Below, in pieces: positions 1 through 64,000 of a stretch of 64,000 bases of DNA (position 1 is the stretch's first letter; the number at the start of each line of letters is the position of its first letter). The notes beneath the pieces were generated by a model, which had not been told where the DNA came from, searched no databases, and saw only the letters and a program-made list of their open reading frames with translations. Source of the stretch: Clostridia bacterium (GTDB lineage Bacteria; Bacillota; Clostridia; Christensenellales; Aristaeellaceae). Location of the stretch: the NCBI GenBank assembly GCA_017521565.1, contig JAFXCE010000114.1, positions 1 through 64,000 on the forward strand, in the 5' to 3' direction. The position numbers and the translations under genes were made by a program.

Positions 1-2
1 CG

Positions 3-610
3 CCGAGTGAACCGGAAGCAACGGAAACCCCGGCAGCGACGGAAGAACCCGCAGCAACGCCGGAAGCAACGGAAACCCCGGCGGCGACGGAAGAACCCGC
101 GGCGACGCCGAGTGAACCGGAAGCAACGGAAACCCCGGCAGCGACGGAAGAACCCGCAGCAACGCCGGAAGCAACAGAAACCCCAGCAGCGACGGAAGAA
201 CCCGCGGCGACGCCGAGCGAGCCGGAAGAGCCGACCGCGACGGAAGAGCCCGCGGCGACGCCGAGCGAGCCGGAAGAGCCGACCGCGACGGAAGGGCCCG
301 CGGCAACGCCGGGCGAGCCGGAAGAGCCGACCGCGACGGAAGAACCCGCGGCAACGCCGGGCGAGCCGGAAGAGCCGACCGTGACGGAAGAGCCCGCGGC
401 AACGCCGGGCGAGCCGGAAGAGCCGACCGTGACGGAAGAGCCCGTGGCAACGCCGAGCGAGCCGGAGAAATTGCTGACAGCGACGCCGCCGGAAGCAACG
501 CCGAGCGAAGCGGCGACGCCGCCGGAAGCAGCGGCCACACCGAGCGAAGCGGCGACGCCGCCGGAAGCAGCGGCCACGCCGGGCGAAGCGGCCACGCAGA
601 GCAAAGCGGC
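3..610 (+). repeat. In-frame minisatellite coding the adhesin stalk
   Basis: Imperfect tandem repeats of roughly 48-57 bp encode units such as TATEEPAATPGEPEEP. They change to shorter EAATPPEAAATPS units after about base 490. The repeats stay in frame, so they look like a length-variable spacer that holds the adhesin away from the wall. They are coding, not CRISPR: there are no unique spacers between the units. Confidence 0.9.
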
Positions 611-3600
611 CACACCGTCGGAGGCGCTTGCATATCTCTGCGGCATGGAGGAACATGTCCACGCTGCAGAATGCTATGATGCGGAAGGAAACCTGATCTG
701 CGCCGAGCAGGAGCATACGCACGACGAAACCTGTCTCATCGCGCCGCAGGAGCAAATCGATTACCTCTGCGGCCTGACGGAGCATGCGCATGATGCGCAG
801 TGCTATGATGCGGAAGGAAATCTGATCTGCACCGAGCAGGAGCATGTCCACGATGAGATGTGCTATCCCGACGAGGGTTGTTTCTGCCGGAAGAAGCAGC
901 ATATCCACGATGAAGCATGCTGCGACGAGGCAGGGCTGCTGATCTGCCCGTATGAAGCGCATACCCATGTGCTTGCGTGCAGCGCGGACCTGCGGGATCT
1001 GAGCGAAGACGTGCGCCGTCAGGCAGAAGAGGTCATCGCCTTGATTGAGGAGATGTACTCTGCGGATCAGATCGATGAGCGCATCATGGAATATGAGCTG
1101 ATCGAGGATTATGACGGCGAGGAAGCCTGGCTGATGGAAGTCTATCAGCAGGTATTCCGGGTCTATCGCCGCTATATGCTCCTGCCGCCGGACGCCCGGG
1201 AGCGCATTGTGAACCGGGATAAGCTGCTGGAACTGGAGTATATCTGGGCAATTGCGCCGATGGCTGAGGTAAAGGTTGCCAAGACGATCGCATACAATGC
1301 GAACATGTTTACGGATTCCGCGCTCTTTGTCGTATACGCGCAGAGCGGCGATTCGTACTATGCGTTCGATGGAAACGGCAATGCGATTCCCATTTCGATT
1401 GATGCGCAGGGCAACATCATCGCAGACACGGACAACAAGAATGAGCTGCTCTGGGAGTTTGACTACCAGAGTCAGAATACGTACCTGATCAGGAACGTGG
1501 CCACAGGCCGGTATATGCACGCCTATAACAACAATGGCGGCGGCGTGACGACGACGGGCGCCTATTCCAGCGTGCTGAGCCAGTCTGGCAGCGGCGTCCA
1601 TATCCGCAGCAACAGCGAATACGCCCGCCTTGATGCGGCCAACCGCGTGTTCCGCGTGACGTCGACTCAGTCGCAGGCTGCGGTCCTGAACTTCGGCGTG
1701 ACCTATGAATGCTATGTCTGGCTGGACGGCACCAACGGCGGCCTGATGAGCCTGGGCGGCGCGGACAATGTCGGTTTCCGGGTGACAGACGGCAAGTTTG
1801 TGCTGCCGCAGAGCTGGGAAAGCCCGCCGAAGTATGAATACACGCTGCGCGGCTGGTACGACGTGATCAACAAGAAGTACTACGCGCCGGGCAGCGAGGT
1901 TGAAGTCACGGAGAACATGGTGTTCTATGCCGATTGGGTGGCTGCAACCTACAACATTGGCCGGTTCAACTCCCATGTCGTGCAGACCGAAAGCACCAAC
2001 AGCTTTATTACCACAAGGCTGTTTGACTACAATGTGCTGTTCAACATGCCTTCGATGCAGGTGAGCGCGAATGTCAGCGAGACGGGCCATTCGGAAACAT
2101 GGAGACTGGTTACCGAAGGGGATACGCTGAACTACATCTTCCGTGACTGGGATTCTGTGGGCAAGGCGTCCTATCCCAATAACATCAACGATGACAACAC
2201 CAACGGCGACGTCAACAGCGGATTGTATCATGCGGAGCTTGGCGAAATCCTCTTTGGCACCGATAACTCCTTTGACCCGGCAACGGGCACGGGCGTAATG
2301 GGCAAGCAGTATATCGGCAAGGGCGACCATCTGTTCCAGTATGGCGACGACCCGAGCGAACCCGAGCATTACGGCTACTACTATTATGATTCGCACCTGA
2401 ATGCCGCGTCCTACAACAAGAGCGCGGGAAGATTCTACGTCTACGATTATCTGGAGCGCACCAGCGACTCAGAATCAAACGGTCGATACGCGGACTTCCT
2501 GCCCTTCAACTCGCCCTATGCCAATACCAACGGACAGGCGATTGAAACCTACACCTATGCGGGCACGAACGGTGAGTACAGCGGTCTGACGCACTATGAG
2601 TATGACGCCAAGTACAACACCAACGGCAGCGCGACGGGTCATGTCGCGACCAATTACTGGTTCGGCATGAGCTCGGAGATCGAGTTCTATCTGCCCAACA
2701 AGCCCGGCACCACGGACGCCGAAGGAAACTTTGCCAACACGAGCCTCTACGGAGATCCGCTTGTGTTCGAGTTCAGCGGTGACGACGACGTGTGGGTATT
2801 CGTCGACGGCAGGCTGGTTCTGGACCTGGGCGGCATTCATGGCGATGAACAGGGCTCGATCAACTTCTCTACGGGCGAGGTCTACGTCAACGGCGAAAGA
2901 GCCCACTCGGTGACGGACCTGAACCCGGGCGAGCATACGCTGACGCTCTACTATCTGGAGCGCGGCTCCTCGCTTTCCAACTGTAAGATTCGATTCAACC
3001 TCAGCCCGCGTTATACCCTCACCCTGCAGAAAGAGGACGTCCTGAGCCGGAACATGCTCAACGGCGCGGAATTCTCTGCGTTTACCGATGCGGCATGTAC
3101 CGTGCCGGCCCAGCTCTGGAACAGTCAGGCTGAACACGACAGGGGCGTGCCTGCCACCAATCGCTTTATCGTCGCGGACGGCAAGGCGGATATGTGGGGC
3201 TTCGCAGCGGGCAATACCTACTACATCAAGGAGACCAAACCGCCTGCGGATTACAAGCCGGCAGAAGGCATCATCGTCATGACGCTCAACAACCTTGGCG
3301 TTGCGTCCTATGATGTCATCGCCGAGGATGGCAACCTCACCGGCGGCTATACCGTCCATGGCTTTAAGGTCAACTTTGATGCGCAGGAGGCCTTCCTCGT
3401 CATCACCAACGGCAAGAACGTCGAGGAGACCACAAGCATCCATGTGCGCAAGCGCTGGAACGACACGCTTAACCACAGCGGAGACTCCGTCACGGTGTAT
3501 CTGGTGGTGGACGGCGTGCGCATCCGCGAGGAGATCCTCAACGAGGCCAACGGCTGGCAGTTTACCTGGGAGAACATGCCCAAGTATTACGAGGACGGCG

Positions 3601-4601
3601 TGACCGAGGTACAGTACACCGTGCAGGAAGGTACGGTTCCCGGCTATATCGGCAGGGTGGAGCGGATTACAGAGGAATCCGTCCATACGCTGCAGTGGCT
3701 GCGGGCGTCCGGCTTTGAAAACGGGCAGACTTACCTGATTGGCAGCTATGAAGGCTATCTCTCCGCCTCCGGCGGCAGGATCTCCTTCCTGGCAGATCAG
3801 GCCACGGCCGAGGCCAATCCGGCTGCGCGCTGGGTCGCCTCCGTCGACTGGAACGGGATTAAGCTGACCAACGAGCTGGGGCAGACGCTCTACTATGGCG
3901 AATGGCGCTTCCGCGCGGGAAATAATCCCTCGAACAGTACCCTTCGCTTTGACGGCGGCAGATTCTCCTACACCAGCGGAAGCGATACGTCCTATGTCTG
4001 TAACCTCGCCAGCGATGGCACCGGCACCCTGAATGCCCATACCTATGACAGTGCAGTCATCTATACCCCGTACAGAAGGACGGAGGTGACGGAAGAGGTT
4101 CCGTTGGATGGCATTGCGCACCGCATCACCAACACGCCTGCGGGCGAGGATGAGCTGGTTGCGCTGTCGGTCATCAAGGAATGGGATCTGGGCACGCTGG
4201 GCTCGGCGGACATGTATGAGCAGCTGCAGATTGACGTGAGCCTGCTGGAAAACGGAAAGGCTTCCGGCATGACGGAGCGCCTGAACCTGAAAAACGGCTG
4301 GTCGGCCACATTCTCGAACCTGCCCAAATACGACGACGATGGTGAACTGATCGCCTATACCGTACGGGAGATCACCTCCCTGCCGGAATGGAGCCCGCAC
4401 TACGGCGAGGTTACGCTGGTGCCCGGTACAAACAACCACTATGTGACGACGATCACCAACGAATGTATCCTCACCTACATGCTGCCGGAAACCGGCGGCA
4501 CGGGAACACACCTGTATACTTTGGGAGGCCTGCTGCTGATGATTACAGCCGGTATCCTGTTGTATAAGAAGAGAGATCTTTGCCGAAGGGGGGGAATGTG
4601 A
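3..4601 (+). CDS. Giant LPXTG-anchored pilus tip/adhesin (5' partial)
   Basis: The reading frame is already open at base 3 and runs to TGA at 4599-4601, so the start and signal peptide lie before the window; about 1,532 residues are visible. In order: a long Pro/Glu/Ala/Thr repeat stalk; three or four Cys/His-rich motifs of the type CGLxEHxHxxxCY; a mid-region with a fibro-slime/PA14-like signature (GDDDVWVFVDGRLVLDLGG); Cna-B-like segments near the C terminus (for example VRKRWND and VIKEWDL); and a cell wall sorting signal LPETGG, a hydrophobic segment and a KKRDLCRR tail. Such proteins are secreted, carried by sortase to the peptidoglycan or the pilus, and mediate adhesion. The neighbours are a major pilin and sortases, which supports a tip-adhesin role. 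The ligand cannot be inferred. Confidence is high for a surface protein and moderate for a pilus tip. Confidence 0.9.
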   Translation, partial: PSEPEATETPAATEEPAATPEATETPAATEEPAATPSEPEATETPAATEEPAATPEATETPAATEEPAATPSEPEEPTATEEPAATPSEPEEPTATEGPAATPGEPEEPTATEEPAATPGEPEEPTVTEEPAATPGEPEEPTVTEEPVATPSEPEKLLTATPPEATPSEAATPPEAAATPSEAATPPEAAATPGEAATQSKAATPSEALAYLCGMEEHVHAAECYDAEGNLICAEQEHTHDETCLIAPQEQIDYLCGLTEHAHDAQCYDAEGNLICTEQEHVHDEMCYPDEGCFCRKKQHIHDEACCDEAGLLICPYEAHTHVLACSADLRDLSEDVRRQAEEVIALIEEMYSADQIDERIMEYELIEDYDGEEAWLMEVYQQVFRVYRRYMLLPPDARERIVNRDKLLELEYIWAIAPMAEVKVAKTIAYNANMFTDSALFVVYAQSGDSYYAFDGNGNAIPISIDAQGNIIADTDNKNELLWEFDYQSQNTYLIRNVATGRYMHAYNNNGGGVTTTGAYSSVLSQSGSGVHIRSNSEYARLDAANRVFRVTSTQSQAAVLNFGVTYECYVWLDGTNGGLMSLGGADNVGFRVTDGKFVLPQSWESPPKYEYTLRGWYDVINKKYYAPGSEVEVTENMVFYADWVAATYNIGRFNSHVVQTESTNSFITTRLFDYNVLFNMPSMQVSANVSETGHSETWRLVTEGDTLNYIFRDWDSVGKASYPNNINDDNTNGDVNSGLYHAELGEILFGTDNSFDPATGTGVMGKQYIGKGDHLFQYGDDPSEPEHYGYYYYDSHLNAASYNKSAGRFYVYDYLERTSDSESNGRYADFLPFNSPYANTNGQAIETYTYAGTNGEYSGLTHYEYDAKYNTNGSATGHVATNYWFGMSSEIEFYLPNKPGTTDAEGNFANTSLYGDPLVFEFSGDDDVWVFVDGRLVLDLGGIHGDEQGSINFSTGEVYVNGERAHSVTDLNPGEHTLTLYYLERGSSLSNCKIRFNLSPRYTLTLQKEDVLSRNMLNGAEFSAFTDAACTVPAQLWNSQAEHDRGVPATNRFIVADGKADMWGFAAGNTYYIKETKPPADYKPAEGIIVMTLNNLGVASYDVIAEDGNLTGGYTVHGFKVNFDAQEAFLVITNGKNVEETTSIHVRKRWNDTLNHSGDSVTVYLVVDGVRIREEILNEANGWQFTWENMPKYYEDGVTEVQYTVQEGTVPGYIGRVERITEESVHTLQWLRASGFENGQTYLIGSYEGYLSASGGRISFLADQATAEANPAARWVASVDWNGIKLTNELGQTLYYGEWRFRAGNNPSNSTLRFDGGRFSYTSGSDTSYVCNLASDGTGTLNAHTYDSAVIYTPYRRTEVTEEVPLDGIAHRITNTPAGEDELVALSVIKEWDLGTLGSADMYEQLQIDVSLLENGKASGMTERLNLKNGWSATFSNLPKYDDDGELIAYTVREITSLPEWSPHYGEVTLVPGTNNHYVTTITNECILTYMLPETGGTGTHLYTLGGLLLMITAGILLYKKRDLCRRGGM

Positions 4602-4667
4602 TTCTCTGCCTGAAGCAATATCCCCTTTACGAACCAACAAAAACTTATGGGAAAGGAAAGAAAAAAC

Positions 4668-6185
4668 ATGAAGGATGTCAAGAAGTTTGCCAGCCTGACG
4701 CTGGCGCTGGTCATGATGCTTGCCGTGATGGCCACTGCATTTGCTGCGGGAACCGGTTCCATTACCATCAACGGTGTGAGCGAAGAAACCACCTACGAGG
4801 TCTATCAGCTGCTCGATCTGGAGAGCTACGATACCACTGCGGGCGCGTATTCCTACAAGGTCAATGCGGCGTGGACCAAGTTCTTTGAGACTGCCGAAGC
4901 GCTTGATCATGTGACGATCGATGAGAACGGCTATGTCACCTGGAAGGGCGCTGAGGACGACGAGACTGTTGCGTCCTTCGCGAAGGATGCGCTGGCCTAT
5001 GCCAAGGCAAACGGCATCACCCCGGTGAAGAGCTCTGAGAATGCCGGTGAATTCGTGATCACCAACAATGCGGAGTCCGGGAAGCTGGAGGGCAAGTTCT
5101 CCGATCTGCCGCTGGGCTACTACCTGGTGGACTCCAGCATCGGCGCGCTCTGCGGCCTGACCACCACCAATCCGGATGCTTCCATCAATGCCAAGAACGG
5201 CCATCCGACCCTGGACAAGACGGTTCAGGAGGACTCCACCGAGCAGTGGGGCGATTCGAACACCGCTGACATCGGCCAGACCGTGTATTTCCGTACTACC
5301 ATCAACGTGCATGCCGGCGCGGAAAACTATGTGCTGCACGATAAGATGAGCAAGGGCCTGACCTTCAAGGGCGTCACCAAGGTTGAGCATGTGATTCCGG
5401 GCACGGGCACGCATGATGAGGACCCCGATTCGTATGAAGTGGTGACCACCGGCTTTGACGAGGAGCATGACTGCACGTTTGATGTTGTTTTCAGCGAGGA
5501 ACTCTGTGAAAAGCTGGAGACCAACGACAAGCTGATTGTCTACTACGAAGCGATGCTCAACCGCGATGCGATCGTCGCCAACGACGGCAACCCGAACGAA
5601 ACCTGGCTGGATTACGGCGAGGAGAACAGCACCACCCATGACTCCACCACGACCAAGACCTTCGGCATTGACATCGTCAAGACCGACAGCCAGAACACCA
5701 TGATCGACGGCGCGGAATTCAAGATCTACGATGCGGCGACCGGCGGCAACGAGGTTGCTGTGGTCGAGCTGTGGACGAGCGACATCGATGACAGCGTGGC
5801 GACGGATTCCGAGGCGAACAAGCTCGAAGGCTATCGCCGCGCCCGCGCGGACGAGCCCGGCGTGACCATCGTCGTCAAGAACGGCATGGTGCGCGTGGTT
5901 GGCCTTGACAACGGCACCTACTACCTCGAGGAGACCAAGGCGCCGGACGGCTATAACAAGCTGACCACCCGCCAGAAGTTCATCATCTCCGATGCCAATC
6001 TGGATGCGACCTTCAACGACAGCACCTTCTCCACCGGTTCCGGTGTGCACGTTGTCAACAAGACCGGCACCATGCTGCCGGAGACCGGCGGCATCGGTAC
6101 GACCCTGTTCTACGTCATCGGCAGCATGCTGGTGGGCGCGGCTGTGGTCCTGCTGGTTACCCGCAAGCGCATGAGCGAGAACTAA
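4668..6185 (+). CDS. Major pilin, SpaH/EbpB-like isopeptide-forming LPXTG protein
   Basis: A 505-residue shaft pilin. The ATG at 4668 is chosen over the upstream ATG at 4647 because a GGAAAG ribosome site lies about 8 nt before it and the protein then begins directly with a signal peptide (MKDVKKFASLTLALVMM, cleaved near AFAAG). The body has the N-terminal pilin domain (WTKFFETAEALD, LPLGYYLVDSS), a central D2-type domain (TLDKTVQ; AENYVLHDKMSKGLTF), and a C-terminal Cna-B domain (FGIDIVKTDS, GTYYLEETKAPDGYN). It ends in LPETGG, a membrane span and RKRMSEN. The family polymerises through sortase-made Lys-Thr isopeptide bonds and carries internal autocatalytic isopeptides; TLDKTV and the YLEETKAP E-box fit this. 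It lies between the adhesin and a class C sortase. Confidence 0.93.
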   Translation: MKDVKKFASLTLALVMMLAVMATAFAAGTGSITINGVSEETTYEVYQLLDLESYDTTAGAYSYKVNAAWTKFFETAEALDHVTIDENGYVTWKGAEDDETVASFAKDALAYAKANGITPVKSSENAGEFVITNNAESGKLEGKFSDLPLGYYLVDSSIGALCGLTTTNPDASINAKNGHPTLDKTVQEDSTEQWGDSNTADIGQTVYFRTTINVHAGAENYVLHDKMSKGLTFKGVTKVEHVIPGTGTHDEDPDSYEVVTTGFDEEHDCTFDVVFSEELCEKLETNDKLIVYYEAMLNRDAIVANDGNPNETWLDYGEENSTTHDSTTTKTFGIDIVKTDSQNTMIDGAEFKIYDAATGGNEVAVVELWTSDIDDSVATDSEANKLEGYRRARADEPGVTIVVKNGMVRVVGLDNGTYYLEETKAPDGYNKLTTRQKFIISDANLDATFNDSTFSTGSGVHVVNKTGTMLPETGGIGTTLFYVIGSMLVGAAVVLLVTRKRMSEN

Positions 6186-6275
6186 GCTTTTCGCTTCAGG
6201 CGATCCAACCTGAATGAGATTCGCTGTGCCGGAGAGGGATAACCCTCTCCGGCGCAGCAGCAAGGAGAGTCCTGC

Positions 6276-7148
6276 GTGAAGAAGAAAAACAGTCATCTTG
6301 TTACGATTATACTGGTCTTGATCCTTCTTGCAGGATTGTCCTTGCTGCTGTATCCTGCGGTTGCAGACTACTGGAACTCCTTCCGCCAGTCTCAGGTGAT
6401 TTCCCATTATGCGGATGAGCTGGCGAATATGGATGAAGACCGGTACAAGGAATTGATCGAATCCGCCCGGGCATACAACGATACCCTGATCGGGCGGAGC
6501 AACGCCTATCTGCTCAGCCCCGAGCAGAAGATTGAATATGAAAAGCTGCTGAACGTGTCGGGCATTGGCGCGATGGGCTATATCGAGGTTCCGAGCATCA
6601 ACTGCAGCATCCCGATCTACCACGGAACGAGCGACGCCGTTTTGCAGATCGCGGTGGGCCATCTGGAATGGACCAGCCTGCCCGTCGGCGGCGAAAGCAC
6701 GCACTGCGTGCTCTCCGGCCATCGCGGTCTGCCCAGTGCGAAGCTGTTCACGGACCTGGATAAGGTGATGATCGGCGACGTCTTTGTCCTGCGCATTCTG
6801 GATGAGATCCTGACCTACGAGGTGGATCAGATTCTGATTGTCAATCCGGACGAGACGCAGTCGCTGATGATCGAAGAGGGACAGGACCTGTGTACGCTGG
6901 TCACCTGTACTCCCTATGGCATCAATACCCATCGGCTGCTTGTGCGCGGACACCGCGTGGAGAATCTGCAGTCCTCCAAGAAGATCCGCATCACGGCCGA
7001 CGCCATGCAGATTGAACCGCTGCTGGTTGCGCCGATTGTGGCGTCGCCGATTCTGCTGGTTCTGCTGATCATGCTGCTGCTGCCCAAGAAGCCCAAGTAC
7101 CGTCGCGAGGATCATGATGATGACGATGATGAGGAAGAATCTGATTAA
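6276..7148 (+). CDS. Class C (pilin-polymerising) sortase
   Basis: 290 residues from a GTG at 6276 with AAGGAG at 6262-6267. It has an N-terminal membrane anchor (VTIILVLILLAGLSLLLYPAV), the sortase barrel with catalytic His in LSGHRGL, the catalytic Cys in LVTCTPYG and the following Arg in NTHRLLVRG, then a second C-terminal membrane span (LLVAPIVASPILLVLLIMLLL). Two transmembrane segments and the TCTPYGxNTHRL signature are typical of class C enzymes, which join pilins by transpeptidation between the LPXTG threonine and a pilin lysine. The Asp/Glu-rich tail after residue 280 is encoded where the next gene overlaps. The enzyme probably polymerises the pilin encoded just upstream. Confidence 0.95.
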   Translation: MKKKNSHLVTIILVLILLAGLSLLLYPAVADYWNSFRQSQVISHYADELANMDEDRYKELIESARAYNDTLIGRSNAYLLSPEQKIEYEKLLNVSGIGAMGYIEVPSINCSIPIYHGTSDAVLQIAVGHLEWTSLPVGGESTHCVLSGHRGLPSAKLFTDLDKVMIGDVFVLRILDEILTYEVDQILIVNPDETQSLMIEEGQDLCTLVTCTPYGINTHRLLVRGHRVENLQSSKKIRITADAMQIEPLLVAPIVASPILLVLLIMLLLPKKPKYRREDHDDDDDEEESD

Positions 7149-8145
7149 GGCCGCTGCGCTGCTGCTGGCCCTGCTGCTTCTGCCTGCCGGCGTGCTGGCC
7201 GCGGAAAACATCGATACGAAGCGCGCTGTCCAGCTGACGGTGATGTTTCGGGATGACGGCGTAGGCCTTGCGGGCGCAAAGATGGATATCTATCGGATTG
7301 CAAGCCTTGATAAGACGGGCAAGCGTGCGTTGGTTGCGCCCTTTAACCGCTATAATGTGAATATCAACGTGGGAAGCGAATCGGCTCTGGCGGGCCTTGC
7401 CGGCACGCTGGAAGGATTTGTCCTGCGCGATAAGATTGCGCCCACCGCCTCCGGCACGACGAGCGGCGCGGGCATGGCAGTGTTTCCGCGCAGCGGTGCC
7501 ACGTTGAAGCAGGGCCTCTACCTTGTGACGGGCGGCCGCTATCGCCGCGGCAGCGTGGTGTATACCATTCAGCCTGCTATTGTGCAGCTGCCGTACTGGG
7601 ATACGGCGGGCAAGCGCTGGAGCTATGATCTGATCATCAGCGCCAAATACGAAGCTGATGAGGATTCTCCGAACCCGGAATACATCACCCGGAAGGTGCT
7701 GAAGGTATGGGCGGGAAACCAGAAGGCGGAGAAGCTGCCCAAGGAGGTTGAGGTCAGCCTGCTCTGCGACGGAGAGGTTTTCGATACCGTGCGGCTGAAC
7801 GCGGCGAATCTCTGGCGGCATACATGGCCGGAGCTGGAGGCGGAGCACCACTGGACGGTGGTGGAAAAGGAAATCAAGGATTACAAGGTGGTGGTGACCC
7901 GGGAGGGCATTACCTTCGTCGTGACCAATACCTACGATCCGAAGAAGCCCGTGGCAACGCCTACGCCCAAGCCGCAGCGGACGCCTACGCCGACGCCCAA
8001 GCCGTCCTCCACGCCGACGCCCACGCCGACGCCGTCCGGCTCTGCGCTGCCGCAGACAGGCCAGCTCTGGTGGCCTGTTCCCATGCTGGTATGCGCTGGC
8101 CTGCTGCTGATTGTGATCGGCCTGCTGAGGCGCAGGGAAAGCTGA
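7114..8145 (+). CDS. Minor pilin / LPQTG cell wall protein
   Basis: About 343 residues; the gene overlaps the sortase by 35 nt in another frame. The true start could be any of the ATGs at 7114-7129; the one at 7129 begins MRKNLIKAAALLLALLLLP, a clean signal peptide ending near VLAAEN. The mature part has a pilin-like N-terminal domain (VQLTVMFRDDGVGLAGAKMDIYRIAS) and a Cna-B-like domain around residues 190-270 (VLKVWAGNQKAEKLPKEV). A Pro/Thr repeat stalk (TPTPKP units) follows, then LPQTG, a membrane span and RRRES. It resembles the basal or ancillary pilins that couple the shaft to the wall. Its place between the two sortases supports that role, which is inferred from arrangement and not from a specific diagnostic motif. 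Confidence 0.85.
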   Translation: MMMTMMRKNLIKAAALLLALLLLPAGVLAAENIDTKRAVQLTVMFRDDGVGLAGAKMDIYRIASLDKTGKRALVAPFNRYNVNINVGSESALAGLAGTLEGFVLRDKIAPTASGTTSGAGMAVFPRSGATLKQGLYLVTGGRYRRGSVVYTIQPAIVQLPYWDTAGKRWSYDLIISAKYEADEDSPNPEYITRKVLKVWAGNQKAEKLPKEVEVSLLCDGEVFDTVRLNAANLWRHTWPELEAEHHWTVVEKEIKDYKVVVTREGITFVVTNTYDPKKPVATPTPKPQRTPTPTPKPSSTPTPTPTPSGSALPQTGQLWWPVPMLVCAGLLLIVIGLLRRRES

Positions 8146-8161
8146 CGCAGGGGGGACTGAG

Positions 8162-9157
8162 ATGAGAAAAAAGCGGAAGAAGAAAGGGCAGCGCCTGATT
8201 TGTGCAGGCATCCTGCTGATTGTCGCCGCTGCCGTGTGGAGCGCGTATAACATATACGAGGGAATCCGCGCGGGTTCAGCCGCCCATGCCTCCATCCATC
8301 ATCTTGAGGCGATGCTCGCGGCAGATACGGAAAAGACGCAGAGAAATCCTGCGCCGGCTTCGGCAGCTCCGTCTGCTTGGGAAGAGGCTGCGAAAGAAGC
8401 GGCCGCAGCGGACGAACCTGCGGGAAGAGAAACCGCAGACGAAGAAACCGCAGACGAAGAAACCGCAGACGAAGAAACCACAGACGAAGAAAACGCAGAA
8501 GAAGCACGTGCGGCGGGAGAAAGCGCTTTGCAGGATGCTGCTCAAGATGCTGCATTAGAAGAAACCGCTGCGGAGAGGCCGGCAGAAGAGGCGACAGAAA
8601 CGGCAGCACCCACCGAAGCAGATATCCCTGCAGGAGAGGCGAGTACGACCACGCGCCCGGAAACCGGCAGCGAGGATGCGCTGCCTTCGGAGCGGGTCAA
8701 GCGCGAGGAACTGGAAATCCCGGATTATATTCTGAATCCGAATATGGAAATGCCTGTCAGCAGCTATGACGGACAGGATTATATCGGCATTCTGGAGATT
8801 CCTGCGATTGACCTGAAGATGCCCGTGATCAGCGAATGGCGCTATTCGAGCCTGAAGATTGCGCCGTGCCGGTATACAGGCTCCGCCTATACCCGCGACA
8901 TGGTCATATGCGGTCACAACTATGCCACGCACTTCGGCTATCTGAACAGGCTGTATACCGGCGCGACGGTCGTCTTTACCGATATCGACGGCAACCGGTT
9001 CCAGTATGTTGTCGAGGCGAAAGAGACGCTTGACGCATATGATATCGAGGGCATGGTGGACAGCGGATGGGATCTGTCGTTGTTTACCTGTACGCCGGGC
9101 GGCAAATACCGCCTGACCATCCGATGCACGCAGAGGAACATGCCCGGATACCGCTGA
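8162..9157 (+). CDS. Second sortase with long acidic linker
   Basis: 331 residues, starting 16 nt after the minor pilin gene. One N-terminal membrane span (LICAGILLIVAAAVWSAYNIY) is followed by about 130 residues of Ala/Glu/Thr-rich low complexity. The sortase barrel begins near YIGILEIPAIDLKMPV, with catalytic His in VICGHNYATHF, catalytic Cys in LFTCTPGGKYR and the Arg at LTIRCTQ. It lacks the C-terminal membrane span and the TCTPYG signature of class C, so it is more likely a housekeeping-type (class D/E-like) sortase that attaches finished pili to peptidoglycan. The class assignment is inference. The long acidic spacer between membrane and catalytic domain is unusual for sortases. Confidence 0.88.
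   Translation: MRKKRKKKGQRLICAGILLIVAAAVWSAYNIYEGIRAGSAAHASIHHLEAMLAADTEKTQRNPAPASAAPSAWEEAAKEAAAADEPAGRETADEETADEETADEETTDEENAEEARAAGESALQDAAQDAALEETAAERPAEEATETAAPTEADIPAGEASTTTRPETGSEDALPSERVKREELEIPDYILNPNMEMPVSSYDGQDYIGILEIPAIDLKMPVISEWRYSSLKIAPCRYTGSAYTRDMVICGHNYATHFGYLNRLYTGATVVFTDIDGNRFQYVVEAKETLDAYDIEGMVDSGWDLSLFTCTPGGKYRLTIRCTQRNMPGYR
8425..8510 (+). repeat. 15-bp in-frame tandem repeat in sortase linker
   Basis: Four to five copies of a 15-bp unit encode ETADE pentapeptides and grade into ETTDE and ENAEE. They form the acidic centre of the sortase linker. Pentapeptide units of this kind can change number by replication slippage, so linker length may differ between strains. Confidence 0.85.
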
Positions 9158-9193
9158 TGACTGCAGGGAATCCTGCGCATATGCCATACAATC

Positions 9194-9224
9194 ACTCACC
9201 GGCTGAATGGGCCGGTGAGTTTTT
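9194..9224 (+). terminator. Rho-independent terminator after the pilus genes
   Basis: A perfect 10-bp stem (9194-9203 with 9211-9220) with a 7-nt loop is followed by a short T run. It closes the pilus operon about 37 nt after the second sortase gene. Confidence 0.85.
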
Positions 9225-9271
9225 ATCATGGCGTCCCGAATGCGCTCCGGCAGCAAACCGGCTTTGCAAAA

Positions 9272-9300
9272 TTGCATAAAACGTAAAATCGTGATACACT
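9272..9300 (+). promoter_or_regulatory. Putative sigma-A promoter for sbcDC
   Basis: TTGCAT (9272-9277) and TACACT (9295-9300) are separated by 17 nt. They lie about 40 nt before the sbcD start, just after the pilus terminator. Confidence 0.6.
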
Positions 9301-9340
9301 GGAATACATCAACCGGGAAACGATGCTTGGGAGGATGGCC

Positions 9341-10477
9341 ATGAAGCTGTTTCACTTGTCCGATCTGCACATCGGAAAGCGGGTCAACGAGGTCTCCATG
9401 ATTGAGGATCAGGAATACATCCTGATGCAGATCATCCGGATGATCGACGAGGAGAAGCCCGACGCGCTGCTGATTGCGGGCGATGTATACGACAAGAGCG
9501 TGCCCTCTGCGGAGGCGGTCACGCTGTTTGATGATTTTCTCTGCCGGCTGGCCATGCGCAAGCTGCCCGTGCTGATTATCAGCGGCAACCATGATTCGCC
9601 GGAGCGTCTCGCGTTCGGCAATCGCCTGATGCAGGGCGCGGGGGTGTATCTTTCGCCCGCCTATGACGGGCAGGTGACCTGCGTCACGCTTTCCGATGCG
9701 CATGGCGACGTGCGGTTCTGGCTGCTTCCGTTTATCAAGCCCGCGCATGTCCGGCGGTTTTATCCTGACGAGGGGATTGAAAGCTATACCGACGCTGTCC
9801 GGGTCGCCATAGAGAAGATGGGCATGGATCAAAGCGAGCGCAATGTGCTGCTGACCCATCAGTTTGTGACCGGCGCATCCACCTGCGAATCGGAAGAGAT
9901 CAGCGTTGGCGGCAGCGAGAATGTGGACGCCTCCGTGTTTGCGGGGATCGACTACGTCGCCCTGGGACATATTCACGGCCCGCAGAACATCGGATCGAAC
10001 CGAATCCGCTACTGCGGCACGCCGCTTAAGTATTCGTTCTCCGAGGTGGGGCACGACAAGAGCGTGACGGTGGTAAACCTCGGCGCGAAGGGCGAAATTG
10101 AGCTGCGCCTGCTTCCGCTTTTTCCGCTGCGCGATCTTCGGCGGATCCGGGGGACGTTTGAAGCGCTTTCGGATAAGGCGTATTACAGCGCGCAGAATAC
10201 GGAGGATTATCTGCACGTGGTCCTCACGGACGAGGAGGATGTGGCGGAGGCCTTGGGCCGCCTTCGCGTGATCTATCCCAACCTCATGAAGCTCAGCTAT
10301 GACAATACCCGCACGCGCAGCAATCAGGTGATCGACGGGGCGCTCCATGTGCAGCGTAAATCGCCGCTTGAGCTGTTTAAGGAGCTGTATGAGCTGCAGA
10401 ACAACCAGCCGATGAGCGAGGAGCAGAGCGATTTTGCGCAGCAGCTGATTGAATCCATCTGGGAGGGGCATGCATGA
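9341..10477 (+). CDS. sbcD: Exonuclease subunit SbcD
   Basis: 378 residues from the ATG at 9341. This start is preferred over the ATG at 9323 because GGGAGG (9329-9334) sits 6 nt before it and the family begins MKLFHLSDLHIGK. It is a Mre11-type metallophosphoesterase: motif I LSDLHIG, motif II GDVYD, motif III SGNHDSPER, then LLTHQF and ALGHIHGPQ, which ligand the two Mn2+ ions. With SbcC it cuts hairpins and protein-blocked DNA ends and has ATP-dependent double-strand exonuclease activity. The stop overlaps the sbcC start (ATGA at 10474-10477), so the two are translationally coupled. The gene is full length and looks ordinary. Confidence 0.97.
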   Translation: MKLFHLSDLHIGKRVNEVSMIEDQEYILMQIIRMIDEEKPDALLIAGDVYDKSVPSAEAVTLFDDFLCRLAMRKLPVLIISGNHDSPERLAFGNRLMQGAGVYLSPAYDGQVTCVTLSDAHGDVRFWLLPFIKPAHVRRFYPDEGIESYTDAVRVAIEKMGMDQSERNVLLTHQFVTGASTCESEEISVGGSENVDASVFAGIDYVALGHIHGPQNIGSNRIRYCGTPLKYSFSEVGHDKSVTVVNLGAKGEIELRLLPLFPLRDLRRIRGTFEALSDKAYYSAQNTEDYLHVVLTDEEDVAEALGRLRVIYPNLMKLSYDNTRTRSNQVIDGALHVQRKSPLELFKELYELQNNQPMSEEQSDFAQQLIESIWEGHA

Positions 10478-13236
10478 GGCCGATCAAACTGACCATCGCG
10501 GGCTTTGGCCCGTATGCGGGCATACAGGAGCTGGATTTCAGCAGGCTGGGGCAAAGCGGACTGTATCTGATCACAGGCGATACGGGCGCAGGAAAGACGA
10601 CGATTTTCGATGCGATCACCTATGCGCTCTTTGGCGCGGCCAGCGGGGATCACCGCGAGGTGAGCATGCTCCGCTCCAAATATGCCGGGCCGGAATCGCC
10701 GACGTTTGTGGAGCTCACCTTTTCTTACGATGGTAAGGAATACACTGTCAGGCGCAATCCAGAATATGAGCGTGCAAAGACGAGAAGCACGGGCATGACC
10801 AGGCAGCTTGCCGACGCACAGCTGACGTATCCGGATGGGCGCGTGGTCAGCAAGCTGCGGGAAGTGGACAGGGCCATTGCGGGCATCATCGGCCTGACGC
10901 GCGAGCAGTTTGCTCAGGTGGCGATGATTTCCCAAGGCGATTTCAGAAAGCTTCTGCAGGCGGACACGCGGGAGAGGCAGAAGATCTTTCGCGATATCTT
11001 TGGAACGGGCCTGTATGTCGTCCTTCAGGATCAGCTCAAGAGCAGGACGGCGGAGGTACAGGGCGAGCTGAGGCAGGCGGCGGCAAGCATCCGCCAGTAT
11101 GCGGATGGAATCGCCTGCGGCGAAGATTCGCCCGGCGCATACGACGCCGAACGGGCAAGGCGGGGCGAACTGCCTGTGGCGGAGGTCATGCAGCTGCTTG
11201 CGGCGCTGATTGAGGCGGACGAGCGCGCGCAGGACGAGCTGAACCGGCAGCTGGCGCAGACGGAGCAGCGGCTGGAGGGCGTGGTTGCGCAGCTTGCCCG
11301 GGCGACGGCCTATCAGGCGGCGAAAACCGCGCTGATGGAGAATCAGCGGGCAGAGAAGGACGCCGCCGTACGGCAGGAAAATGCGCTGTCTGCACTTATG
11401 CGCGCACAGGAGACGGTCATGCAGCAGGAGCAGCTGGGCAGACAGATCGCAGAGATTGAACTCCTGCTGCCGACCTATGACGAGCTTAGCGAAAAGACGG
11501 CGGAGAGCGCAGGAAAAGAGAAGCAGAGAGCCGCAGCCCTGAAGGCGATGGAAGCGGCGAAAAAGCGCTGCGCTGCGCTTGAGGAGGAAGCGGCGGGGCT
11601 TAAGGAGGAGCGGCAGAGGCTGGAAAGCGCCGGAGAGGAAAGGGAGAGAATCGCTGCGCAGAAAACCGCGCTGGAGGAGCAGCGGGCGACGCTGCGCAGG
11701 CTGTATGCCGATATAGAAAAGCTGAAGCAGCAAGAGACAATCCTCGCGCAGAAAAAGAAGGAATATATCGAAGCAGAGGAAAAATCGCTGCGCCTGCGGC
11801 AGGCATATGACGGAAAGAACAAGGCGTTTCTTGACGAGCAGGCGGGCGTGATGGCCGCTGCGCTGACACGGGGCGCGCCCTGCCCGGTATGCGGTTCTCT
11901 GGATCATCCGTGCCCGGCGCAGCTTTCAGAAAACGCGCCGACAGAGGCGGACGTGAAGCAGGCGAAGAGGGAATACGAGGCTGCGCAGAGCCGGACGGAA
12001 GCAGCCAGCCGCGCTGCAAGCACGCAGAAGGGCATTGTGGAGACAGAAAGGGAAACCCTTCGCCGGGAGCTGGATAAGCAGCTTGAGGGCGTCGCGCTTG
12101 AAGGCGCGCAGCAGGTGATTTATGAAAAGGGCGTTCGGCTTTCCGGCAGCATCCGGGAGCTTGACCGCCGGCTGCAGGAAACGGTCGAGAAGGAAAAGAG
12201 AAGGGCGCAGCTGGACAGCCTGATTCCCCAGCGGGAAAACGCGCTGGCGGAGCTTCAGCAGGAGATTGTCCGGGCGAATGAACAGGCGGCCTCGCTTGCC
12301 GCCGCGGTGCAGGAGCTGAACAGACAGATTGCAGGCATTCGCGAAAAGCTGAGTGATCCGGATAAGGCTTCGGCGCAGCGCGCGCTGGGTGCGCTTCGGG
12401 AGAGGCTTCATGCGCTCAAATCCGCGCTGAAGGCGGCGGAGGAGACGTACAGCGCCAGCAAAGAGGCGCTGACCGGCATCCGGGCCTCCATCCTTCAGCT
12501 TGAGAAGCAGCTGGAGGATGAGCCGGCAGAGAACCGGGATGCGCTGGAGGCGATCAAGGCGGAGCTGACGGAGAAAAAGAGCGTGACGCTGCGCAGGCTT
12601 CAGGAAATCCACGCGCGGCTTGCGGGAAACACGGCAGCCAGGAAGAGCATCTCCGAAAAATCCCGGAGGATGGCAGAGCTGGAAGCCCGGTATACGTGGA
12701 TGAAGGCGCTTTCCGAGACAGCCAATGGCAGCATGGCCGGCAAAGAGAAGGTGATGCTGGAAACCTACATCCAGACCACGTATTTTGACAGGATTCTGGA
12801 GCGGGCCAATCTCCGGCTCAGAAAGATGTCGGGCGGGCAGTATGACCTCAAGCGCAGAAAAACCGCGGGAAACCGGGTGAGCCAAAGCGGACTGGAACTG
12901 GATATCATCGATCATGTCAACGGGACAGAGCGCAGCGTGAATACGCTGTCCGGCGGCGAGGCTTTTCTGGCGTCTCTGGCGCTGGCGCTCGGGCTCTCTG
13001 ATGAGGTACAGATGTCTACGGGAATCCGGCTTTATACGCTGTTCGTGGACGAGGGCTTCGGTTCGCTTGACAGCGAAGCGCTGAGCAAGGCGTATCATAC
13101 GCTGGCGTCCTTGACGGAGGGGAACCGCCTTGTGGGAATCATTTCGCATGTGACGGAGCTCAAGGAGCGCATCGACAAGCAGATTATCGTCAGAAAAAAC
13201 AAAATGGGCGGCAGCGAGGCCGTGATCGCCGAATAA
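10474..13236 (+). CDS. sbcC: Exonuclease subunit SbcC (SMC-like ATPase)
   Basis: 920 residues. Walker A GDTGAGKT lies at about residues 35-42. Two long coiled-coil arms flank a Rad50-type zinc hook CPVCG near residue 470. The ABC signature LSGGEAFLASLALALGLS is near residue 826, and Walker B LFVDEGFGSLD follows about 30 residues later. SbcC provides the ATP-driven clamp and tether for the SbcD nuclease in processing palindromes and blocked double-strand ends. It is about 100 residues shorter than E. coli SbcC, which is common in Bacillota. The start codon overlaps the sbcD stop. Antisense open frames across this gene are by-products of high GC. Confidence 0.97.
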   Translation: MRPIKLTIAGFGPYAGIQELDFSRLGQSGLYLITGDTGAGKTTIFDAITYALFGAASGDHREVSMLRSKYAGPESPTFVELTFSYDGKEYTVRRNPEYERAKTRSTGMTRQLADAQLTYPDGRVVSKLREVDRAIAGIIGLTREQFAQVAMISQGDFRKLLQADTRERQKIFRDIFGTGLYVVLQDQLKSRTAEVQGELRQAAASIRQYADGIACGEDSPGAYDAERARRGELPVAEVMQLLAALIEADERAQDELNRQLAQTEQRLEGVVAQLARATAYQAAKTALMENQRAEKDAAVRQENALSALMRAQETVMQQEQLGRQIAEIELLLPTYDELSEKTAESAGKEKQRAAALKAMEAAKKRCAALEEEAAGLKEERQRLESAGEERERIAAQKTALEEQRATLRRLYADIEKLKQQETILAQKKKEYIEAEEKSLRLRQAYDGKNKAFLDEQAGVMAAALTRGAPCPVCGSLDHPCPAQLSENAPTEADVKQAKREYEAAQSRTEAASRAASTQKGIVETERETLRRELDKQLEGVALEGAQQVIYEKGVRLSGSIRELDRRLQETVEKEKRRAQLDSLIPQRENALAELQQEIVRANEQAASLAAAVQELNRQIAGIREKLSDPDKASAQRALGALRERLHALKSALKAAEETYSASKEALTGIRASILQLEKQLEDEPAENRDALEAIKAELTEKKSVTLRRLQEIHARLAGNTAARKSISEKSRRMAELEARYTWMKALSETANGSMAGKEKVMLETYIQTTYFDRILERANLRLRKMSGGQYDLKRRKTAGNRVSQSGLELDIIDHVNGTERSVNTLSGGEAFLASLALALGLSDEVQMSTGIRLYTLFVDEGFGSLDSEALSKAYHTLASLTEGNRLVGIISHVTELKERIDKQIIVRKNKMGGSEAVIAE

Positions 13237-13357
13237 GGCGGGGCCGCTGCATCAATGCTTGTAAAATGGTGACAAGATCACGGAAGAATCGCCTGAATTC
13301 GGTTAAGATAACCTCAGCAAAGAAAACCTCGGCAAAGAGAACAAGGAGGTACTTTTC

Positions 13358-14104
13358 ATGAGGCTTAAGAATAAAGTGGCGATTATTACCGGCGGAAGCC
13401 GCGGCATCGGCTTTGCCACAGCGGACAAGTTCCTGGCGGAAGGAGCGACCGTGATCATCACCGCGAGCACGCAGGCGTCTGCGGACAGGGCGGTGGAGCA
13501 GCTCAAAGAGAGGCATCCCGGCGCGACGGCGGCGGGCATCAGCCCGGATCTTTCCAGCCTGAAATCCGTTCGTGAGGCGTTTATCGAGGCGACGACGAAG
13601 TATGGATGCGTCGATATTCTGGTCAACAACGCGGGCGTCTCCGAGAGCACGCCGTTTACCGAGTACACCGAGGAGACCTTTGACAAGGTCATGGATCTCA
13701 ACGTCAAGGGCGTATTCAATGCGACCCGCGCGGCCAGCGAGTGCATGATCGCGCGCGGCAGCGGCGTGATTCTCTCGACCTCCTCGATGGTCAGCATCTC
13801 CGGACAGCCGAGCGGCTTTGCCTATCCGGCGTCCAAGTACGCCGTCAACGGCCTGACCGTATCGCTGGCACGCGAGCTTGGGCCCAAGGGCATCCGCGTC
13901 AATGCAGTCGCCCCGGGCATCACGGAGACGGACATGATGAAGGCCGTCCCCAAAGAGGTCATCGAGCCGATGATCGCGCGGATTCCGCTGCGCAGGCTCG
14001 GAAAACCGGAGGATATCGCCAATGCGTTTGTGTTCCTCGCTTCGGAGGAGGCGTCCTACATCACCGGCGTGGTGCTGAGCGTGGACGGCATGGCGAGAAG
14101 CTGA
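13358..14104 (+). CDS. SDR-family oxidoreductase (FabG-like)
   Basis: 248 residues behind a strong AAGGAGG (13343-13349). It is a classical short-chain dehydrogenase with the nucleotide-binding TGGSRGIG at residues 11-18, NNAG near residue 90, catalytic Ser in the STSSMVSISG stretch and YxxxK in YPASKYAVNG. The segment after the active site (PGITETDMM) also matches the family. It would interconvert an alcohol and a ketone with NAD(P)H. Its substrate cannot be read from sequence: no fatty acid synthesis genes are adjacent, so it is probably not the housekeeping FabG. The 120-bp gap before it contains short A-rich near-repeats (CCTCAGCAAAG/CCTCGGCAAAG) and no convincing promoter. A thioredoxin reductase fusion follows 44 nt downstream. 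Confidence 0.9.
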   Translation: MRLKNKVAIITGGSRGIGFATADKFLAEGATVIITASTQASADRAVEQLKERHPGATAAGISPDLSSLKSVREAFIEATTKYGCVDILVNNAGVSESTPFTEYTEETFDKVMDLNVKGVFNATRAASECMIARGSGVILSTSSMVSISGQPSGFAYPASKYAVNGLTVSLARELGPKGIRVNAVAPGITETDMMKAVPKEVIEPMIARIPLRRLGKPEDIANAFVFLASEEASYITGVVLSVDGMARS

Positions 14105-14148
14105 GCAAACAAAAAGAGAAAAGTTAAGAGAAGAAAGGAGCTGACCGT

Positions 14149-15405
14149 ATGGCGGCCGTCAATATCAATCAGGAACAATTTAACCGTTTGATCGCGGGCG
14201 AAAAGCCGGTGCTGGTGGATTTCTGGGCGCCGTGGTGCACGTACTGCCGCAGGATCAGCGATGCATACGACAGGATTGCGCAGGAGTATGCAGACCGGCT
14301 GGAGGTTGTTAAGGTCAACATCGACGATAATGAAGCGCTGGCGATTCAGGAGAAGATTGAGATCATCCCGACGCTGGTGATCTATCGCGGCGGGAAGGCG
14401 GCTGCCTCGATCGTCGCGCCGGAATCCAAGGCGATGATTGAGGGGTTCATCGGCGATCTGCTGCCGCAGGAAGAGGAAAAGGAGAGCCGTCAGGTTCACG
14501 ATATGGTGATCGTCGGCGGCGGGCCGGGCGGCTACACCGCGGCGCTGTATGCGGCGCGCAGCGGCCTTGACACGCTGGTGATCGAAAAGCTCTCCGCGGG
14601 CGGACAGATGGCGCAGACGCATCAGATTGATAACTATCCGGGGTTTGAAGAGGGCATCGACGGCTATGAACTGGCAGGCCGGATGCAGCGGCAGGCGCAT
14701 CGCTTCGGCGCAAAGACGGTGTATGCCGAGGTGGATCGGATCGATCTGGCGCCGGACGTCAAGAGGCTGGAGACCAGCGAAGGCATTTTCTACGGAAAAA
14801 CCGTCGTGCTTGCCATGGGCGCAAGTCCCAGGCCGCTGGGCGTGGAGAAGGAACAGGAGCTTACGGGGCGAGGCGTGGCTTACTGCGCGGCCTGCGACGG
14901 CATGATGTATAAGGGCAAGACGGTGGTCGTGGTCGGCGGCGGAAATTCCGCTGCGGCGGACGCGATGATCCTCAGCCGCATCGCGAAAAAGGTGATCCTC
15001 GTTCACAGGCGGGATACGCTGCGCGCGACGAAGGTTTATCACGACCCGCTCAAAAAGGCGGAGAACATCGAGTTCCGCTGGAACAGCGTGGTTAAGGAGA
15101 TTGAGCACGATGACCGTGTGACGGGCGTACGCCTGAAGAATGTGGTCAGCGGCGAAGAAGAGACCGTTGCCTGCGACGGCGTGTTCGTGAGCGTGGGCCG
15201 CAAGCCCGCATCACAGCTGGCGCAGGGCCAGCTGGAGCTTGATGAAAGCGGATATATCGCCGCCGACGAAACGACGCAGACGAGCCTGCCCGGCGTATAC
15301 GCGGTGGGCGATGTGCGCACGAAGGCGCTGCGTCAGGTGGTGACAGCTGTGGCGGACGGTGCAATGGCGGTACACATGGCGGAAGAATACCTCGCAGGGA
15401 AATAA
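14149..15405 (+). CDS. Thioredoxin-thioredoxin reductase fusion
   Basis: 418 residues. The N-terminal part (about 1-105) is a thioredoxin fold with FWAPWCTYC, whose redox pair is Cys30 and Cys33 (CTYC in place of the usual CGPC), and a cis-Pro segment (IIPTLVIYRGG). The rest, from about residue 118, is a low-molecular-weight thioredoxin reductase: FAD site VGGGPGGYTAAL, redox CAACDG near residue 246, NADPH-binding VGGGNSAAADA, and a C-terminal FAD motif VYAVGDVRTKALRQ. It should pass electrons from NADPH via FAD to its own thioredoxin domain. The order thioredoxin first, reductase second is the reverse of the well-known mycobacterial fusion. It may share transcription with the SDR gene upstream. 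Function is confident; the physiological partner is unknown. Confidence 0.93.
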   Translation: MAAVNINQEQFNRLIAGEKPVLVDFWAPWCTYCRRISDAYDRIAQEYADRLEVVKVNIDDNEALAIQEKIEIIPTLVIYRGGKAAASIVAPESKAMIEGFIGDLLPQEEEKESRQVHDMVIVGGGPGGYTAALYAARSGLDTLVIEKLSAGGQMAQTHQIDNYPGFEEGIDGYELAGRMQRQAHRFGAKTVYAEVDRIDLAPDVKRLETSEGIFYGKTVVLAMGASPRPLGVEKEQELTGRGVAYCAACDGMMYKGKTVVVVGGGNSAAADAMILSRIAKKVILVHRRDTLRATKVYHDPLKKAENIEFRWNSVVKEIEHDDRVTGVRLKNVVSGEEETVACDGVFVSVGRKPASQLAQGQLELDESGYIAADETTQTSLPGVYAVGDVRTKALRQVVTAVADGAMAVHMAEEYLAGK

Positions 15406-15436
15406 GACAGAAAGATCAGATAGAACTGATGAATAG

Positions 15437-15675
15437 AATCAAAACCACCGGCTTAGCCGGTGGTATGCTCTACGCCTTCAAGGCGAATGTACAAGCCGCG
15501 TCTCAAGACGCATTGAACTATCCTTCATTCGCATTGAATGCCCTACCACCCGTTAACGGGTAAACCATCATAAAAGCAGCTTTAACACAATGGATTGTCA
15601 TTCGCTTCGCTCTATACCTGAAACTAAAGTCCATTTACTCTCACCAGCTCCGCTGGTGGTTGTCTTACGCTAAAG
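15437..15675 (-). mobile_element. ORF-less IS200/IS605-like relic with RNA-like hairpins
   Basis: No coding potential is seen in this stretch. It is bounded by two subterminal palindromes: a 9-bp stem with a TTA loop (15444-15464) and a 7-bp stem with a 3-nt loop (15642-15658). Inside are further small hairpins at 15474-15484, 15498-15511 and 15548-15561. Palindromic ends and a structured interior are what is left of IS200/IS605-type elements, whose right end doubles as the omega RNA of TnpB. The ACCACCGGC palindrome resembles right ends of Clostridia copies from memory. Read on the minus strand, that palindrome would be the right end. No tnpA or tnpB remains, so this is probably a deletion derivative. 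Family assignment is inference. Confidence 0.55.
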
Positions 15676-15687
15676 CTATACAAAGCA

Positions 15688-15724
15688 GCAGCCCCCTTCG
15701 CCGGAAAACGGCGAAGGGGGCTGC
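15688..15724 (-). terminator. Strong hairpin after the Crp/Fnr gene
   Basis: A 16-bp perfect stem (15688-15703 with 15709-15724) with a 5-nt loop lies 13 nt past the stop of the minus-strand regulator. The T tract on the minus side is interrupted (TGCTGCTTTG), so it may terminate imperfectly or mainly protect the 3' end. Confidence 0.7.
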
Positions 15725-15737
15725 GTATATGCATGAC

Positions 15738-16397
15738 TTATCGATTCATCAGTGCGGTGAGCCGCTTGACGTCGGTGATTTCCACGGCGCCGCGCGTCAG
15801 GCGCACCATGCCCTCACTCTGGAAATAGCGGAGCATCCGGGTGACGACCTCGCGCGCCGTGCCCATGTGGTTGGCGATCTTGTCGTGCGTGATGACGAGG
15901 GACAGACTGTTTTCTACCCGGCTCTCCTCCAGCAGGAACTGCGCCAGCCGTTCGTCGAACTTCTTCCACATGATCTGCTCCATCAGCCATGTCAGCTCGG
16001 AAAAATGGCTGCAGATCAGGTCGTAGGAATAGCTGGCGACGGGGAGCGATTCGTCAATCAGGTTCTTATACAGGCATGCAGGAATGATGAACAGCTCGCA
16101 GTCCTTCTCGGCGGAGATGAAGATATCAAACTGCATGTTGGGCATCACGCATGAGGCGGAGAACAGGCAGATATCCATCTCAAAGAAGCGGGTGATGGTG
16201 ACCTCCCGGCCTTCGCCGGAGAGCATATATGCCCGGAGCTGACCGCTATGTACGAGAATCAGGCCCATGCATTCCGGGCCTCCATCGTGAAGGATCGTTC
16301 CCGCCTTGACCTTGCGGAATTCAGAAACGGAGAGAATACGCTCCTGCTGCTCCGAGGTCAGCCGGTTCCAGATGGGAAAACAGTTGGCAAGACTCAT
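15738..16397 (-). CDS. Crp/Fnr-family transcriptional regulator
   Basis: 219 residues, AAGGAGG seven nt before the ATG. An N-terminal cyclic-nucleotide-binding-like barrel (about 20-130; GTILHDGGPECMGLILVHSG, LRAYMLSGEGREVTI) is followed by a C-terminal winged helix (HDKIANHMGTAREVVTRMLRYFQSEGMVRL). Two Cys in the barrel (SASC, DCELF) do not form the four-Cys Fnr cluster, so oxygen sensing by an iron-sulfur centre is not supported. Members of this branch often respond to small effectors or heme/NO. The gene starts 41 nt after the end of yqeB on the same strand, so it may be the last gene of the selenium cluster, or have its own promoter in that gap. The target is unknown. Confidence 0.9.
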   Translation of the reverse strand: MSLANCFPIWNRLTSEQQERILSVSEFRKVKAGTILHDGGPECMGLILVHSGQLRAYMLSGEGREVTITRFFEMDICLFSASCVMPNMQFDIFISAEKDCELFIIPACLYKNLIDESLPVASYSYDLICSHFSELTWLMEQIMWKKFDERLAQFLLEESRVENSLSLVITHDKIANHMGTAREVVTRMLRYFQSEGMVRLTRGAVEITDVKRLTALMNR

Positions 16398-16438
16398 GCC
16401 GTCGCCTCCTTAGAGATGATTACGTTGCTGGTTAAGAT

Positions 16439-17263
16439 TCACGCGCGGGCGCTTTGCAGATGCAGAATGGCTTCCAGCACACCACCGGCGATGCAGCGCG
16501 CCTTGTCGGAGATGGTGAAGCAGTTGTCATATTCGCTGATGCGCGGATCGATGTCAGCGATTTTAAAGCCTTTCGTGACGGGATAACCGTCGCGGATGAG
16601 CCCGCGCAGCAGACCGTCAAGCGACGCGTATACAGGTGTTTCACCTTGTTCGCCCTTGACGACAGCGATCACCTCGCCCTTTTTGACGGTATCGGTGATG
16701 GCGCGGACATTGCGCAGGACGCCTTCTGCCGGGCTGTGGAGGACGCGCTCCTTGCCGTAGCCCGCGATGACGCCGGGGACGCCGGTATTTTCGCTGGCGG
16801 AGCCACTGTAGATGACCCGGCCGAGATGATGGCCTCGCTTGGTCTCGACGACGGCGTGCACATCCTCCCCGGCGATGAAGCCCGGGCCGAGCGCAACGGT
16901 GATGGGGGCCATGGCGCGATGGGTGCCGAGGTTGCGCTTGGCGAGGATCGCATCGATCACGGCAAGCGGACGAAGCTGCGCAATACAGGTCCCTTCGGGG
17001 TCGACCAGCAGGGGCAACGCGTGATCGCGCAGCAGGGACAGCGCTTCCCCGATGCTGTTTGTCCGGGTGCAGGTGACGCCCTCAACGGTCTGCGCGCCGG
17101 TATAGACAGCCTCACAGAAGGAGACGTTCCTGCGGATGGCGGAGGGAGCGTCCGTTTCAAGGATCAGCACGGGAAAACCGCACCGGTGCAGCTTGTGAAT
17201 CGTGCCGGTTGCCAGATCGCCGCCACCGCGCACGATGATCAGATGGGTGGTGTTCATGCTCAT
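16439..17263 (-). CDS. yqeB: YqeB-type selenium-dependent molybdenum hydroxylase accessory protein
   Basis: 274 residues; the start overlaps the selD stop by 4 nt (a second ATG at 17257 is also possible). The N terminus is a Rossmann-like segment (IIVRGGGDLATGTIHKLHRCGFPVLILE), and the protein follows the EF2563/YqeB family along its length (AVVETKRGHHLGRVIYSG, KGEVIAVVKGE, GLLRGLIRDGYPVTKGFKIADIDPR). The family is found with SelD and XdhC-like proteins in organisms with selenium-dependent molybdenum hydroxylases, and is thought to help insert the labile selenium or finish the cofactor; the chemistry is unproven. The selD, yedF and desulfurase neighbours match that context. No molybdenum hydroxylase subunit is encoded in this window. 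Confidence 0.9.
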   Translation of the reverse strand: MSMNTTHLIIVRGGGDLATGTIHKLHRCGFPVLILETDAPSAIRRNVSFCEAVYTGAQTVEGVTCTRTNSIGEALSLLRDHALPLLVDPEGTCIAQLRPLAVIDAILAKRNLGTHRAMAPITVALGPGFIAGEDVHAVVETKRGHHLGRVIYSGSASENTGVPGVIAGYGKERVLHSPAEGVLRNVRAITDTVKKGEVIAVVKGEQGETPVYASLDGLLRGLIRDGYPVTKGFKIADIDPRISEYDNCFTISDKARCIAGGVLEAILHLQSARA

Positions 17264-18297
17264 TCCAGATAGATCAAGTGGTCTTGTTTTTCGGTGACAT
17301 GACCGATGACGGCCGATGCAGGGGCGACGGCGAGCAGCTCGTCAAGGCAGGCCTGCGCGTGTGCCTTGGGGATAGCGAAGAGCAGGCCGCCGCTGGTCTG
17401 CGGATCGTAGAGGATATCCTGCATGGCGACAGAGATACCGGCGGCGTTTTTGACGCCGCGCTCCGCATAGGAGCGGTTTCGGTATGCGCCTGCTGGAACA
17501 AGGCCCATGCTCGCCAGCTCAAGCGCTTCGCTGTGATAGGGGATGCGCTGGGTGTCAAGGTGGATGCTGCAGCCGCTGCCCTGCGCCATCTCGTAGCTGT
17601 GACCGATCAGAGAAAAGCCGGTCACGTCCGTGCAGCTGCTGACCGGGTAGCGCACCATGACGTCCCGTGCGGCTTTATTGAGCGTGGCCATCTGGGTATG
17701 GATGCGCGCGATGACGTTGGGGGCGACCATGTCGGCCTTCGCGCCGGTGGTCAGGATGCCTACGCCCAGCGGTTTGGTGAGGATGAGCACGTCGCCCGGG
17801 TTTGCGCCGCTGTTGGTGAGGATGCGGTCGGGATGCGCGAAGCCGGAGACGGCAAGGCCGTAGATGGGTTCCGCGCCGCGGATGGTATGACCGCCGGTGA
17901 TGATCACGCCGGCTTCATAGGCTGCATCGTATCCGCCCTGAAGGACTTTCTGCACAACCTCGTCGGGCATGCCCTCGGCGACGCAGAGGATATTGAGCGC
18001 GAGCTTTGGTTCGCCGCCCATGGCGTATACGTCGCTGAGCGCATTGGTCGCGGCAATTTTCCCGTAGAGATATGGATCATCCACAATCGGCGGGAAAAAG
18101 TCCGTCGTCTGGATGAGCGCGGTCTGTTCGTCAAGGACGTAGACGCTGGCGTCGTCGCTTTTGTCATAGCCGACGATCAGCCGGGGATCACTGTGGGTTT
18201 TAAAGCCCTCGAGCATTTTGGCCAGCGTGCCTGCGCCGAGCTTTGCGCCGCAGCCCGCGCAATTGGCGAGCTTGGTGAGCCTGATTTCTGTTTCCAT
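17260..18297 (-). CDS. selD: Selenide, water dikinase SelD
   Basis: 345 residues from the ATG at 18297, chosen because GAAGGA lies just upstream and the family starts near LTKLANCAGCGAKLG. SelD makes selenophosphate from selenide and ATP; the product feeds selenocysteine, selenouridine or the selenium cofactor of Mo hydroxylases. Catalytic residues are visible: Cys16 (in the GCGxK motif) and Lys19, so this is the cysteine and not the selenocysteine form. Further family motifs are TTDFFPPIVDDPYLYG, AATNALSDVYAMGG, SGGHTIRGAEPIYGL-like ITGGHTI, and DPQTSGGLL. It lies between yedF and yqeB, overlapping yqeB by 4 nt. No selA, selB or tRNA-Sec is in the window, so this copy could serve the hydroxylase route alone. 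Confidence 0.96.
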   Translation of the reverse strand: METEIRLTKLANCAGCGAKLGAGTLAKMLEGFKTHSDPRLIVGYDKSDDASVYVLDEQTALIQTTDFFPPIVDDPYLYGKIAATNALSDVYAMGGEPKLALNILCVAEGMPDEVVQKVLQGGYDAAYEAGVIITGGHTIRGAEPIYGLAVSGFAHPDRILTNSGANPGDVLILTKPLGVGILTTGAKADMVAPNVIARIHTQMATLNKAARDVMVRYPVSSCTDVTGFSLIGHSYEMAQGSGCSIHLDTQRIPYHSEALELASMGLVPAGAYRNRSYAERGVKNAAGISVAMQDILYDPQTSGGLLFAIPKAHAQACLDELLAVAPASAVIGHVTEKQDHLIYLE

Positions 18298-18317
18298 GGC
18301 GTTTCTTCCTTCAGTTA

Positions 18318-18932
18318 TCAGGGACGGACAATGCTGCCAGCATTCTGCATGCATTCTACGATGTCGTACATGTTGGTCACGCTGCCGACGGCGAGCTTGT
18401 CCTTGAGGCCGTAGAAGTCAAGGCATGTGCCGCAGGTGCGGATGACAACGCCCTCAGCTTCCAGCGCCTTCAGATCCTCGAGCGTATCCGCGCCTTCGCA
18501 GGTCAGGTATGCGCCGGTGTTGTAGCAGAGGACAGTTTCGGGGAGCCTGTCCTGCTTGGTCAGCGCAAAGACGAAGGCCTTCATCAGCGCCGTGCCGAGC
18601 TTGGGATCGCCCGTGCCCATCGTATTGCCGGAGAGCACGACGACCATACCCTGCTTACGGCTGTCCGGCGCGCAGGCGGGGGCTTCGTCGCCCTGAGCGG
18701 CGGGCGCGCCGCCGGTGATCTGCATGACGATGGCAAATTCCTTTTCGGCGCGCTTTTCTGCGGAGACGGGATAGCCCTTGTGGGAGGCGAAGCGCTGCAG
18801 ATTCTGTACGGCGATTTCATTGTCGACCAGTACGGTCAGGGTATCGCCGGCGGCCATGCTTTCAGCGGCCTTTTTGGTGTGGACAACGGGCAGCGGACAG
18901 GCCATGCCGCGTGCATCGATATGTTTTTCCAT
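18318..18932 (-). CDS. yedF: Selenium metabolism protein YedF (TusA-DsrE fusion)
   Basis: 204 residues from the ATG at 18932 (GAGGAAATCATC before it). The N-terminal 75 residues are a TusA-like sulfur-relay domain (IDARGMACPLPVVHTKKA) with the conserved CPxP cysteine. The C-terminal half is DsrE-like (VVLSGNTMGTGDPKLGTALMKAFVFAL; later CGTCLDFYGL). Fusions of this type sit next to selD in many bacteria and are taken to carry selenium or sulfur as a persulfide/perselenide between the desulfurase and SelD. The gene ends 20 nt before selD and starts 28 nt after the desulfurase gene on the same strand. The role in selenium delivery is inferred from the consistent gene neighbourhood and not from direct proof. 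Confidence 0.92.
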   Translation of the reverse strand: MEKHIDARGMACPLPVVHTKKAAESMAAGDTLTVLVDNEIAVQNLQRFASHKGYPVSAEKRAEKEFAIVMQITGGAPAAQGDEAPACAPDSRKQGMVVVLSGNTMGTGDPKLGTALMKAFVFALTKQDRLPETVLCYNTGAYLTCEGADTLEDLKALEAEGVVIRTCGTCLDFYGLKDKLAVGSVTNMYDIVECMQNAGSIVRP

Positions 18933-18960
18933 GATGATTTCCTCCGGAATGGGATCGTAT

Positions 18961-20094
18961 TTATCTGGCAAACTCCCGCACGGCGTCGACCGCTGTGCGG
19001 ATTTCCTCCATGGTATTGAAATGTGAAAAGCTGAAGCGGACCGCGCCCTGAGATACCGTGCCGAGCGCCTGATGCATCAGCGGGGCGCAGTGCGCGCCGG
19101 GACGCGTGGCGATACCGTATTGCTGGGCGAGCGCATCGCTCACCTCTGCGGAGTCGTAGTCCCGGATGTTGAGGGAGACGATGGCGCAGCGCTGCGGCTG
19201 CGTGAAATCGCCGTACACCGTCACGCCGGGGATATCGCGTACGCCGTCATAAAACGCCTGCATCAGAGCCTGTTCCTTTTCGCGGATGGCGTCAAGTCCG
19301 TTTTCGCGGATGTATGCGAGCGCGGCGTTCAGCCCGGCAATGCCGTGGGCATTGAGCGTTCCGGCTTCCAGCGCTGTGGGCATGTCGTCCGGATGCGCTT
19401 TTGAATAGGTCTTTACGCCGCTGCCGCCGGACAGGAGCGGCGCAATGCGCACCCCTTCGCGCACGATCAGGCCGCCGGTGCCCTGTGGGCCAAGCAGCCC
19501 CTTGTGCCCGGTGAAGCAGAGGACGCCGATGTTCATCTTCTGCATGTCGATGGGGATGACGCCGGCGGTCTGCGCGGCGTCCACGATGAAGAGGAGGCCA
19601 TGCGACCGGGCGATTGCGCCGACGCGGGCGATATCGATGAGGTTGCCTGTGAGGTTGGAGCCGTGCGTTAAGACGATGGCACGGGTATCCGGCCGGATGG
19701 CAGCCTCAAACGCCGCATAGCTGATGCATCCCAGCGGATCGCTTTTGAGGATGGAGAGCGATACGCCTGCCGCCTCCATCTCATAAAGCGGACGGAGGAC
19801 GGAGTTATGCTCAAGCGCGGTGGTGATGACGTGATCGCCGGGGCGAAGGACCCCCTTGATGGCGATGTTCAGGCTCTGCGTGGCGCCGGAGGTAAAGGCG
19901 ACCTGGCGGGGATTCTCCGCGCCAAAGAAACCGGCAAGCGCGGCGCGCGTGTCATAAACCGCGCGGGCCGCGGCGAGCGCAGCATCGTGGACGCCACGGC
20001 CGGGGTTGCCAAAGGAGGCCAGCGCCTGACAGATGGCCTGCGCAACGGCAGGGGGTTTTTGAAGTGTGGTGGCGGCGTTATCAAAGTAAATCAT
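18961..20094 (-). CDS. Cysteine desulfurase-family protein of the selenium cluster
   Basis: 377 residues, class V aminotransferase fold. The N terminus MIYFDNAATTLQKPP, the PLP-binding lysine in CFTGHKGLLGPQGTGGL and the C-terminal catalytic loop ATRPGAHCAP (Cys-persulfide) are intact. It matches the EF2568-type family that occurs with selD, yedF and yqeB. Its likely reaction is removal of S from cysteine or Se from selenocysteine, passing it to YedF/SelD. It does not look like the housekeeping IscS/SufS because no iron-sulfur scaffold genes are nearby. It begins 12 nt after the DUF3343 gene and precedes yedF by 28 nt, so it is the second gene of the operon. Confidence 0.92.
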   Translation of the reverse strand: MIYFDNAATTLQKPPAVAQAICQALASFGNPGRGVHDAALAAARAVYDTRAALAGFFGAENPRQVAFTSGATQSLNIAIKGVLRPGDHVITTALEHNSVLRPLYEMEAAGVSLSILKSDPLGCISYAAFEAAIRPDTRAIVLTHGSNLTGNLIDIARVGAIARSHGLLFIVDAAQTAGVIPIDMQKMNIGVLCFTGHKGLLGPQGTGGLIVREGVRIAPLLSGGSGVKTYSKAHPDDMPTALEAGTLNAHGIAGLNAALAYIRENGLDAIREKEQALMQAFYDGVRDIPGVTVYGDFTQPQRCAIVSLNIRDYDSAEVSDALAQQYGIATRPGAHCAPLMHQALGTVSQGAVRFSFSHFNTMEEIRTAVDAVREFAR

Positions 20095-20106
20095 GGGTCA
20101 CCTTGT

Positions 20107-20343
20107 TCAGATGATGCATCGATGAATGTCCTGAAAGACGATTTGGCGGCTTTCCATCAGCGCGCGAAGACGAGCTTCGCTCTGTGGCGCGGCGCACCAC
20201 GCCAGCCCGCAGCCTGCAGAAATGCTGCGCGGCACGGGGATCAGGCGGCCGTCTGCGCCCTCGGCCCGGCAGCAGGCTTCCATGGACATGGCTTCCGTCG
20301 TCGTGTGGAATGTGATGATGAGCTTAAGTGTTTTAGCAATCAT
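20107..20343 (-). CDS. DUF3343 putative Se/S carrier protein
   Basis: 78 residues from the ATG at 20343, which has GAAGGG 8 nt upstream; the longer open frame to 20547 would run through the divergent promoter region. The sequence LIITFHTTTEAMSMEACCR and the Cys-containing SISAGCGLAWCA motif match the small DUF3343 family, often annotated as a Se/S carrier-like protein. The two Cys in CGLAWC could hold a persulfide. It is the first gene of the minus-strand selenium operon, directly behind the promoter at 20390-20419. Function is inferred only from family context. Confidence 0.85.
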   Translation of the reverse strand: MIAKTLKLIITFHTTTEAMSMEACCRAEGADGRLIPVPRSISAGCGLAWCAAPQSEARLRALMESRQIVFQDIHRCII

Positions 20344-20389
20344 GGATATATCCCTTCGGCATGGATCTGCAGATGGAATGGATACAGAT

Positions 20390-20419
20390 ATGATATCACG
20401 AATGCGGGGAAATTGCCAA
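20390..20419 (-). promoter_or_regulatory. Putative promoter of the selenium operon
   Basis: On the minus strand TTGGCA (20414-20419) and TATCAT (20390-20395) are 18 nt apart, about 47 nt before the DUF3343 start. It is back-to-back with the xdhC promoter, so one regulator could act on both. Confidence 0.6.
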
Positions 20420-20466
20420 TGAAATCGGCGATTTTGCATGCAGCGAAGGCGTGCGGGGGAAAGCGC

Positions 20467-20495
20467 TTGCGGGCGGATGAACGTGTGTGTATAAT
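20467..20495 (+). promoter_or_regulatory. Putative promoter of xdhC-like gene
   Basis: TTGCGG (20467-20472) and a perfect TATAAT (20490-20495) are 17 nt apart, about 50 nt before the ATG at 20547. Confidence 0.7.
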
Positions 20496-20546
20496 CTTGA
20501 TAGAGCTTTGAAGCAGGCGCGCATGGCCGCGCAGAGGAGGATGGCA

Positions 20547-21542
20547 ATGAAACGGATTTTTGAAGCGCTGAATGCTCTGATGGAGAAGGGCGAGGACGCC
20601 ATGCTGGTGACGCTGATTGCCCACTCGGGCAGCGTGCCGCGCGGAACGGGATCCATGATGCTCCTGGGTGGCGGCGGACGCATGGAGGGCAGCATCGGCG
20701 GCGGCCCGGGCGAAATGGAGATGACCGAACTGGGTATGCGGCTGCTTGGCGAAAAGCGCTGCGGCCAGCGGCAGTATGTGCTGCGAAACCGCCCGGGAGA
20801 AGAGGACGGCGCGGTATGCGGCGGGGAAATCACTGTATATTTTCAGTTTATTGCGGGCGGCGATCCGGCATGGAGGAGCGTATGTGCGCAGGGGCTTGCC
20901 TGTATGAATGAGAGAAAGCGCGGCTGGCTGGCGTTGTCGCTTGACGGCGGCGCGCCATGGCTGCTTTACGGGGAGGAAAAGGCGGGCTGCTGCATGCCGG
21001 AAGAGGCTGCGGAACTCTGCCGTGCGGGCTGCGTGAGGACAAAGACGCGCTTTGCACTGCCGGTTCAGATTGGCGAACGGGCGGTGATCTTTGGCGCAGG
21101 GCATTGCGCACAGGCGCTTGCGCCGGTGCTCGCGTCGGTCGGTTTTTGCGTGACGGTATACGACGATCGGCCTCAGGCGGCGGTTGCGGAGCGGTTTGCG
21201 CAGGCAGAGCGCGTGATCTGCGCGCCGTATGATCAGATTGAGGCGCATCTGACGCTGGATACGGAGGATTACATCGTGGTGATGACCAGCAACCACAGCG
21301 GAGATTTGTGCATTCAAGAGCAGGTGCTGCGCGCAGATCATGCGTATGTAGGCATGCTTGGCAGCAGAAACAAGCGCACCTTTGTCTATAAAAAGCTGAT
21401 GGAGGCGGGCATTGAGCAGGCGATGATTGATCGCATCCATACGCCTGTCGGGCTTAATATCTGCGCGGTCACGCCTGAAGAGATCGCCATCAGCATCGCG
21501 GCGGAGATGATTCTTGAGCGCGCGAAGCGCCGGGCATGCTGA
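20547..21542 (+). CDS. XdhC/CoxI-family molybdenum hydroxylase maturation protein
   Basis: 331 residues. The ATG at 20547 is chosen because AGAGGAGG ends at 20540; longer versions would start inside the promoter. The N-terminal XdhC-CoxI domain (DAMLVTLIAHSGSVPRGTGSMML, GSIGGGPGEME) is followed by a central linker and a C-terminal Rossmann domain (VIFGAGHCAQALAPVLASVGF, TVYDDRPQ; YVGMLGSRNK). XdhC proteins bind molybdenum cofactor, protect its sulfurated form and deliver it to xanthine dehydrogenase-type enzymes. The gene is divergent from the yqeB-selD operon, so it is probably the matching maturation factor for a selenium-dependent hydroxylase. The hydroxylase itself is not in the window. 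Confidence 0.9.
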   Translation: MKRIFEALNALMEKGEDAMLVTLIAHSGSVPRGTGSMMLLGGGGRMEGSIGGGPGEMEMTELGMRLLGEKRCGQRQYVLRNRPGEEDGAVCGGEITVYFQFIAGGDPAWRSVCAQGLACMNERKRGWLALSLDGGAPWLLYGEEKAGCCMPEEAAELCRAGCVRTKTRFALPVQIGERAVIFGAGHCAQALAPVLASVGFCVTVYDDRPQAAVAERFAQAERVICAPYDQIEAHLTLDTEDYIVVMTSNHSGDLCIQEQVLRADHAYVGMLGSRNKRTFVYKKLMEAGIEQAMIDRIHTPVGLNICAVTPEEIAISIAAEMILERAKRRAC

Positions 21543-21593
21543 ATGTATATCTGAATGGTTAATATGCGGAGGACAGGGGCGTTTTGAGGCGTA

Positions 21594-21622
21594 TTGACGT
21601 ATACGAACGGGTGTGATATTCT
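21594..21622 (+). promoter_or_regulatory. Putative promoter of the MoxR/VWA operon
   Basis: TTGACG (21594-21599) and TATTCT (21617-21622) are 17 nt apart. The predicted start of transcription near 21629 leaves almost no leader for a TTG start at 21638 and favours a translation start after the GGGAGGGG at 21661. Confidence 0.65.
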
Positions 21623-21667
21623 TTTGTCAAAGATGCTTTGTCAAAAGAAAAAGCAATACCGGGAGGG

Positions 21668-23110
21668 GTGAGGAGCATCGAGCTGAAAAGAGCACTGCGG
21701 CCGTTTATGCGAAGGCTGGCCGCAGAAGCCGCTATCCGCAGCGCATTGGCAGGCGGGGTAATCGCGCTTTGTGTGTGGCTGGGGATGGCGCTGGCCTGCC
21801 GGATCACGGGCGGGCATGTGAATGGTTTGCATGTGACTGCGCTGTGGGCGATTGCGGCGGCGCTGTTTTATCTGCTGCGCTGGCGGCCCACGAGGCGGAA
21901 GCTTGCGCGGAGGCTGGATGCTGCGGCGGGAACAAAGGACCGCGTCAGCACGATGGTTGAGTTTGCAAGCGAGCATTCTTGCCTGCATGAACTGCAGCGT
22001 GAGGACGCGATTCGCTGTCTTGGCGCGCTTTCGCCCTCCTGTGTGAAGATCCGTATCCCGGCGGCGGCGGCGCTTGCCTGCACGGCTTTGGGGGCGCTGA
22101 TTGCCTTCGTGCCGATGATCCCTGACAGCGTGTTTGCGCAGCTGCCGGGCGCGGCGCAGCAGGAGAGCGAAGAGGCCGCTATGCTGCGCGGAAAGATCAT
22201 GGAGCTTCGCGCGGCTGTGGAGGAGAGCGGACTTGAGGCGCAGGACAGCGAGAGGCTTCTGCGTCAGGTCGATGCGCTGCTTGCGCAGCTTGACGCGGGC
22301 AGCATGGACATCGCCGCCCTGCAAAGCGTGCGGGAGATGATCGAAAAGACGTCGCAGGCGGTGGTGGAGCTGACGCCGAGAGATACTTACGTCGCGGCGA
22401 TGCTCGAATTTGAAAGCCTGAAGCCGCTGGGCGAGGCGATTTTCAAAAAGAACATGGACGTCGTGACGCTTGTCTTTGACAATATCCGCTACGAGCTTTC
22501 CCGGAAGGAGGACGCGGAGCAGGTCAATGCGCTCATGGATCTGGTTTACGACATCAATGCATCGCTGTCTAAGCCCCTGCGCGATAACAGCCAGGAGAAC
22601 CTGCGTCAGGGCATGATGATGCTCGCCGGCGGCTTTGAAACCGCGGCGCAGATGGTTTTAAACAGGCGCGACAACAGCCAGATGATCGAGACGGCGATTG
22701 AAGGCACACAGACGTACATCCGGGAATTCCTCGGCGTAGCGTCTGACGAGGAGCGGTACGACCCGTACGACGAGATCCGCGCACAGCGCGCAGGCAAGCC
22801 TGCGCAGATTTCCAAGGTATATACCGTGGGCGCCGCGGCGGCGCAGGAGGTTGTGCTCAGCCCGTCGGAAACGGAGCATGTCTACGATCCGCCGCAGGGC
22901 GCGGGCAGGAGCGGTTATGTTCCGGGCGGGACGGATGAAACGGGCGCTGTGCAGCGTATCCCTGCGCCGAAGGACAAGAAGAAGGATGGCACCGTTCCCT
23001 ACGGCACGGTGTATGGCACATATTATGCGAAGTATCTCCAGCAGGCGGCGGACGGCGTGATTCCGAAGGCGCTTGAAGATGCACTCGAGGCGTATTTCAA
23101 CGGCATATAA
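21668..23110 (+). CDS. Membrane protein of the MoxR/VWA operon (DUF4175-like N terminus)
   Basis: About 480 residues. Start uncertain: the GTG at 21668 is listed, but GGGAGGGG is very close to it; TTG 21638 lacks a leader. Three hydrophobic segments lie near the N terminus (IRSALAGGVIALCVWLGMAL; LHVTALWAIAAALFYLL; AALACTALGALIAFVPMI). Between them is the stretch RLDAAAGTKDRVSTMVEFA, which recalls the LDxxxGLKDRxSTxxEF pattern of DUF4175-like proteins. The remaining 300 residues are helical and charged, with a Tyr/Gly/Pro-rich C terminus. I cannot assign a biochemical function. It is the first gene of an operon with MoxR, DUF58 and two VWA proteins, so it is probably a membrane component of that system. 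Confidence 0.75.
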   Translation: MRSIELKRALRPFMRRLAAEAAIRSALAGGVIALCVWLGMALACRITGGHVNGLHVTALWAIAAALFYLLRWRPTRRKLARRLDAAAGTKDRVSTMVEFASEHSCLHELQREDAIRCLGALSPSCVKIRIPAAAALACTALGALIAFVPMIPDSVFAQLPGAAQQESEEAAMLRGKIMELRAAVEESGLEAQDSERLLRQVDALLAQLDAGSMDIAALQSVREMIEKTSQAVVELTPRDTYVAAMLEFESLKPLGEAIFKKNMDVVTLVFDNIRYELSRKEDAEQVNALMDLVYDINASLSKPLRDNSQENLRQGMMMLAGGFETAAQMVLNRRDNSQMIETAIEGTQTYIREFLGVASDEERYDPYDEIRAQRAGKPAQISKVYTVGAAAAQEVVLSPSETEHVYDPPQGAGRSGYVPGGTDETGAVQRIPAPKDKKKDGTVPYGTVYGTYYAKYLQQAADGVIPKALEDALEAYFNGI

Positions 23111-23146
23111 CGGAAAGCCCGAATGAGAGAAACAGGAGTGAAAACG

Positions 23147-24151
23147 ATGGTCAATAAAGAGGATATCAATCTGTTTTCCGGCAAATGTGAGCAGATTTTT
23201 GCGCAGATCAAGCGCGACATCGTCGGTCAGGAGGATGTGGTGGAAAACACCGTGATCGCGATGATCGCGGGCGGCAACGTGCTGCTTGAAGGCGTGCCGG
23301 GCATCGGCAAGACGAGGCTGGTCCGTTCGCTGGGCCGCGTGTTTTCCCTGCCCTTTTCGCGCATCCAGTTTACGCCCGACCTGATGCCAGCCGACGTGAC
23401 GGGCACCAACGTCATGGAAAAGGACGCGCAGGGCAATGCGGTCTATCGCTTCCAGCCTGGCCCGATCTTCAGCAACATCGTCTTGGCGGACGAAATCAAC
23501 CGCGCGACGCCGAAGTCCCAGAGCGCGCTGCTGGAGGCCATGCAGGAGCATACCGTAACCGTCTCGGGCGAGGACCACAGGCTTGAGGAGCCGTTTTTCG
23601 TCCTTGCGACGCAGAACCCCATCGAGCAGGAGGGCACCTATGCGCTGCCTGAGGCGCAGATGGACCGCTTTATGTTCAAGCTGACGATGCAGTATCCGAC
23701 TGTGGATGAAATGAAAGAGATCGTTCTGATGACGCAGAAGACGATGGACGAGGTATCCGACAGCGTTGTTGACGGCGCGCAGCTGCTGCGCATGCGCGAG
23801 ACGGCCAAGGAGATTCCCGTTATCGATGACATCGTGATGTACACCATGCGGCTTGTCGCGTCCACGCAGCCCGGTTCGAGCGAAGCGGGCGACATTGCGA
23901 AAAACTGCATCCGTCTGGGCGCGAGCCCGCGTGCGGCGCAGGCGCTCATCACGGGCGCAAAGGTGCGTGCGATGGTTGGCGGACGCTATAACGTGAGCTA
24001 TGAGGACATCGACGCGCTGGCCTATCCGGTCCTGCGTCACAGGATCAAGCTCGGCTACGAGGCGCTGGCGGACAGGATGACCTCTGACGATGTGATCACC
24101 CAGCTGCTGCGCGCGATGAAGAGCGGGCAGAAGAAGGAAAAGAAGCGCTGA
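23147..24151 (+). CDS. MoxR-family AAA+ ATPase
   Basis: 334 residues from the ATG at 23147 (CAGGAG 8 nt upstream; an in-frame ATG at 23123 lacks a site). Walker A GVPGIGKT, Walker B (IVLADEINRATPKSQ), sensor 1 (VLATQNPIEQEGTY) and the C-terminal lid (LGASPRAAQAL) are all present. MoxR ATPases act as chaperones that remodel or insert cofactors into partner complexes, usually with a VWA protein that bridges to the substrate. The immediate downstream genes encode a DUF58 protein and two VWA membrane proteins, the standard arrangement of the Bat-type MoxR clusters. The client is unknown. Confidence 0.96.
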   Translation: MVNKEDINLFSGKCEQIFAQIKRDIVGQEDVVENTVIAMIAGGNVLLEGVPGIGKTRLVRSLGRVFSLPFSRIQFTPDLMPADVTGTNVMEKDAQGNAVYRFQPGPIFSNIVLADEINRATPKSQSALLEAMQEHTVTVSGEDHRLEEPFFVLATQNPIEQEGTYALPEAQMDRFMFKLTMQYPTVDEMKEIVLMTQKTMDEVSDSVVDGAQLLRMRETAKEIPVIDDIVMYTMRLVASTQPGSSEAGDIAKNCIRLGASPRAAQALITGAKVRAMVGGRYNVSYEDIDALAYPVLRHRIKLGYEALADRMTSDDVITQLLRAMKSGQKKEKKR

Positions 24152-24198
24152 GCGCGCTTTGAAGCGAGAGAAAAGAGCGCCGGAAGGAAGGTTGAGCG

Positions 24199-25119
24199 AT
24201 GAACGTGATAAATGCCGGCGGCATGGAGGGCAAGATCCTCGACGGCGCGCTGCTTGACGCGCTGGATACGCTGGATCTATATGTCCATCAGGCGAAGAGC
24301 GGGCATTTCAGCGGCACGCGCCGCTCGCTTGCGTACGGCTCATCGCCGGAATTTGCCGACTATCGCGATTACGTGCAGGGCGACGACCTGCGAAGGATCG
24401 ACTGGAACCTCGCGGGCCGCTTTGACAAGTATTACATCAAGCGCTTTATCGACGAAAAACAGGGGCGCAACCGGGTGTACCTGGATATGTCTGCGTCCAT
24501 GGGCGTGGGCACGGGAAAGGGCCTGATGGCGCTGCGCCTCGCTGCTGCGCTGGGGTATCTGTCCGTGTCGAACATGGACTGCGTGTCCTATCGCCTGCTG
24601 CGCGGACGGACGAGCGAGGATCTGTGCGGCAACATCGTCGGGCGAGAGCGCTTTTACGCGGCGATCCACAAGCTGGAGAAGGTGGCCTTTTCGGGCGATA
24701 CGGATATCGGCGCGGCGATCCGCAGCGACACGGGCGCAGGCTTTGATGACGGCGTGTCCTACATCATTTCCGACTTCCTGACGGACAGAGACTGGAAGGG
24801 CGCGGTGGATGTGCTGCTCGGGCGCAAGCGGGAAGTAGCGATCATTCAGGTGCTTTCGCCTGAGGAGATGGAGCCGGCGTTCCATGGCGCGCATACGTTC
24901 AGCGATGTGGAGTCCATTCGTGTGGGCGATGGACGCCGCGTGAGCGTGGAGGTCAACCGCGATGCGCTGGATGCATACCATAAGGCGCTTGACGCGTTTC
25001 TGCGCGACATCCGGCGCTTCTGCGCGTCGCGCAGCGTGCCGTTTATGACCGTGCGCAGCGACGAACGGATTGAGGATGTGCTGCTGGCCAGAGGCTGTGT
25101 GGAGGAGTTGATCCGATGA
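24199..25119 (+). CDS. DUF58 domain protein
   Basis: 306 residues behind GGAAGGAAGG. The conserved DUF58 core is clear: SGTRRS-like stretch FSGTRRSLAYGSSPEFADYRDY, VQGDDLRRIDWNLAGRFDKYYIKRF and a VWA-like fold (VYLDMSASMGVG with DxSxS-type DMSAS; YIISDFLTD). DUF58 proteins are regular partners of MoxR ATPases and usually carry a degenerate VWA domain; here the DxSxS metal site looks intact. The stop overlaps the next start (ATGA at 25116). It has no membrane span and is probably cytoplasmic, bridging MoxR and the VWA membrane proteins. Confidence 0.93.
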   Translation: MNVINAGGMEGKILDGALLDALDTLDLYVHQAKSGHFSGTRRSLAYGSSPEFADYRDYVQGDDLRRIDWNLAGRFDKYYIKRFIDEKQGRNRVYLDMSASMGVGTGKGLMALRLAAALGYLSVSNMDCVSYRLLRGRTSEDLCGNIVGRERFYAAIHKLEKVAFSGDTDIGAAIRSDTGAGFDDGVSYIISDFLTDRDWKGAVDVLLGRKREVAIIQVLSPEEMEPAFHGAHTFSDVESIRVGDGRRVSVEVNRDALDAYHKALDAFLRDIRRFCASRSVPFMTVRSDERIEDVLLARGCVEELIR

Positions 25120-27008
25120 GCTTTGTGTATCCTGCCGGGCTGATTGCGCTGCTGGGCGTGGGCGTTTTGATCTTCGTCGTGCTGCTTAAAAGAAAGCACG
25201 AGGAGACGACGCTGTCAAGCACGTACCTGTGGCGGATGGCGCAGCAATACCAAAAAGAGAATCAAACCGTCCAGCGGCTGAAAAAGGCGCTGGTATTTGT
25301 GCTGGAGCTGCTGTGTGTGATGCTCGCCGCGCTGCTGATTGCCCAGCCGGTGATCACGCTGCCGGGTGCGGACACGGGCTATGTCGCGATTCTGGATGGA
25401 TCGGGCAGCATGCGCCTGACCGGCGCAGATGGAAAGACACGCTTTGCGCGCGCACAGGAGGCGCTTGTGCGCGATATCGATGCGCTGCCGTGGGGCAGCC
25501 GCGTGACCGTGATTCTCGCCGGGGACGGCGCAAGGACGCTGGTGCAGGGCGCCGGCGCGGGCGATGCGCGCGCCGTGCTGGAGGGCGCGCAGTGCGGCTA
25601 TGGCGAGGGCGACCTCACCGGCGCGCTCGCGCTGTGTCAGACGCTGTTTGATGCGGGCGAGGGCACGCAGGCCTGCCTGTATACGGACAGGGAATACCCG
25701 CAGGCGGACCATATCGGCGTGGTGACGGTCAGAGGCGAAGGAGAATGGAATGTGTCGGTATCCTCGCTGGAGAGCGAGGGTTCGATCTACGGCACGGAGT
25801 TTATTGCCGGCGTGACGAGCGGCGGCAGGGATGCAAATGTTGCGTTTGAGCTTTATCTCGACGGCGAAAAGCTTGATGCGGACAGGCTGGAGCTTTTCGT
25901 CGATGGACAGAAGCAGGAGGGCGGCGTGGTTTACTGCCCGGCGGATGAGACGATCGAGGTTCGGGCGCTGGCGCGTCAGACATACAGCTTTTCAGATGCG
26001 CGCATCGCTGCGCTTGCCCAGGATGGCCTCACGGAGGACAACGAATACCGGCTGTATGCGGAACCCGGAAAGACGACGCGCGTGCTGCTTGCCGGCGAAA
26101 ACACGTACTTCCTTGAACGTGCGCTATCGGTGTTTGGTCAGGCGGATCTGACGGCGGTCAAGGAAGCGGGCAGGCAGGCGCCTGAGGGATACGATATCTA
26201 TGTATTTGACGGCTGCATGCCGGACACGCTCCCGCAAGGCGGCGCAGTGTGGCTGATCAATCCGCCGCGGTCGCTGTGGAACATGGGGCTGATCTTTGGC
26301 GAGGAGATCGTGGGCGCGGGGATTTCGCCCGTATACGAATGGGAAGGCGAGGATCTGAGCGCGCTGACCCGGGAACTTGCGCTGCACGATGCGGCGGTTG
26401 TGCGCTTTAAGGAGGTCAGCCAGCTGGGCGGCTTTGAGCCGGCGCTGCTGTGCGGCAGGATGCCGGCGCTGCTGGCCGGCAGGACGGAAGGCGGCTACAG
26501 GATGCTGGTTATGCCGTTTGACCTGAACGATTCCAACCTGCCGCTACTGGCGGATTACATCGTGCTGCTGCGCAACATGCTCGATTTCAGCGTGCCGCCG
26601 ATGCTGCCCGGGCAGAATTTTGCCTGCGGCGAGACGGTATATCCCCGGACGCTTGAGCGCTGTGAAAAGCTGTTCCTGCAGACGCCGGACATGACCATCC
26701 GCACGCTCGGCGAGGAAGCGCTGACAGAGGGCGTGAGCCTGACGGTCCCCGGCGGCTATACGCTGCTGCAGGAGCTTGCGGGCGGCGAAGAGCGGGTGCT
26801 CAGCTTCTTTGCGCATATGCCGCAGACGGAAACCGGAACGGGGGAAGCGGAGCCGGCACAGGAGGCGATTGCCCTGCGGCTGCCGGATGAGGACACGCAG
26901 CTGTCTGTGCGTGAGGATCAGCGGGTGAATCCGCTGAGGCTGCTTGCCGCAGCGCTGCTGCTGCTGGCGTGCCTTGAATGGGTGGTGTATCATCGTGAAA
27001 AGTATTGA
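25116..27008 (+). CDS. BatA-like VWA membrane protein
   Basis: 630 residues. Two N-terminal membrane spans (YPAGLIALLGVGVLIFVVLL; ALVFVLELLCVMLAALLIAQ) flank a loop beginning EETTLSSTYLW, which is the BatA/aerotolerance N-terminal signature. The VWA domain follows with a complete MIDAS motif DGSGSM near residue 93. A long extracytoplasmic region then leads to a third span close to the C terminus (LRLLAAALLLLACLEWVVY). These proteins present a metal-binding adhesion domain outside or across the membrane and are assembled with MoxR. The start overlaps the DUF58 stop, and its own end overlaps the next gene, so all are co-translated. Function in this organism is unknown. Confidence 0.9.
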   Translation: MSFVYPAGLIALLGVGVLIFVVLLKRKHEETTLSSTYLWRMAQQYQKENQTVQRLKKALVFVLELLCVMLAALLIAQPVITLPGADTGYVAILDGSGSMRLTGADGKTRFARAQEALVRDIDALPWGSRVTVILAGDGARTLVQGAGAGDARAVLEGAQCGYGEGDLTGALALCQTLFDAGEGTQACLYTDREYPQADHIGVVTVRGEGEWNVSVSSLESEGSIYGTEFIAGVTSGGRDANVAFELYLDGEKLDADRLELFVDGQKQEGGVVYCPADETIEVRALARQTYSFSDARIAALAQDGLTEDNEYRLYAEPGKTTRVLLAGENTYFLERALSVFGQADLTAVKEAGRQAPEGYDIYVFDGCMPDTLPQGGAVWLINPPRSLWNMGLIFGEEIVGAGISPVYEWEGEDLSALTRELALHDAAVVRFKEVSQLGGFEPALLCGRMPALLAGRTEGGYRMLVMPFDLNDSNLPLLADYIVLLRNMLDFSVPPMLPGQNFACGETVYPRTLERCEKLFLQTPDMTIRTLGEEALTEGVSLTVPGGYTLLQELAGGEERVLSFFAHMPQTETGTGEAEPAQEAIALRLPDEDTQLSVREDQRVNPLRLLAAALLLLACLEWVVYHREKY

Positions 27009-29577
27009 AACTCGCCTCAGGGTGTTCTTTGAAACGCCGCAGCTTCTGCTCCTTGTGATTCCTGCGCTGGTGATCGTGATCCTCGCTTATCGCCTCATGC
27101 GAAAGGACGAGGAGGCGAGAGCCGCGGAGCGGCCGGCGGCGGTTCTCAAGGCGATTGAGGCCGCGCTGCTGGTGATGGTCGTTGCCGGATTGTCCGTGGT
27201 CACGTATTCCACGGATATGACGACGGTGATCCTTGCCGACCGCTCGGCCAGCATGGCGGGCGTTCGAACGGAGATGGACGCGCGGATTGAGGAAATCACC
27301 GGCAGCGCGGACAAGAATGAGACCGTCCGCGTGCTGGACTTTGCGGGCGGCAGCGCATGGCAGACGGAGGGAGAAACGCCAAGCGCCGGGGCGACGGATA
27401 TTGCCGCCGCCATTGACGCGGCCTGTGCGGTCTTTCCGGAGGATGCGGGCAAGCGGATTTTGCTGCTTTCCGATGGCGCATCCACAGACGGCGCCCCCAT
27501 CGAAGCTGCGCAGCGCGCAAGGGATATGGGCGTGCGGCTGGACGCCATACACCTGAGCGCAGCCATAGAAAAGGAAACCGAGCTGACGCAGCTGATTTTG
27601 CCTGGCGACGCGGCGCAGGGACAGAAGATCACCGCGCAGGTAACGGTGCTTGCTTCCTGCGAGGCGGCGGGCATGCTGCGCATCTGGGACGGCAGCGTGC
27701 TGGCGTATGAACAGGAAGCAGCCGTCACGCCGGGGGAAAATGCTTTTTCCTGCCCGATGACGGCGGGAGAAACGGGCGAGCATACCTATCGCGCGGAGTA
27801 TATCTGCGCGGAGGATACCCTTAAGGAAAACAACAGCCGCCTTGCCCTGATGCGTGTGAGCAGCGGCGCGAAGATTCTGCTGGTCGACGGCACGGGACAG
27901 GAGGCGGGCAAGCTCGCTGCGCTGCTCGCCGACGGCGGCAACAGCGTGGATACGGTTGCCTGCGGCGATATGCCGCAGACGGTGGCGGCGCTGTGCGAAT
28001 ACGGTCTGGTTGTGCTGATGAACGTGGACGCCAAGGATCTGCCCGAGGGCAGCGCGCAGCGGCTGGAAGAATATGTGTCCGTCTATGGGCGCAGCGTCCT
28101 GACGACGGGCGGCGCAAATACCTACATCTATGGCGGCATGAAGGATACGCCGTTTGAGACGTTTCTCCCGGTGAAGATGAGCGTGGAGGAAAAGGAGAGC
28201 GTCAATCCCGTCGCCCTGATGCTGGTCATGGATACGACGGACTCGATGACGCGCGGCGCTTCCGGCACGCCGATCGAGATGGCGCGCCGCGGTGCGATCA
28301 AGTGCATCGACGGTCTCAACAGCAACGATTACGCGGGTGTGATCACCTTCTCGGACGAGGCGCAGGTGCTTGTGGAGATGACCTCCATGGGCGAAAAGAG
28401 CGGCGTGATGGACGCCATCAACGGCATCACCACGGCGACTCCCGATAAGCTGACGAAGTTCGCCGGAGCGCTGCGGCTGGCCTGCGAGGAGCTGAAGGCG
28501 TTTGATCAGCTCGAGCGCAAGCACGTGATCTTCATCACCGACGGCAGCCCGGCGGATACCAGCGAGGGCTTTGACAAGATCGTCAAGGAGATGCGCGCCA
28601 ACGGCATCACGATGTCCTCGATCGTCGTGGGCAGGCTTTTGAACGTGGTCAAGCTCCTTGAAGAGCTTTCCACGATCGGCGGCGGACGCTGCTACTTCGT
28701 CGAGGGCGCGGACGATCTGCCGGATGTGATGAGTACCGATACGGTGCTCTCCCAGGTGGAATACACGATCGACGATCCGGTGATGCCAAAGACCAGGGAT
28801 ACCGTGTTTGAGATCGCGGATGAAAGCGCGATCACGCAGCTTTATGGCTATATCCGCACCAGCGCGAAGGGCAGCGCGTCGGTTGCCTTTTCCACGCCGG
28901 AAGGACGGCCGCTGTATGCGCTGTGGCATTATGGCGCGGGCAAGGCTGCCAGCTTCATGAGCGACCTGAGCGGCGACTGGTCGCGCACATGGTTTAACGC
29001 TGAGGGCGGCAGACAGATGATCGCCGCGATGATCGCCGGGCTTTTGCCCGATACGATCCGGCAGGCGGGCGTGGATATCCGCCTTGATGCGGGCGGCGCA
29101 CGGGGCGAATTGAGCGTCGGCGGCGACGCGGGCGCGTCGGTTAGCATATCCGCGAGGATTACGCCGCCGGAAGGCGAATCGTATGACGCGCGGCTGGAAA
29201 AGACGCAGGATGGACGCTTTGCCGCAGAAATCCCGCTTTCCGGCGAGGGCAGATACGAGGCGGAACTGACATGGCTTGATGCGAAGGGGGATTCACTGGA
29301 TACCAGAACGGCGTCGTTTGCGCATTCGTGGCCCGGCGAATACGAGATGATCGCGCGGCAGGACGGCAGCATTGCGCTGATGGAGATGGCCTCAGCCGCA
29401 GACGGCGCACTTGTATCAAGCGTGCAGGAGTGGCGGGAGATCGAGATTCCGGCGACGCCGGTTGAGCACGACGCGGCGCTGCCGCTGGCCATTGCCGTCA
29501 TGCTTCTTCTGATGACGGACATCGTGATGCGCAGGACGAAGCTCAGCCGCATCCGCGAATGGATGAAAAAGAAATAA
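26995..29577 (+). CDS. Large double-VWA membrane protein
   Basis: About 860 residues from a GTG at 26995 that overlaps the previous stop (27008). Two N-terminal spans (LLLLVIPALVIVILAY; AALLVMVVAGLSVVTY) are followed by a first VWA domain (ADRSASM, DxSxS type; DGASTDGAPIEAA), then a glutamine-amidotransferase-like fold (ILLVDGTGQEAGKLAALLADGG) and a second VWA domain (MDTTDSMTRGASGTPIEMARR). The C-terminal third is extracytoplasmic, with a final span near AIAVMLLLMTDIV. The mixed VWA/GATase-like layout is seen in large membrane partners of MoxR clusters. It is the last gene of the operon, followed by a strong terminator. Role beyond the cluster is unknown. Confidence 0.88.
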   Translation: MKSIETRLRVFFETPQLLLLVIPALVIVILAYRLMRKDEEARAAERPAAVLKAIEAALLVMVVAGLSVVTYSTDMTTVILADRSASMAGVRTEMDARIEEITGSADKNETVRVLDFAGGSAWQTEGETPSAGATDIAAAIDAACAVFPEDAGKRILLLSDGASTDGAPIEAAQRARDMGVRLDAIHLSAAIEKETELTQLILPGDAAQGQKITAQVTVLASCEAAGMLRIWDGSVLAYEQEAAVTPGENAFSCPMTAGETGEHTYRAEYICAEDTLKENNSRLALMRVSSGAKILLVDGTGQEAGKLAALLADGGNSVDTVACGDMPQTVAALCEYGLVVLMNVDAKDLPEGSAQRLEEYVSVYGRSVLTTGGANTYIYGGMKDTPFETFLPVKMSVEEKESVNPVALMLVMDTTDSMTRGASGTPIEMARRGAIKCIDGLNSNDYAGVITFSDEAQVLVEMTSMGEKSGVMDAINGITTATPDKLTKFAGALRLACEELKAFDQLERKHVIFITDGSPADTSEGFDKIVKEMRANGITMSSIVVGRLLNVVKLLEELSTIGGGRCYFVEGADDLPDVMSTDTVLSQVEYTIDDPVMPKTRDTVFEIADESAITQLYGYIRTSAKGSASVAFSTPEGRPLYALWHYGAGKAASFMSDLSGDWSRTWFNAEGGRQMIAAMIAGLLPDTIRQAGVDIRLDAGGARGELSVGGDAGASVSISARITPPEGESYDARLEKTQDGRFAAEIPLSGEGRYEAELTWLDAKGDSLDTRTASFAHSWPGEYEMIARQDGSIALMEMASAADGALVSSVQEWREIEIPATPVEHDAALPLAIAVMLLLMTDIVMRRTKLSRIREWMKKK

Positions 29578-29581
29578 ACGG

Positions 29582-29625
29582 AAAACGCCCTTCTAACCGG
29601 CACATGACCGGAGGAAGGGCGTTTT
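29582..29625 (+). terminator. Terminator of the MoxR/VWA operon
   Basis: An 11-bp stem (29582-29592 with 29615-29625) carries an inner CCGG hairpin. A-rich on one side and T-rich on the other, it could also stop transcripts from the opposite strand. Confidence 0.8.
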
Positions 29626-29737
29626 GCTATGCAGATCTAATTGCCGAATATCGGCCGCGTGTGCAGAAGCACGAGATTTACAGCAGTTTGCCGGTGATGA
29701 GGCCGGCATCATGACGATTTTGTGTGCGAAGGATCGA

Positions 29738-30415
29738 TCACCAGATATGTGGGAAGAGGCGAAAGCGAACCTTGTCCTTGTAGGCGGCGTAGCCGTCAAG
29801 GTCTTTGGTGAGCAGCGCTTCCTCGTTTTTGATGCGCATGGCAATCAGCGGCAGATAGATGAGCATGACGGCAAAGGACAGAAGGGAGCCGAGCACCAGC
29901 GGCATGGACAGGAACATCAGGATGGTTGCGGCGTACATCGGATGGCGCACGACGCCGTAAAGCCCGGTGCTGACGACGGTTTGGTTTTCCTGTACCTCAA
30001 CCGTACGGGAGAGGTACGCGTTTTCGCGCATGACTTCGGCATACAGCGCATAGCCGGCGAGCAGGAGAAAGCCGGCGATATGGCTGAGTAAAACAGGAAT
30101 ATGCGTCAGACCGAAGCGGAAATCAAGCCCGGCGAGGACGAACGCGGCAAGGAACATCAGCGCGGACGCGCCGATAACGCCGCGCTGGGCGGCTTCCTTT
30201 TCTTTGTTTTGCAGGCGTTTGGCGAGCAGGGCGGGGGATTTGAAGAAGAGAACGACGCCCATCAGCAGCATGGGAATAAAAAGCAGCGCCATCAGCCGCT
30301 GTGCGCCGGGGTAATGAAACGTCCCTGCGGGAAGAAAGAGAAGCAGGCCGAGCACCGCTGCGCCGCACAGATAAAACGCAGCGCCGCGAAGCGCGAGGGA
30401 GAGACGGTTATTCAT
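29738..30415 (-). CDS. Isoprenylcysteine methyltransferase-like (ICMT/PEMT-fold) membrane protein
   Basis: 225 residues from the ATG at 30415 (GGAGG 7 nt upstream). Four to five membrane spans are visible (AAFYLCGAAVLGLLLFLPAG; LMALLFIPMLLMGVVLFF; ASALMFLAAFVLAG; VLLSHIAGFLLLAGYALY). The C-terminal cytoplasmic signature VVSTGLYGVVRHPMYAATIL plus KNEEALLTKDLDGYAAYKDKVRFRL is the ICMT/phospholipid methyltransferase motif that binds S-adenosylmethionine. The bacterial substrate is not known: there are no prenylated CaaX proteins, so lipids or small molecules are more likely. The gene ends 57 nt before the adjacent small NrdD-like gene on the same strand. Confidence 0.9.
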   Translation of the reverse strand: MNNRLSLALRGAAFYLCGAAVLGLLLFLPAGTFHYPGAQRLMALLFIPMLLMGVVLFFKSPALLAKRLQNKEKEAAQRGVIGASALMFLAAFVLAGLDFRFGLTHIPVLLSHIAGFLLLAGYALYAEVMRENAYLSRTVEVQENQTVVSTGLYGVVRHPMYAATILMFLSMPLVLGSLLSFAVMLIYLPLIAMRIKNEEALLTKDLDGYAAYKDKVRFRLFPHIW

Positions 30416-30471
30416 AGGAATGCCTCCGACAGACGAGAAAAGCCTCCCGGGGAAAGCCGGGAGACAGAGAA

Positions 30472-30744
30472 TCATTGGGGCAGAATGCCGTGCTTCACGC
30501 GGTCGCGCTCCTCGGCGCGCTTGGCGTTGTTGAAGCGGTCGAGCGTACCGACCAGATAGCCGGTGATGCGGCGGATCCTGTGGAACGGCTGCTGCTGGTA
30601 GTGATAGGCGAGCTCGACATAATCGCCGTCGACACGGATATCGATGGAGTCGGGCTCACGGCCGTAGAGCTCGGCGCCGCGGGCGATGTAGGCATCGACT
30701 TCTTCCTGCGGGCATACGCCGCCGGTGATATTGATCACGCACAT
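30472..30744 (-). CDS. Small stand-alone NrdD-tail-like (glycyl-radical-loop-like) protein
   Basis: 90 residues from the ATG at 30744, with GGAGG 8 nt upstream. The last 40 residues (RIRRITGYLVGTL, then NNAKRAEERDRVKH) resemble the C-terminal tail of anaerobic ribonucleotide reductase NrdD, where the radical glycine sits in RxCGYL and is followed by an N-x-x-K-x-x-E-x-x-x-RVKH region. Here the Cys before the Gly is Thr and the whole catalytic barrel and zinc site are absent. The first 50 residues (MCVINITGGVCPQEEVDAY) are unlike the reductase core. It could be a spare glycyl radical unit, an assembly partner or a decayed module; similar short proteins occur in Clostridia. It is the gene before the ICMT-like gene. 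Function is unproven. Confidence 0.7.
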   Translation of the reverse strand: MCVINITGGVCPQEEVDAYIARGAELYGREPDSIDIRVDGDYVELAYHYQQQPFHRIRRITGYLVGTLDRFNNAKRAEERDRVKHGILPQ

Positions 30745-30867
30745 GCGCAAAACCTCCATATCTTGTATTTGCAAAAATATTATAGCACAAAATGTGGCGT
30801 TGTAAAGCGATTGAGCAGATGAAATGAAAATTTCCCGCACAGGAAACATCTGCGCGGGAAAGCATGG

Positions 30868-31881
30868 TTATTTCGCCACGTAGCCAATCTTCTTCATGAG
30901 CTTCTGCAGGGTGCGCTCGGCGAGCATGCCGGCGCGCTCTGCGCCCTGACGGTAGACGGACTCCATGTACTTCTTGTCCTTCATGATGCGGGCAAACTCG
31001 GCCTGAATCGGCGCAAGGGTCTCGATGGTCACATCGGTGACGGCGGACTTGAGGTCACCGTAGCCCTTGCCTTCAAAGGACGCCGTGACCTTTTCGATGT
31101 CCTCGCCCGTGAGCGCCGCGATGATGGAGAGCAGGTTGGAGACGCCGGGCTGCTTTTCCGGGTCAAAGCGCACGCAGGCCTCGGAATCGGTCACAGCGCG
31201 GCGGTATTTACGGCGGATGACGTCCGGGGTATCCAGCACGGAGATGAAGCTGTCCTCAGCTTCGGACTTGCTCATCTTGCGGGTCGGCTCCTGCAGGCTC
31301 ATCACGCGGGCGCCAACCTTGGAGTAGTATCCCTCCGGGACGGTAAACACGTTTCCGTATACGCCGTTGACGCGCTGAGCGATATCGCGGCAGATTTCAA
31401 GATGCTGCATCTGATCCTTGCCGACGGGGACGAGGTTCGCCTGATACAGCAGGATATCGCCCGCCATGAGCACCGGATAGGTGAACAGGCCGCAGTTGAT
31501 GTTGTCCGCATGCTTGGCGCTCTTGTCCTTGAACTGGGTCATGCGGTTCATCTCGCCCATGTAGGTATAGCAATTGAGCAGCCACGCGAGTTCAGCGTGC
31601 TGATGAACGTGGCTCTGGAAGAAGAGAACGCTCTTTTCCGGGTCGAGGCCGGAAGCGAGCAGAAGGCCGAGCATCTGCATGGCGTTCTGACGGAACTTCG
31701 CCGGCTCCTGACGGACGGTGATGGTATGCAGATCGGCGACCATATACAGGCAGTCGTACTCATCCTCCAGCAGCTTCCAGTTGCGCATAGCGCCGATGTA
31801 GTTGCCCAGCGTGGGCGTACCGGTGGGCTGGATGCCGGAGAGAATGCGCTGCTTTTTCACAGGGGTCTGAGTCTGTTCCAT
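30868..31881 (-). CDS. trpS: Tryptophanyl-tRNA synthetase
   Basis: 337 residues, full length. Class I signature in SGIQPTGTPTLGNYIG (the HIGH-equivalent is TLGN) and KMSKS in PTRKMSKSEAEDS. The short N-terminal extension before the first strand is normal. It charges tRNA-Trp with tryptophan in the cytoplasm. The ribosome site AAGGAGG is 9 nt before the ATG. A 70-nt leader follows its promoter and contains one small GGTCAC/GTGACC hairpin; I see no T-box specifier or anti-terminator, so regulation by uncharged tRNA is not supported. Confidence 0.97.
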   Translation of the reverse strand: MEQTQTPVKKQRILSGIQPTGTPTLGNYIGAMRNWKLLEDEYDCLYMVADLHTITVRQEPAKFRQNAMQMLGLLLASGLDPEKSVLFFQSHVHQHAELAWLLNCYTYMGEMNRMTQFKDKSAKHADNINCGLFTYPVLMAGDILLYQANLVPVGKDQMQHLEICRDIAQRVNGVYGNVFTVPEGYYSKVGARVMSLQEPTRKMSKSEAEDSFISVLDTPDVIRRKYRRAVTDSEACVRFDPEKQPGVSNLLSIIAALTGEDIEKVTASFEGKGYGDLKSAVTDVTIETLAPIQAEFARIMKDKKYMESVYRQGAERAGMLAERTLQKLMKKIGYVAK

Positions 31882-31957
31882 AAGGCGGAACCTCCTTGCC
31901 GGTCACTGGCGTGACCATAAATTGGTATGTGTGGAATTTCGTCTGATTAATTCATAT

Positions 31958-31986
31958 ATTGTAGCACAAACAGACGCAGGACGCAA
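31958..31986 (-). promoter_or_regulatory. Putative trpS promoter
   Basis: Minus strand TTGCGT (31981-31986) and TACAAT (31958-31963), 17 nt apart. Confidence 0.65.
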
Positions 31987-32026
31987 GGCGCGACGCCTGA
32001 AAGCAAAGGAGTCAGATGAAAAAAGG

Positions 32027-32055
32027 TTGTCATCCGGAGAAATTTGCAGTATGAT
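32027..32055 (+). promoter_or_regulatory. Putative promoter of secreted-protein gene
   Basis: TTGTCA (32027-32032) and TATGAT (32050-32055), 17 nt apart, about 50 nt before the ATG at 32108. Confidence 0.65.
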
Positions 32056-32107
32056 ATATATACGTCATATTATGTAGTCAGAGCCATTTGTTGGGAGGAT
32101 ATTAGGG

Positions 32108-32728
32108 ATGAAAAGCTTCGGCTTGATCCTGTTTTTAATGATCATGCTGGCGGCGCACAGCGCTTTTGCGGACACGGCGCTTTCCTATGGAGAGCTTGAG
32201 CCGGTCCGGCTTGAGGAAACCAAGCGCCTGGCCTTCAGAACGGGTCCGGGGACCAAATATACCGAGCTGTTTTCGCTGGATCCGGCGAGGATGTATAACC
32301 TTTTCATTCTGCAGGAGGAAAAGGGCGGAACGGTTCACTGGGGGCATGTGGAATTCAAGTGTTACAAGGGTCTTTACCGGGCATATACAGGACTGCACGA
32401 CCTTGAGGTGGATGAGATCATCGTTCCTAACGCCAATCAGGAGGGCGTGTATGCCTATGTTGGCGGCTTGGATATCGCGGCGTACGCGGGACCGGGGCAG
32501 GAATATGTCTGCTACGACTGGGCGGTGCCGTGCTGGACGGACCTGACGATTTACCACGAGGAGAATGGTTATGTGCTGGCGGATTTCGTACTGCCCGGCG
32601 CAGAGGAGCAGCCGTTCAGCTATCATCATGAGCTGATGCTTACCCGTGCATGGCTGCGCATTGAGGATATTGAGAATTACACGTCTGTGCATGACCGGCA
32701 GGAGCCGGCTGCGCAGGAGGATGAGTAA
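32108..32728 (+). CDS. Hypothetical secreted protein, possibly SH3-like
   Basis: 206 residues behind TTGGGAGGATATTAGGG. A signal peptide is clear (MKSFGLILFLMIMLAAHSAFA, cut before DT). The mature part has a segment FRTGPGTKYTELFSLD that recalls the RSGPGTxYxxxxxL start of bacterial SH3 domains, and a second similar one, YAGPGQEYVCYDWAVP. The rest is acidic with aromatic residues. This suggests two weak SH3-like repeats that could bind cell wall, but neither is a strong match. The gene is monocistronic, with its own promoter and about 150 nt to the next ribosome site. No other function can be given. Confidence 0.75.
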   Translation: MKSFGLILFLMIMLAAHSAFADTALSYGELEPVRLEETKRLAFRTGPGTKYTELFSLDPARMYNLFILQEEKGGTVHWGHVEFKCYKGLYRAYTGLHDLEVDEIIVPNANQEGVYAYVGGLDIAAYAGPGQEYVCYDWAVPCWTDLTIYHEENGYVLADFVLPGAEEQPFSYHHELMLTRAWLRIEDIENYTSVHDRQEPAAQEDE

Positions 32729-32883
32729 CAACTGCGCGGCGCATGCAGAACTGGAATTCATTGACTTTTGATGTGCGCCGCGGTATACTAACGGCGTGCA
32801 TCCGCCCTGCGGAATGCACGGAAACAGATGACATATTGATATACGCATCGGAGATCCTATCCGAATTGTTTGAAGGAGAACAT

Positions 32884-33921
32884 ATGACCGAAAAGAAAAA
32901 CGCTCGCGCGGTGGTGCTCATTCCCGCCTACAAGCCGGATGAGCGTCTGATTGAACTGACACGCGAACTGATCGTGGACAACGGGCTGGATGTGCTGCTG
33001 GTGGATGACGGCGGTCAGGAGGCCTTCGCGCATATTTTTGAGGCCTGCCGCGCGCTTGGCGCGGAGGTGGCTGTGCATGCGGTGAACATGGGCAAGGGCC
33101 GTGCGCTCAAGACCGGTATCAACGCGGCGATGCTCAAATGGCCGGACATGGCCGGCATCGTCACGGCGGACGCCGACGGCCAGCATACGCCCAAGGATAT
33201 CCTGCGCCTGATCGACGCGCTGCATGAGCATCCGGACAAGCTGGTGCTCGGTTCCCGCGCGTTTACGGGCAACGTGCCGCTCAAGAGCCTGTGGGGCAAC
33301 AAAATTACCCGCTTTGTCTATGCGCTGGCCAGCGGCGTGAAGGTCGGCGATACGCAGACGGGTCTGCGCGCGCTTCCGGCGAGCTCCCTGCCGGCAATGG
33401 CGCGCATCGACGGCGAACGCTATGAATATGAGATGAATGTGCTGCTCAAGCTGCGCGATATGGGCCTTGGCGTGTTCGAGGTGCCGATTGAGACGATCTA
33501 TATCAACGACAACGCGGGCAGCCACTTTAATCCGGTGCGCGATGCGATCAAGATCTACATGGTCATCTTCAAGTACCTGTTCTCTTCCATTGCGTCGTTT
33601 GTGATTGACTATGCGCTGTACTGGCTGTGCCTGGGCGTGATTGGCCTTGCGCCGCTGCTGAGCTACGCGCTGGCGCGCCTGGTGTCCTCTCAGGTGAATT
33701 ACAATCTGAACAAGCACACCGTGTTCGGCGGCCGCGGCGGCAAGACGTCCATGATCAAGTACTACGTGCTGTGCGTGGTGCAGGGTCTGCTCGGCGCGGG
33801 CCTTGTGCAGGTGCTGCCGAGCGTGATTCCGCTTTCTGCGGCGGTCATCAAGATTCCGGTGGATCTTGTGCTGTTCATACTCAGCTACTTCATCCAGCGC
33901 GACTACGTGTTTAACAAATGA
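32884..33921 (+). CDS. GT2 glycosyltransferase fused to a GtrA membrane domain
   Basis: 345 residues from the ATG at 32884 (GAAGGAG upstream; the longer frame to 32743 lacks one). N-terminal GT2 domain: VVLIPAYKPDERL, DDGG, TADADGQHTP (DxD-type metal site) and GSRAFTGNVPLKS. After about residue 220 come four membrane spans (VIFKYLFSSIASFVIDYALY; LAPLLSYALARLVSSQ; YYVLCVVQGLLGAGLVQV; PVDLVLFILSYFIQRDYVF) of the GtrA/DPMS type. Together these normally transfer a sugar onto polyprenyl phosphate and flip it for use outside the cell. The fusion of both parts in one chain is common in Clostridia. The stop overlaps the next gene (ATGA). Confidence 0.9.
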   Translation: MTEKKNARAVVLIPAYKPDERLIELTRELIVDNGLDVLLVDDGGQEAFAHIFEACRALGAEVAVHAVNMGKGRALKTGINAAMLKWPDMAGIVTADADGQHTPKDILRLIDALHEHPDKLVLGSRAFTGNVPLKSLWGNKITRFVYALASGVKVGDTQTGLRALPASSLPAMARIDGERYEYEMNVLLKLRDMGLGVFEVPIETIYINDNAGSHFNPVRDAIKIYMVIFKYLFSSIASFVIDYALYWLCLGVIGLAPLLSYALARLVSSQVNYNLNKHTVFGGRGGKTSMIKYYVLCVVQGLLGAGLVQVLPSVIPLSAAVIKIPVDLVLFILSYFIQRDYVFNK

Positions 33922-34832
33922 GCGGGTATGGCCAACTGAATCAAAGACCCAGAGCGCGGCGGCGTGTGAGAATGCGTACCGCGCTTCTTTTGACGCTCTG
34001 GGCATTTTCTGTGACGGCGTTTTCCCGCGTGCTTGCGGCCATTTTGCCGGCTATCCCCGCTGCAATGCTGGGTCTGCTGGCTTCGTGCGCCGGGTTTGGC
34101 GTTTCGGGGGCGCTGGGGCTTTATGTGCTTGACGGCAGACACGAGGAGCTGATTCCAAGGCGCGTGCTTGGCACATCGCAGATTCTGTGGTATGCGCTGC
34201 TGGGCGTCCTCGCTATAGCGCCGGTATCGCTGTGTCAGGATGTGATGCTGGGCATACTCGGCATCGCGCCGGAGGCAGGCGGCGCATCGATGGATGCGGC
34301 GGCGTTTTTGCTGGTGATGATCAGGAGCGCGCTCCTGACGCCTGTGCTGGAGGAAGTGTTCTTCAGAGGATATCTGCAAAGCGTTTTGGCGCGGTATGGC
34401 AGGGGACAGGCGGTGGCGGCGGTTTCGCTGATCTTTGCGCTGATGCATGGCGATCTGCTGATTCTGCCCCATGCAGCGTTTGGCGCGCTGCTGGGGCTGG
34501 TTGTCCTCAGAACGGATTCGATTCTCGCCTCGATGCTCGTGCACGGTGGTTACAACCTGACGATCCTGCTGCTTACGTATCTGGGGGCTGACGGCCTGTT
34601 TACAGGGCTGTCCGTGTTTTCCTGTGCGCTGCGCGTGGGGTTGTCGCTTGCGTTTGTTGATGTCCTTCGCCGGGCATGGACGGCGCGCGTGGTGCGCCTG
34701 AAGTTTGATCTGCCGGATGTAAGCGGATGGAAAAAGGGCTGGATGCCGCTTTCGCTAAGAGAAGCCCTGCTGCTGGGCGGCGCTGCTGCGGCTGTTTTGC
34801 TGTCTGTGGTGCTGACGGGGGTGCTGGTATGA
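33918..34832 (+). CDS. CPBP-family intramembrane metalloprotease
   Basis: 304 residues with about seven to eight membrane spans. The family motifs are intact: EEVFFRGYLQ (Glu-Glu and Arg of motif 1), the FALMHGD histidine of motif 2 and a third motif near MLVHGGYNLTI. CPBP (CaaX protease/bacteriocin-processing) proteins are glutamic-type intramembrane endopeptidases; bacterial members act in bacteriocin immunity, maturation or unknown processes. The start overlaps the glycosyltransferase stop and its end overlaps rlmH, so all three are translationally coupled. A second methionine at codon 19 is another possible start. The substrate is unknown. Confidence 0.92.
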   Translation: MSGYGQLNQRPRARRRVRMRTALLLTLWAFSVTAFSRVLAAILPAIPAAMLGLLASCAGFGVSGALGLYVLDGRHEELIPRRVLGTSQILWYALLGVLAIAPVSLCQDVMLGILGIAPEAGGASMDAAAFLLVMIRSALLTPVLEEVFFRGYLQSVLARYGRGQAVAAVSLIFALMHGDLLILPHAAFGALLGLVVLRTDSILASMLVHGGYNLTILLLTYLGADGLFTGLSVFSCALRVGLSLAFVDVLRRAWTARVVRLKFDLPDVSGWKKGWMPLSLREALLLGGAAAAVLLSVVLTGVLV

Positions 34833-35305
34833 ACATGGCGCTGATCTGCATGGGCAGATTGAAGGAAAAATACTGGCGTGACGCGGCTGCGGAATATGAA
34901 AAGCGGCTTTCCCGCTTTTCAAAATGGGAGACGATTGAACTGCCCGACCTGCCGGAGCCGAGCAACTCTTCGCCGGCTATCGAGGAGCAGATCCGCAAAA
35001 AAGAGGGCGAAGCGATCCTCTCTAAGATCCGCGATGGCGATATCGTCGTGTGCCTGTGCATCGAAGGAAAACAGATGGATTCCGTACAGCTGTCAAAAAA
35101 GCTGACGGAACTGACGGATACGGGCAGGCGCGTGGTGTTTGTCATTGGCGGATCGCTGGGGCTTTCTGCACAGGTGGTCGCCCGTGCGCAGCTGAAGCTG
35201 TCGTTTTCGCCGATGACGTTCCCGCATCAGCTGGCGCGCATCATGCTGCTGGAACAGACCTACCGCGCGCTCAAAATCGCGGCGGGAGAACGGTATCATA
35301 AATAA
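34829..35305 (+). CDS. rlmH: 23S rRNA (pseudouridine-1915-N3)-methyltransferase RlmH
   Basis: 158 residues from the ATG at 34829, which overlaps the previous stop (34830-34832). SPOUT-fold methyltransferase with the SAM-binding knot FVIGGSLGLS and the diagnostic C terminus HQLARIMLLEQTYRALKIA...YHK. It methylates pseudouridine 1915 in helix 69 of 23S rRNA in the assembled 70S ribosome. Length and both ends are normal for the family. Upstream codons in the same frame have no ribosome site. Confidence 0.97.
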   Translation: MNMALICMGRLKEKYWRDAAAEYEKRLSRFSKWETIELPDLPEPSNSSPAIEEQIRKKEGEAILSKIRDGDIVVCLCIEGKQMDSVQLSKKLTELTDTGRRVVFVIGGSLGLSAQVVARAQLKLSFSPMTFPHQLARIMLLEQTYRALKIAAGERYHK

Positions 35306-35416
35306 AACAGGTTTTAGACTGGAATATGACCGAAATACAGCGCGAAGCGAAGAAGGGAGTCTGAGGGATGAAATCCCTCAGGCGGGTTTGGGCGGCAGCC
35401 CAATGAAAGGGCAAAT

Positions 35417-36241
35417 ATGCAGTACGATTTTGATCTGGTCGGCAAGATTGGCTCGATGGCATTGATCCGCCGAGAGGATGCCGATATCGACTATAATATC
35501 TTTTCGCGCCTCGGGCGCGAGCTGAAGCCCGGCATGATCTGGGTGACGTCCGGCGCGGCGGAAATCGGCCGTCTGGATTACATGAGGCGCACGGGCCGCG
35601 AATTGGCCTGCGACAGCGTCGATGCAAAGACCGACTATGCCGCGCAGGGGCAGACCATCCTGATGGAGCAGTACCGCCGCTTCGTGCATCAGGATTATTC
35701 CGTGCGTCAGGTGCTGGTGGAGCATCAGCACTTCAACGATAAGTATAAGCGCGAGCATATTCGCCGCCTGTTTCTGCGCGCGAAGGAGCAGGGCGCCATT
35801 CCGATTGTCAACTATAATGACCCGGTATCCGACGAGGAGAACCGCAAGTGGGAACTGTCCCATTTGTACAAGGGCAACCGCGAGGTTCACGAGTGTGTGG
35901 ATAACGACGAGACGGCTGCGGTGATTGCGGGTCTCATTACGACGCGTGTGCTGCTGATCATGACCTCAACCGAGGGAATCTATGCCGATCCGAAGGATCC
36001 GTCGACGCTGGTGCGCGATGTGCTCGCACCGGATGCGGAGCAGCTTGAGCGCAAGGTGCGCGAGCTGCAGACGCATTGCGTGGGCGCGTCCCGCGCGGGA
36101 GCGAACGGCGCGCACGCCAAGCTGGAGTTTGCGCTGGGCCCGGCGATGCGCGGTACGACCGTCATCATCGGACACGGACGCCACCGCATCAGCGATCTGG
36201 TCGAGGGCCGCGTGCCCTGCACCCGCATCGGCATCGATTAA
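35417..36241 (+). CDS. Amino acid kinase-family protein (glutamate 5-kinase/UMP kinase-like)
   Basis: 274 residues. The fold matches the aspartate/glutamate/uridylate kinase family: TSGAAEIGRLD near the N terminus, IPIVNYNDPVSDEE, FGDNDE-like CVDNDETAAVIAGL, and LLIMTSTEGIYADP. The N-terminal phosphate-loop region (LVGKIGSMALI) is atypical and lacks the usual VVKxGSS start. It is not full ProB because the PUA domain is missing, and proA is not adjacent. It may be a kinase of another amino acid or carboxylate, or a divergent nucleotide kinase. A hairpin (CTGAGGGAT/ATCCCTCAG, about 35360-35381) lies in its 110-nt leader, and RBS GAAAGGG is present. Function beyond the fold is not established. 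Confidence 0.75.
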   Translation: MQYDFDLVGKIGSMALIRREDADIDYNIFSRLGRELKPGMIWVTSGAAEIGRLDYMRRTGRELACDSVDAKTDYAAQGQTILMEQYRRFVHQDYSVRQVLVEHQHFNDKYKREHIRRLFLRAKEQGAIPIVNYNDPVSDEENRKWELSHLYKGNREVHECVDNDETAAVIAGLITTRVLLIMTSTEGIYADPKDPSTLVRDVLAPDAEQLERKVRELQTHCVGASRAGANGAHAKLEFALGPAMRGTTVIIGHGRHRISDLVEGRVPCTRIGID

Positions 36242-36368
36242 GCGGTGTTCATCCGCTGACGGGGAGGCGCAGAGCCTCCCCCTTGAAACGTACCGAAAAA
36301 AACAAAACGAACCATATGGGTATGGGGCGGGGCGCTGCTCCGCCCGATGTATTCCGGGAGGAATCGCA

Positions 36369-37148
36369 ATGAAAGCCAATTATCATACGCATACCACGCG
36401 CTGCGGCCATGCTTTCGGCACGGATGAACAGTATATCCGCGCTGCGGTCGAGCAGGGGTTTGACGAACTGGGCATGTCGGATCATGTGCCGTGGCCGTAT
36501 AAGTCCGGCTTTGTGCATCATGGCGTGCGCATGCCCATCACGCAGCTGGATGAATATGTGCAGACGATGCGCACGCTGAAAGAAAAATACGCGCAGAAGA
36601 TCAGCCTGCGCATCGGGTTTGAATGCGAGTATTTTCCGGAGTACATGGGCTGGCTGGCCGATATGAAGCAGGAAAAGCAGCTCGATTATCTGATCTTCGG
36701 CTGTCACTATGATACGACGGACGAGGGCGGGTTCTATTTCGGCAATGCCGCGTCGGCGAAGCATCTGGTTCGCTATGTCGACAGCGCGATCAAGGGCATC
36801 GAGACCGGTATGTTTGCGTATATGGCGCATCCGGACGTGTTCCTGCGCCGCTATCAGCGCGTGGATGAGAATGTCCGCGCGGCAGCAAGGGATATCAGCC
36901 AGGCCTGCAAAGCAAAAAACCTGCCGATGGAGTATAATCTCCACGACAGGTATCGTCTTGGGGAAGCGAACGGAAACGGCTATCCGAATCCGGAGTTTTT
37001 TGAAATCGTCTTTGCGGAGGGCGCGAAGGTGATCATCGGCCTTGACGCGCACGAACCGCAGGAGATTGCCGACCCCACGCAGTGGAACCTCGCGATGGAG
37101 GAAACGGCGCGCTTTGGAGAGCGCAGGATCGACGCGCTTGCGTTTTAA
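36369..37148 (+). CDS. PHP-domain histidinol-phosphatase-like protein
   Basis: 259 residues from the ATG at 36369 (GGGAGG 8 nt upstream; longer frames run into the preceding gene). PHP metal-binding motifs: NYHTHTTRCGHA, GMSDHVPW, GFECEYFPEY, LIFGCHYD, and MAHPDVFLR; IIGLDAHEP closes the set. This is the HisJ-type histidinol phosphatase group, which removes phosphate from histidinol phosphate using a three-metal centre. No other his genes are in the window, so the substrate could be another phosphomonoester. It converges with and overlaps the next gene by 4 nt on the opposite strand. Confidence 0.9.
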   Translation: MKANYHTHTTRCGHAFGTDEQYIRAAVEQGFDELGMSDHVPWPYKSGFVHHGVRMPITQLDEYVQTMRTLKEKYAQKISLRIGFECEYFPEYMGWLADMKQEKQLDYLIFGCHYDTTDEGGFYFGNAASAKHLVRYVDSAIKGIETGMFAYMAHPDVFLRRYQRVDENVRAAARDISQACKAKNLPMEYNLHDRYRLGEANGNGYPNPEFFEIVFAEGAKVIIGLDAHEPQEIADPTQWNLAMEETARFGERRIDALAF

Positions 37149-37747
37149 GCGCCGGCGGATGGAGACGTGATCGTCCATTCGCAGATGGCATGGAGATCAT
37201 GCGCCTGAATGTGCCGGTTCTCCATGGGAATCCACATGGAGAGAAAACGCTCAAGCTGCCCGGCTCCGTTTCTTTGCAGAATCCGCTGGCGCTGCAGCGC
37301 GGGATCGATGAGCGAGAGGACGCGCAGAGCGCAGCGCGGGGCGAGCATGGGGTGCAGACAGTATGCGCCTTCAACGATCAGCAGCTGCGTGTCCTCCGGG
37401 ATGCAGATCTCTTCGCCAAAGCCGGGCTGCGGATGGCAGATATAGGGCCTGTAGACGGCGCGCTGCCCGCAGAGGAACGGGGAGAGCACCTCGCGATCAA
37501 AGCGCTGGATGTCAGCATTGGATAAAAGGGCATCGAAATAACCGGGAAAGCGCATATCAAAGGGCAGCGTGAAGTCATCCATATGGACAACGGCGCTTTT
37601 CGGGATTGCGGCGTGCAGCGCGGTGCTGAGCGTCGTTTTGCCGCTGGCGGCCATGCCGTCAATCGCGAGGACGGCGCGGGAAGCGGATAGATCCTTTGCG
37701 CGCGCGCAGAGGATCGGGAGCGCTTTTTCGGGTGTGAGATGAGTCAT
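37145..37747 (-). CDS. Uridine kinase-like P-loop nucleoside kinase
   Basis: 200 residues, GGAGG 7 nt upstream. Walker A AIDGMAASGKTTLS, then VVHMDDFTLPFDMR (DDF resembling the catalytic Asp region) and VEGAYCLHP. These fit the uridine kinase/phosphoribulokinase-like group of small P-loop kinases. The C-terminal part is unlike true Udk (ERFLSMWIPMENRHIQ). Clostridia often have such short uridine kinase family proteins of unknown substrate. The last four nt overlap the convergent hisJ-like gene. Confidence 0.85.
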   Translation of the reverse strand: MTHLTPEKALPILCARAKDLSASRAVLAIDGMAASGKTTLSTALHAAIPKSAVVHMDDFTLPFDMRFPGYFDALLSNADIQRFDREVLSPFLCGQRAVYRPYICHPQPGFGEEICIPEDTQLLIVEGAYCLHPMLAPRCALRVLSLIDPALQRQRILQRNGAGQLERFLSMWIPMENRHIQAHDLHAICEWTITSPSAGA

Positions 37748-37830
37748 TGCGCGCCTCCTTGTGCATCATTCCAGCCCAGTATAGCAAAGCGGGCGGCAAA
37801 GCGCAAGGAGTGACCGGAAAGCAAAAGGGA

Positions 37831-37859
37831 TTGACAAGACCGCCTGTCCGTTATATCCT
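37831..37859 (+). promoter_or_regulatory. Strong putative promoter
   Basis: A perfect -35 TTGACA (37831-37836) and TATCCT (37854-37859) are 17 nt apart, 31 nt before the next ATG. Confidence 0.75.
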
Positions 37860-37890
37860 GAAAACGTAAGAATATAAGGAGGAAACTGAG

Positions 37891-38304
37891 ATGGGTTTCT
37901 TTGATAAAATCCGCGCGTCTTTTGCGCGGTTCATGTCCGGCCGCTACGGCGCGGATCAGCTGGGCAATGTCATGCTGTGGACCGGCCTGATTTTGTCCAT
38001 TATCGGTTCGATGGCAAAGCTGGGCGTTGTGACGATTCTTGCCGACGTCCTGCTGGTCGTGATGCTTGTGCGCATGTTCAGCAAGGACCGCTACAAGCGC
38101 CAGCATGAGAACCAGATGTATCTGGAGAAGACCTACAAGCTGCGCAAGGAAGCGAGCGAGTGGATGAACCGCGTGAAGAACAGCAAAAAGTATCGTTACT
38201 TCACCTGCCCGCAGTGCAAAAAGCGTCTGCGCGTGCCGCGCGGCGTGGGCAAGATCACGATCACCTGCAAGGGCTGCGGAAACAAGTTTGACAAAAAGGC
38301 ATAA
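37891..38304 (+). CDS. Small membrane protein with C-terminal zinc ribbon
   Basis: 137 residues behind AAGGAGG. An amphipathic start (MGFFDKIRASFARFMSGRYG) is followed by two hydrophobic stretches (VMLWTGLILSIIGSMAKLGV; VVTILADVLLVVMLVRMF), a basic coiled segment and a C-terminal CPQCKKRL...CKGCGNKF zinc ribbon. Similar proteins are widespread in Clostridia but have no known function. The N terminus with Gly-rich FMSGRYGADQLGN is a recognisable feature of that family. It is preceded by one of the best promoters in the window and followed by a terminator, so it is transcribed alone. Confidence 0.85.
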   Translation: MGFFDKIRASFARFMSGRYGADQLGNVMLWTGLILSIIGSMAKLGVVTILADVLLVVMLVRMFSKDRYKRQHENQMYLEKTYKLRKEASEWMNRVKNSKKYRYFTCPQCKKRLRVPRGVGKITITCKGCGNKFDKKA

Positions 38305-38310
38305 TGGATA

Positions 38311-38341
38311 AGCGGACGGCGAAACTGCCGCCCGCTGTTTT
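38311..38341 (+). terminator. Terminator after zinc-ribbon membrane gene
   Basis: A 10-bp stem (38311-38320 with 38327-38336) with one A-C mismatch is followed by GTTTTGC. Confidence 0.65.
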
Positions 38342-38421
38342 GCTCCCATCAGAAAGGGAAGAAAACCTTCACGCTGCGGATACCCAGTGGCATAGCGCTG
38401 CGCGGCCTTTAAAAAGCGCTG

Positions 38422-39402
38422 TCAGGGGAGGCTCTGCGGCATGCACAGCAGCAAAAGCAGCCCGGAGCACAGCGCGCCCAGAACAGGATAGGCGCTGGCG
38501 ATGAGATCACCAAAGCCCAGCGCAGCGAAGAGCAGACAGCAAAGCGCGGCGAGCGGAAGCGGCAGCATGCGAAGCCCTGCGAGCATCGCGCAGAATGTGG
38601 AGAGCGCGGCGGCATACAGGCAGGCCGCGACGAGCAGATATCCGCCCGGGCCAAGCCGGCGGCTGAGGTAGACGAAGGGCAGCGGCTGGTGAACAATGGC
38701 GGCGAAGTGGCGGCGGCAGACGGCCACGCCGAGCAGGAGCAGCGCGCCAAAGAGCGCAGAAAAGAGCAGCACGGCGCGCCGGCGGGCAGGCGGACCAAGC
38801 GCGCGCAGCAGAGGAAGCGTTCCGGCAAGCTGCGCGGCGTTGAGCGCGCCGTAGATCGCTCCGTCACAGACGGCGCGAACGGGCATATCCGGCGACATCG
38901 CCGGAAGGAAGCACGCCTCGCCCATGGGCTGCGCCAGCAGGCGCAGGAGCAGCGCGGGCAAAAGCAGGCAAAGCGCCGCGCCCGGAAGCGCCAGGGCGTA
39001 TAGCCCGCGCGAGGCGAGAAGCGCGCCCAGCAGGAGCGAAAACACCATGCCGATTCCGTAGGCATGGCGTACATTCAGCACAAGCGCAGAAAGCTCCGCG
39101 CAGGCAGCAAGCATCGCGCCGCCGGTGATGGCGAAGAGCAGAGAGAACAGCAGCGCACACAGCGCGCCCAGCCGCGCGCCGAAGCGATGGCGGCACAGCG
39201 AGGAAAGCGACGGACAGTCCATGCGCTCAAGCTGTGCGGGCAGGCGCAGGAAAAGCAGCGAGAGCGAAAGCAGCGCGCAGACGACGGCAGCCCCGGCGCC
39301 TGCGCCATGACGGGCGAAAAAGCACAGAATCTCACGGCCGGACGCAAAGCCTGCGCCGACAACACCGCTGAGCAGCGCCAGCGCGACAGAAACAATCGCC
39401 AT
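38422..39402 (-). CDS. YkvI-like membrane protein
   Basis: 326 residues from the ATG at 39402 (GGAGG upstream). About ten hydrophobic spans fill the protein. The N-terminal LLSGVVGAGFASGREIL is the family hallmark of YkvI-type proteins of the amino acid-permease fold. The role is unknown; related proteins are sometimes linked to amino acid or branched substrate transport. Codon use is very GC/Ala/Leu rich but resembles the neighbours. It is convergent with the zinc-ribbon gene and divergent from alr. Confidence 0.85.
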   Translation of the reverse strand: MAIVSVALALLSGVVGAGFASGREILCFFARHGAGAGAAVVCALLSLSLLFLRLPAQLERMDCPSLSSLCRHRFGARLGALCALLFSLLFAITGGAMLAACAELSALVLNVRHAYGIGMVFSLLLGALLASRGLYALALPGAALCLLLPALLLRLLAQPMGEACFLPAMSPDMPVRAVCDGAIYGALNAAQLAGTLPLLRALGPPARRRAVLLFSALFGALLLLGVAVCRRHFAAIVHQPLPFVYLSRRLGPGGYLLVAACLYAAALSTFCAMLAGLRMLPLPLAALCCLLFAALGFGDLIASAYPVLGALCSGLLLLLCMPQSLP

Positions 39403-39474
39403 CTTCCCGCCTCCTTTTTGCCCCAGCATATGACGCGGGCGAAGCAAAAAGAAGCGGGATACGGGCTGCGCGTC

Positions 39475-39503
39475 TTGTTCTTTGCGTGCCTTCGCGATAT
39501 AAT
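39475..39503 (+). promoter_or_regulatory. Putative alr promoter
   Basis: TTGTTC (39475-39480) and a perfect TATAAT (39498-39503), 17 nt apart, about 40 nt before alr. Confidence 0.75.
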
Positions 39504-39542
39504 AAAGAGAAATGTAATCCGATAAGAAAGCTGGCGTATGAA

Positions 39543-40655
39543 ATGCTCAGACATACATATTGTGAAATTGATCTGGAGGCGATCCGCCATAACGTGCGCG
39601 TGATGCGCGCGTGCGTTGCGGGAGAGGCGGCGTTTCTCGCCGTGGTGAAGGCAAACGGCTATGGCCACGGTGCGGTGCAGGTGGCGCGCGCGGCGCTTAA
39701 GGCAGGCGCAGCTATGCTGGCGGTGGCGATCCCTGAGGAGGGGGCGGCGCTGCGGCAGGCAGGTATTGACGCGCCGATCCTCGTGCTGGGCGGCATTGAG
39801 GAGGAAGCGGCGGCGTCCGTTGCGGAATATGACCTGACGCAGGCGGTTTTTGATGAGGCGCGTATCCGCGCGCTGTCCGCCGCGGGCGAGGCGGCCGGCC
39901 GCGCGGTGAAGGTGCATCTTAAGCTCGACACAGGCATGTGCCGCATCGGCATACGCAGCGAGGATGAGGCACAGCGTCTCGTGCGGCTGATTGACAGCCT
40001 GCCGGGCGTGGAACTGACGGGCTGCTTTACGCACATGGCGACGGCGGACGAGGACGAACGTGGGGATACATACGCGCAGATCGCGCGATTCCGTGCGCTG
40101 TGCGATGCGATTGCCCAGGTGCATCCCGGAAAAATCATCCGCCATGCGGCGAACACTGCGTCGATCTTCCGCTATCCTGAGGCGCACTTTGACATGGTGC
40201 GCGGCGGCATTGCGCTTTACGGCTATCCGCCCGTGCCGGAGGCGGAGGGGCTTCGGCCGGCGATGCGCTGGAGCGCGCGGGCGGTATATGTTAAGGAGAT
40301 TCTCCCGGGCGACCGCGTGAGCTACGGCGGCCTGTTTGAGGCGGAACGCCCGACGAAGGTGATGACCGTGCCGGTTGGCTATGCGGATGGATACCGGCGC
40401 GGCATGACGGGCAAAGGCTGTGTGCTGGTGCGCGGCAGGCGGGCGAGGATTCTCGGCCGCGTGTGCATGGATCAGATCATGGTTGATGTGACGGACATTC
40501 CCGGCGCTGCGGTGGGGGATGAGGTCGTGCTGCTGGGCGCGCAGGGAAGCGAAGCGATCTCCGCGGAGGAGATGGCGGCTTGGCTGGGCACGATCAGTTA
40601 TGAGGTGATCTGCTCGCCGTCCATGCGCGTCCCGAGAACCTATATCCATGAATGA
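39543..40655 (+). CDS. alr: Alanine racemase
   Basis: 370 residues from the ATG at 39543. PLP lysine in AVVKANGYGHG, TLDTGM-type KLDTGMCRIG and the C-terminal catalytic Tyr in GDRVSYGGLFEAE (the two-base pair Lys/Tyr) are intact, with the interdomain stretch VPVGYADGYRRG. It makes D-alanine for peptidoglycan. The ribosome site is weak (AAGAAAG upstream), and the frame to 39486 would begin inside the promoter. It heads a run with the 5-formyltetrahydrofolate cyclo-ligase gene and a membrane protein. Confidence 0.96.
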   Translation: MLRHTYCEIDLEAIRHNVRVMRACVAGEAAFLAVVKANGYGHGAVQVARAALKAGAAMLAVAIPEEGAALRQAGIDAPILVLGGIEEEAAASVAEYDLTQAVFDEARIRALSAAGEAAGRAVKVHLKLDTGMCRIGIRSEDEAQRLVRLIDSLPGVELTGCFTHMATADEDERGDTYAQIARFRALCDAIAQVHPGKIIRHAANTASIFRYPEAHFDMVRGGIALYGYPPVPEAEGLRPAMRWSARAVYVKEILPGDRVSYGGLFEAERPTKVMTVPVGYADGYRRGMTGKGCVLVRGRRARILGRVCMDQIMVDVTDIPGAAVGDEVVLLGAQGSEAISAEEMAAWLGTISYEVICSPSMRVPRTYIHE

Positions 40656-40669
40656 TGGAGAGGTACGGG

Positions 40670-41269
40670 ATGGATAAGGAAGCGCTCCGGGCTAAGATGC
40701 GCGCGAAGCGGCGGGCGCTGACGGCACAGGAGCAGAACGAGGCGGCGCAGGCGGTGATGAGGCGGCTTGAGGGATTTGAGCCATTTTGCCGCGCGCGCTG
40801 CGTGATGGCCTACATGGCCTGCCGGGGAGAAATGAGCGTTCTATCGGCGATGGAAGCAATCCTCAGAAGCGGAAAGACGCTGGCGCTGCCGCGCTGCGAA
40901 GCGCCGGGTGTGATGACCGCGCGGCAGATCGCGCGCTTTTCCCAGCTTGTTCCCGGCGCACACGGCATTTTGGAGCCGGATAGCGGCTGTGCGCTGATTG
41001 CGCCGGAGGAGATCGATCTGATTCTCGTGCCGGGAACGGCGTTTGATGCGCAGGGCGGGCGTCTGGGTCAGGGCGGCGGATATTACGACCGGTTTCTCAG
41101 CAGGACGCGCGCGCTTCGCGTAGGCGTGTGCCATCGGTTTGCGCTTCTTGAGCGCGTGCCCGTTGAGGCGCATGACCTGCATATGCATGTGATCCTCACG
41201 CCCGGCGGGATGATTGACTGCGGGCGGGGGACGGATAATAACAGCGATGTACAGGAGGAAAGAACATGA
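40670..41269 (+). CDS. 5-formyltetrahydrofolate cyclo-ligase
   Basis: 199 residues from the ATG at 40670, which has GGAGAGG 8 nt upstream; an earlier ATG at 40652 overlaps alr. The family signatures are the N-terminal ALRAKMRAKRRAL and the Gly-rich GGRLGQGGGYYDRFL loop near the C terminus that binds ATP/phosphate. It converts 5-formyl-THF to 5,10-methenyl-THF with ATP. It ends at an ATGA overlap with the following membrane protein gene, so all three genes from alr on appear to be one transcript. Confidence 0.95.
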   Translation: MDKEALRAKMRAKRRALTAQEQNEAAQAVMRRLEGFEPFCRARCVMAYMACRGEMSVLSAMEAILRSGKTLALPRCEAPGVMTARQIARFSQLVPGAHGILEPDSGCALIAPEEIDLILVPGTAFDAQGGRLGQGGGYYDRFLSRTRALRVGVCHRFALLERVPVEAHDLHMHVILTPGGMIDCGRGTDNNSDVQEERT

Positions 41270-42120
41270 GCGACAAGGCAAAGACCACGGCGGGCAAGGC
41301 AAAGAGGAGGAAGCTGCGCCGCGCGCAGCACTGGGGCAGCAGGGTTCTGCCCGCCTCGGGCAAGATTCTGACGCTGCTCATCGTGATGATGATCATGGGT
41401 TTGATGTTCAGCGCGCTGCAGGCGATCAAAAACACATGGCTGCGTGCCGGTATGGCGCTGGTCATCCTTGCGGGCATGCTCTTTCTGCATATCAACGAGG
41501 GCATGAACCAGGGCGCGGAGGATGCGGCGAGCAGCGTTTCCTACATGCAGGGCATGGAGGCCGGGCGCAAGCTGGGCAGGAGCGCGGATGCTGCGTGCTA
41601 TCATCCGCTCAAGGCGCTTTGCAGCGCGTTGGCGGTGTATGCCATTCCGCTGGTCATGGCGCTGTATGTGGCGCTGGCAGCCAAGCCCTACAGCTATCAA
41701 TTGCAGGATCTTCCGCTGTGGCTGACGGATACCTACGGCGCGCGCGGCGACGTCATGGGCCCGCTGGGCGCATACACGGCGCGCGAAGGCCTGGCGGTCT
41801 TTGACTGGATCCGCATGCTTGTGCGCCTGCCGCAGATGATGTATGTGATGATGTTTCCCGATGCGCTGACGATGAGCCTCATGATTGACCGGCTGTCTCC
41901 GCTGTGCATCGCGGCGTATCCGCTGGCGTATGTGGTCGGCTACCTGTTTGGACCGGCGAGCAACCGCAGAATGCGCAAGCAGAACCGGCGCGCGAAGAAG
42001 GCCGCCGTGCACAAGGCGAGCAAGAGCAGCCTTGCAGCAGAGCTGACCGGCGTGCAGAACGCCGTACACTATGGCCAGAGGCGCGAGGAGGATAAGCACA
42101 AGCGCAGGGAACTGGTCTGA
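41266..42120 (+). CDS. Unknown multi-span membrane protein
   Basis: 284 residues behind AGGAGG. A basic N terminus (about 25 residues) is followed by spans KILTLLIVMMIMGLMFSAL, AGMALVILAGMLFLHI, LKALCSALAVYAIPLVMALYVALAA, RLPQMMYVMMFPDALTMSL, and IAAYPLAYVVGYLFG. A basic cytoplasmic tail follows (RRMRKQNRRAKKA). I do not recognise the family. The loop with EGMNQGAEDAASSVSYMQGMEAGRK is a marked feature. It overlaps the cyclo-ligase stop. Downstream, a promoter starts the rsmD transcript. Confidence 0.7.
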   Translation: MSDKAKTTAGKAKRRKLRRAQHWGSRVLPASGKILTLLIVMMIMGLMFSALQAIKNTWLRAGMALVILAGMLFLHINEGMNQGAEDAASSVSYMQGMEAGRKLGRSADAACYHPLKALCSALAVYAIPLVMALYVALAAKPYSYQLQDLPLWLTDTYGARGDVMGPLGAYTAREGLAVFDWIRMLVRLPQMMYVMMFPDALTMSLMIDRLSPLCIAAYPLAYVVGYLFGPASNRRMRKQNRRAKKAAVHKASKSSLAAELTGVQNAVHYGQRREEDKHKRRELV

Positions 42121-42143
42121 GGCGTGCAGGCTTGCGCCGAGGG

Positions 42144-42172
42144 TTGAAAAGAGATGGTCAGTCTGATATAAT
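42144..42172 (+). promoter_or_regulatory. Putative promoter of rsmD-coaD
   Basis: TTGAAA (42144-42149) and a perfect TATAAT (42167-42172), 17 nt apart. Confidence 0.75.
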
Positions 42173-42223
42173 AAAAAGACTGAAAAGCCATGTATTTTGA
42201 GCAAAAAGGAGCGGATGAAGGCG

Positions 42224-42799
42224 ATGAGAATCATCAGCGGAACAGCGCGCGGGCGTTCGCTGGTCGCGCCGGCGGGAGAAAAGACCCGCCCGACGCTGGA
42301 CTTTGTGCGCGAGTCGCTGTTCAACATCATTCGCTGGGATGTACAGGATGCGCGTGTGCTGGATCTGTTTGCGGGTACGGGCGCGCTGTCGCTGGAGGCG
42401 GTCAGCCGCGGAGCCCGAGAGGCCGTGCTGATTGATATGGACCGCGACGCCTGCGCGGCGATACGAAAAAACATGGAATCGACCAAGCTGGGAGACAGAT
42501 GCCGTCTGCTTCAAAGAGACTATCAGCAAGCGATGGATATGCTTGCGCGTGAGGGCCAGAAGTTTGATGTGGTATTCATCGATCCGCCGTACAGGATGGA
42601 GAATACCGGCGATATGTGTGCGGCACTCTATGACAAAGGGCTGCTTTCCGACGCTTTTATGATCGTCGTGGAGCACAAACGGGGGCTTGCGCCGCTGCTT
42701 GACGAGCGTTTTGAGGCATATGATCTGCGCAAATACCGCGATACAGAGATCACCTTCGTGCGTGGGCGCGCGGAGAATGAGGAGGCTAACGATGCATAA
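42224..42799 (+). CDS. rsmD: 16S rRNA (guanine-966-N2)-methyltransferase RsmD
   Basis: 191 residues from the ATG at 42224 (family starts MRIISGTARGR; an ATG at 42215 is also close to AAGGAG). The SAM-binding segment VLDLFAGTGALSLEAVSRGA and catalytic (D/N)PPY motif VVFIDPPYRM are intact. RsmD methylates G966 of 16S rRNA in the 30S subunit. It overlaps the coaD start, a pairing conserved across Bacillota. Confidence 0.96.
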   Translation: MRIISGTARGRSLVAPAGEKTRPTLDFVRESLFNIIRWDVQDARVLDLFAGTGALSLEAVSRGAREAVLIDMDRDACAAIRKNMESTKLGDRCRLLQRDYQQAMDMLAREGQKFDVVFIDPPYRMENTGDMCAALYDKGLLSDAFMIVVEHKRGLAPLLDERFEAYDLRKYRDTEITFVRGRAENEEANDA

Positions 42800-43271
42800 A
42801 CTGCTTTATGCCGGGAGCTTTGATCCTGTGACGCGCGGACACATGGATATCATCACGCGCGCCAGCGCGCTGTGCGATGAAATGATCGTTGCGGTGATGC
42901 ATAATCCGGATAAGCGCGGCGCGATGACGGTGGATTGCCGGGTACGCCTGCTTGAAATGGCCTGTGCGGCGCTTGGCAACGTCCGCGTGATCGCGCATGG
43001 CGGTCTGCTGGTGGATTGCGCCAGGGAAAACGGCGTGACGGCGGTCGTTCGGGGCGTGCGTCCGCTGGGCGATTTTGAATCTGAATATCAGATGGCGCAG
43101 GTCAACCGGATGATCGGCGGGGTGGAAACGCTGTTGATGACGACATCCGAGAGCTGCGCGAGCATATCATCCAGTATCGTCCGCCAGATTGCAGGATTCG
43201 GCGGAAGTATTTCGCAGCTGGTGCCGCCGGGGATGGAGGATGAGATCCTTGCGGCGCTCGGGGACAGGTAA
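42792..43271 (+). CDS. coaD: Phosphopantetheine adenylyltransferase
   Basis: 159 residues from the ATG at 42792, overlapping the rsmD stop. Nucleotidyltransferase motif GSFDPVTRGHMDII (the TxGH region) and the C-terminal ISSSIVRQIA (ISSTxVR type) are present. It joins 4'-phosphopantetheine and ATP to dephospho-CoA. Full length with family-typical ends. RVIAHGGLLVDCARENG is the usual mid-protein signature. Confidence 0.97.
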   Translation: MHKLLYAGSFDPVTRGHMDIITRASALCDEMIVAVMHNPDKRGAMTVDCRVRLLEMACAALGNVRVIAHGGLLVDCARENGVTAVVRGVRPLGDFESEYQMAQVNRMIGGVETLLMTTSESCASISSSIVRQIAGFGGSISQLVPPGMEDEILAALGDR

Positions 43272-43283
43272 GAGGAGGGCCAT

Positions 43284-44102
43284 ATGGAGCGAGAAGAGAT
43301 GAACCGCGAAAGCGATATGAATGAAATGAACGAGATGGACAATCCGATGCCCAGAATGCCTCAGCCGGAACGGCTGATGCGCCGCGAGCGCGCGCACAGC
43401 GTCGTGCAGGACGATGCGCCGCACGATGAACAGCCCGAAAGCAGAGCGGAGGGCGTGGAGAGCATCGGTCAGACGCTGCGCGTGATTGAGATGATTGAGC
43501 ACAAGGTTGCAGACGCCCGCCGGATTCCGATGTCGAGGGATAAGTGCGTCATGAACAGCAGCGAGCTGATCGACCTGATCGGCCAGCTGCACATTGCACT
43601 CCCCAAGGCGGTCCAGCAGGCGCAGGCCGTGCTGAGCAGGGGCGAGCAGATCATCGCCGCGGCGACGGCGCAGGCCGACAAGACCGCCGACGAGGCCGAC
43701 CGCATCTACAACGATACGGTGACCAAGGCGCGTCAGTTCAAGGATGAAGTTGAGGCCGAGGCGGATCTTTACGACAAGGAAACCCGCGAAAAGGCGCAGG
43801 CCGATGCACAGGCGATCATCGCCGACGCGCAGACCAGCGCGGATCAGATCATCTTTGCCGCGCAGCAGCAGGCACAGCAGATGATCGACGCGAACGAAAT
43901 CACCCGCCGCGCGCAGGCTTACGCCATGGAGACGCGCGAGCGCGCGGAAAAGGATGCGGACAGCATCTATACGCAGGCGTGCATGCATGCCGACAAGATG
44001 CTTTCCGGCGCGGCGGCGGCGCTTTCCCGCAGCGCGGGCGAGCTGGCGCAGCTGCGCGACAGCCTGCTGATGCAGGGACAGCAGCAGGACGCCGGACACT
44101 GA
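43284..44102 (+). CDS. Coiled-coil ATPase subunit H-like protein
   Basis: 272 residues behind GAGGAGGGC. The first 85 residues are charged and disordered-looking; from about 90 a long coiled coil begins (LIDLIGQLHIALPKAVQQAQ), rich in Ala/Gln/Glu heptads with TADEADRIYNDTVTKARQ. Similar coiled-coil proteins lie after coaD in many Clostridia and are loosely annotated as V-ATPase subunit H-like or DivIVA-like; neither is proven. It is probably a cytoplasmic or membrane-peripheral scaffold. It is co-directional with rsmD-coaD, 12 nt after the coaD stop. Confidence 0.8.
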   Translation: MEREEMNRESDMNEMNEMDNPMPRMPQPERLMRRERAHSVVQDDAPHDEQPESRAEGVESIGQTLRVIEMIEHKVADARRIPMSRDKCVMNSSELIDLIGQLHIALPKAVQQAQAVLSRGEQIIAAATAQADKTADEADRIYNDTVTKARQFKDEVEAEADLYDKETREKAQADAQAIIADAQTSADQIIFAAQQQAQQMIDANEITRRAQAYAMETRERAEKDADSIYTQACMHADKMLSGAAAALSRSAGELAQLRDSLLMQGQQQDAGH

Positions 44103-44168
44103 CCCCGGGCGGAAGCACACCCAAAGGCAATACACCGACTATGCGCATGCGCGCAGAAAGGAGCACAT

Positions 44169-45125
44169 ATGAATCCAAACAATACGCTTTACATTGTGGT
44201 TCCCTGCTATAAGGAGCAGGAAGTACTGCCGGAGACCAGCAAGCGCCTGCGCGAGAAGATTCTGGCGCTGCGCGCGGCGGGCAAGATCAGCGACAAGAGC
44301 CGCGTGATGTTTGTCAACGATGGTTCCAGCGACGATACGTGGCCCATCATCAGCAGGCTGCATGAGCAGGAGCCGGGCGTTTTCTCCGGCGTGAACCTCT
44401 CCCGCAACCGCGGACATCAGAATGCGCTGCTGGCAGGCCTGATGACGGCGGTCAACTATGCGGACATGATCGTGTCCATGGACGCTGACCTGCAGGACGA
44501 CATCAATGCTGTCGACGCCATGGTGGACGCCTATCATGAGGGCTTCGAGGTCGTTTACGGCGTGCGCAGCAAGCGCGACACCGATACATTCTTCAAGCGC
44601 TTCACTGCCGAGGGCTTTTATAAGGTCATGAAGGCGCTGGGCGTGGATATCGTCTTTAACCACGCGGATTACCGCCTGATGAGCCGGCGTGCGGTTGAGG
44701 GGCTGGCGCAGTTCTCGGAGGTCAACCTCTTTCTGCGCGGCATCGTGCCGCAGATTGGCTTCAAATGGACGACGGTGACGTATGAGCGCGCGGAGCGCTT
44801 TGCGGGCGAGAGCAAGTATCCGCTCAAGAAGATGCTTGCCTTTGCGGCGGATGGCATCACGTCCTTCTCCGTCAAGCCGATCCGCCTGGTGCTTTCTGCC
44901 GGCGTGGTCGTATTTCTGGTGAGCCTTGTGATGCTGCTGTATGCGCTGATCTCCAAGATCATGGGCGGAACGGCGGCGGGCTGGACCAGCCTGATGGGCT
45001 CCATCTGGCTGATCGGCGGTATTCAGCTGCTGAGCCTAGGCATCGTAGGCGAATACATCGGCAAGATCTACAACGAGACGAAGCGCCGTCCGCGATTCAT
45101 CATCGAGAACGTGCTGAACAAGTGA
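44169..45125 (+). CDS. Polyprenyl-phosphate glycosyltransferase (GT2, GtrB-like)
   Basis: 318 residues behind AAAGGAGC. GT2 domain: YIVVPCYKEQEVLPETSKRL, VNDGSSDDTW, DADLQDD (DxD metal motif) and the later RLMSRRAV stretch. Two C-terminal membrane spans (LVLSAGVVVFLVSLVMLLYAL; IWLIGGIQLLSLGIVGEYIGK) and ENVLNK are typical of GtrB/DPM1-like transferases that load a sugar on undecaprenyl phosphate for cell-surface glycans. It lies between the coiled-coil gene and mazG, with a terminator directly after it. Confidence 0.92.
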   Translation: MNPNNTLYIVVPCYKEQEVLPETSKRLREKILALRAAGKISDKSRVMFVNDGSSDDTWPIISRLHEQEPGVFSGVNLSRNRGHQNALLAGLMTAVNYADMIVSMDADLQDDINAVDAMVDAYHEGFEVVYGVRSKRDTDTFFKRFTAEGFYKVMKALGVDIVFNHADYRLMSRRAVEGLAQFSEVNLFLRGIVPQIGFKWTTVTYERAERFAGESKYPLKKMLAFAADGITSFSVKPIRLVLSAGVVVFLVSLVMLLYALISKIMGGTAAGWTSLMGSIWLIGGIQLLSLGIVGEYIGKIYNETKRRPRFIIENVLNK

Positions 45126-45131
45126 TCTTCT

Positions 45132-45155
45132 GCTCCCCTTCAAGGGGAGCTTTCT
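45132..45155 (+). terminator. Terminator after glycosyltransferase
   Basis: A 7-bp perfect stem (45132-45138 with 45144-45150) with loop TTCAA and a TTTCTTTC tail. Confidence 0.7.
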
Positions 45156-45180
45156 TTCGAGTTTCGGAGTGAAATAAAGT

Positions 45181-46560
45181 ATGGAAAATCAACACATGAT
45201 AACCGTGGCGGCGCTGGGGCCGGACAGCGGAGAGATGCTCACCATGGGGGCGCTTTCTGCGATGAAGCAGGCGGAGGCGCTGGTGCTGCGCACGGCGCGC
45301 CATGGCGCGGTTAAAACCATTGAGCAGGCGGGGCTGACGTATCAGACACTTGACGCGCTGTACGATCTGTGCGAGGATTTTGATGAGCTTTGCGAGCGGG
45401 CGGCGCAGGCGCTTATTGCCAAGGCAAAAACCGTCGGCTCGCTCTGCTACGCCGTCAGCGAGCCGGGCAGCGATGCGACGGTACGCGCCTTGGCGGCGGC
45501 GCTTCCGCAGGATATCGGCATGCGCGTGATCGGCGGCGTTTCGCTCGCGGCATGCGCGGCATGCGCGGTCATTCCCTTTGGCGTGGACGCCGAGAATCTG
45601 CGCACGGTGACGGCGCTTTCCACGCAGGAGATGCGCGTGCAGGCGGACTGCCCGCAGGTGATCACCGAGATTGACAGCCGGTACATGGCGTCGGACGTGA
45701 AGCTCTGGCTCACGGATCTGTTCGATGATGAGATGACCGTGTATTTCCTTGAAAACGCGGCGCAGGCGGGCGTACCGGCGAAGCCGATCCTGTTGTGCGA
45801 TCTTGACCGTCAGGCGCACTATGACCACCGCACGGCGGTGCTGGTGCCAAGGGTCAGCGTGTATGAGCGCAGCCGGGCGAACTATGAGGATTTTGTGGAG
45901 GTCATCTCTCGCCTGCGCGCGCCGGGCGGCTGTCCGTGGGACAGGGCGCAGACCTTCCACACCCTGCGCCAGTACATGATCGAAGAGGCCTGCGAGGCGG
46001 CGGAGGCGATGGACAGGGACGATCCGATGAAAATCGCGGATGAGCTGGGCGACGTGCTGCTGCAGGTGGTGCTCAACAGCTGCATCGGTGCAGAGCACAG
46101 GGACTTTACCGACCGCGATGTGACGAGCATGGCAACGCGCAAGATGATCACACGGCATGAGCATGTCTTTGGCAAGGCAAAGGCCGGAGATGCGCAGGCG
46201 GTCGTCTCCGTATGGGAGAACGCCAAGAAGAAGGAGCGGGGCGAGCAGAGCGCGCTGGAGCGCGTGCTGGATGTGCCAAGCTCCCTTCCGGCGCTGATGC
46301 GCGGGCAGAAGATCATTCGCCGCCAGTGGCAGGCAAACGGCGAGACGCATAGCCTGGAGGAAGTCCGGGCGGGCGCGCTGGAGGCGATGCGCGCGCTTGC
46401 GGAGGAAAACGCAGGCGAGGAAGCATTGGGCGCAGCACTGGAAAACCTGTGCGCGATGGCGCATGCGATGGATCTTGATGCGGAGATTGCGCTTCGCAGC
46501 GCAATCACAAGGCGAATCGACAGGATACGCCAGGCGCAGCAAAGCCGGAAAGAATGCTGA
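45181..46560 (+). CDS. mazG: YabN-type nucleotide pyrophosphohydrolase MazG with methylase-like domain
   Basis: 459 residues. The N-terminal 210 residues are a tetrapyrrole-methylase-like domain (ITVAALGPDSGEMLTMGALSAM) in which the usual GPGDP motif is GPDSG, so it may not methylate. The C-terminal part is MazG: LRAPGGCPWDRAQTFHTLRQYMIEEACEA (EExxE metal site), MKIADELGDVLLQ and the KRR/ALER linker. MazG hydrolyses NTPs to NMP and pyrophosphate, cleaning the nucleotide pool. The next gene is HU, the conserved mazG-hup order of Bacillota. The start follows a terminator and has RBS CGGAG. Confidence 0.92.
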   Translation: MENQHMITVAALGPDSGEMLTMGALSAMKQAEALVLRTARHGAVKTIEQAGLTYQTLDALYDLCEDFDELCERAAQALIAKAKTVGSLCYAVSEPGSDATVRALAAALPQDIGMRVIGGVSLAACAACAVIPFGVDAENLRTVTALSTQEMRVQADCPQVITEIDSRYMASDVKLWLTDLFDDEMTVYFLENAAQAGVPAKPILLCDLDRQAHYDHRTAVLVPRVSVYERSRANYEDFVEVISRLRAPGGCPWDRAQTFHTLRQYMIEEACEAAEAMDRDDPMKIADELGDVLLQVVLNSCIGAEHRDFTDRDVTSMATRKMITRHEHVFGKAKAGDAQAVVSVWENAKKKERGEQSALERVLDVPSSLPALMRGQKIIRRQWQANGETHSLEEVRAGALEAMRALAEENAGEEALGAALENLCAMAHAMDLDAEIALRSAITRRIDRIRQAQQSRKEC

Positions 46561-46607
46561 AAAAACGTTTGTCTGCAAGAAAAATTCAAAGAATTGCACT
46601 TCCCCTC

Positions 46608-46636
46608 TTGCATGAAAGCGGAAAAGCATGTAGAAT
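46608..46636 (+). promoter_or_regulatory. Putative hup promoter
   Basis: TTGCAT (46608-46613) and TAGAAT (46631-46636), 17 nt apart, 78 nt before HU. Confidence 0.7.
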
Positions 46637-46713
46637 ATGCTTTAGTCGTCTCTGCGGGGCTGGCTGCAAGGCCGGTATGACGCGGGGCACTGTTTAAGGA
46701 GGATAATCGTACC

Positions 46714-46989
46714 ATGAATAAGAATGAACTGAGCGCGGCGATCGCCGCGAAGGCGGGTCTGACCCGCAAGGATGCTGAGGCGGCCCTGTGCGCGATGAGC
46801 GATATCATTGCCGAGAGCCTGAAGAATGGCGAGAAGGTCCAGATCGTGGGCTTCGGCGCGTTCGAGGTGAAGGAGCGCCCGGCGCGCAAGGCGCGCAACC
46901 CGAAGACCGGCGAGGAAATCCAGATCGGCGCGCGCCGCTCTCCGATGTTCAAGCCGGGCAAGTCCCTCAAGGAAGCCGTCGAGGGCTAA
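46714..46989 (+). CDS. hup: HU-family DNA-binding protein
   Basis: 91 residues behind AAGGAGG. Typical HU: MNKNELSAAIAAKAG, the VQIVGFGAFEVKERPARKARNPKTGEEI beta-arm region and C-terminal FKPGKSLKEAV. It bends and compacts DNA in the nucleoid. A short leader of about 70 nt precedes it, and a strong terminator follows; this suggests a highly expressed monocistronic gene. Lys/Ala richness is normal for the family. Confidence 0.97.
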   Translation: MNKNELSAAIAAKAGLTRKDAEAALCAMSDIIAESLKNGEKVQIVGFGAFEVKERPARKARNPKTGEEIQIGARRSPMFKPGKSLKEAVEG

Positions 46990-47004
46990 GCTGAGGATCT
47001 GCTG

Positions 47005-47043
47005 AAAAGAACATCCCGGGATGAACGTCCCGGGATTCTTTTT
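47005..47043 (+). terminator. Terminator of hup
   Basis: An 8-bp core stem (47013-47020 with 47029-47036), extended by AAAGAA/TTCTTT and followed by T residues. Confidence 0.8.
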
Positions 47044-47115
47044 ATCTGACCGGAAATCACAGAGGCAAGCGGGTATAGCCCGGTTTTGTGTATACAAACG
47101 GCACGGAGGATGTCC

Positions 47116-48033
47116 ATGAGTTATATTGTCAAGCCCCTGAGCTATGTGCTGGTGATTGTGCTGGGCTATCTGCTTAAGCGGGCAGGTTTCTTCGGCAAAT
47201 CGGATCACCGCCTGATCTCCAAGATCATGATCAACGTGACAATGCCCTGCACAATCGTGCGTGCGTTTGCCAGCTTTACGCGCGATGCGCAAATGTTCAT
47301 CATCGTGGGCATCGGCTTTGCGCTGGCCTGCCTGCCGATGGTGCTGATGTACCTGACGACGCGGGGCGTAGGCACGCGCCTTCGCGCCTATCGGATGCTC
47401 AACATCGGCGGCTACAACATCGGCTGCTTCTCCATGCCGCTGATTGAGGTGTTCTTTGGCAGTACAGGTGTGATTACCGCGTGCATGTTCGATACGGGCA
47501 ATGCGGTGATGATGACCGGCGGTTCCTATGCGATGACCTCCACGCTGCTGAAAACCGGCGGCGAGGAAAGGGACAGTGTGAAGGATGTGCTGCTGAAGTT
47601 CCTCAAGTCTGCGCCGTTTGATACCTACATGGTCATGTTCGCGCTGGCTGCGCTGAATGTCAGGATTCCGGAAAACGTCTTTACCCTCGTGACGCCGGCG
47701 GCGAACGCAAATGCATTCCTCGCCATGCTGATGATCGGCATGATGTTTGAGCCGGCGGGCGACCGGGCGATGCTCCGCGAGGCCGCGCGCGAATTGACCA
47801 TCCGTTATGCGCTGGCGGTGGTGTTTGCGCTTGGCTGCTATTTCCTGACGCCGTTTGATCTGATCATCCGCCAGACGCTGGTGGTGATCTGCTTTGGACC
47901 GCTTTCCAGCCTTGCGCCGATCTACACGGACCGCTGTCACAGCGACACGGCGCTGGCAAGCTTCACCAATTCTGCGTCCATTGCGGTGAGCCTTGTGCTG
48001 ATGCTGGCGATTTCCATGTATTTTGTTGCTTGA
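47116..48033 (+). CDS. AEC-family auxin-efflux-type transporter (copy 1)
   Basis: 305 residues from the ATG at 47116 (GGAGG six nt upstream). Ten membrane spans with an inverted-repeat topology; the N terminus VLGYLLKRAGFFGKSDHRLISKIMINVTMPC carries the conserved TxPC motif. AEC proteins export or import organic acids, amino acids or other anions. The substrate is not evident. A second, related AEC gene lies 1.3 kb downstream, with the DUF362 gene between them, suggesting a common process. Confidence 0.9.
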   Translation: MSYIVKPLSYVLVIVLGYLLKRAGFFGKSDHRLISKIMINVTMPCTIVRAFASFTRDAQMFIIVGIGFALACLPMVLMYLTTRGVGTRLRAYRMLNIGGYNIGCFSMPLIEVFFGSTGVITACMFDTGNAVMMTGGSYAMTSTLLKTGGEERDSVKDVLLKFLKSAPFDTYMVMFALAALNVRIPENVFTLVTPAANANAFLAMLMIGMMFEPAGDRAMLREAARELTIRYALAVVFALGCYFLTPFDLIIRQTLVVICFGPLSSLAPIYTDRCHSDTALASFTNSASIAVSLVLMLAISMYFVA

Positions 48034-48054
48034 TGCGGCATTTGATTGTATAAT
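48026..48054 (+). promoter_or_regulatory. Putative promoter of DUF362 gene
   Basis: TTGCTT (48026-48031, overlapping the end of the AEC gene) and TATAAT (48049-48054), 17 nt apart. Confidence 0.6.
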
Positions 48055-48112
48055 AGATAAATCGGAATATATGCATAAGTGCGCTGACCTAAGACAAACA
48101 GGAGGAACGGTT

Positions 48113-49249
48113 ATGGAAAAGGCAAAGGTATACTTTACGGATTTCCGAACGGTCGCCAACGGGGACGGCCTGACCAATAAGCTCAAGAAGCTCATCCGTA
48201 AGGCGGGCATTGGCGAGATCGACATGGAAGGCAAGTTTGTGGCGATCAAGATGCACTTCGGCGAGCAGGGCAACCTCAGCTTCCTGCGCCCGAACTACGC
48301 GCGCGCAGTGGTGGACGTCGTTAAGGATCTGGGCGGCAAGCCCTATCTGACCGACTGCAACACGCTGTATCCAGGCAGCCGCAAGAATGCGCTGGAGCAT
48401 CTGCAGTGCGCATGGGAGAACGGCTTTACGCCGCTGACCGTCGGCTGCCCGATCCTCATCGGCGACGGCCTGCGCGGAACGGACGATGTGCTCGTCCCGG
48501 TTGAGGGCGGCGAATATGTGAAGGAAGCGAAGATCGGCCGCGCGGTGATGGATGCGGATATCTTCATCAGCCTGACGCATTTCAAAGGCCACGAGTCCAC
48601 GGGCTTTGGCGGCGCGATCAAGAACATCGGCATGGGCTGCGGTTCCCGCGCGGGCAAGGCGGAGCAGCACAACAACGGCAAGCCGGTCATCGAGGAATAC
48701 GACTGCCGCGGCTGCAAGCTCTGTCAGAAGCTCTGCGCCAACGAAGGCCTGGTTTTCAACGAGGAAACCCGCAAGATGCGCGTCAATCAGGATAAGTGCC
48801 TGGGCTGCGGCCGCTGCCTTGGCGCGTGCAACTTTGACGCGATCCACTTTGTCAGCGACAACGCGAACGCGGTGCTCAACTGCCGCATGGCCGAGTACGC
48901 GAAGGCGGTCGTCGATGGCCGTCCGCATTTCCACATCTCGCTGGTTCAGGATATCTCGCCGAACTGCGACTGCCACTGCGAGAACGACGCGCCGATCCTG
49001 CCGGATGTCGGCATGTTTGCCTCCTTTGATCCGCTGGCGCTGGATCAGGCATGCGTGGATGCGTGCCTGAAGAGCGCGCCGCTGCCGAACAGCCAGCTCT
49101 GGGACAACCTGCGCAAGCCGGGCTTTGCGGATTGGGGTGATCCGTTTACCAATTCTACGCCGAACTCCGAGTGGAAATCCTGCCTGGATCACGCCGAGAA
49201 GATCGGTCTGGGCGTGCGCGAATACGAGATCATCGAGATGAAGCGATAA
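48113..49249 (+). CDS. DUF362 protein with two 4Fe-4S clusters
   Basis: 378 residues from the ATG at 48113 (AGGAGG upstream; longer frame crosses the promoter). N-terminal DUF362 domain (VYFTDFRTV, VAIKMHFGEQGNLSFLRP, FISLTHFKGHESTGFGGAIKNIGMG) followed by a two-cluster ferredoxin domain CRGCKLCQKLC and CLGCGRCLGACNFDA, and a second DUF362-like tail (SFDPLALDQACVDAC). These proteins occur in anaerobes and probably move electrons or bind an unknown substrate. It is flanked by two AEC transporters in the same direction, so the three may act together. The exact reaction is unknown. Confidence 0.93.
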   Translation: MEKAKVYFTDFRTVANGDGLTNKLKKLIRKAGIGEIDMEGKFVAIKMHFGEQGNLSFLRPNYARAVVDVVKDLGGKPYLTDCNTLYPGSRKNALEHLQCAWENGFTPLTVGCPILIGDGLRGTDDVLVPVEGGEYVKEAKIGRAVMDADIFISLTHFKGHESTGFGGAIKNIGMGCGSRAGKAEQHNNGKPVIEEYDCRGCKLCQKLCANEGLVFNEETRKMRVNQDKCLGCGRCLGACNFDAIHFVSDNANAVLNCRMAEYAKAVVDGRPHFHISLVQDISPNCDCHCENDAPILPDVGMFASFDPLALDQACVDACLKSAPLPNSQLWDNLRKPGFADWGDPFTNSTPNSEWKSCLDHAEKIGLGVREYEIIEMKR

Positions 49250-49291
49250 GACGGTGCGGGGGACGCGGCGTATAGAAACCGGAGAATCACT

Positions 49292-50200
49292 ATGCTGGAT
49301 ATTGTCATGCGAGCAGCCAGCTTCATTGCGATCATCGTGATGGGCTACCTGCTCAAGAAGATCGGTTTTTTCAAGGAAGAGGACTTTGGCCTTCTCTCCA
49401 AGGTGGCCATCAGGATCACGCTGCCCTGTGCGATCATCGTCAGCTTCAGCGGCAAGGAGATCGATCCTGCGCTGCTGGCCCTGCCGCTGATTGCGATGGT
49501 CTGCGGCGCGATCTATGTCGCGCTGGGATACCTGCTGAACCGAAATAAGCCCAGAGAGCAGCAGGCGTTTGCGATGCTGAATCTGGCGGGCTACAACATC
49601 GGCAGCTTTACCATTCCCTTTGCGCAGAGCTTTCTGGGGCCGATGGCCGTCGTCGCCATCAGCATCTTTGATACCGGCAATGCGGTCATCTGCCTGGGCG
49701 GCGCGTTTTCTCTGGCCTGCATGGTCAAGGACGGAAGCGGTTTTTCGGTGAAACGGATCGTGAAGGCGCTGCTTCGTTCCGTGCCCTTTGTCGTCTATGT
49801 GATCATGCTGACGATGAATCTTTTGAGCATTGCAACGCCGAGATTCGTGCTGTCGATTGCGGAAATCGGCAACAGCGCCAACGCTTTTGCAGCGATGCTG
49901 ATGATCGGCGTCGGGTTCAAGCTGGAGGCGAAGCGTGAGCAGATGTCCACGATTGCCAAGCTGGTTGCGATCCGCTATTCGGTTGCGCTGGCTGCGGCGC
50001 TGGCCTGCTACAACCTGCTGCCGTTTGCGCTGGAGGTCCGTCAGGCGCTGGTGATTCTCGCCTTTGCTCCGATTGGCTCATCCGTGCCGGGATTCACGGG
50101 CGAAATGAAGGGCGACGTGGGCCTTTCCAGCGCGCTCAACTCGATCTGCATGGTGATTTCCATTGCGATCATCGTGGCGCTGCTGCTGGTTATGCTGTAA
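49292..50200 (+). CDS. AEC-family transporter (copy 2)
   Basis: 302 residues, GGAG 9 nt upstream. The N-terminal VMGYLLKKIGFFKEEDFGLLSKVAIRITLPCAIIVSF again has the LPC motif, and the span pattern matches the copy at 47116. Shared phrases such as MLNLAGYNIGSFTIPFAQ (copy 1: MLNIGGYNIGCFSMPL) show that the two are paralogues. Start 42 nt after the DUF362 stop suggests one transcript. Substrate unknown; a strong bidirectional terminator follows. Confidence 0.9.
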   Translation: MLDIVMRAASFIAIIVMGYLLKKIGFFKEEDFGLLSKVAIRITLPCAIIVSFSGKEIDPALLALPLIAMVCGAIYVALGYLLNRNKPREQQAFAMLNLAGYNIGSFTIPFAQSFLGPMAVVAISIFDTGNAVICLGGAFSLACMVKDGSGFSVKRIVKALLRSVPFVVYVIMLTMNLLSIATPRFVLSIAEIGNSANAFAAMLMIGVGFKLEAKREQMSTIAKLVAIRYSVALAAALACYNLLPFALEVRQALVILAFAPIGSSVPGFTGEMKGDVGLSSALNSICMVISIAIIVALLLVML

Positions 50201-50214
50201 AACTGAGCAATATA

Positions 50215-50249
50215 AAAAAGCTCCTTTCCGGGATGGGAAGGAGCTTTTT
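50215..50249 (+). terminator. Strong bidirectional terminator
   Basis: A 12-bp stem (50215-50226 with 50238-50249) starts in A residues and ends in T residues, so it can stop transcription from both sides. Confidence 0.85.
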
Positions 50250-50272
50250 GAATTGATGAGAAAAAATGTATA

Positions 50273-50322
50273 CCCTTCCACCGCTCACGCGGTCCCCCTC
50301 CCCTTAAAAGGGGAGGCTGGGG
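50273..50322. repeat. Compact double-hairpin element
   Basis: Two adjacent hairpins, CCGC/GCGG (50281-50292) and CCTCCCC/GGGGAGG (50297-50316, loop TTAAAA), sit between the terminator and the XRE gene. From memory, elements of this look are dispersed in genomes of gut Clostridia. Only one full copy is in the window, so repetitive nature is inferred. Confidence 0.4.
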
Positions 50323-50565
50323 CTATTTGATTTCCTGTTCTAAAGAATCAAACTCTGGTGTGGAAAAGAACTCACTGAGTGTGATGCCAAACCCATCGCA
50401 GAGCTTTTTGATGGTAGTGATGCCAGGATTCTTGCTTTCTCCATTCATGATGCTTTTTACGGTTGATTGAGATACACCTGAGTGATTACTGATGCCGTTG
50501 ACTGTGAAGCCGTGCTCATCACAAAGCTGACGAATACGGAGGGCTACGGTTTGTTGAGTATCCAT
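50323..50565 (-). CDS. Small XRE-family HTH regulator
   Basis: 80 residues from the ATG at 50565 (GGAGG upstream); the larger frame to 50784 would pass through its own promoter and the divergent gene. It is almost only an HTH: RIRQLCDEHGFTVNGISNHSGVSQSTVKSIMNGE, with recognition helix QSTVKSIM, followed by GITTIKKLCDGFGITLSEFF. It is like phage Cro/C1-type repressors without a ligand domain. Two divergent promoters with a 7-bp-arm inverted repeat lie upstream, so it probably represses itself and the gene at 50685. Confidence 0.9.
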   Translation of the reverse strand: MDTQQTVALRIRQLCDEHGFTVNGISNHSGVSQSTVKSIMNGESKNPGITTIKKLCDGFGITLSEFFSTPEFDSLEQEIK

Positions 50566-50601
50566 ATAAAGCCCTCCTTTTGAAATACTGTGTACAGTCA
50601 A

Positions 50602-50630
50602 ATGATATTTCAAACAGAAAAAACTTGTTA
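50602..50630 (-). promoter_or_regulatory. Putative XRE gene promoter
   Basis: Minus-strand TAACAA (50625-50630) and TATCAT (50602-50607), 17 nt apart. The -35 box lies at the edge of the operator-like repeat. Confidence 0.55.
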
Positions 50631-50645
50631 GTGATAATTCACTAA
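50628..50645. promoter_or_regulatory. Operator-like inverted repeat
   Basis: TTAGTGA-TAAT-TCACTAA, a dyad with 7-bp perfect arms, overlaps the -35 regions of both divergent promoters. This is the expected position for binding by the dimeric XRE repressor encoded alongside. Confidence 0.65.
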
Positions 50646-50666
50646 CCTGAGTATTTATGATATAAT
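50638..50666 (+). promoter_or_regulatory. Putative promoter of the 50685 gene
   Basis: TTCACT (50638-50643) and a perfect TATAAT (50661-50666), 17 nt apart. Confidence 0.65.
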
Positions 50667-50684
50667 CAAGGAGAGGGGGAATAC

Positions 50685-50948
50685 GTGGTGGGAAAGGATA
50701 ATCAAAGAACCGAAATAAGGAACGAAGAAATCTCTTATATAGAGACGCCAAACGAAGCTGTGGCGAGGCATCTTGACAAGGCAATCAATGAAATATGCAG
50801 CGCGCTTTCCCTGCGGTGCATGGAAAACGAAACGGAACTGAGGATGGAGCTGTTCCATATTGGAGAAGCGCTCTGTCAACAGCGAATTGCGATCGGCGGC
50901 ATCCCGAAACGGGACGGAATTGGGTTTGGAAAGCTGCCGGCAAAATAA
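50685..50948 (+). CDS. Small hypothetical protein divergent from the XRE gene
   Basis: 87 residues from a GTG at 50685 or 50688, with AAGGAGAGGGGG upstream. A helical, charged sequence (EISYIETPNEAVARHLDKAINEICSAL, ENETELRMELFHIGEALCQQ) with no signal peptide or membrane span. No family recognised. Base composition is somewhat less GC-rich than most neighbours. It shares a promoter region and operator-like repeat with the XRE regulator, so the pair may be a small regulatory or addiction-type module; this is only an inference from layout. Confidence 0.65.
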   Translation: MVGKDNQRTEIRNEEISYIETPNEAVARHLDKAINEICSALSLRCMENETELRMELFHIGEALCQQRIAIGGIPKRDGIGFGKLPAK

Positions 50949-50981
50949 AGGCGGACGACAGGCGTGTCGTCCGTTTGCTTA

Positions 50982-52262
50982 TTATCGCTGGGTGTTGCTG
51001 TGGGTAATCTCGTTGTATCCCGGAATCTTCGGGTCGCGGCCGACGCGCGTGTTATCCTGCGTGCGATCCTGCAGGGGCTGCACAGGATGGGGCGCGGTTT
51101 CAAAGCGGTAATCCCGGCCGTGGCGGCGGATCGTCTGATCGATGACCATGTGGCTGGCGACCTGCGCGGTATCGGGATGGACGATGTCCTGATAGGCGAA
51201 GAACGGATCGGCGCACTCGAGCGACTGGACGGGAACGGGGTTTTTGTCCTTGTAGGTGTTCTGCACGGTGGTGAGAATAGAACGGACGTAAGGGATATTG
51301 GACTCAAGGCGCAGCGGCGCCGGGAAGTTTCCATCGGGAATGACCTGCTGCCAGTGCTTGCCTTCAAACTGCTCCAGAAGCTGCGCCGCCTTGTGCAGAT
51401 GGGCGATCTCATGTTCGAGGTTCTGCGCCCAGATGGTTCGGATATACGGGTCGGTTTCCGTCTGTTCGCAGGACCAATAGAGATAGCATTCTACAAATTC
51501 GTGCATCAGCAGGCATTCCAGCCACGTCGTGCTCGCGTCCATCAGCGATTCATACTGGGTGACATGCTGCTCCTCGATCATGGCAATCTCCTGATAGAGG
51601 CGGCGGCCGAGATCATTCTTGTAGAAGCCCGTCTGGTTCATGTAGTAGTTCATGGTCTGCTGCTCGGCGGCGGTGATGATCATCGAGGCGAGCTTGTCAA
51701 AGAGCGGAGAATCCTTGCCGAGGGGGCAGGGGATGCCGTCCTTCGGGAAGCGATGCTCGGAGATCGTCGGGCGGCCCGGCATGATCTCGGTATAGCGGCC
51801 GACGAGACGCTCGGCATGCTGGCCGTCGTCCATCTCCATTAGGTCGGCATAGCGATACAGGTGGTCAAAGTCCTCAAGCAGGGCAAGGTCAAGCGCCTGC
51901 TTGACGTTCGGGGAGGAGACGCGCTTGGCCAGATGTGCGGTGAGGTCGACCGCCAGCTGCTCATAGCCGATGGTATGTTCGAGGATCGATTCGCAGATGG
52001 GCTTGAGGTTGGCAAGCTTCTTTTGCTGCTGCTGTTCCGTGCGGCGGGTCATCGCCAGTTCGCGGCGAATGTCCTGACTCTGGCAGTGGCGCGCCATCTG
52101 ATGGGAGAATTTGACCGCCTCATACTCCGTACCGTTCATCAGAATGATGCGGCATTTGGTGTAGGGATCCGTCTCCAGCGGGTGATAGGCCCGTGGGTAG
52201 AGCGCAGGAAAGCTTTCAAATGTCTTGGTAATCGGCAGTGGTTTTTGATCAAACGGATTCAT
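50982..52262 (-). CDS. Unknown ferritin-like helical protein
   Basis: 426 residues from the ATG at 52262 (AAGGAG is 14 nt upstream; a GTG at 52274 is too close). The sequence is made of long helices with repeated Glu and His that resemble ferritin-like di-iron bundles: EYEAVKFSHQMARH, SILEHTIGYEQL, LLEDFDHLYRYADLMEMDDGQHAERL, MIITAAEQQTMNYYM, IAMIEEQHVTQYESL and NLEHEIAHLHKAAQLLE. The paired E/ExxH motifs suggest two metal sites. No signal peptide. I cannot name the family. It is convergent with the 50685 gene and divergent from the Na+ pump genes. A role in metal or oxidative stress is only a guess. Confidence 0.75.
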   Translation of the reverse strand: MNPFDQKPLPITKTFESFPALYPRAYHPLETDPYTKCRIILMNGTEYEAVKFSHQMARHCQSQDIRRELAMTRRTEQQQQKKLANLKPICESILEHTIGYEQLAVDLTAHLAKRVSSPNVKQALDLALLEDFDHLYRYADLMEMDDGQHAERLVGRYTEIMPGRPTISEHRFPKDGIPCPLGKDSPLFDKLASMIITAAEQQTMNYYMNQTGFYKNDLGRRLYQEIAMIEEQHVTQYESLMDASTTWLECLLMHEFVECYLYWSCEQTETDPYIRTIWAQNLEHEIAHLHKAAQLLEQFEGKHWQQVIPDGNFPAPLRLESNIPYVRSILTTVQNTYKDKNPVPVQSLECADPFFAYQDIVHPDTAQVASHMVIDQTIRRHGRDYRFETAPHPVQPLQDRTQDNTRVGRDPKIPGYNEITHSNTQR

Positions 52263-52392
52263 GCTTTGAATCACACTCCTTGATTCTTCAGTGTATCCCG
52301 GCGCAGGCAGAATCATGCATGCGGTGTAAGAAAAAGTAGTAAACATCAAGGAAAGACTATATGAGCAGATTTTATAGAATGATATTCAGATC

Positions 52393-52421
52393 TTGTACGA
52401 AATGGAAAAAGGGAATATAAT
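52393..52421 (+). promoter_or_regulatory. Putative promoter of Na+-pump genes
   Basis: TTGTAC (52393-52398) and a perfect TATAAT (52416-52421), 17 nt apart; a short TTCCCT/AGGGAA hairpin lies in the leader. Confidence 0.7.
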
Positions 52422-52472
52422 ATAGAAGTATTGGATTTCCCTGAAGGGAAGAATAGAAACGGAGGAAAAAAC

Positions 52473-53573
52473 ATGACGCAAATTTTCGGTAATTTTGCGG
52501 ATCTGACGGTTCAGATGGTTGTCATGTGGGCGATTGGCGCCATCATGATCTATCTGGCCATCAAGAAGGAAATGGAACCGACGCTTCTGCTGCCGATGGG
52601 CTTTGGCTGTATCCTGTGCAACATGCCGAACTCCGGTATGGTTCACACGCTGGAGATCCTGTTCCAGGCTGGCGTTGACAATGAGCTTTTCCCGCTGCTG
52701 CTGTTCATCGGCATCGGCGCGATGATTGACTTTGGTCCGCTGCTGGCGGATCCGAAGCTGCTGCTCTTCGGCGCGGCGGCGCAGTTTGGTATCTTCTTCA
52801 CCCTGTCCATGGCGAGCCTGCTGGGCTTCGAGCTGCGTGACGCGGCGTCCATCGCCATCATCGGCGCGGCGGACGGCCCGACCTCCATCTTCGTGGCGCA
52901 GACCCTGAAGAGCAACTACACGGCGGCGATCATCGTCGCGGCCTATTCCTACATGGCGCTGGTGCCGATCGTGCAGCCGTTCTGCATCAAGCTCGTCACC
53001 ACCAAGGAAGAGCGTATGATCAAGATGGAATACGCGCCGGGCAAGATCGCCAAGACCACCCGCATCCTGTTCCCGATCGTGGTTTCTGCGATTGCCTCTC
53101 TGGTCGCGCCGGATTCCGCCGCGCTGGTCGGCTTCCTGATGTTCGGCAACCTGCTGCGTGAGTGCGGCGTGCTGCGCAGCCTGTCTGAGTGCGCGCAGAA
53201 CCAGCTGGCGAACCTCGTTTCCCTGCTGCTGGGCCTGACGGTTGCGGTCCGCATGCAGGCGGAGAGCTTCCTCGTGCCGGAGACCCTGATGATTCTGGGC
53301 CTGGGCCTGATCGCCTTCATGTTCGATACCTTCGGCGGTGTGTTCTTCGGCAAGGTCATCAACCTCTTCTCTAAGAAGAAGATCAACCCGATGATCGGCG
53401 CTGCGGGCATCTCCGCGTTCCCGATGTCCTCCCGCGTCATCGCGAAGATGGCTCGCGACGAGGATCCGTACAACTTCATCCTGATGCAGGCTGCCGGCGC
53501 GAACGTCGCGGGTCAGGTTGCGTCCGTTATCGCCGGCGGTCTCATCCTCGCGATGATCGGTCCGCTGGTCTGA
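52473..53573 (+). CDS. Na+-translocating decarboxylase beta subunit
   Basis: 366 residues from the ATG at 52473 (GGAGG upstream). Multi-span membrane protein with the conserved family segments IGIGAMIDFGPLLADPK, GAAAQFGIFF, GAADGPTSIFVA, and the second half SFLVPETLMILGLG and NPMIGAAGISAFPMSSRV. The Asp in GPLLADP and the Gly/Ser-rich GADGPT region belong to the Na+ path. The beta subunit decarboxylates the carboxybiotin while pumping Na+ outward. The following small gamma-like gene fits, but alpha and biotin carrier genes are not in this window. Substrate (oxaloacetate, methylmalonyl-CoA or glutaconyl-CoA) cannot be told. Confidence 0.95.
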   Translation: MTQIFGNFADLTVQMVVMWAIGAIMIYLAIKKEMEPTLLLPMGFGCILCNMPNSGMVHTLEILFQAGVDNELFPLLLFIGIGAMIDFGPLLADPKLLLFGAAAQFGIFFTLSMASLLGFELRDAASIAIIGAADGPTSIFVAQTLKSNYTAAIIVAAYSYMALVPIVQPFCIKLVTTKEERMIKMEYAPGKIAKTTRILFPIVVSAIASLVAPDSAALVGFLMFGNLLRECGVLRSLSECAQNQLANLVSLLLGLTVAVRMQAESFLVPETLMILGLGLIAFMFDTFGGVFFGKVINLFSKKKINPMIGAAGISAFPMSSRVIAKMARDEDPYNFILMQAAGANVAGQVASVIAGGLILAMIGPLV

Positions 53574-53591
53574 TAGAAGGAGGAAACACAT

Positions 53592-53750
53592 ATGGGTATT
53601 AACATTGGCGCGTTCATTGCTTCCCTCAAGTACATGATCGAGGGCTGGGCAGGCATCTTCATCGTGATGGGCATCATCATCGTGTGCATCCAGGGCCTCA
53701 ACAGATTTGCTGAGAAGCTCGAGGAGAAGGAAGCTAAGAAGGCCGAGTAA
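53592..53750 (+). CDS. Small OadG/gamma-like subunit of the Na+ pump
   Basis: 52 residues, missed by length-limited gene finders. AAGGAGG sits 9-10 nt before the ATG at 53592, which is 18 nt after the beta-subunit stop. One membrane span (GWAGIFIVMGIIIVCIQGL) is followed by an acidic/basic tail (EKLEEKEAKKAE). This matches the layout of small gamma/delta subunits that anchor the decarboxylase complex. The gene ends at TAA 53750 and a terminator follows. Confidence 0.85.
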   Translation: MGINIGAFIASLKYMIEGWAGIFIVMGIIIVCIQGLNRFAEKLEEKEAKKAE

Positions 53751-53822
53751 GAGAATTCTTAACGGGTTCTTGGTGCGGTCAATTGCCCGAAAGGGCAGTG
53801 TTCCAGAATTTATGGAAATATC

Positions 53823-53852
53823 AGGAAGCGGCTTTTGCGCCGCTTCCTTTTA
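53823..53852 (+). terminator. Terminator of Na+-pump genes
   Basis: A 10-bp perfect stem (53823-53832 with 53839-53848), 6-nt loop and TT.. tail. Confidence 0.8.
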
Positions 53853-53941
53853 TGTTTTGAGAAAACAAGGAAAAGCTGACCGTCAGCGCGAATTTTTACC
53901 TATTATGGCCTTTTATGACTTACATGAAAGAGGGGTTCCTT

Positions 53942-55102
53942 ATGGCATATATCAGGCTGGGTATTGTGGGCCTTGGCGCGATGGCGCTGCAGCATGCCCG
54001 CGGCATCATGGGCAAGATGGATGAGGTGCGCATCACGGCGGTTGCGTCCAAGAATGAGAAGAATATCGCCGTGCTGCGGGAGCTGCCGGGGGGAGAGGCG
54101 ATTCAGGTTTTCGATACGCCGGCGCAGATGTATCAAAGCGGCGCGGTCGATGCGGTGCTGATCTGCTCGCCGCACAGGGCGCATGCTGCGCAGGCCATTG
54201 AGGCATTTGAGCATGGGATGCACGTGCTGTTGGAAAAGCCGGTGGGCGTCTTTACGCGCGAGGTGCGCGACATGATCGCGGCGGCGGATAAGAGCGGCAA
54301 GGCATTCGGCGTGATGTTCAACCAGAGGACGAATCCGGTGTATCGGAAGATGAAGGAGATCGTGGAGTCGGGCGAGATGGGCGAAATCCGCAGGGTGAAC
54401 ATCATCATCACGGACTGGTTCCGCGCGCAGAGCTACTTTGATTCCGGCGCGTGGCGCGCGACGTGGAAGCTGGAGGGCGGCGGCGTGCTGCTCAATCAGG
54501 CGCCGCACAACCTCGACCTGTGGCAGTGGATCTGCGGCATGCCGGTCAGGCTGCGTGCGTTCTGCCATCTGGGCCGCTGGCACGACATCGAGGTTGAGGA
54601 CGATGTGACGGCGTATGTCGAATACGCGAACGGCGCGACGGGCACGTTCATCACCTGCACCGGAGAAGCGCCGGGCAGCAACCGGTTTGAAATCTCCATG
54701 GACGGCGGCCAGCTGCTCTACGAAAACGGCAGGCTGCTTCAGACGAAAACTGAGATGCCGGTCAGTCAGTTCATCCGCGAGTATCCGGGCGGCTTCGGCA
54801 AGCCGGAGACGACGACGGAGGACATCACACCGGAGGGCGAATACACGATGCATGCGGGTGTGACGCGTGCATTTGCGCGCCATATCCTCTATGGCGAGCC
54901 GATGATCGCGGACGGACGCGAGGGACTCAATTCCCTGATGCTCTCAAACGCGATGCTGCTTTCTTCCTGGGCGGACGAGACGCTGCCCATGCCGATGGAC
55001 GCAGCGATGGACGCACAGTATGAGAAGATGCTCGGCGAGCGCGCGGCAAACAGCAGACCGAAGGTGGTCCAGGAAGTTCAGCTTGATTTGAGCAAATCCT
55101 GA
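53942..55102 (+). CDS. Gfo/Idh/MocA-family oxidoreductase
   Basis: 386 residues from the ATG at 53942 (GAGGGG upstream). N-terminal NAD(P)-binding Rossmann fold LGIVGLGAMALQHARGIMG; ICSPHRAHAAQAIEAFEHGMHVLLEKPVGV contains the EKP catalytic lysine motif; a C-terminal alpha/beta domain follows (GGGVLLNQAPHNLDLWQWICG, where the His-x-x-x-D is typical). Family enzymes oxidise or reduce sugars and inositols. The neighbouring ribulokinase points to sugar catabolism. The gene starts 23 nt before the kinase gene ends with its spacing, so a common transcript is likely. Exact substrate unknown. Confidence 0.92.
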   Translation: MAYIRLGIVGLGAMALQHARGIMGKMDEVRITAVASKNEKNIAVLRELPGGEAIQVFDTPAQMYQSGAVDAVLICSPHRAHAAQAIEAFEHGMHVLLEKPVGVFTREVRDMIAAADKSGKAFGVMFNQRTNPVYRKMKEIVESGEMGEIRRVNIIITDWFRAQSYFDSGAWRATWKLEGGGVLLNQAPHNLDLWQWICGMPVRLRAFCHLGRWHDIEVEDDVTAYVEYANGATGTFITCTGEAPGSNRFEISMDGGQLLYENGRLLQTKTEMPVSQFIREYPGGFGKPETTTEDITPEGEYTMHAGVTRAFARHILYGEPMIADGREGLNSLMLSNAMLLSSWADETLPMPMDAAMDAQYEKMLGERAANSRPKVVQEVQLDLSKS

Positions 55103-55125
55103 GAACGGACAAGGCAGGAAAGCGT

Positions 55126-56778
55126 ATGGGAGAGAAACTGGTCATCGGCGTGGACTTTGGCACGCTGTCTGCGCGCGCGGCGCTGGTTCGTGCGCAGGAT
55201 GGGGTCTGCATCGCGGAGGCGGAACATGCGTATGCGCACGGCGTGATGGACAAAAGCCTGCCCTGCGGGAAACCGCTGCCGCAGGATTTTGCGCTGCAGC
55301 ACCCCATGGATTACATGGAAGCGCTGGAGGAAACCATTCGTGCGGTGATGGAGAAATCGGGCGCAGCGGCGGAGGATGTTGAGGGCATTGGCCTTGATGT
55401 GACGGCGGCTACGGTGCTGCCGGTGGATGCGCAGGGGACGCCGCTGTGCATGAAGGCGGAATACGTGAATGAGCCGCATGCGTATGTCAAGCTCTGGAAG
55501 CACCACGGCGCGCAGGCGCAGGCCGACCGTATGACGGCGCTCGCTATCACAAGCGGCGAGGATTTTCTGCCGTGGTACGGCAGCAGAATTTCCTGTGAGC
55601 TGGCGCTGCCGAAGCTGCTGGAGACGCTGGAAAAAGCGCCGCAGGTCTATGAGACGATGGACTGCCTGATGGAGATGGGCGACTGGCTGGTGCGCCGCCT
55701 TTGCGGCGTGCATGTGCAGAGTCTCTGCGCAGCGGGCTACAAGAATCTGCGCCGCACGGACGAGGGCTATCCGGATGACGCGTATTTTGCGGCGCTCAAT
55801 CCGGCGTTTGCCGGAGTGATTGAAAAGAAATGCAGCGCGCCGGTCATGGGCGTGGGCAGCTGCGCGGGTGGGCTGACGCAGGAAATGGCGCAGCGGCTGG
55901 GGCTCATGCCGGGAACACCGGTGGCGACCGCGATGATCGACGCACACGTCTGTGCGCTCTCCTGCGGGCTGACAAAGCCGGGACAGATGCTGGCCATTCT
56001 CGGCACGTCGGCGTGCTACATGTCCCTTGGTGAGGATGGCACGCTGGCGCCAGGCATCTGCGGCGTGGTGAAGGATGGCATCCTGCCGGGTTGCTACGGC
56101 TATGAGGCCGGGCAGAGCGCGGTAGGCGATCTGTTTGGCTGGATGACGAAGGGATTCGTCCCGGAGGCATATCAGCAGGAGGCGGATAAGCAGGGCGTCT
56201 CTATCCATCAGCACCTGACGAATCTGGCTGCGCAGCTTGCGCCGGGGGAAAGCGGCCTGCTGGCGCTTGACTGGCTGGGCGGCTGCCGAAGCCCGCTGAT
56301 GGACAGCGGCGTGAGCGGCATGATCCTTGGGCTGACGCTGCAGACGAAGCCGGAGGAAATCTATCGGTCGCTGATCGAAAGCACGGCATACGGCGCGAGG
56401 ATGATCGTGGAGAATTACCGGACGCACGGAATTGCGGTTGATGAGTTCTTCGTGACCGGCGGCATCGGGAAGAAGAATCCGCTGGTGATGCAGATTTTTG
56501 CCGATGTGCTGGGCATGGACGTCAAGGTGATCGCCTGCACGCAGGGCGGCGCACAGGGAAGCGCCATCCTCGCAGCGGCTGCTGCTGGGATGCATGAGGA
56601 TCTGCGCACGGCGATTGCGGCGATGGCCTCGCCAGTAGAGCGCGTCTATACGCCGGATGCAGCGCATCATGGAACATACGATGCGCTGTATGCGGAATAC
56701 TGCAGGCTGCACGCATACTTTGGCCGCGGGGAAAATGATGTGATGAAGCGGCTCAAGGCGATGAAGCCTGAATGGTAA
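55126..56778 (+). CDS. araB: Ribulokinase (AraB-type FGGY kinase)
   Basis: 550 residues, 23 nt after the oxidoreductase. FGGY fold: the N-terminal IGVDFGTLSARAALV (ATP/sugar-binding), DVTAATVLPVD, the RisCELALPK region and the C-terminal FVTGGIGKKNPLVMQIFADVLG (FGGY signature 2). The end of the protein, YFGRGENDVMKRLKAM, matches the usual ribulokinase tail. It phosphorylates L-ribulose (also ribitol-type substrates in some members). araA and araD are absent, and the partner is an Idh-type oxidoreductase. The exact substrate could therefore differ from L-ribulose. Confidence 0.85.
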   Translation: MGEKLVIGVDFGTLSARAALVRAQDGVCIAEAEHAYAHGVMDKSLPCGKPLPQDFALQHPMDYMEALEETIRAVMEKSGAAAEDVEGIGLDVTAATVLPVDAQGTPLCMKAEYVNEPHAYVKLWKHHGAQAQADRMTALAITSGEDFLPWYGSRISCELALPKLLETLEKAPQVYETMDCLMEMGDWLVRRLCGVHVQSLCAAGYKNLRRTDEGYPDDAYFAALNPAFAGVIEKKCSAPVMGVGSCAGGLTQEMAQRLGLMPGTPVATAMIDAHVCALSCGLTKPGQMLAILGTSACYMSLGEDGTLAPGICGVVKDGILPGCYGYEAGQSAVGDLFGWMTKGFVPEAYQQEADKQGVSIHQHLTNLAAQLAPGESGLLALDWLGGCRSPLMDSGVSGMILGLTLQTKPEEIYRSLIESTAYGARMIVENYRTHGIAVDEFFVTGGIGKKNPLVMQIFADVLGMDVKVIACTQGGAQGSAILAAAAAGMHEDLRTAIAAMASPVERVYTPDAAHHGTYDALYAEYCRLHAYFGRGENDVMKRLKAMKPEW

Positions 56779-56789
56779 AGAGAATGAAG

Positions 56790-56828
56790 AAAAACTGCCA
56801 TGCGCATGAATGCGGCATGGCAGTTTTT
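56790..56828 (+). terminator. Bidirectional terminator after araB
   Basis: A 14-bp perfect stem (56790-56803 with 56815-56828), A tract on one side and T tract on the other; serves both araB and the convergent pheA. Confidence 0.9.
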
Positions 56829-56895
56829 GCTCTGCAATTGTAAAAGCGCGAGCTGTAAAAACAGAAGGCTTTATTGGGTCTGCAGCTGGCAAGGA

Positions 56896-57999
56896 TCAGT
56901 CTTTCTTCGCTGAACGGTATGCGCCCAGCAGCCGGCAATCCTCGCAGTCGTGTTCCAGCGCTTCCATGAGGATGTGCAGATTGTTTTCGCTCACGTTTCC
57001 GGTCAGGTCGACGTAGAAGCAGTATTCCCAGTTGCTGTTATGCAGCGGACGGGACTCAATGTGCGTCAGGTTCATGCCCATGGCGACGAACGAGGAGAGC
57101 GCACGCATGAGGGTGCCGCGCTCGTGGCGCACGGAGAAGGTGATGGTCGCCTTGTCCGGCGCGCCGATGGGCGTGGGACTGTTGGAGACGATCAGGAAGC
57201 GCGTGTGGTTGCCATCGAAGGAGTGAATGTCCGGCACGATAATGTCAAGCCCGTAGTGCTTTGCAGCGAGACGGGAGGCGATCGCGGCATTCTGCTTTTC
57301 GTTCAGCTCCGCGACATGCTTGGCAGCGATCGCGGTATTGAAATACGGCGTGGTTACCCAATCGGGATGCTCACCAAGGAAAACAGGGCACTGAGCAAAG
57401 CCCTGATCATGGCTGTAGACGGTTTTGATATCCGCCAGCGTTGCGCCCGGCACGCCCAGCAGACAGTGCTCCACGCGAACGAGCTGTTCGCCGACGATGT
57501 TGAGCGCGTATTTGCCCATGAGATCGTAGACGGTATTGATGGAGCCGGAGGAGGAGTTTTCGACCGGGAGCACGCCGTATTTGATTTCGCCCTTGGCGAC
57601 GGCAGAAAAGACTTCTTCAAACGTCTTGTAGCATGTACGCTGGCAGTCCTCGCCGAAGAAACCGATCACCGCGCTCTCGCCAAACGCGCCGGGCACGCCC
57701 ATGTAGCCCACAAGCTCAGTGCTGAGCATCTGATCGAGATAACGCTTCTGTTCCTGGCGGGAGAGGCGCATGATCTCCTGGAAGAAATCCTTGACTGGCT
57801 GCTTGAGCATGGGATCCTGAATCTGCGCCGCACAGCTTTCAAGGACGGCCGCTTCGCGGGCAGTATCCAGAATCTTCAGGTGGTTTTCAAGCTTATAGGT
57901 AGCCGCCTCGCGGGAAACCTGCATGCGCTTTTCAAAAAGCCAGACAAGCTGCGCGTCGATGACGTCGAGCTCCTGACGGCACTGCGTGAGATCTTTCAT
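56896..57999 (-). CDS. pheA: Bifunctional chorismate mutase/prephenate dehydratase
   Basis: 367 residues from the ATG at 57999 (AGGAGG nine nt upstream; an ATG three codons earlier is too close). The N-terminal chorismate mutase (LTQCRQELDVIDAQLVWLFEKRMQVSREAATYK), central prephenate dehydratase (GVPGAFGESAVIGFFG; GVLPVENSSSGSINTVYDLM; TRFLIVSN) and C-terminal ACT domain (LTHIESRPLHNSNWEYCFYVDL) give the P-protein layout that makes phenylpyruvate, with phenylalanine feedback through ACT. It follows tyrA on the same strand 79 nt away. No attenuator leader is apparent. Confidence 0.97.
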   Translation of the reverse strand: MKDLTQCRQELDVIDAQLVWLFEKRMQVSREAATYKLENHLKILDTAREAAVLESCAAQIQDPMLKQPVKDFFQEIMRLSRQEQKRYLDQMLSTELVGYMGVPGAFGESAVIGFFGEDCQRTCYKTFEEVFSAVAKGEIKYGVLPVENSSSGSINTVYDLMGKYALNIVGEQLVRVEHCLLGVPGATLADIKTVYSHDQGFAQCPVFLGEHPDWVTTPYFNTAIAAKHVAELNEKQNAAIASRLAAKHYGLDIIVPDIHSFDGNHTRFLIVSNSPTPIGAPDKATITFSVRHERGTLMRALSSFVAMGMNLTHIESRPLHNSNWEYCFYVDLTGNVSENNLHILMEALEHDCEDCRLLGAYRSAKKD

Positions 58000-58078
58000 G
58001 GAAAACATCCTCCTGGCGGACACGGCAAAGCCGCATTGCGTTGTTGATATATGGACGTGAATCGAGTGTAATCCGTTT

Positions 58079-58957
58079 TCATTTAAAGAGCGGCTTCTGG
58101 CTGTTGGTGATGCCGCGGAGCTTGTCAAATTCCTTCTTGCGGTTGCTGGAATCGGTCAGCCGCGCGAACAGCGCCTCGCGATCGTCAGCGCGCAGGAGGG
58201 TGCAGTACTCGCTGAGCTTTTCAATCAGTTCGTCGGTAAGATCGGCAAGCGTTTCCTTATTGGCCCAGAAAAGCTCGGTCCAAAGATCCGGCTCCAGCGC
58301 GGCGACGCGAGTCGCTCCGCGGAAGGAGCCGCCCTCAAAGCCGTAGCTGTCAAAGAGCAGATGCTGATCGCACAGCGCGAGCGCCATGATGTGCATCAGC
58401 TGACTGGTATAGGCGATGCGCACATCGTGTGCCTCGGGATCAGAGAGAACGATGTCTGCGCAGCCCATATGCAGCGCAAGGCGCTCCATCAGGCGTATGG
58501 CGCCCATGGGAACGGAATCGTCGGGCGTGAGGATATAGTGGCTGCCGCGGAAGAGATCACGGTCGGCGTTGACAAAGCCGCCGCACTCACGGCCGGCCAT
58601 CGGATGACCGCCCAGATAGATGAAGGATTTGCCCTCAAGCGACTTCATAGCTTCGTGAAGCGGGCGCTTGACGCCGCACACATCCGTCAGCAGGGAACCA
58701 GGCTTGAGCCTGTGTCCATGTTCGTGGATAAAACCGGCGGCAGAGCCAGGATGCAGACATAGAATGGTCACATCCATGGTTTCAAGCGGAGCGTCCTCGC
58801 AGGTGGCCCAGGCAGAGCGGATGATTCCGCGGCCAAGCGCTTCAAAGCGCGTCCATTCGTCACGGTCGACTGCGTAGAATTCGGCATCCGGGTATCCAGT
58901 GAGCGCCATGGCCATGCTGCCGCCGATCAGGCCGAGACCGATAAACATGATTCTCAT
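58079..58957 (-). CDS. tyrA: Prephenate dehydrogenase
   Basis: 292 residues from the ATG at 58957 (TTGGAG nine nt upstream; the longer frame to 59050 has no family homology). NAD-binding FIGLGLIGGSMA, LTDVCGVKRPL, and GGHPMAGRECGGF with the catalytic His in HPMAG; the C-terminal helical part is standard. It oxidatively decarboxylates prephenate to 4-hydroxyphenylpyruvate. No ACT domain is attached. Together with pheA it covers both branches of aromatic amino acid synthesis. Confidence 0.95.
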   Translation of the reverse strand: MRIMFIGLGLIGGSMAMALTGYPDAEFYAVDRDEWTRFEALGRGIIRSAWATCEDAPLETMDVTILCLHPGSAAGFIHEHGHRLKPGSLLTDVCGVKRPLHEAMKSLEGKSFIYLGGHPMAGRECGGFVNADRDLFRGSHYILTPDDSVPMGAIRLMERLALHMGCADIVLSDPEAHDVRIAYTSQLMHIMALALCDQHLLFDSYGFEGGSFRGATRVAALEPDLWTELFWANKETLADLTDELIEKLSEYCTLLRADDREALFARLTDSSNRKKEFDKLRGITNSQKPLFK

Positions 58958-59112
58958 AAACACACACTCCAAAGTTGGTATAAACATGCGCAGCGCACCT
59001 GCAGCAGAAGCGACTGCCGGGGCAACGCCTCCTATGAGAGGCGGGAACATGCATGATCACTGCTGAGCGCATCGCGCTGGAGGGACGCTTTTAAGCGATT
59101 TGTATGGTCGCG

Positions 59113-59736
59113 TTACAGCGAGAAGCGCACGGCGACGGCTTTACCCAGGATCTGGACATTTCTTGTCTCATCCTCGCCGCCGATTTCGATGGGCGAATAG
59201 GCGGGGTTGGACGGGAGAAGCTGGGTGAAGGCGATGCGCCCGCCCGGGCCGCGCAGATGGCGCACGCGCTTGAGGGTGAGCTCGTCATCCAGAGAGACCG
59301 CAGCGATTTCGCCCTCGGCAACGCTGTTCTGCCTGCGGATAAAGACGATATCGCCGGAATAGATGCGGTCGCCGGTCATGGAGTCACCCTGCGCGATAAG
59401 CGCAAAGTCACAGTCGATGTTCTCGTCGATGGCGACATAATCGCTGCCATCGCCGGGGGAGAAGATGGGCTCGCCGCAGGCGACGGAGCCGAGCAGCGGC
59501 ACGCGGCGGCCGGAGGCAGAGGGTGTGGGCGCAGGCGGAGTATTCTTGCCGGCAAGAAAGGAAAAGGGAACACCCAGACGCTCGGCAAAGCGCTCAACCA
59601 CAGAAATGCGCGGCACACGCTGCTTGGTTTCGTAACGGCTGATGACCTGCTTGGTGGTTCCCAGCAGGGCGGCCATTTCATCCTGAGAGAGTCCGCGCTC
59701 AATGCGCAGGCGCTTGAGAATATCGCCAAAGTCCAT
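59113..59736 (-). CDS. S24-family repressor (LexA/CI-like) with XRE HTH
   Basis: 207 residues behind AAGGAGG. N-terminal XRE HTH (ILKRLRIERGLSQDEMAALLGTTKQVISRYETKQ); a Pro-rich linker (PPAPTPS); C-terminal S24 peptidase with the cleavage-site dipeptide Cys-Gly in SVACGEP, nucleophile Ser in QGDSMTGDRI and general-base Lys in LTLKRVRH. Proteins of this kind are inactivated by RecA-stimulated self-cleavage after DNA damage; many Clostridia have such HTH-XRE versions instead of or besides LexA. The recognition repeats are described separately: three GTCACCAAA sites flank its own and a divergent promoter, so autorepression and control of 60065 is likely. Confidence 0.93.
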   Translation of the reverse strand: MDFGDILKRLRIERGLSQDEMAALLGTTKQVISRYETKQRVPRISVVERFAERLGVPFSFLAGKNTPPAPTPSASGRRVPLLGSVACGEPIFSPGDGSDYVAIDENIDCDFALIAQGDSMTGDRIYSGDIVFIRRQNSVAEGEIAAVSLDDELTLKRVRHLRGPGGRIAFTQLLPSNPAYSPIEIGGEDETRNVQILGKAVAVRFSL

Positions 59737-59792
59737 GTCTGAACCTCCTTATCTCCGATCTGAATATCCATCAATACCTACTTATGGTAGAT

Positions 59793-59820
59793 ATTATAGC
59801 AGATTTGTCACCAAATGCAA
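59793..59820 (-). promoter_or_regulatory. Putative promoter of the S24 repressor
   Basis: Minus strand TTGCAT (59815-59820) and TATAAT (59793-59798), 16 nt apart; an operator-like site lies between them. Confidence 0.65.
59803..59816. promoter_or_regulatory. Operator-like site 1 (GTCACCAAA)
   Basis: ATTTGTCACCAAAT, an ATTTG/CAAAT dyad, sits between -35 and -10 of the repressor promoter. It is the most symmetrical of three matching sites. Confidence 0.6.
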
Positions 59821-59847
59821 CCTGAAATAAAGAAAAACAGAAAAAAT

Positions 59848-59858
59848 GTCACCAAATG
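59848..59858. promoter_or_regulatory. Operator-like site 2
   Basis: GTCACCAAATG, immediately before the -35 of the plus-strand promoter. Confidence 0.55.
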
Positions 59859-59859
59859 G

Positions 59860-59888
59860 TTGACGAACGTGCGTTCCCGTGCTAGAAT
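59860..59888 (+). promoter_or_regulatory. Putative promoter of the 60065 gene
   Basis: TTGACG (59860-59865) and TAGAAT (59883-59888), 17 nt apart, between operator-like sites 2 and 3. Confidence 0.7.
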
Positions 59889-59895
59889 AGCCTCA

Positions 59896-59906
59896 GTCAC
59901 CAAACG
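59896..59906. promoter_or_regulatory. Operator-like site 3
   Basis: GTCACCAAACG, at the expected transcription start of the plus-strand promoter. Confidence 0.5.
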
Positions 59907-60064
59907 GACGACGAATAACGCACTGAGTCGCCTGTTTGGCAAATGGGGAATGTGGTGATCCGGGATGCACATGCGGATGATACTGGTCCGCATGTGGAGA
60001 GCGGAGATCCAAATGAGACGGAATTTTAAGGGAAAGTGGTTTTGAAAAGGAGGATCGAAGAAAC
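59907..60064 (+). other. Structured 5' leader of the HTH gene
   Basis: About 170 nt separate the promoter from the GTG at 60065. A perfect 10-bp hairpin with a 9-nt loop (59968-59977 with 59987-59996) and a CTCAGT/ACTGAG pair (about 59892-59927) are visible. A TTTGGCAAATG stretch near 59935 recalls the operator-like sites. No known riboswitch class is recognised. Confidence 0.5.
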
Positions 60065-60478
60065 GTGGAAGCGGAATTGGAAATGTCTGTCAGACGGATG
60101 GCTGATCTGGAGCGGCGGGTGCTGGCGCTGGAGGAGCGTGCACGGCGCGTGCTGTGGAGCGAGGAAATGACGCCGATGAGCAAGGATGAAGAGCTTACGC
60201 TGCGCTATGGCGAATACGTCGATAAGACGGTTGCCGCTCAGATCCTCGGTGTGACCCGTGCGACGGTATACGCGATGCTTGCGGACGGGCGGATTATGGG
60301 CGCATGCTCAGGTCGTCGGGTTGATGTGCGCAGCATTGCGCGGTATATGCAGACGCCGCGCGGAAGGGGCACGCGGCGAACGGGCATGAAAGCAAAAGAG
60401 AAATGCGCGGCAGATATGACGCTGAGTGGCCAGGATGGAATCGAAATCAATGGGGGTAAGAGTGATGAATGTGCTTGA
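60065..60478 (+). CDS. Excisionase-type HTH protein
   Basis: 137 residues from a GTG at 60065 (AAGGAGG 11 nt upstream). The first 35 residues are a Glu/Arg heptad region that could dimerise (MADLERRVLALEERARRVL). The core is an HTH_17/excisionase motif (VDKTVAAQILGVTRATVYAMLADGRIMGACSGRRVDVRSIARYM). The C-terminal tail is basic and disordered. It lies under a promoter flanked by S24 operator-like sites and so may be part of the DNA-damage response or a phage-derived module. A small membrane protein gene overlaps its end. Confidence 0.8.
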   Translation: MEAELEMSVRRMADLERRVLALEERARRVLWSEEMTPMSKDEELTLRYGEYVDKTVAAQILGVTRATVYAMLADGRIMGACSGRRVDVRSIARYMQTPRGRGTRRTGMKAKEKCAADMTLSGQDGIEINGGKSDECA

Positions 60479-60611
60479 AGTGATGCTGGTGCTGGTATTC
60501 GTGGTGCCGATCGTGGCGGCATGCGTGCTGTTTGTGCTTTTCGCGGGTTATCTGCAGATGCAGGAGGATCAGTCTGCCGCGCGGAAGCACGGATTGGCGG
60601 AAAGCGTATAA
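60465..60611 (+). CDS. Small single-span membrane protein
   Basis: 48 residues from the ATG at 60465, inside the end of the HTH gene (stop 60478) and preceded by GGGGGTAAGAG. One membrane span (MLVLVFVVPIVAACVLFVLFAGY) and a short polar C terminus. Size, overlap and control by the S24-type promoter resemble SOS-induced membrane peptides that halt division, but this resemblance is only architectural. Its last 43 nt overlap the convergent dus gene. Confidence 0.6.
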   Translation: MNVLEVMLVLVFVVPIVAACVLFVLFAGYLQMQEDQSAARKHGLAESV

Positions 60612-61534
60612 TCCTCGAAAAGGCGTGAGATGGCGTCCTCATAATGGGCGAGCGAGCTGGCCTTGCGGGCTGCTTTGAGCGGCTTGTCTGCATTTTCGAA
60701 GCAGCAGGCGATGTTCTTGGCAACTTCGCGCATGCGTCCGAGGACGACGTTTTTAGGGTATGCTTCGTGATAGCTCTGCATCAGATCGTCGTGGAAGGCG
60801 CGCAGGGTTTCTTTGCTCAGCGGCGCGCCGCCGGCATAGGTCTGGGCGAGGGCGGGATTGGCGAGCATGCCGCGTCCGAGCATGAGCGCGGTGGTTTTCG
60901 GGAAGGAAGTCTCCGCCTCGCGGCAGGCATCGGCGGTAAAGAGATTGCCGTTATACACAAGGGGCGCCTTGGCATGGGCGCAGGCTTCGGCATAGGCGGA
61001 GATATGCGGCGTGCCTGTATAGAATTCCTGGCGTGTGCGGGGATGAATGATCAGGCTGGAGAGCGGGAAGTGATTGAATACGTCGATCAGGCGGGAGAAT
61101 TCCTCTTCGGAGGCGTAGCCGATGCGCGTTTTGACGGAGATGCGCACGGGCGTACGGGAAAAGATGCTTTCCAGAAAGCATTCAAGCCCCGGAACGTCCA
61201 GCAGCATGCCTGCGCCTTTTCCCTTGGCCGTGACCGTGCCGGAGGGACAGCCTGTGTTCAGGTTGACCTCCTCATACCCCATATCGTAAAGAAGCTGCGC
61301 CGCCCAGATAAAATGGTCGGCGTTTTTTGTCAGCACCTGCGGCACGACGCGAAGCCCCTGATTGTGCTGCGGCTCGACATTGGCGCGTTCGCGCGAGGTA
61401 AGCACGAGATTCTGCGTAGGGCTGATGAAGGGAATATAGTACTGCGCAATGCCGGTAAAGTGGCTGTGATGGACGCGGCGGTAGACTGCGTCGGTCACGC
61501 CTTCCATCGGCGCAAAGAAAACGGGCAAGGACAT
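60569..61534 (-). CDS. dus: tRNA-dihydrouridine synthase
   Basis: 321 residues behind GAGGAG. FMN-dependent Dus family: N-terminal FFAPMEGVTDAVYRR, NLNTGCPSGTVTAKGKGAGML with the active-site Cys, LIIHPRTRQEFYTG and GRGMLANPAL. It reduces uridine to dihydrouridine in the tRNA D-loop. No fusion or truncation is apparent. Its end overlaps the small membrane gene by 43 nt. Confidence 0.95.
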   Translation of the reverse strand: MSLPVFFAPMEGVTDAVYRRVHHSHFTGIAQYYIPFISPTQNLVLTSRERANVEPQHNQGLRVVPQVLTKNADHFIWAAQLLYDMGYEEVNLNTGCPSGTVTAKGKGAGMLLDVPGLECFLESIFSRTPVRISVKTRIGYASEEEFSRLIDVFNHFPLSSLIIHPRTRQEFYTGTPHISAYAEACAHAKAPLVYNGNLFTADACREAETSFPKTTALMLGRGMLANPALAQTYAGGAPLSKETLRAFHDDLMQSYHEAYPKNVVLGRMREVAKNIACCFENADKPLKAARKASSLAHYEDAISRLFEDYTLSANPCFRAAD

Positions 61535-61587
61535 GGGATTCTCCTCTCGGATGTGGTATCGGAGTTTTGCTGAATGGATATGCGCCG

Positions 61588-61615
61588 ATTATAGCACGAA
61601 AATGTGTGATTGCAA
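61588..61615 (-). promoter_or_regulatory. Putative dus promoter
   Basis: Minus strand TTGCAA (61610-61615) and TATAAT (61588-61593), 16 nt apart. Confidence 0.6.
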
Positions 61616-61708
61616 ATGCAAAAAGCGCATGAAGCCAGCAGATGCGGGTGCGCGCAGGAGGGAACCCTGTGAATTCTCTGCTTGATGCAGTTTTTTGAAA
61701 AAAGAGGG

Positions 61709-61737
61709 TTGCAATTTTCGCGCAGGCATGATATACT
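61709..61737 (+). promoter_or_regulatory. Putative promoter of tRNA-Ala
   Basis: TTGCAA (61709-61714) and TATACT (61732-61737), 17 nt apart, 31 nt before the tRNA. Confidence 0.7.
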
Positions 61738-61768
61738 TATTTCCGTTCTGAAACAGCTTTATATGTGC

Positions 61769-61844
61769 GGGGCATTAGCACAGTTGGTAGCGCGCTACAT
61801 TCGCATTGTAGAGGTCACCGGTTCGAATCCGGTATGCTCCACCA
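61769..61844 (+). tRNA. tRNA-Ala (anticodon CGC)
   Basis: A 76-nt cloverleaf with encoded CCA: acceptor stem GGGGCAT/ATGCTCC including the G3-U70 wobble pair that identifies alanine tRNAs; anticodon stem CTACA/TGTAG with loop TTCGCAT giving CGC; T arm CCGG-TTCGAAT-CCGG. It decodes GCG. The gene is intact, and its 3' part is repeated twice downstream. Confidence 0.97.
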
Positions 61845-61845
61845 C

Positions 61846-61873
61846 AAAGACCTTCTCAAATGAGAAGGTCTTT
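61846..61873 (+). terminator. tRNA terminator, part of the repeated header
   Basis: A 12-bp stem (61846-61857 with 61862-61873), 4-nt loop, followed by T residues. The left arm is within the 72-bp direct repeat. Confidence 0.9.
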
Positions 61874-61954
61874 TGCATTATGCATAGAATGTAGCTTGAA
61901 ATGCAAACAGTTTGCATAAACCAATGTTTAGATCAAGAAAATAATAGAATCCAC

Positions 61955-62013
61955 TTGGGGTATTAGCACAGATGGTAGCGGCGCATTCGCATTGCTCGGT
62001 GCATTGTTTACCA
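61955..62013 (+). repeat. tRNA 5'-half-like element A
   Basis: 59 nt starting GGGGTATTAGCACAGATGG closely follow the 5' half of the tRNA-Ala gene up to the anticodon (ATTCGCATTG) and then diverge, ending in TTTACCA. It is about 88% identical to a second copy at 62993-63051 with no gaps. It cannot fold as a full tRNA because the 3' acceptor strand and T arm are absent. Confidence 0.75.
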
Positions 62014-62048
62014 AAGGCAGGGAATCATGCAAATGCTTCCCTGCCTTT
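62013..62048 (+). terminator. Hairpin between tRNA-like element A and payload 1
   Basis: A 12-bp perfect stem (62013-62024 with 62037-62048) with a 12-nt loop and ATTTAT tail. It would insulate the payload from upstream transcription. Confidence 0.8.
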
Positions 62049-62107
62049 ATTTATCTTACTCGTTATGGTACAATATAGCCAGATACTTCGTAAGGAGATG
62101 AACTCTG

Positions 62108-62809
62108 ATGCTGCAATTATCCGAAAAAGCAAAAAGGCTCTATGATTTGCTGTTCACAAAAGATTTCTCACTGGAACTTTTGAAGAATGAATTGGAAAGC
62201 GGAGTATATGCACCAGAGGATGTCAGTACAGCAGGTTTTCAGTACGTAGATGATTGCTGCTGCGATTTGGTGGACGAAAACTGGAAAACACCACTCCGTC
62301 CGCATGGAATAGTCTTACCCGGTTATTGTTCATCTCATATGCTTGAAGCATTGAAATGCCTGCTGAAATATGGACTGGATCCCAATGCAGTGTACGGCGA
62401 GGGATCTGATCAAAGTAATATTATGAGTGAATTGCGTTATGTAGAAAATGGCTATCTTGCCGCCGATTCACTGGCATTACTGTTGGATCATGGTGGAAAT
62501 CCAAGCATCATTTTAAATGGTGCTTCACTGATTAGAGACATCAATTTCGATCTGTTGTTTGACCTGAACAACCAAGAAGATCGCACCCGGTATGATAGCC
62601 TTGTCCACTATTGGATGGTGCTTGTAGGGTATGGAGCCAAGTTGGAAGATGGAAGTGAATCCATCGACATGTGTTCTGGACACGACGTATCTGAATTGAA
62701 AAACCACAGGGATTTCTATTATGGTGCCATTCATTCAGACAGATCGGAAGATCGAATGGAAATCTGCTTCTTTAATAAACATTCGAATTGGGAAGTTGGG
62801 CGTTTTTAG
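62108..62809 (+). CDS. Payload 1: hypothetical ankyrin-like protein
   Basis: 233 residues with AAGGAG 11 nt before the ATG, visibly AT-richer than the flanking chromosome. A TACAAT box lies at 62069-62074. The protein is acidic and soluble; MLEALKCLLKYGLDPNAVYGEG and ADSLALLLDHGGNPSII look like ankyrin-type repeats, and the C terminus (GYGAKLEDGSESIDM) repeats the theme. Proteins of this kind often act as immunity proteins of toxin systems in Clostridia, which is an inference only. No toxin gene is adjacent. It is bounded by tRNA-Ala-derived repeats on both sides and has no neighbour in the same cassette. Confidence 0.8.
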   Translation: MLQLSEKAKRLYDLLFTKDFSLELLKNELESGVYAPEDVSTAGFQYVDDCCCDLVDENWKTPLRPHGIVLPGYCSSHMLEALKCLLKYGLDPNAVYGEGSDQSNIMSELRYVENGYLAADSLALLLDHGGNPSIILNGASLIRDINFDLLFDLNNQEDRTRYDSLVHYWMVLVGYGAKLEDGSESIDMCSGHDVSELKNHRDFYYGAIHSDRSEDRMEICFFNKHSNWEVGRF

Positions 62810-62837
62810 TATATCGGGGATGAGATAGAGGTGGTTC

Positions 62838-62909
62838 GGTAGCGCGCTACATTCGCATTGTAGAGGTCACCGGTTCGAATCCGGTATGCTCCACCACAAA
62901 GACCTTCTC
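62838..62909 (+). repeat. Direct repeat 2 of the tRNA-Ala 3' region
   Basis: 72 bp identical to 61786-61857: from the D-arm GGTAG through the anticodon arm, T arm, CCA and the left terminator arm. The sequence before it (CGGGGATGAGATAGAGGTGGTTC) replaces the tRNA 5' end, so this copy is not a functional tRNA. Typical of an attR-type site left by integration at a tRNA 3' end. Confidence 0.9.
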
Positions 62910-62925
62910 TAAAGAGAAGGTCTTT
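62898..62925 (+). terminator. Terminator in repeat 2
   Basis: A 12-bp stem (62898-62909 with 62914-62925), loop TAAA, T tail. It can end the payload 1 transcript. Confidence 0.85.
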
Positions 62926-62992
62926 TGCTTTATGTCCAAGATATACCACTTATGCAAAACAATGATTAGCTCAAGAAAACAACTAAATTCAT

Positions 62993-63051
62993 TTAGAGTA
63001 TTGGCACAGAGGGTAGCAGCGCATTCGCATTGCTCGGTGTATAGTTTACCA
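62993..63051 (+). repeat. tRNA 5'-half-like element B
   Basis: 59 nt, gap-free alignment to element A with about 7 differences; the core GCGCATTCGCATTGCTCGG is identical, and both end in GTTTACCA. Located at the same place relative to the tRNA repeat as element A. Confidence 0.75.
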
Positions 63052-63052
63052 G

Positions 63053-63090
63053 ATGCATAGGATTCGGATGAATCCTATGCATTTTTTCTT
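63053..63090 (+). terminator. Terminator between tRNA-like element B and payload 2
   Basis: A 13-bp perfect stem (63053-63065 with 63070-63082), GGAT loop and TTTTTCTT tail. The sequence is unrelated to the hairpin in the first unit although the position is the same. Confidence 0.9.
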
Positions 63091-63097
63091 TGTATGA

Positions 63098-63126
63098 TTG
63101 ATGCTTAGTTTTATTCATGCTATCAT
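63098..63126 (+). promoter_or_regulatory. Putative promoter of payload 2
   Basis: TTGATG (63098-63103) and TATCAT (63121-63126), 17 nt apart; the gene starts 34 nt later. Confidence 0.65.
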
Positions 63127-63160
63127 GTACTCGACAAACTTGAATTTGAGGAGATTTAGA

Positions 63161-63478
63161 ATGGTGTTCTATGTTTTATTTGATATAGGAATGGCTGTGT
63201 TTATGTTTGCTATAGGTTTCTCGTTTTATAAGTCAAATGGAAAAGCCGCAAATTTTCTATCTGGCTATAATATGAGGTCTGTTCAAGAACGAAAAAAGCA
63301 TGATGAAAAGCAAATGTGTAGGGACTATGGAAAAAGAATGATGTATATGGCAATGCCGTTTTTATTTGGCGCTGTTATAGATATATGGTTTACTGGAGTT
63401 GGGTGTTTAATTGCTTGGGTACTTTGGCTGGCGATGTTCATTCTTCTGCTTATTGAAAGGCATAGGAGAGAGTGTTAA
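63161..63478 (+). CDS. Payload 2: DUF3784-like membrane protein
   Basis: 105 residues from the ATG at 63161, which has GAGGAG six nt upstream; the longer frame to 63098 begins in the promoter. Three membrane spans (VFYVLFDIGMAVFMFAIGF; MAMPFLFGAVIDIWF; GCLIAWVLWLAMFILLLI) with a loop FLSGYNMRSVQERKKHDEKQMCRDYG, which matches the AGYNxxSxxEKxKYDxxxLCR pattern of DUF3784 proteins. AT-rich compared with the chromosome. Function of the family is unknown; it is common on mobile elements and near toxins in Bacillota. It is the only gene in its cassette. Confidence 0.8.
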   Translation: MVFYVLFDIGMAVFMFAIGFSFYKSNGKAANFLSGYNMRSVQERKKHDEKQMCRDYGKRMMYMAMPFLFGAVIDIWFTGVGCLIAWVLWLAMFILLLIERHRREC

Positions 63479-63536
63479 ATTCTAATTTATCTAACCAGCT
63501 GCTACATAACATGTGGGGCTGAGTTACGTATGTTTC

Positions 63537-63596
63537 GGTAGCGCGCTACATTCGCATTGTAGAGGGCTTAGGTATCGAATCCGGTATGCTCCACCA
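63537..63596 (+). repeat. Decayed direct repeat 3 of the tRNA-Ala 3' region
   Basis: GGTAGCGCGCTACATTCGCA and the following TTGTAGAGG are kept; then the variable/T-stem part differs (GCTTAGGTAT for TCACCGGTT) before TCGAATCC and CCACCA return. Shares TTCGGTAGCG with repeat 2 just before the tRNA part. Marks the outer end of the array. Confidence 0.85.
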
Positions 63597-63626
63597 AACC
63601 TCAGTCGGAAGACTGGGGTTTTTCTT
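63597..63626 (+). terminator. Terminator at the outer end of the array
   Basis: CCTCAGTC and GACTGGGG pair (with wobble) around GGAA, followed by TTTTTC. The sequence differs from the terminators of repeats 1 and 2. Confidence 0.75.
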
Positions 63627-63703
63627 TTTTAGAGAACAGGAGTGTGCATTGCCCCAAGCATCTGGCGGCTTGGAGGCGCGAATTCTGTGATCCGTGTTCG
63701 GCA

Positions 63704-63732
63704 TTGATGAAGGGACGGTTTGCTGGTATAAT
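63704..63732 (+). promoter_or_regulatory. Putative promoter of LRR protein
   Basis: TTGATG (63704-63709) and a perfect TATAAT (63727-63732) with 17 nt spacing. Confidence 0.75.
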
Positions 63733-63764
63733 GTATTCGCGATGATATGATTGGGGGGATCGGT

Positions 63765-64000
63765 GTGAAGCGAAAATGCCTGCTCGTCTGGCTGATGGTC
63801 CTGCTCCTGGGGCTAAGCAGCGCTGCCCTTGCGGAGTATGCGCAGACGCTTGATCTGCCGGATTCGCTTACATATATCGAAGCGCAGGCCTTTGCCGGAA
63901 GCAAGGCTGTGACGCGCATTGTGATGCCCGAGCATGTGACCGGCATCGGTTCGCAGGCGTTCAGCGGCTGCAGCAGTCTGAACAGCATCGAACTGCCTGA
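63765..64000 (+). CDS. Secreted BspA-like leucine-rich repeat protein (3' partial)
   Basis: The first 78 codons, from a GTG at 63765 with GGGGGGAT upstream, are in the window. A signal peptide (KRKCLLVWLMVLLLGLSSAALA) is followed by LRR_5/BspA-type repeats (LPDSLTYIEAQAFAGSKAV, VTGIGSQAFSGCSSLNSIELP). Such repeats form extracellular binding surfaces in gut bacteria. GC content is back to the chromosomal level, so this gene lies outside the tRNA-linked array. The rest is beyond the window. Confidence 0.88.
   Translation, partial: MKRKCLLVWLMVLLLGLSSAALAEYAQTLDLPDSLTYIEAQAFAGSKAVTRIVMPEHVTGIGSQAFSGCSSLNSIELP

Follow-up and report, generated by a model that had tools for sequence, protein, structure and literature searches.

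How do unrelated genes come to stand, one at a time, between successive copies of the 3' part of one tRNA gene? This question is raised by the far end of the window, the whole stretch of 64,000 nucleotides analysed here (G000:C153:1-64000), which contains a single tRNA according to ARAGORN, a tRNA-Ala(CGC), and behind it an array of tRNA fragments and genes (Table 1). The answer that I consider fairly probable is that the array consists of tandem, non-autonomous and mostly single-gene cassettes, which dock at tRNA-Ala(CGC) and are inserted by large serine recombinases (LSRs) supplied in trans.

A sequence-only reading of this stretch had described the tRNA as being followed by a perfect 72 bp repeat of its 3' part, and this repeat is indeed exact (starting at 61786 and 62838), a length far beyond chance; extended, it covers 97 nt with 97% identity. 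A third copy aligns with 4 mismatches and one inserted base. The block which the same reading had placed at 61845-62013 corresponds to a second repeat, 61918-62019 and 62956-63057 (102 nt, 82% identity), which contains a look-alike of the tRNA 5' half, here called pseudo-tRNA, that had gone unnamed; this second block, made up of the pseudo-tRNA and the hairpin behind it, follows both the first and the second tRNA copy, ahead of the respective gene. The likeness between junctions also extends upstream of every later tRNA copy (GGGGmTGAG...TTC), and this upstream stretch is the half of the junction that carries the information. The array holds 6 promoter-like sites versus 5.5 +/- 2.5 in shuffles, which is no excess, and 4 terminator-like sites versus 1.8 +/- 1.4.

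Table 1. Features of the tRNA-Ala(CGC) array and their positions in the window
Feature	Position	Strand	Basis
Intact tRNA-Ala(CGC), putative docking site, whose 3' part also serves as the cassette 1 head	61769..61844	+	ARAGORN
Hairpin directly after tRNA copy 1, 13-bp arms, 2-nt gap	61846..61873	+	inverted repeat I5; not called a terminator in the terminator scan of the array
Pseudo-tRNA, cassette 1: look-alike of tRNA 5' half and anticodon loop	61957..62013	+	conserved across heads
Second hairpin, cassette 1 head	62013..62048	+	inverted repeat I3
Payload 1, 233 aa, AAGGAG ahead of start codon	62108..62809	+	no family match
attP-like left half, junction 2, GGGGATGAGATAGAGGTGGTTC	62816..62837	+	likeness to LSR half-sites
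tRNA-Ala 3' copy 2, T-arm intact, cassette 2 head	62838..62896	+	repeat alignment
Terminator-like hairpin after copy 2	62898..62925	+	inverted repeat and terminator scan
Pseudo-tRNA, cassette 2	62995..63051	+	conserved across heads
Terminator-like second hairpin, cassette 2 head	63051..63084	+	inverted repeat and terminator scan
Promoter-like TTGATG-17-TATCAT, extended -10	63098..63126	+	conserved in other heads
Left arm of inverted repeat around payload 2, GACAAACTTGAATTT	63133..63147	+	sequence comparison
Payload 2, 105 aa, DUF3784, GAGGAG ahead of start codon	63161..63478	+	Pfam match
Right arm of inverted repeat around payload 2, 2 differences from AAATTCCAATTTG	63477..63489	+	
attP-like left half, junction 3, GGGGCTGAGTTACGTATGTTTC	63515..63536	+	likeness to LSR half-sites
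tRNA-Ala 3' copy 3, altered T-arm TTAGGTATCG	63537..63596	+	repeat alignment
Terminator-like hairpin after copy 3	63596..63621	+	terminator scan

Each interval holds one AT-rich gene, and the two genes are unrelated, as had been stated from the letters: the GC content of payloads 1 and 2 is 0.42 and 0.36, versus 0.593 +/- 0.036 in 700 bp stretches of window positions 1-61500 (minimum 0.44), the proteins show no mutual similarity, and a ribosome-site-like sequence precedes both start codons. Payload 2 belongs to DUF3784 (E 1.8e-19 for the extended frame that starts at 63098). Payload 1 has no Pfam match with E below 0.1 and none over the cut-off, no match at E 0.01 in NCBIfam, PHROGs or PADLOC, and none in the plasmid search. 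That no integrase is left in cis agrees with the window's array, which contains no recombinase gene, and its cassettes would not require one in cis.

The blocks recur twice more in the same genome. On contig C96, a search with 61769-62080 finds at 33.7 kb a second tRNA-Ala(CGC) with the block and a 62-aa payload, and 27 kb further on (61.2-63.1 kb) lies another array in which no intact tRNA was found and which is preceded at its first junction by a TetR gene, holds an HTH gene and a PAP2-like gene between junctions, and runs off the contig end. Several arrays stop at contig ends. The 395-bp junction block is matched in 22 of the 29 genus genomes at E<=1e-8, in many cases only because of the tRNA; arrays that have further junctions or a cassette head are present in 8 (G000, G005, G011, G012, G013, G014, G015 and G026), that is 7 of 28 besides the window's own. 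Outside the genus, a family sample of 300 genomes gave junctions in G201, G041, G210 (g14) and G252 (g17), so that cassettes are present in two other genera of the family. An order-wide pattern search matched 2 of 396 genomes (the window's own and G041) in a sample with only 2 genomes of this genus, and its reversed-pattern control matched 0 in the genomes listed. Phage records gave 29 matches that cover at most 6% of the query and all fall in the tRNA stretch, and the exact junction pattern had 0 matches in viral contigs. Three further candidates were discarded as arrays: G020, which has two partial tRNA-Ala copies 2.7 kb apart but whose sole readable half-site is unlike that of the cassettes, and G110 and G236, where a tRNA is followed by a cassette-like hairpin, yet no second junction was found.

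Altogether 16 arrays contain 21 closed units with a GC content of 0.34-0.53, and all but one measure 513-1703 bp between sites; the exception, of 2937 bp, contains another head and is probably two units. Most payload genes run in the same direction as the tRNA, with an opposite-strand payload in three units (G015C61, G210, G252), and some units carry two genes, which qualifies the single-gene description. The payload families include maltose-type acetyltransferase, DUF3592, GNAT, glyoxalase, methyltransferase, HNH, HTH with zinc ribbon, AraC with GyrI/Cass2, a below-cut-off Cass2 match, HTH, PAP2, metallophosphatase, RibD_C, a PIN/MazE-type pair and DUF3784, while 5 of the 20 array proteins scanned, plus payload 1 of the window, have no match at E 0.001; no integrase gene is found among the payloads scanned elsewhere. 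When array reading frames were compared (at least 60 aa on the tRNA strand, at least 100 aa on the other), few genes were shared: one by G011 and G013, which I take to be DUF5131-like, a presumably EamA-like pair within G015, and one HTH match, the remaining matches being reading frames across tRNA or pseudo-tRNA copies. The finding of one block with different single genes, named beforehand as support for successive insertion or cassette exchange, is thus what these units offer, their payloads being almost entirely unrelated; it fits accretion as well as exchange. Exchange had been called unlikely should relatives all carry the same two genes in the same order; no such arrangement occurs among the 243 loci compared, where the two payload proteins of the window match only stretches of their own genome.

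What is constant in these units lies outside the genes. The pseudo-tRNA is conserved in 17 heads from 9 genomes, and a role as DNA site is favoured over a role as RNA, since most base pairs in its own half are nearly invariant and only the hairpin behind it shows clear changes of pairs. The payload is flanked by an inverted repeat (GACAAACTTGAATTT / AAATTCCAATTTG, at most 3 differences) in at least six units. The T-stem is perfect in 17 of 17 first tRNA copies versus 10 of 28 later ones, a contrast that is partly by choice, as first copies were selected by their intact 5' half. Among the 28 later copies, 18 from 6 genomes, all in the genus, have in common an altered T-arm that includes an extra base (wTAGGTATCG or a close variant), and being shared in this way it is not simply the product of random decay; the third copy of the window, which the sequence-only reading had called decayed, is present as described, but its altered T-arm recurs in other species.

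In order to compare filled and empty sites, tRNA loci were grouped by their upstream DNA, which yields two large groups. Group 1 contains filled loci (C96 of the window's genome, G005C3, G012C79, G013C69, G015C38), lone tRNAs (G010C34, G017C12b, G021C23) and one locus with only a partial copy (G004C135); group 2 likewise contains filled loci (G005C127, G012C80, G013C50) and lone tRNAs (G004C97, G011C112, G014C109, G022C34, G026C7). The empty site that had been asked for is thereby found, as loci with matching upstream flanks carry different cassettes or a lone tRNA depending on the species. Because no other locus matches the window's own (C153) in its upstream flank, and this locus falls in no group, insertion at exactly this place would be deduced from the sister loci. 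Downstream DNA is far less conserved than upstream DNA, and as filled and lone-tRNA loci do not match cleanly on this side, the precise insertion junctions are tentative.

The varied payloads, together with sister loci that hold different cassettes or a lone tRNA, are the reason why these units can be said to behave as integrase-less cassettes. As in tRNA-nested elements, an intact tRNA lies on one side and a 3' fragment on the other, and presence at orthologous sites is sporadic for the sister loci, though not for the window's locus. An integrase on board is found in the LSR elements of G242 and G026 but neither in the window's array nor among the cassette payloads scanned, and for this reason the cassettes are filed as a non-autonomous variant. 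A dedicated recombinase might be dispensable altogether if homologous recombination between tRNA copies moved or duplicated the units; the copies are long and similar enough for RecA, and a downstream flank common to G004C135 and G012C80, across groups 1 and 2, looks as if flanks had been swapped between the two tRNA-Ala(CGC) loci. However, this leaves both the first appearance of the units and the shared non-tRNA half-site with its likeness to LSR junctions unaccounted for, and I regard it as very improbable.

Tyrosine recombinases are the usual integrases at tRNA sites, as stated in a section of the Islander paper (PMC4383910), and a tyrosine recombinase of 328 aa, similar to XerC/XerA and encoded beside spo0A, in an arrangement like that of integrons with the recombinase away from the arrays, was the candidate that I favoured first. 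It is intact in 6 of the 8 array-bearing genus genomes and in none of the 21 others (a broken copy is present in G016), and the protein is 99% identical among G005, G015 and G026 in surrounding DNA of about 88% identity, a sign of constraint. It was demoted because its association with arrays breaks down outside the genus: orthologs occur without arrays in G115, G171 and G251, and the 10 of 300 genomes that match it do not include the array genomes G201, G041, G210 and G252. Neither G014 (96% complete, array-bearing) nor the window's genome was found to have it, its gene is not at or near the tRNA site, and that it moves the cassettes now appears unlikely.

A different candidate emerges from the tRNA copies themselves. 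An LSR gene stands beside a partial tRNA copy in G242, G233, G007, G009 and G213 (on the other strand in G213; Pfam domains were checked for G242). Searching the 300 family genomes gave LSRs in 26 genomes at E<=1e-120, and the 32 loci examined divide into 20 with an identity to the query of 52% or higher over the aligned part and 12 below 47%. In the closer set, 17 loci, which span 14 genomes and 6 genera, have a partial tRNA-Ala copy at a distance of 43-276 bp after the gene; of the other three, two end at the gene and one (L222) is without a partial copy. In the more distant set such a copy is present at 1 of 12 loci, L237, an LSR of 39% identity whose gene ends 28 bp before it. The LSR gene of G172 has an internal stop. 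The junctions of both kinds of element resemble each other as well: taking all sites as independent and ignoring relatedness within each set, 25 cassette half-sites score a mean of 7.05 in local alignment against 15 LSR half-sites, versus 5.41 +/- 0.09 for shuffled cassettes (maximum of 200 shuffles 5.80) and 4.78 +/- 0.10 for random 28-mers, and the score is 7.14 when the genus's three LSRs are left out. Descent from a tRNA does not account for the likeness, since the tRNA's own 5' half reaches a score of only 4.63. Cassettes and LSR-encoding elements thus have a junction half-site in common, and in G026 both stand in tandem: an open-frame LSR gene is followed by a junction and then by a one-gene cassette, behind which another junction lies. 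In G242 the element extends over about 3.3 kb, counted from the tRNA to the junction, and includes QatD together with the C-terminal portion of QatC.

From this shared half-site the cassettes are probably driven by a serine recombinase. An LSR of the tRNA-Ala-site family was not detected at E<=1e-30 in the window's genome (85% complete), nor in 7 of the 8 array-bearing genus genomes, G026 being the only one to have it, and viral contigs gave 0 close-range relatives. Because the window's genome shows no such LSR, action in trans has to be assumed, and I infer likewise the recombinase step and the present-day mobility of the cassettes. The units could also have come by site-specific recombination through some other recombinase, of the tyrosine type or another LSR, as 28 of the 29 genus genomes have tyrosine recombinases at E<=1e-10, with up to 22 per genome, and L237 shows that a remote LSR, too, may adjoin a partial tRNA-Ala copy. 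Yet the half-site in common points to the tRNA-Ala-site LSR family, and I consider this alternative distinctly unlikely.

If LSRs are responsible, a unit would run from the tRNA 3' part through a hairpin, often a pseudo-tRNA and a second hairpin, and a promoter-like stretch to one or two genes, and would be closed by the attP-like half-site, after which the next tRNA 3' part comes. LSRs from other elements that use the same tRNA would insert such units in trans, by recombination within the segment shared with the tRNA, with a crossover somewhere from AGCGCGC through the anticodon arm; because the cassette starts with the tRNA 3' part, its insertion would rebuild the tRNA and leave a reusable site, and since a usable tRNA is recreated each time, insertions could stack. 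The host T-arm and acceptor end are found in the first and the last copy of G210, while the copy in the middle is foreign; this would be expected of a tRNA 3' part that moves along as the cassette head, and the last copy would then be the displaced tRNA end of the host. It speaks against LSR insertion that the T-arm at most array ends in the genus is the altered one and not that of the host, so that further decayed copies are needed beyond them; one such copy beyond the last clear one is seen in G015. The alternative that crossover takes place at the extreme 3' terminus of the tRNA, considered because of these altered array ends, was set aside in view of the G210 copies and the further G015 copy.

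Integron arrays and CALINs also consist of tandem small units, many arrays are without a recombinase, and their payloads are unrelated genes of similar kinds (GNAT, glyoxalase, Cass2/GyrI, toxin-antitoxin). In contrast, the site here appears to be a tRNA 3' part with an LSR-like half-site instead of attC, and many cassettes carry their own promoter-like head. The cassette tails read GTTAGGC, GTTAGGT, GTTACGC or GATAGAG, with no constant GTTRRRY core of the attC type among them. A classical integron is not supported, as IntI exceeds the TIGR02249 cut-off in none of 11 genomes (9 have weak matches), a test without positive control since none of 14 control genomes exceeds it either. In the staphylococcal and enterococcal cassette chromosomes (SCC and ECC) the recombinases are the Ccr LSRs, and SCC-like units that lack ccr can move in trans. 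The SCC and ECC elements further resemble the cassettes in their serine-recombinase-type insertion at a gene end, direct repeats, highly variable cargo and several att sites at one locus, according to parts of PMC6222049, which give ECC sizes of 21-78 kb and rlmH as the site, versus one or two genes and a tRNA here. An identity with SCC or ECC was rejected for the site and because the LSR scores 35.7 bits against CcrA, far below the cut-off of 700.

Closest in appearance are additive flexible genomic islands, such as the tRNA-Lys additive island of Ca. Methylopumilus, which in the relevant sections of PMC10872708 show repeated tRNA 3' fragments beside the tRNA, high turnover, and units that vary in size, the smallest with 330 bp and 1 CDS. 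The present cassettes differ in their size, with 20 of the 21 closed units at about 0.5-1.7 kb; they also change their genes within a standard head and tail, and have their half-site in common with serine-recombinase elements. Tycheposons, too, are cargo units beside tRNAs with a recombinase; they differ in size (4-200 kb) and in using a tyrosine recombinase, as described in part of PMC10872708. I have filed the cassettes as miniature, standardised and stackable tRNA-docked elements, with a site in common with LSR elements, and as a variant of tRNA-nested integrative elements. Among the open-licence PMC papers surveyed by title and abstract beginning, none describes one-gene tRNA-docked cassettes moved by a serine recombinase. 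A portion of the Islander paper (PMC4383910) states that tRNA genes are not among the known targets of serine recombinases and that Islander requires a tyrosine-type integrase gene; the excerpted text of PMC12884075 makes no statement on serine integrases in tRNA genes. An LSR family with an adjacent partial tRNA-Ala copy contrasts with that statement on serine recombinases.

It is possible, if somewhat unlikely, that these arrays represent a second, independent integron-like system, in which cassettes are stacked by an LSR with a tRNA gene in the role of attI. As the tRNA is rebuilt at every insertion in such a system, there would be selection for a working tRNA 3' end in the first position of the array; the pseudo-tRNA in many heads may be an attB-like site within the cassette, and the inverted repeats that flank payloads may mark seams for loading new genes onto a standard chassis. 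Integron finders require IntI and attC, and for integrons the origin of a cassette from a bare gene is an open question. If it is true that the sites of this LSR family also move one-gene cassettes, these gut Clostridia have an integron-like stacking of genes which common tools (Islander, integron finders) would miss, and the question of cassette formation would become approachable here through the invariable head and tail and the inverted repeats on either side of the gene.

In the arrays of the window's genus (g1), an altered T-arm, wTAGGTATCG or close to it, is shared by 18 of the tRNA copies that come after the first one of their array: one in the window and 17 elsewhere. In some of them the opposite side of the stem carries corresponding changes. 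Random decay is not the cause of this shared change. As several contigs end within or near arrays (G005:C3, G005:C127, G013:C50, G011:C4 and G000:C96), the real arrays may exceed their assembled length; in one array of G000:C96, the first junction lacks an intact tRNA ahead of it and has a TetR gene upstream.

The large serine recombinase (LSR) is the favoured enzyme for moving the cassettes, and the LSR element of genome G242 (contig C1) carries QatD together with a C-terminal portion of QatC, both anti-phage defence proteins; neither QatA nor QatB was noticed in this element. The rival candidate, a conserved tyrosine recombinase directly after spo0A, is present in most of the genomes in the genus that bear arrays and is broken in G016:C318. 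Remoter orthologs occur in G115, in G251 and, as a pair spaced 9.9 kb apart, in G171. The G115 contig carrying this relative (C44) also has a CRISPR-like repeat array at its start.

Inside the G015:C38 array (L045) lies a transposase-like gene, IS110-like by eye, and similar DNA, starting CAATTTGTC, follows tRNA copies in G014, G022 and G026 (L051, L056-L058), so that these sites look like targets for insertion sequences as well.

The inverted repeat flanking the window's second payload also occurs in arrays of G000:C96, G011:C4, G014:C154 and G015:C116, and is possibly a seam for loading genes onto a constant cassette frame.

Coordinates of features in the window and in extracted loci (L)
Feature	Position	Remark
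Altered T-arm	window 63566-63576	
Inverted repeat around payload 2	window 63133-63147 and 63477-63489	
TetR-preceded array of G000:C96	L010:12300-15102	
QatD and partial QatC	L205:5233-6530	
spo0A-adjacent tyrosine recombinase	L113:6115-7098 (G015:C15)	orthologs in G005, G011, G012, G013, G026
CRISPR-like repeat array	L172:13-775 (G115:C44)	61-bp spacing
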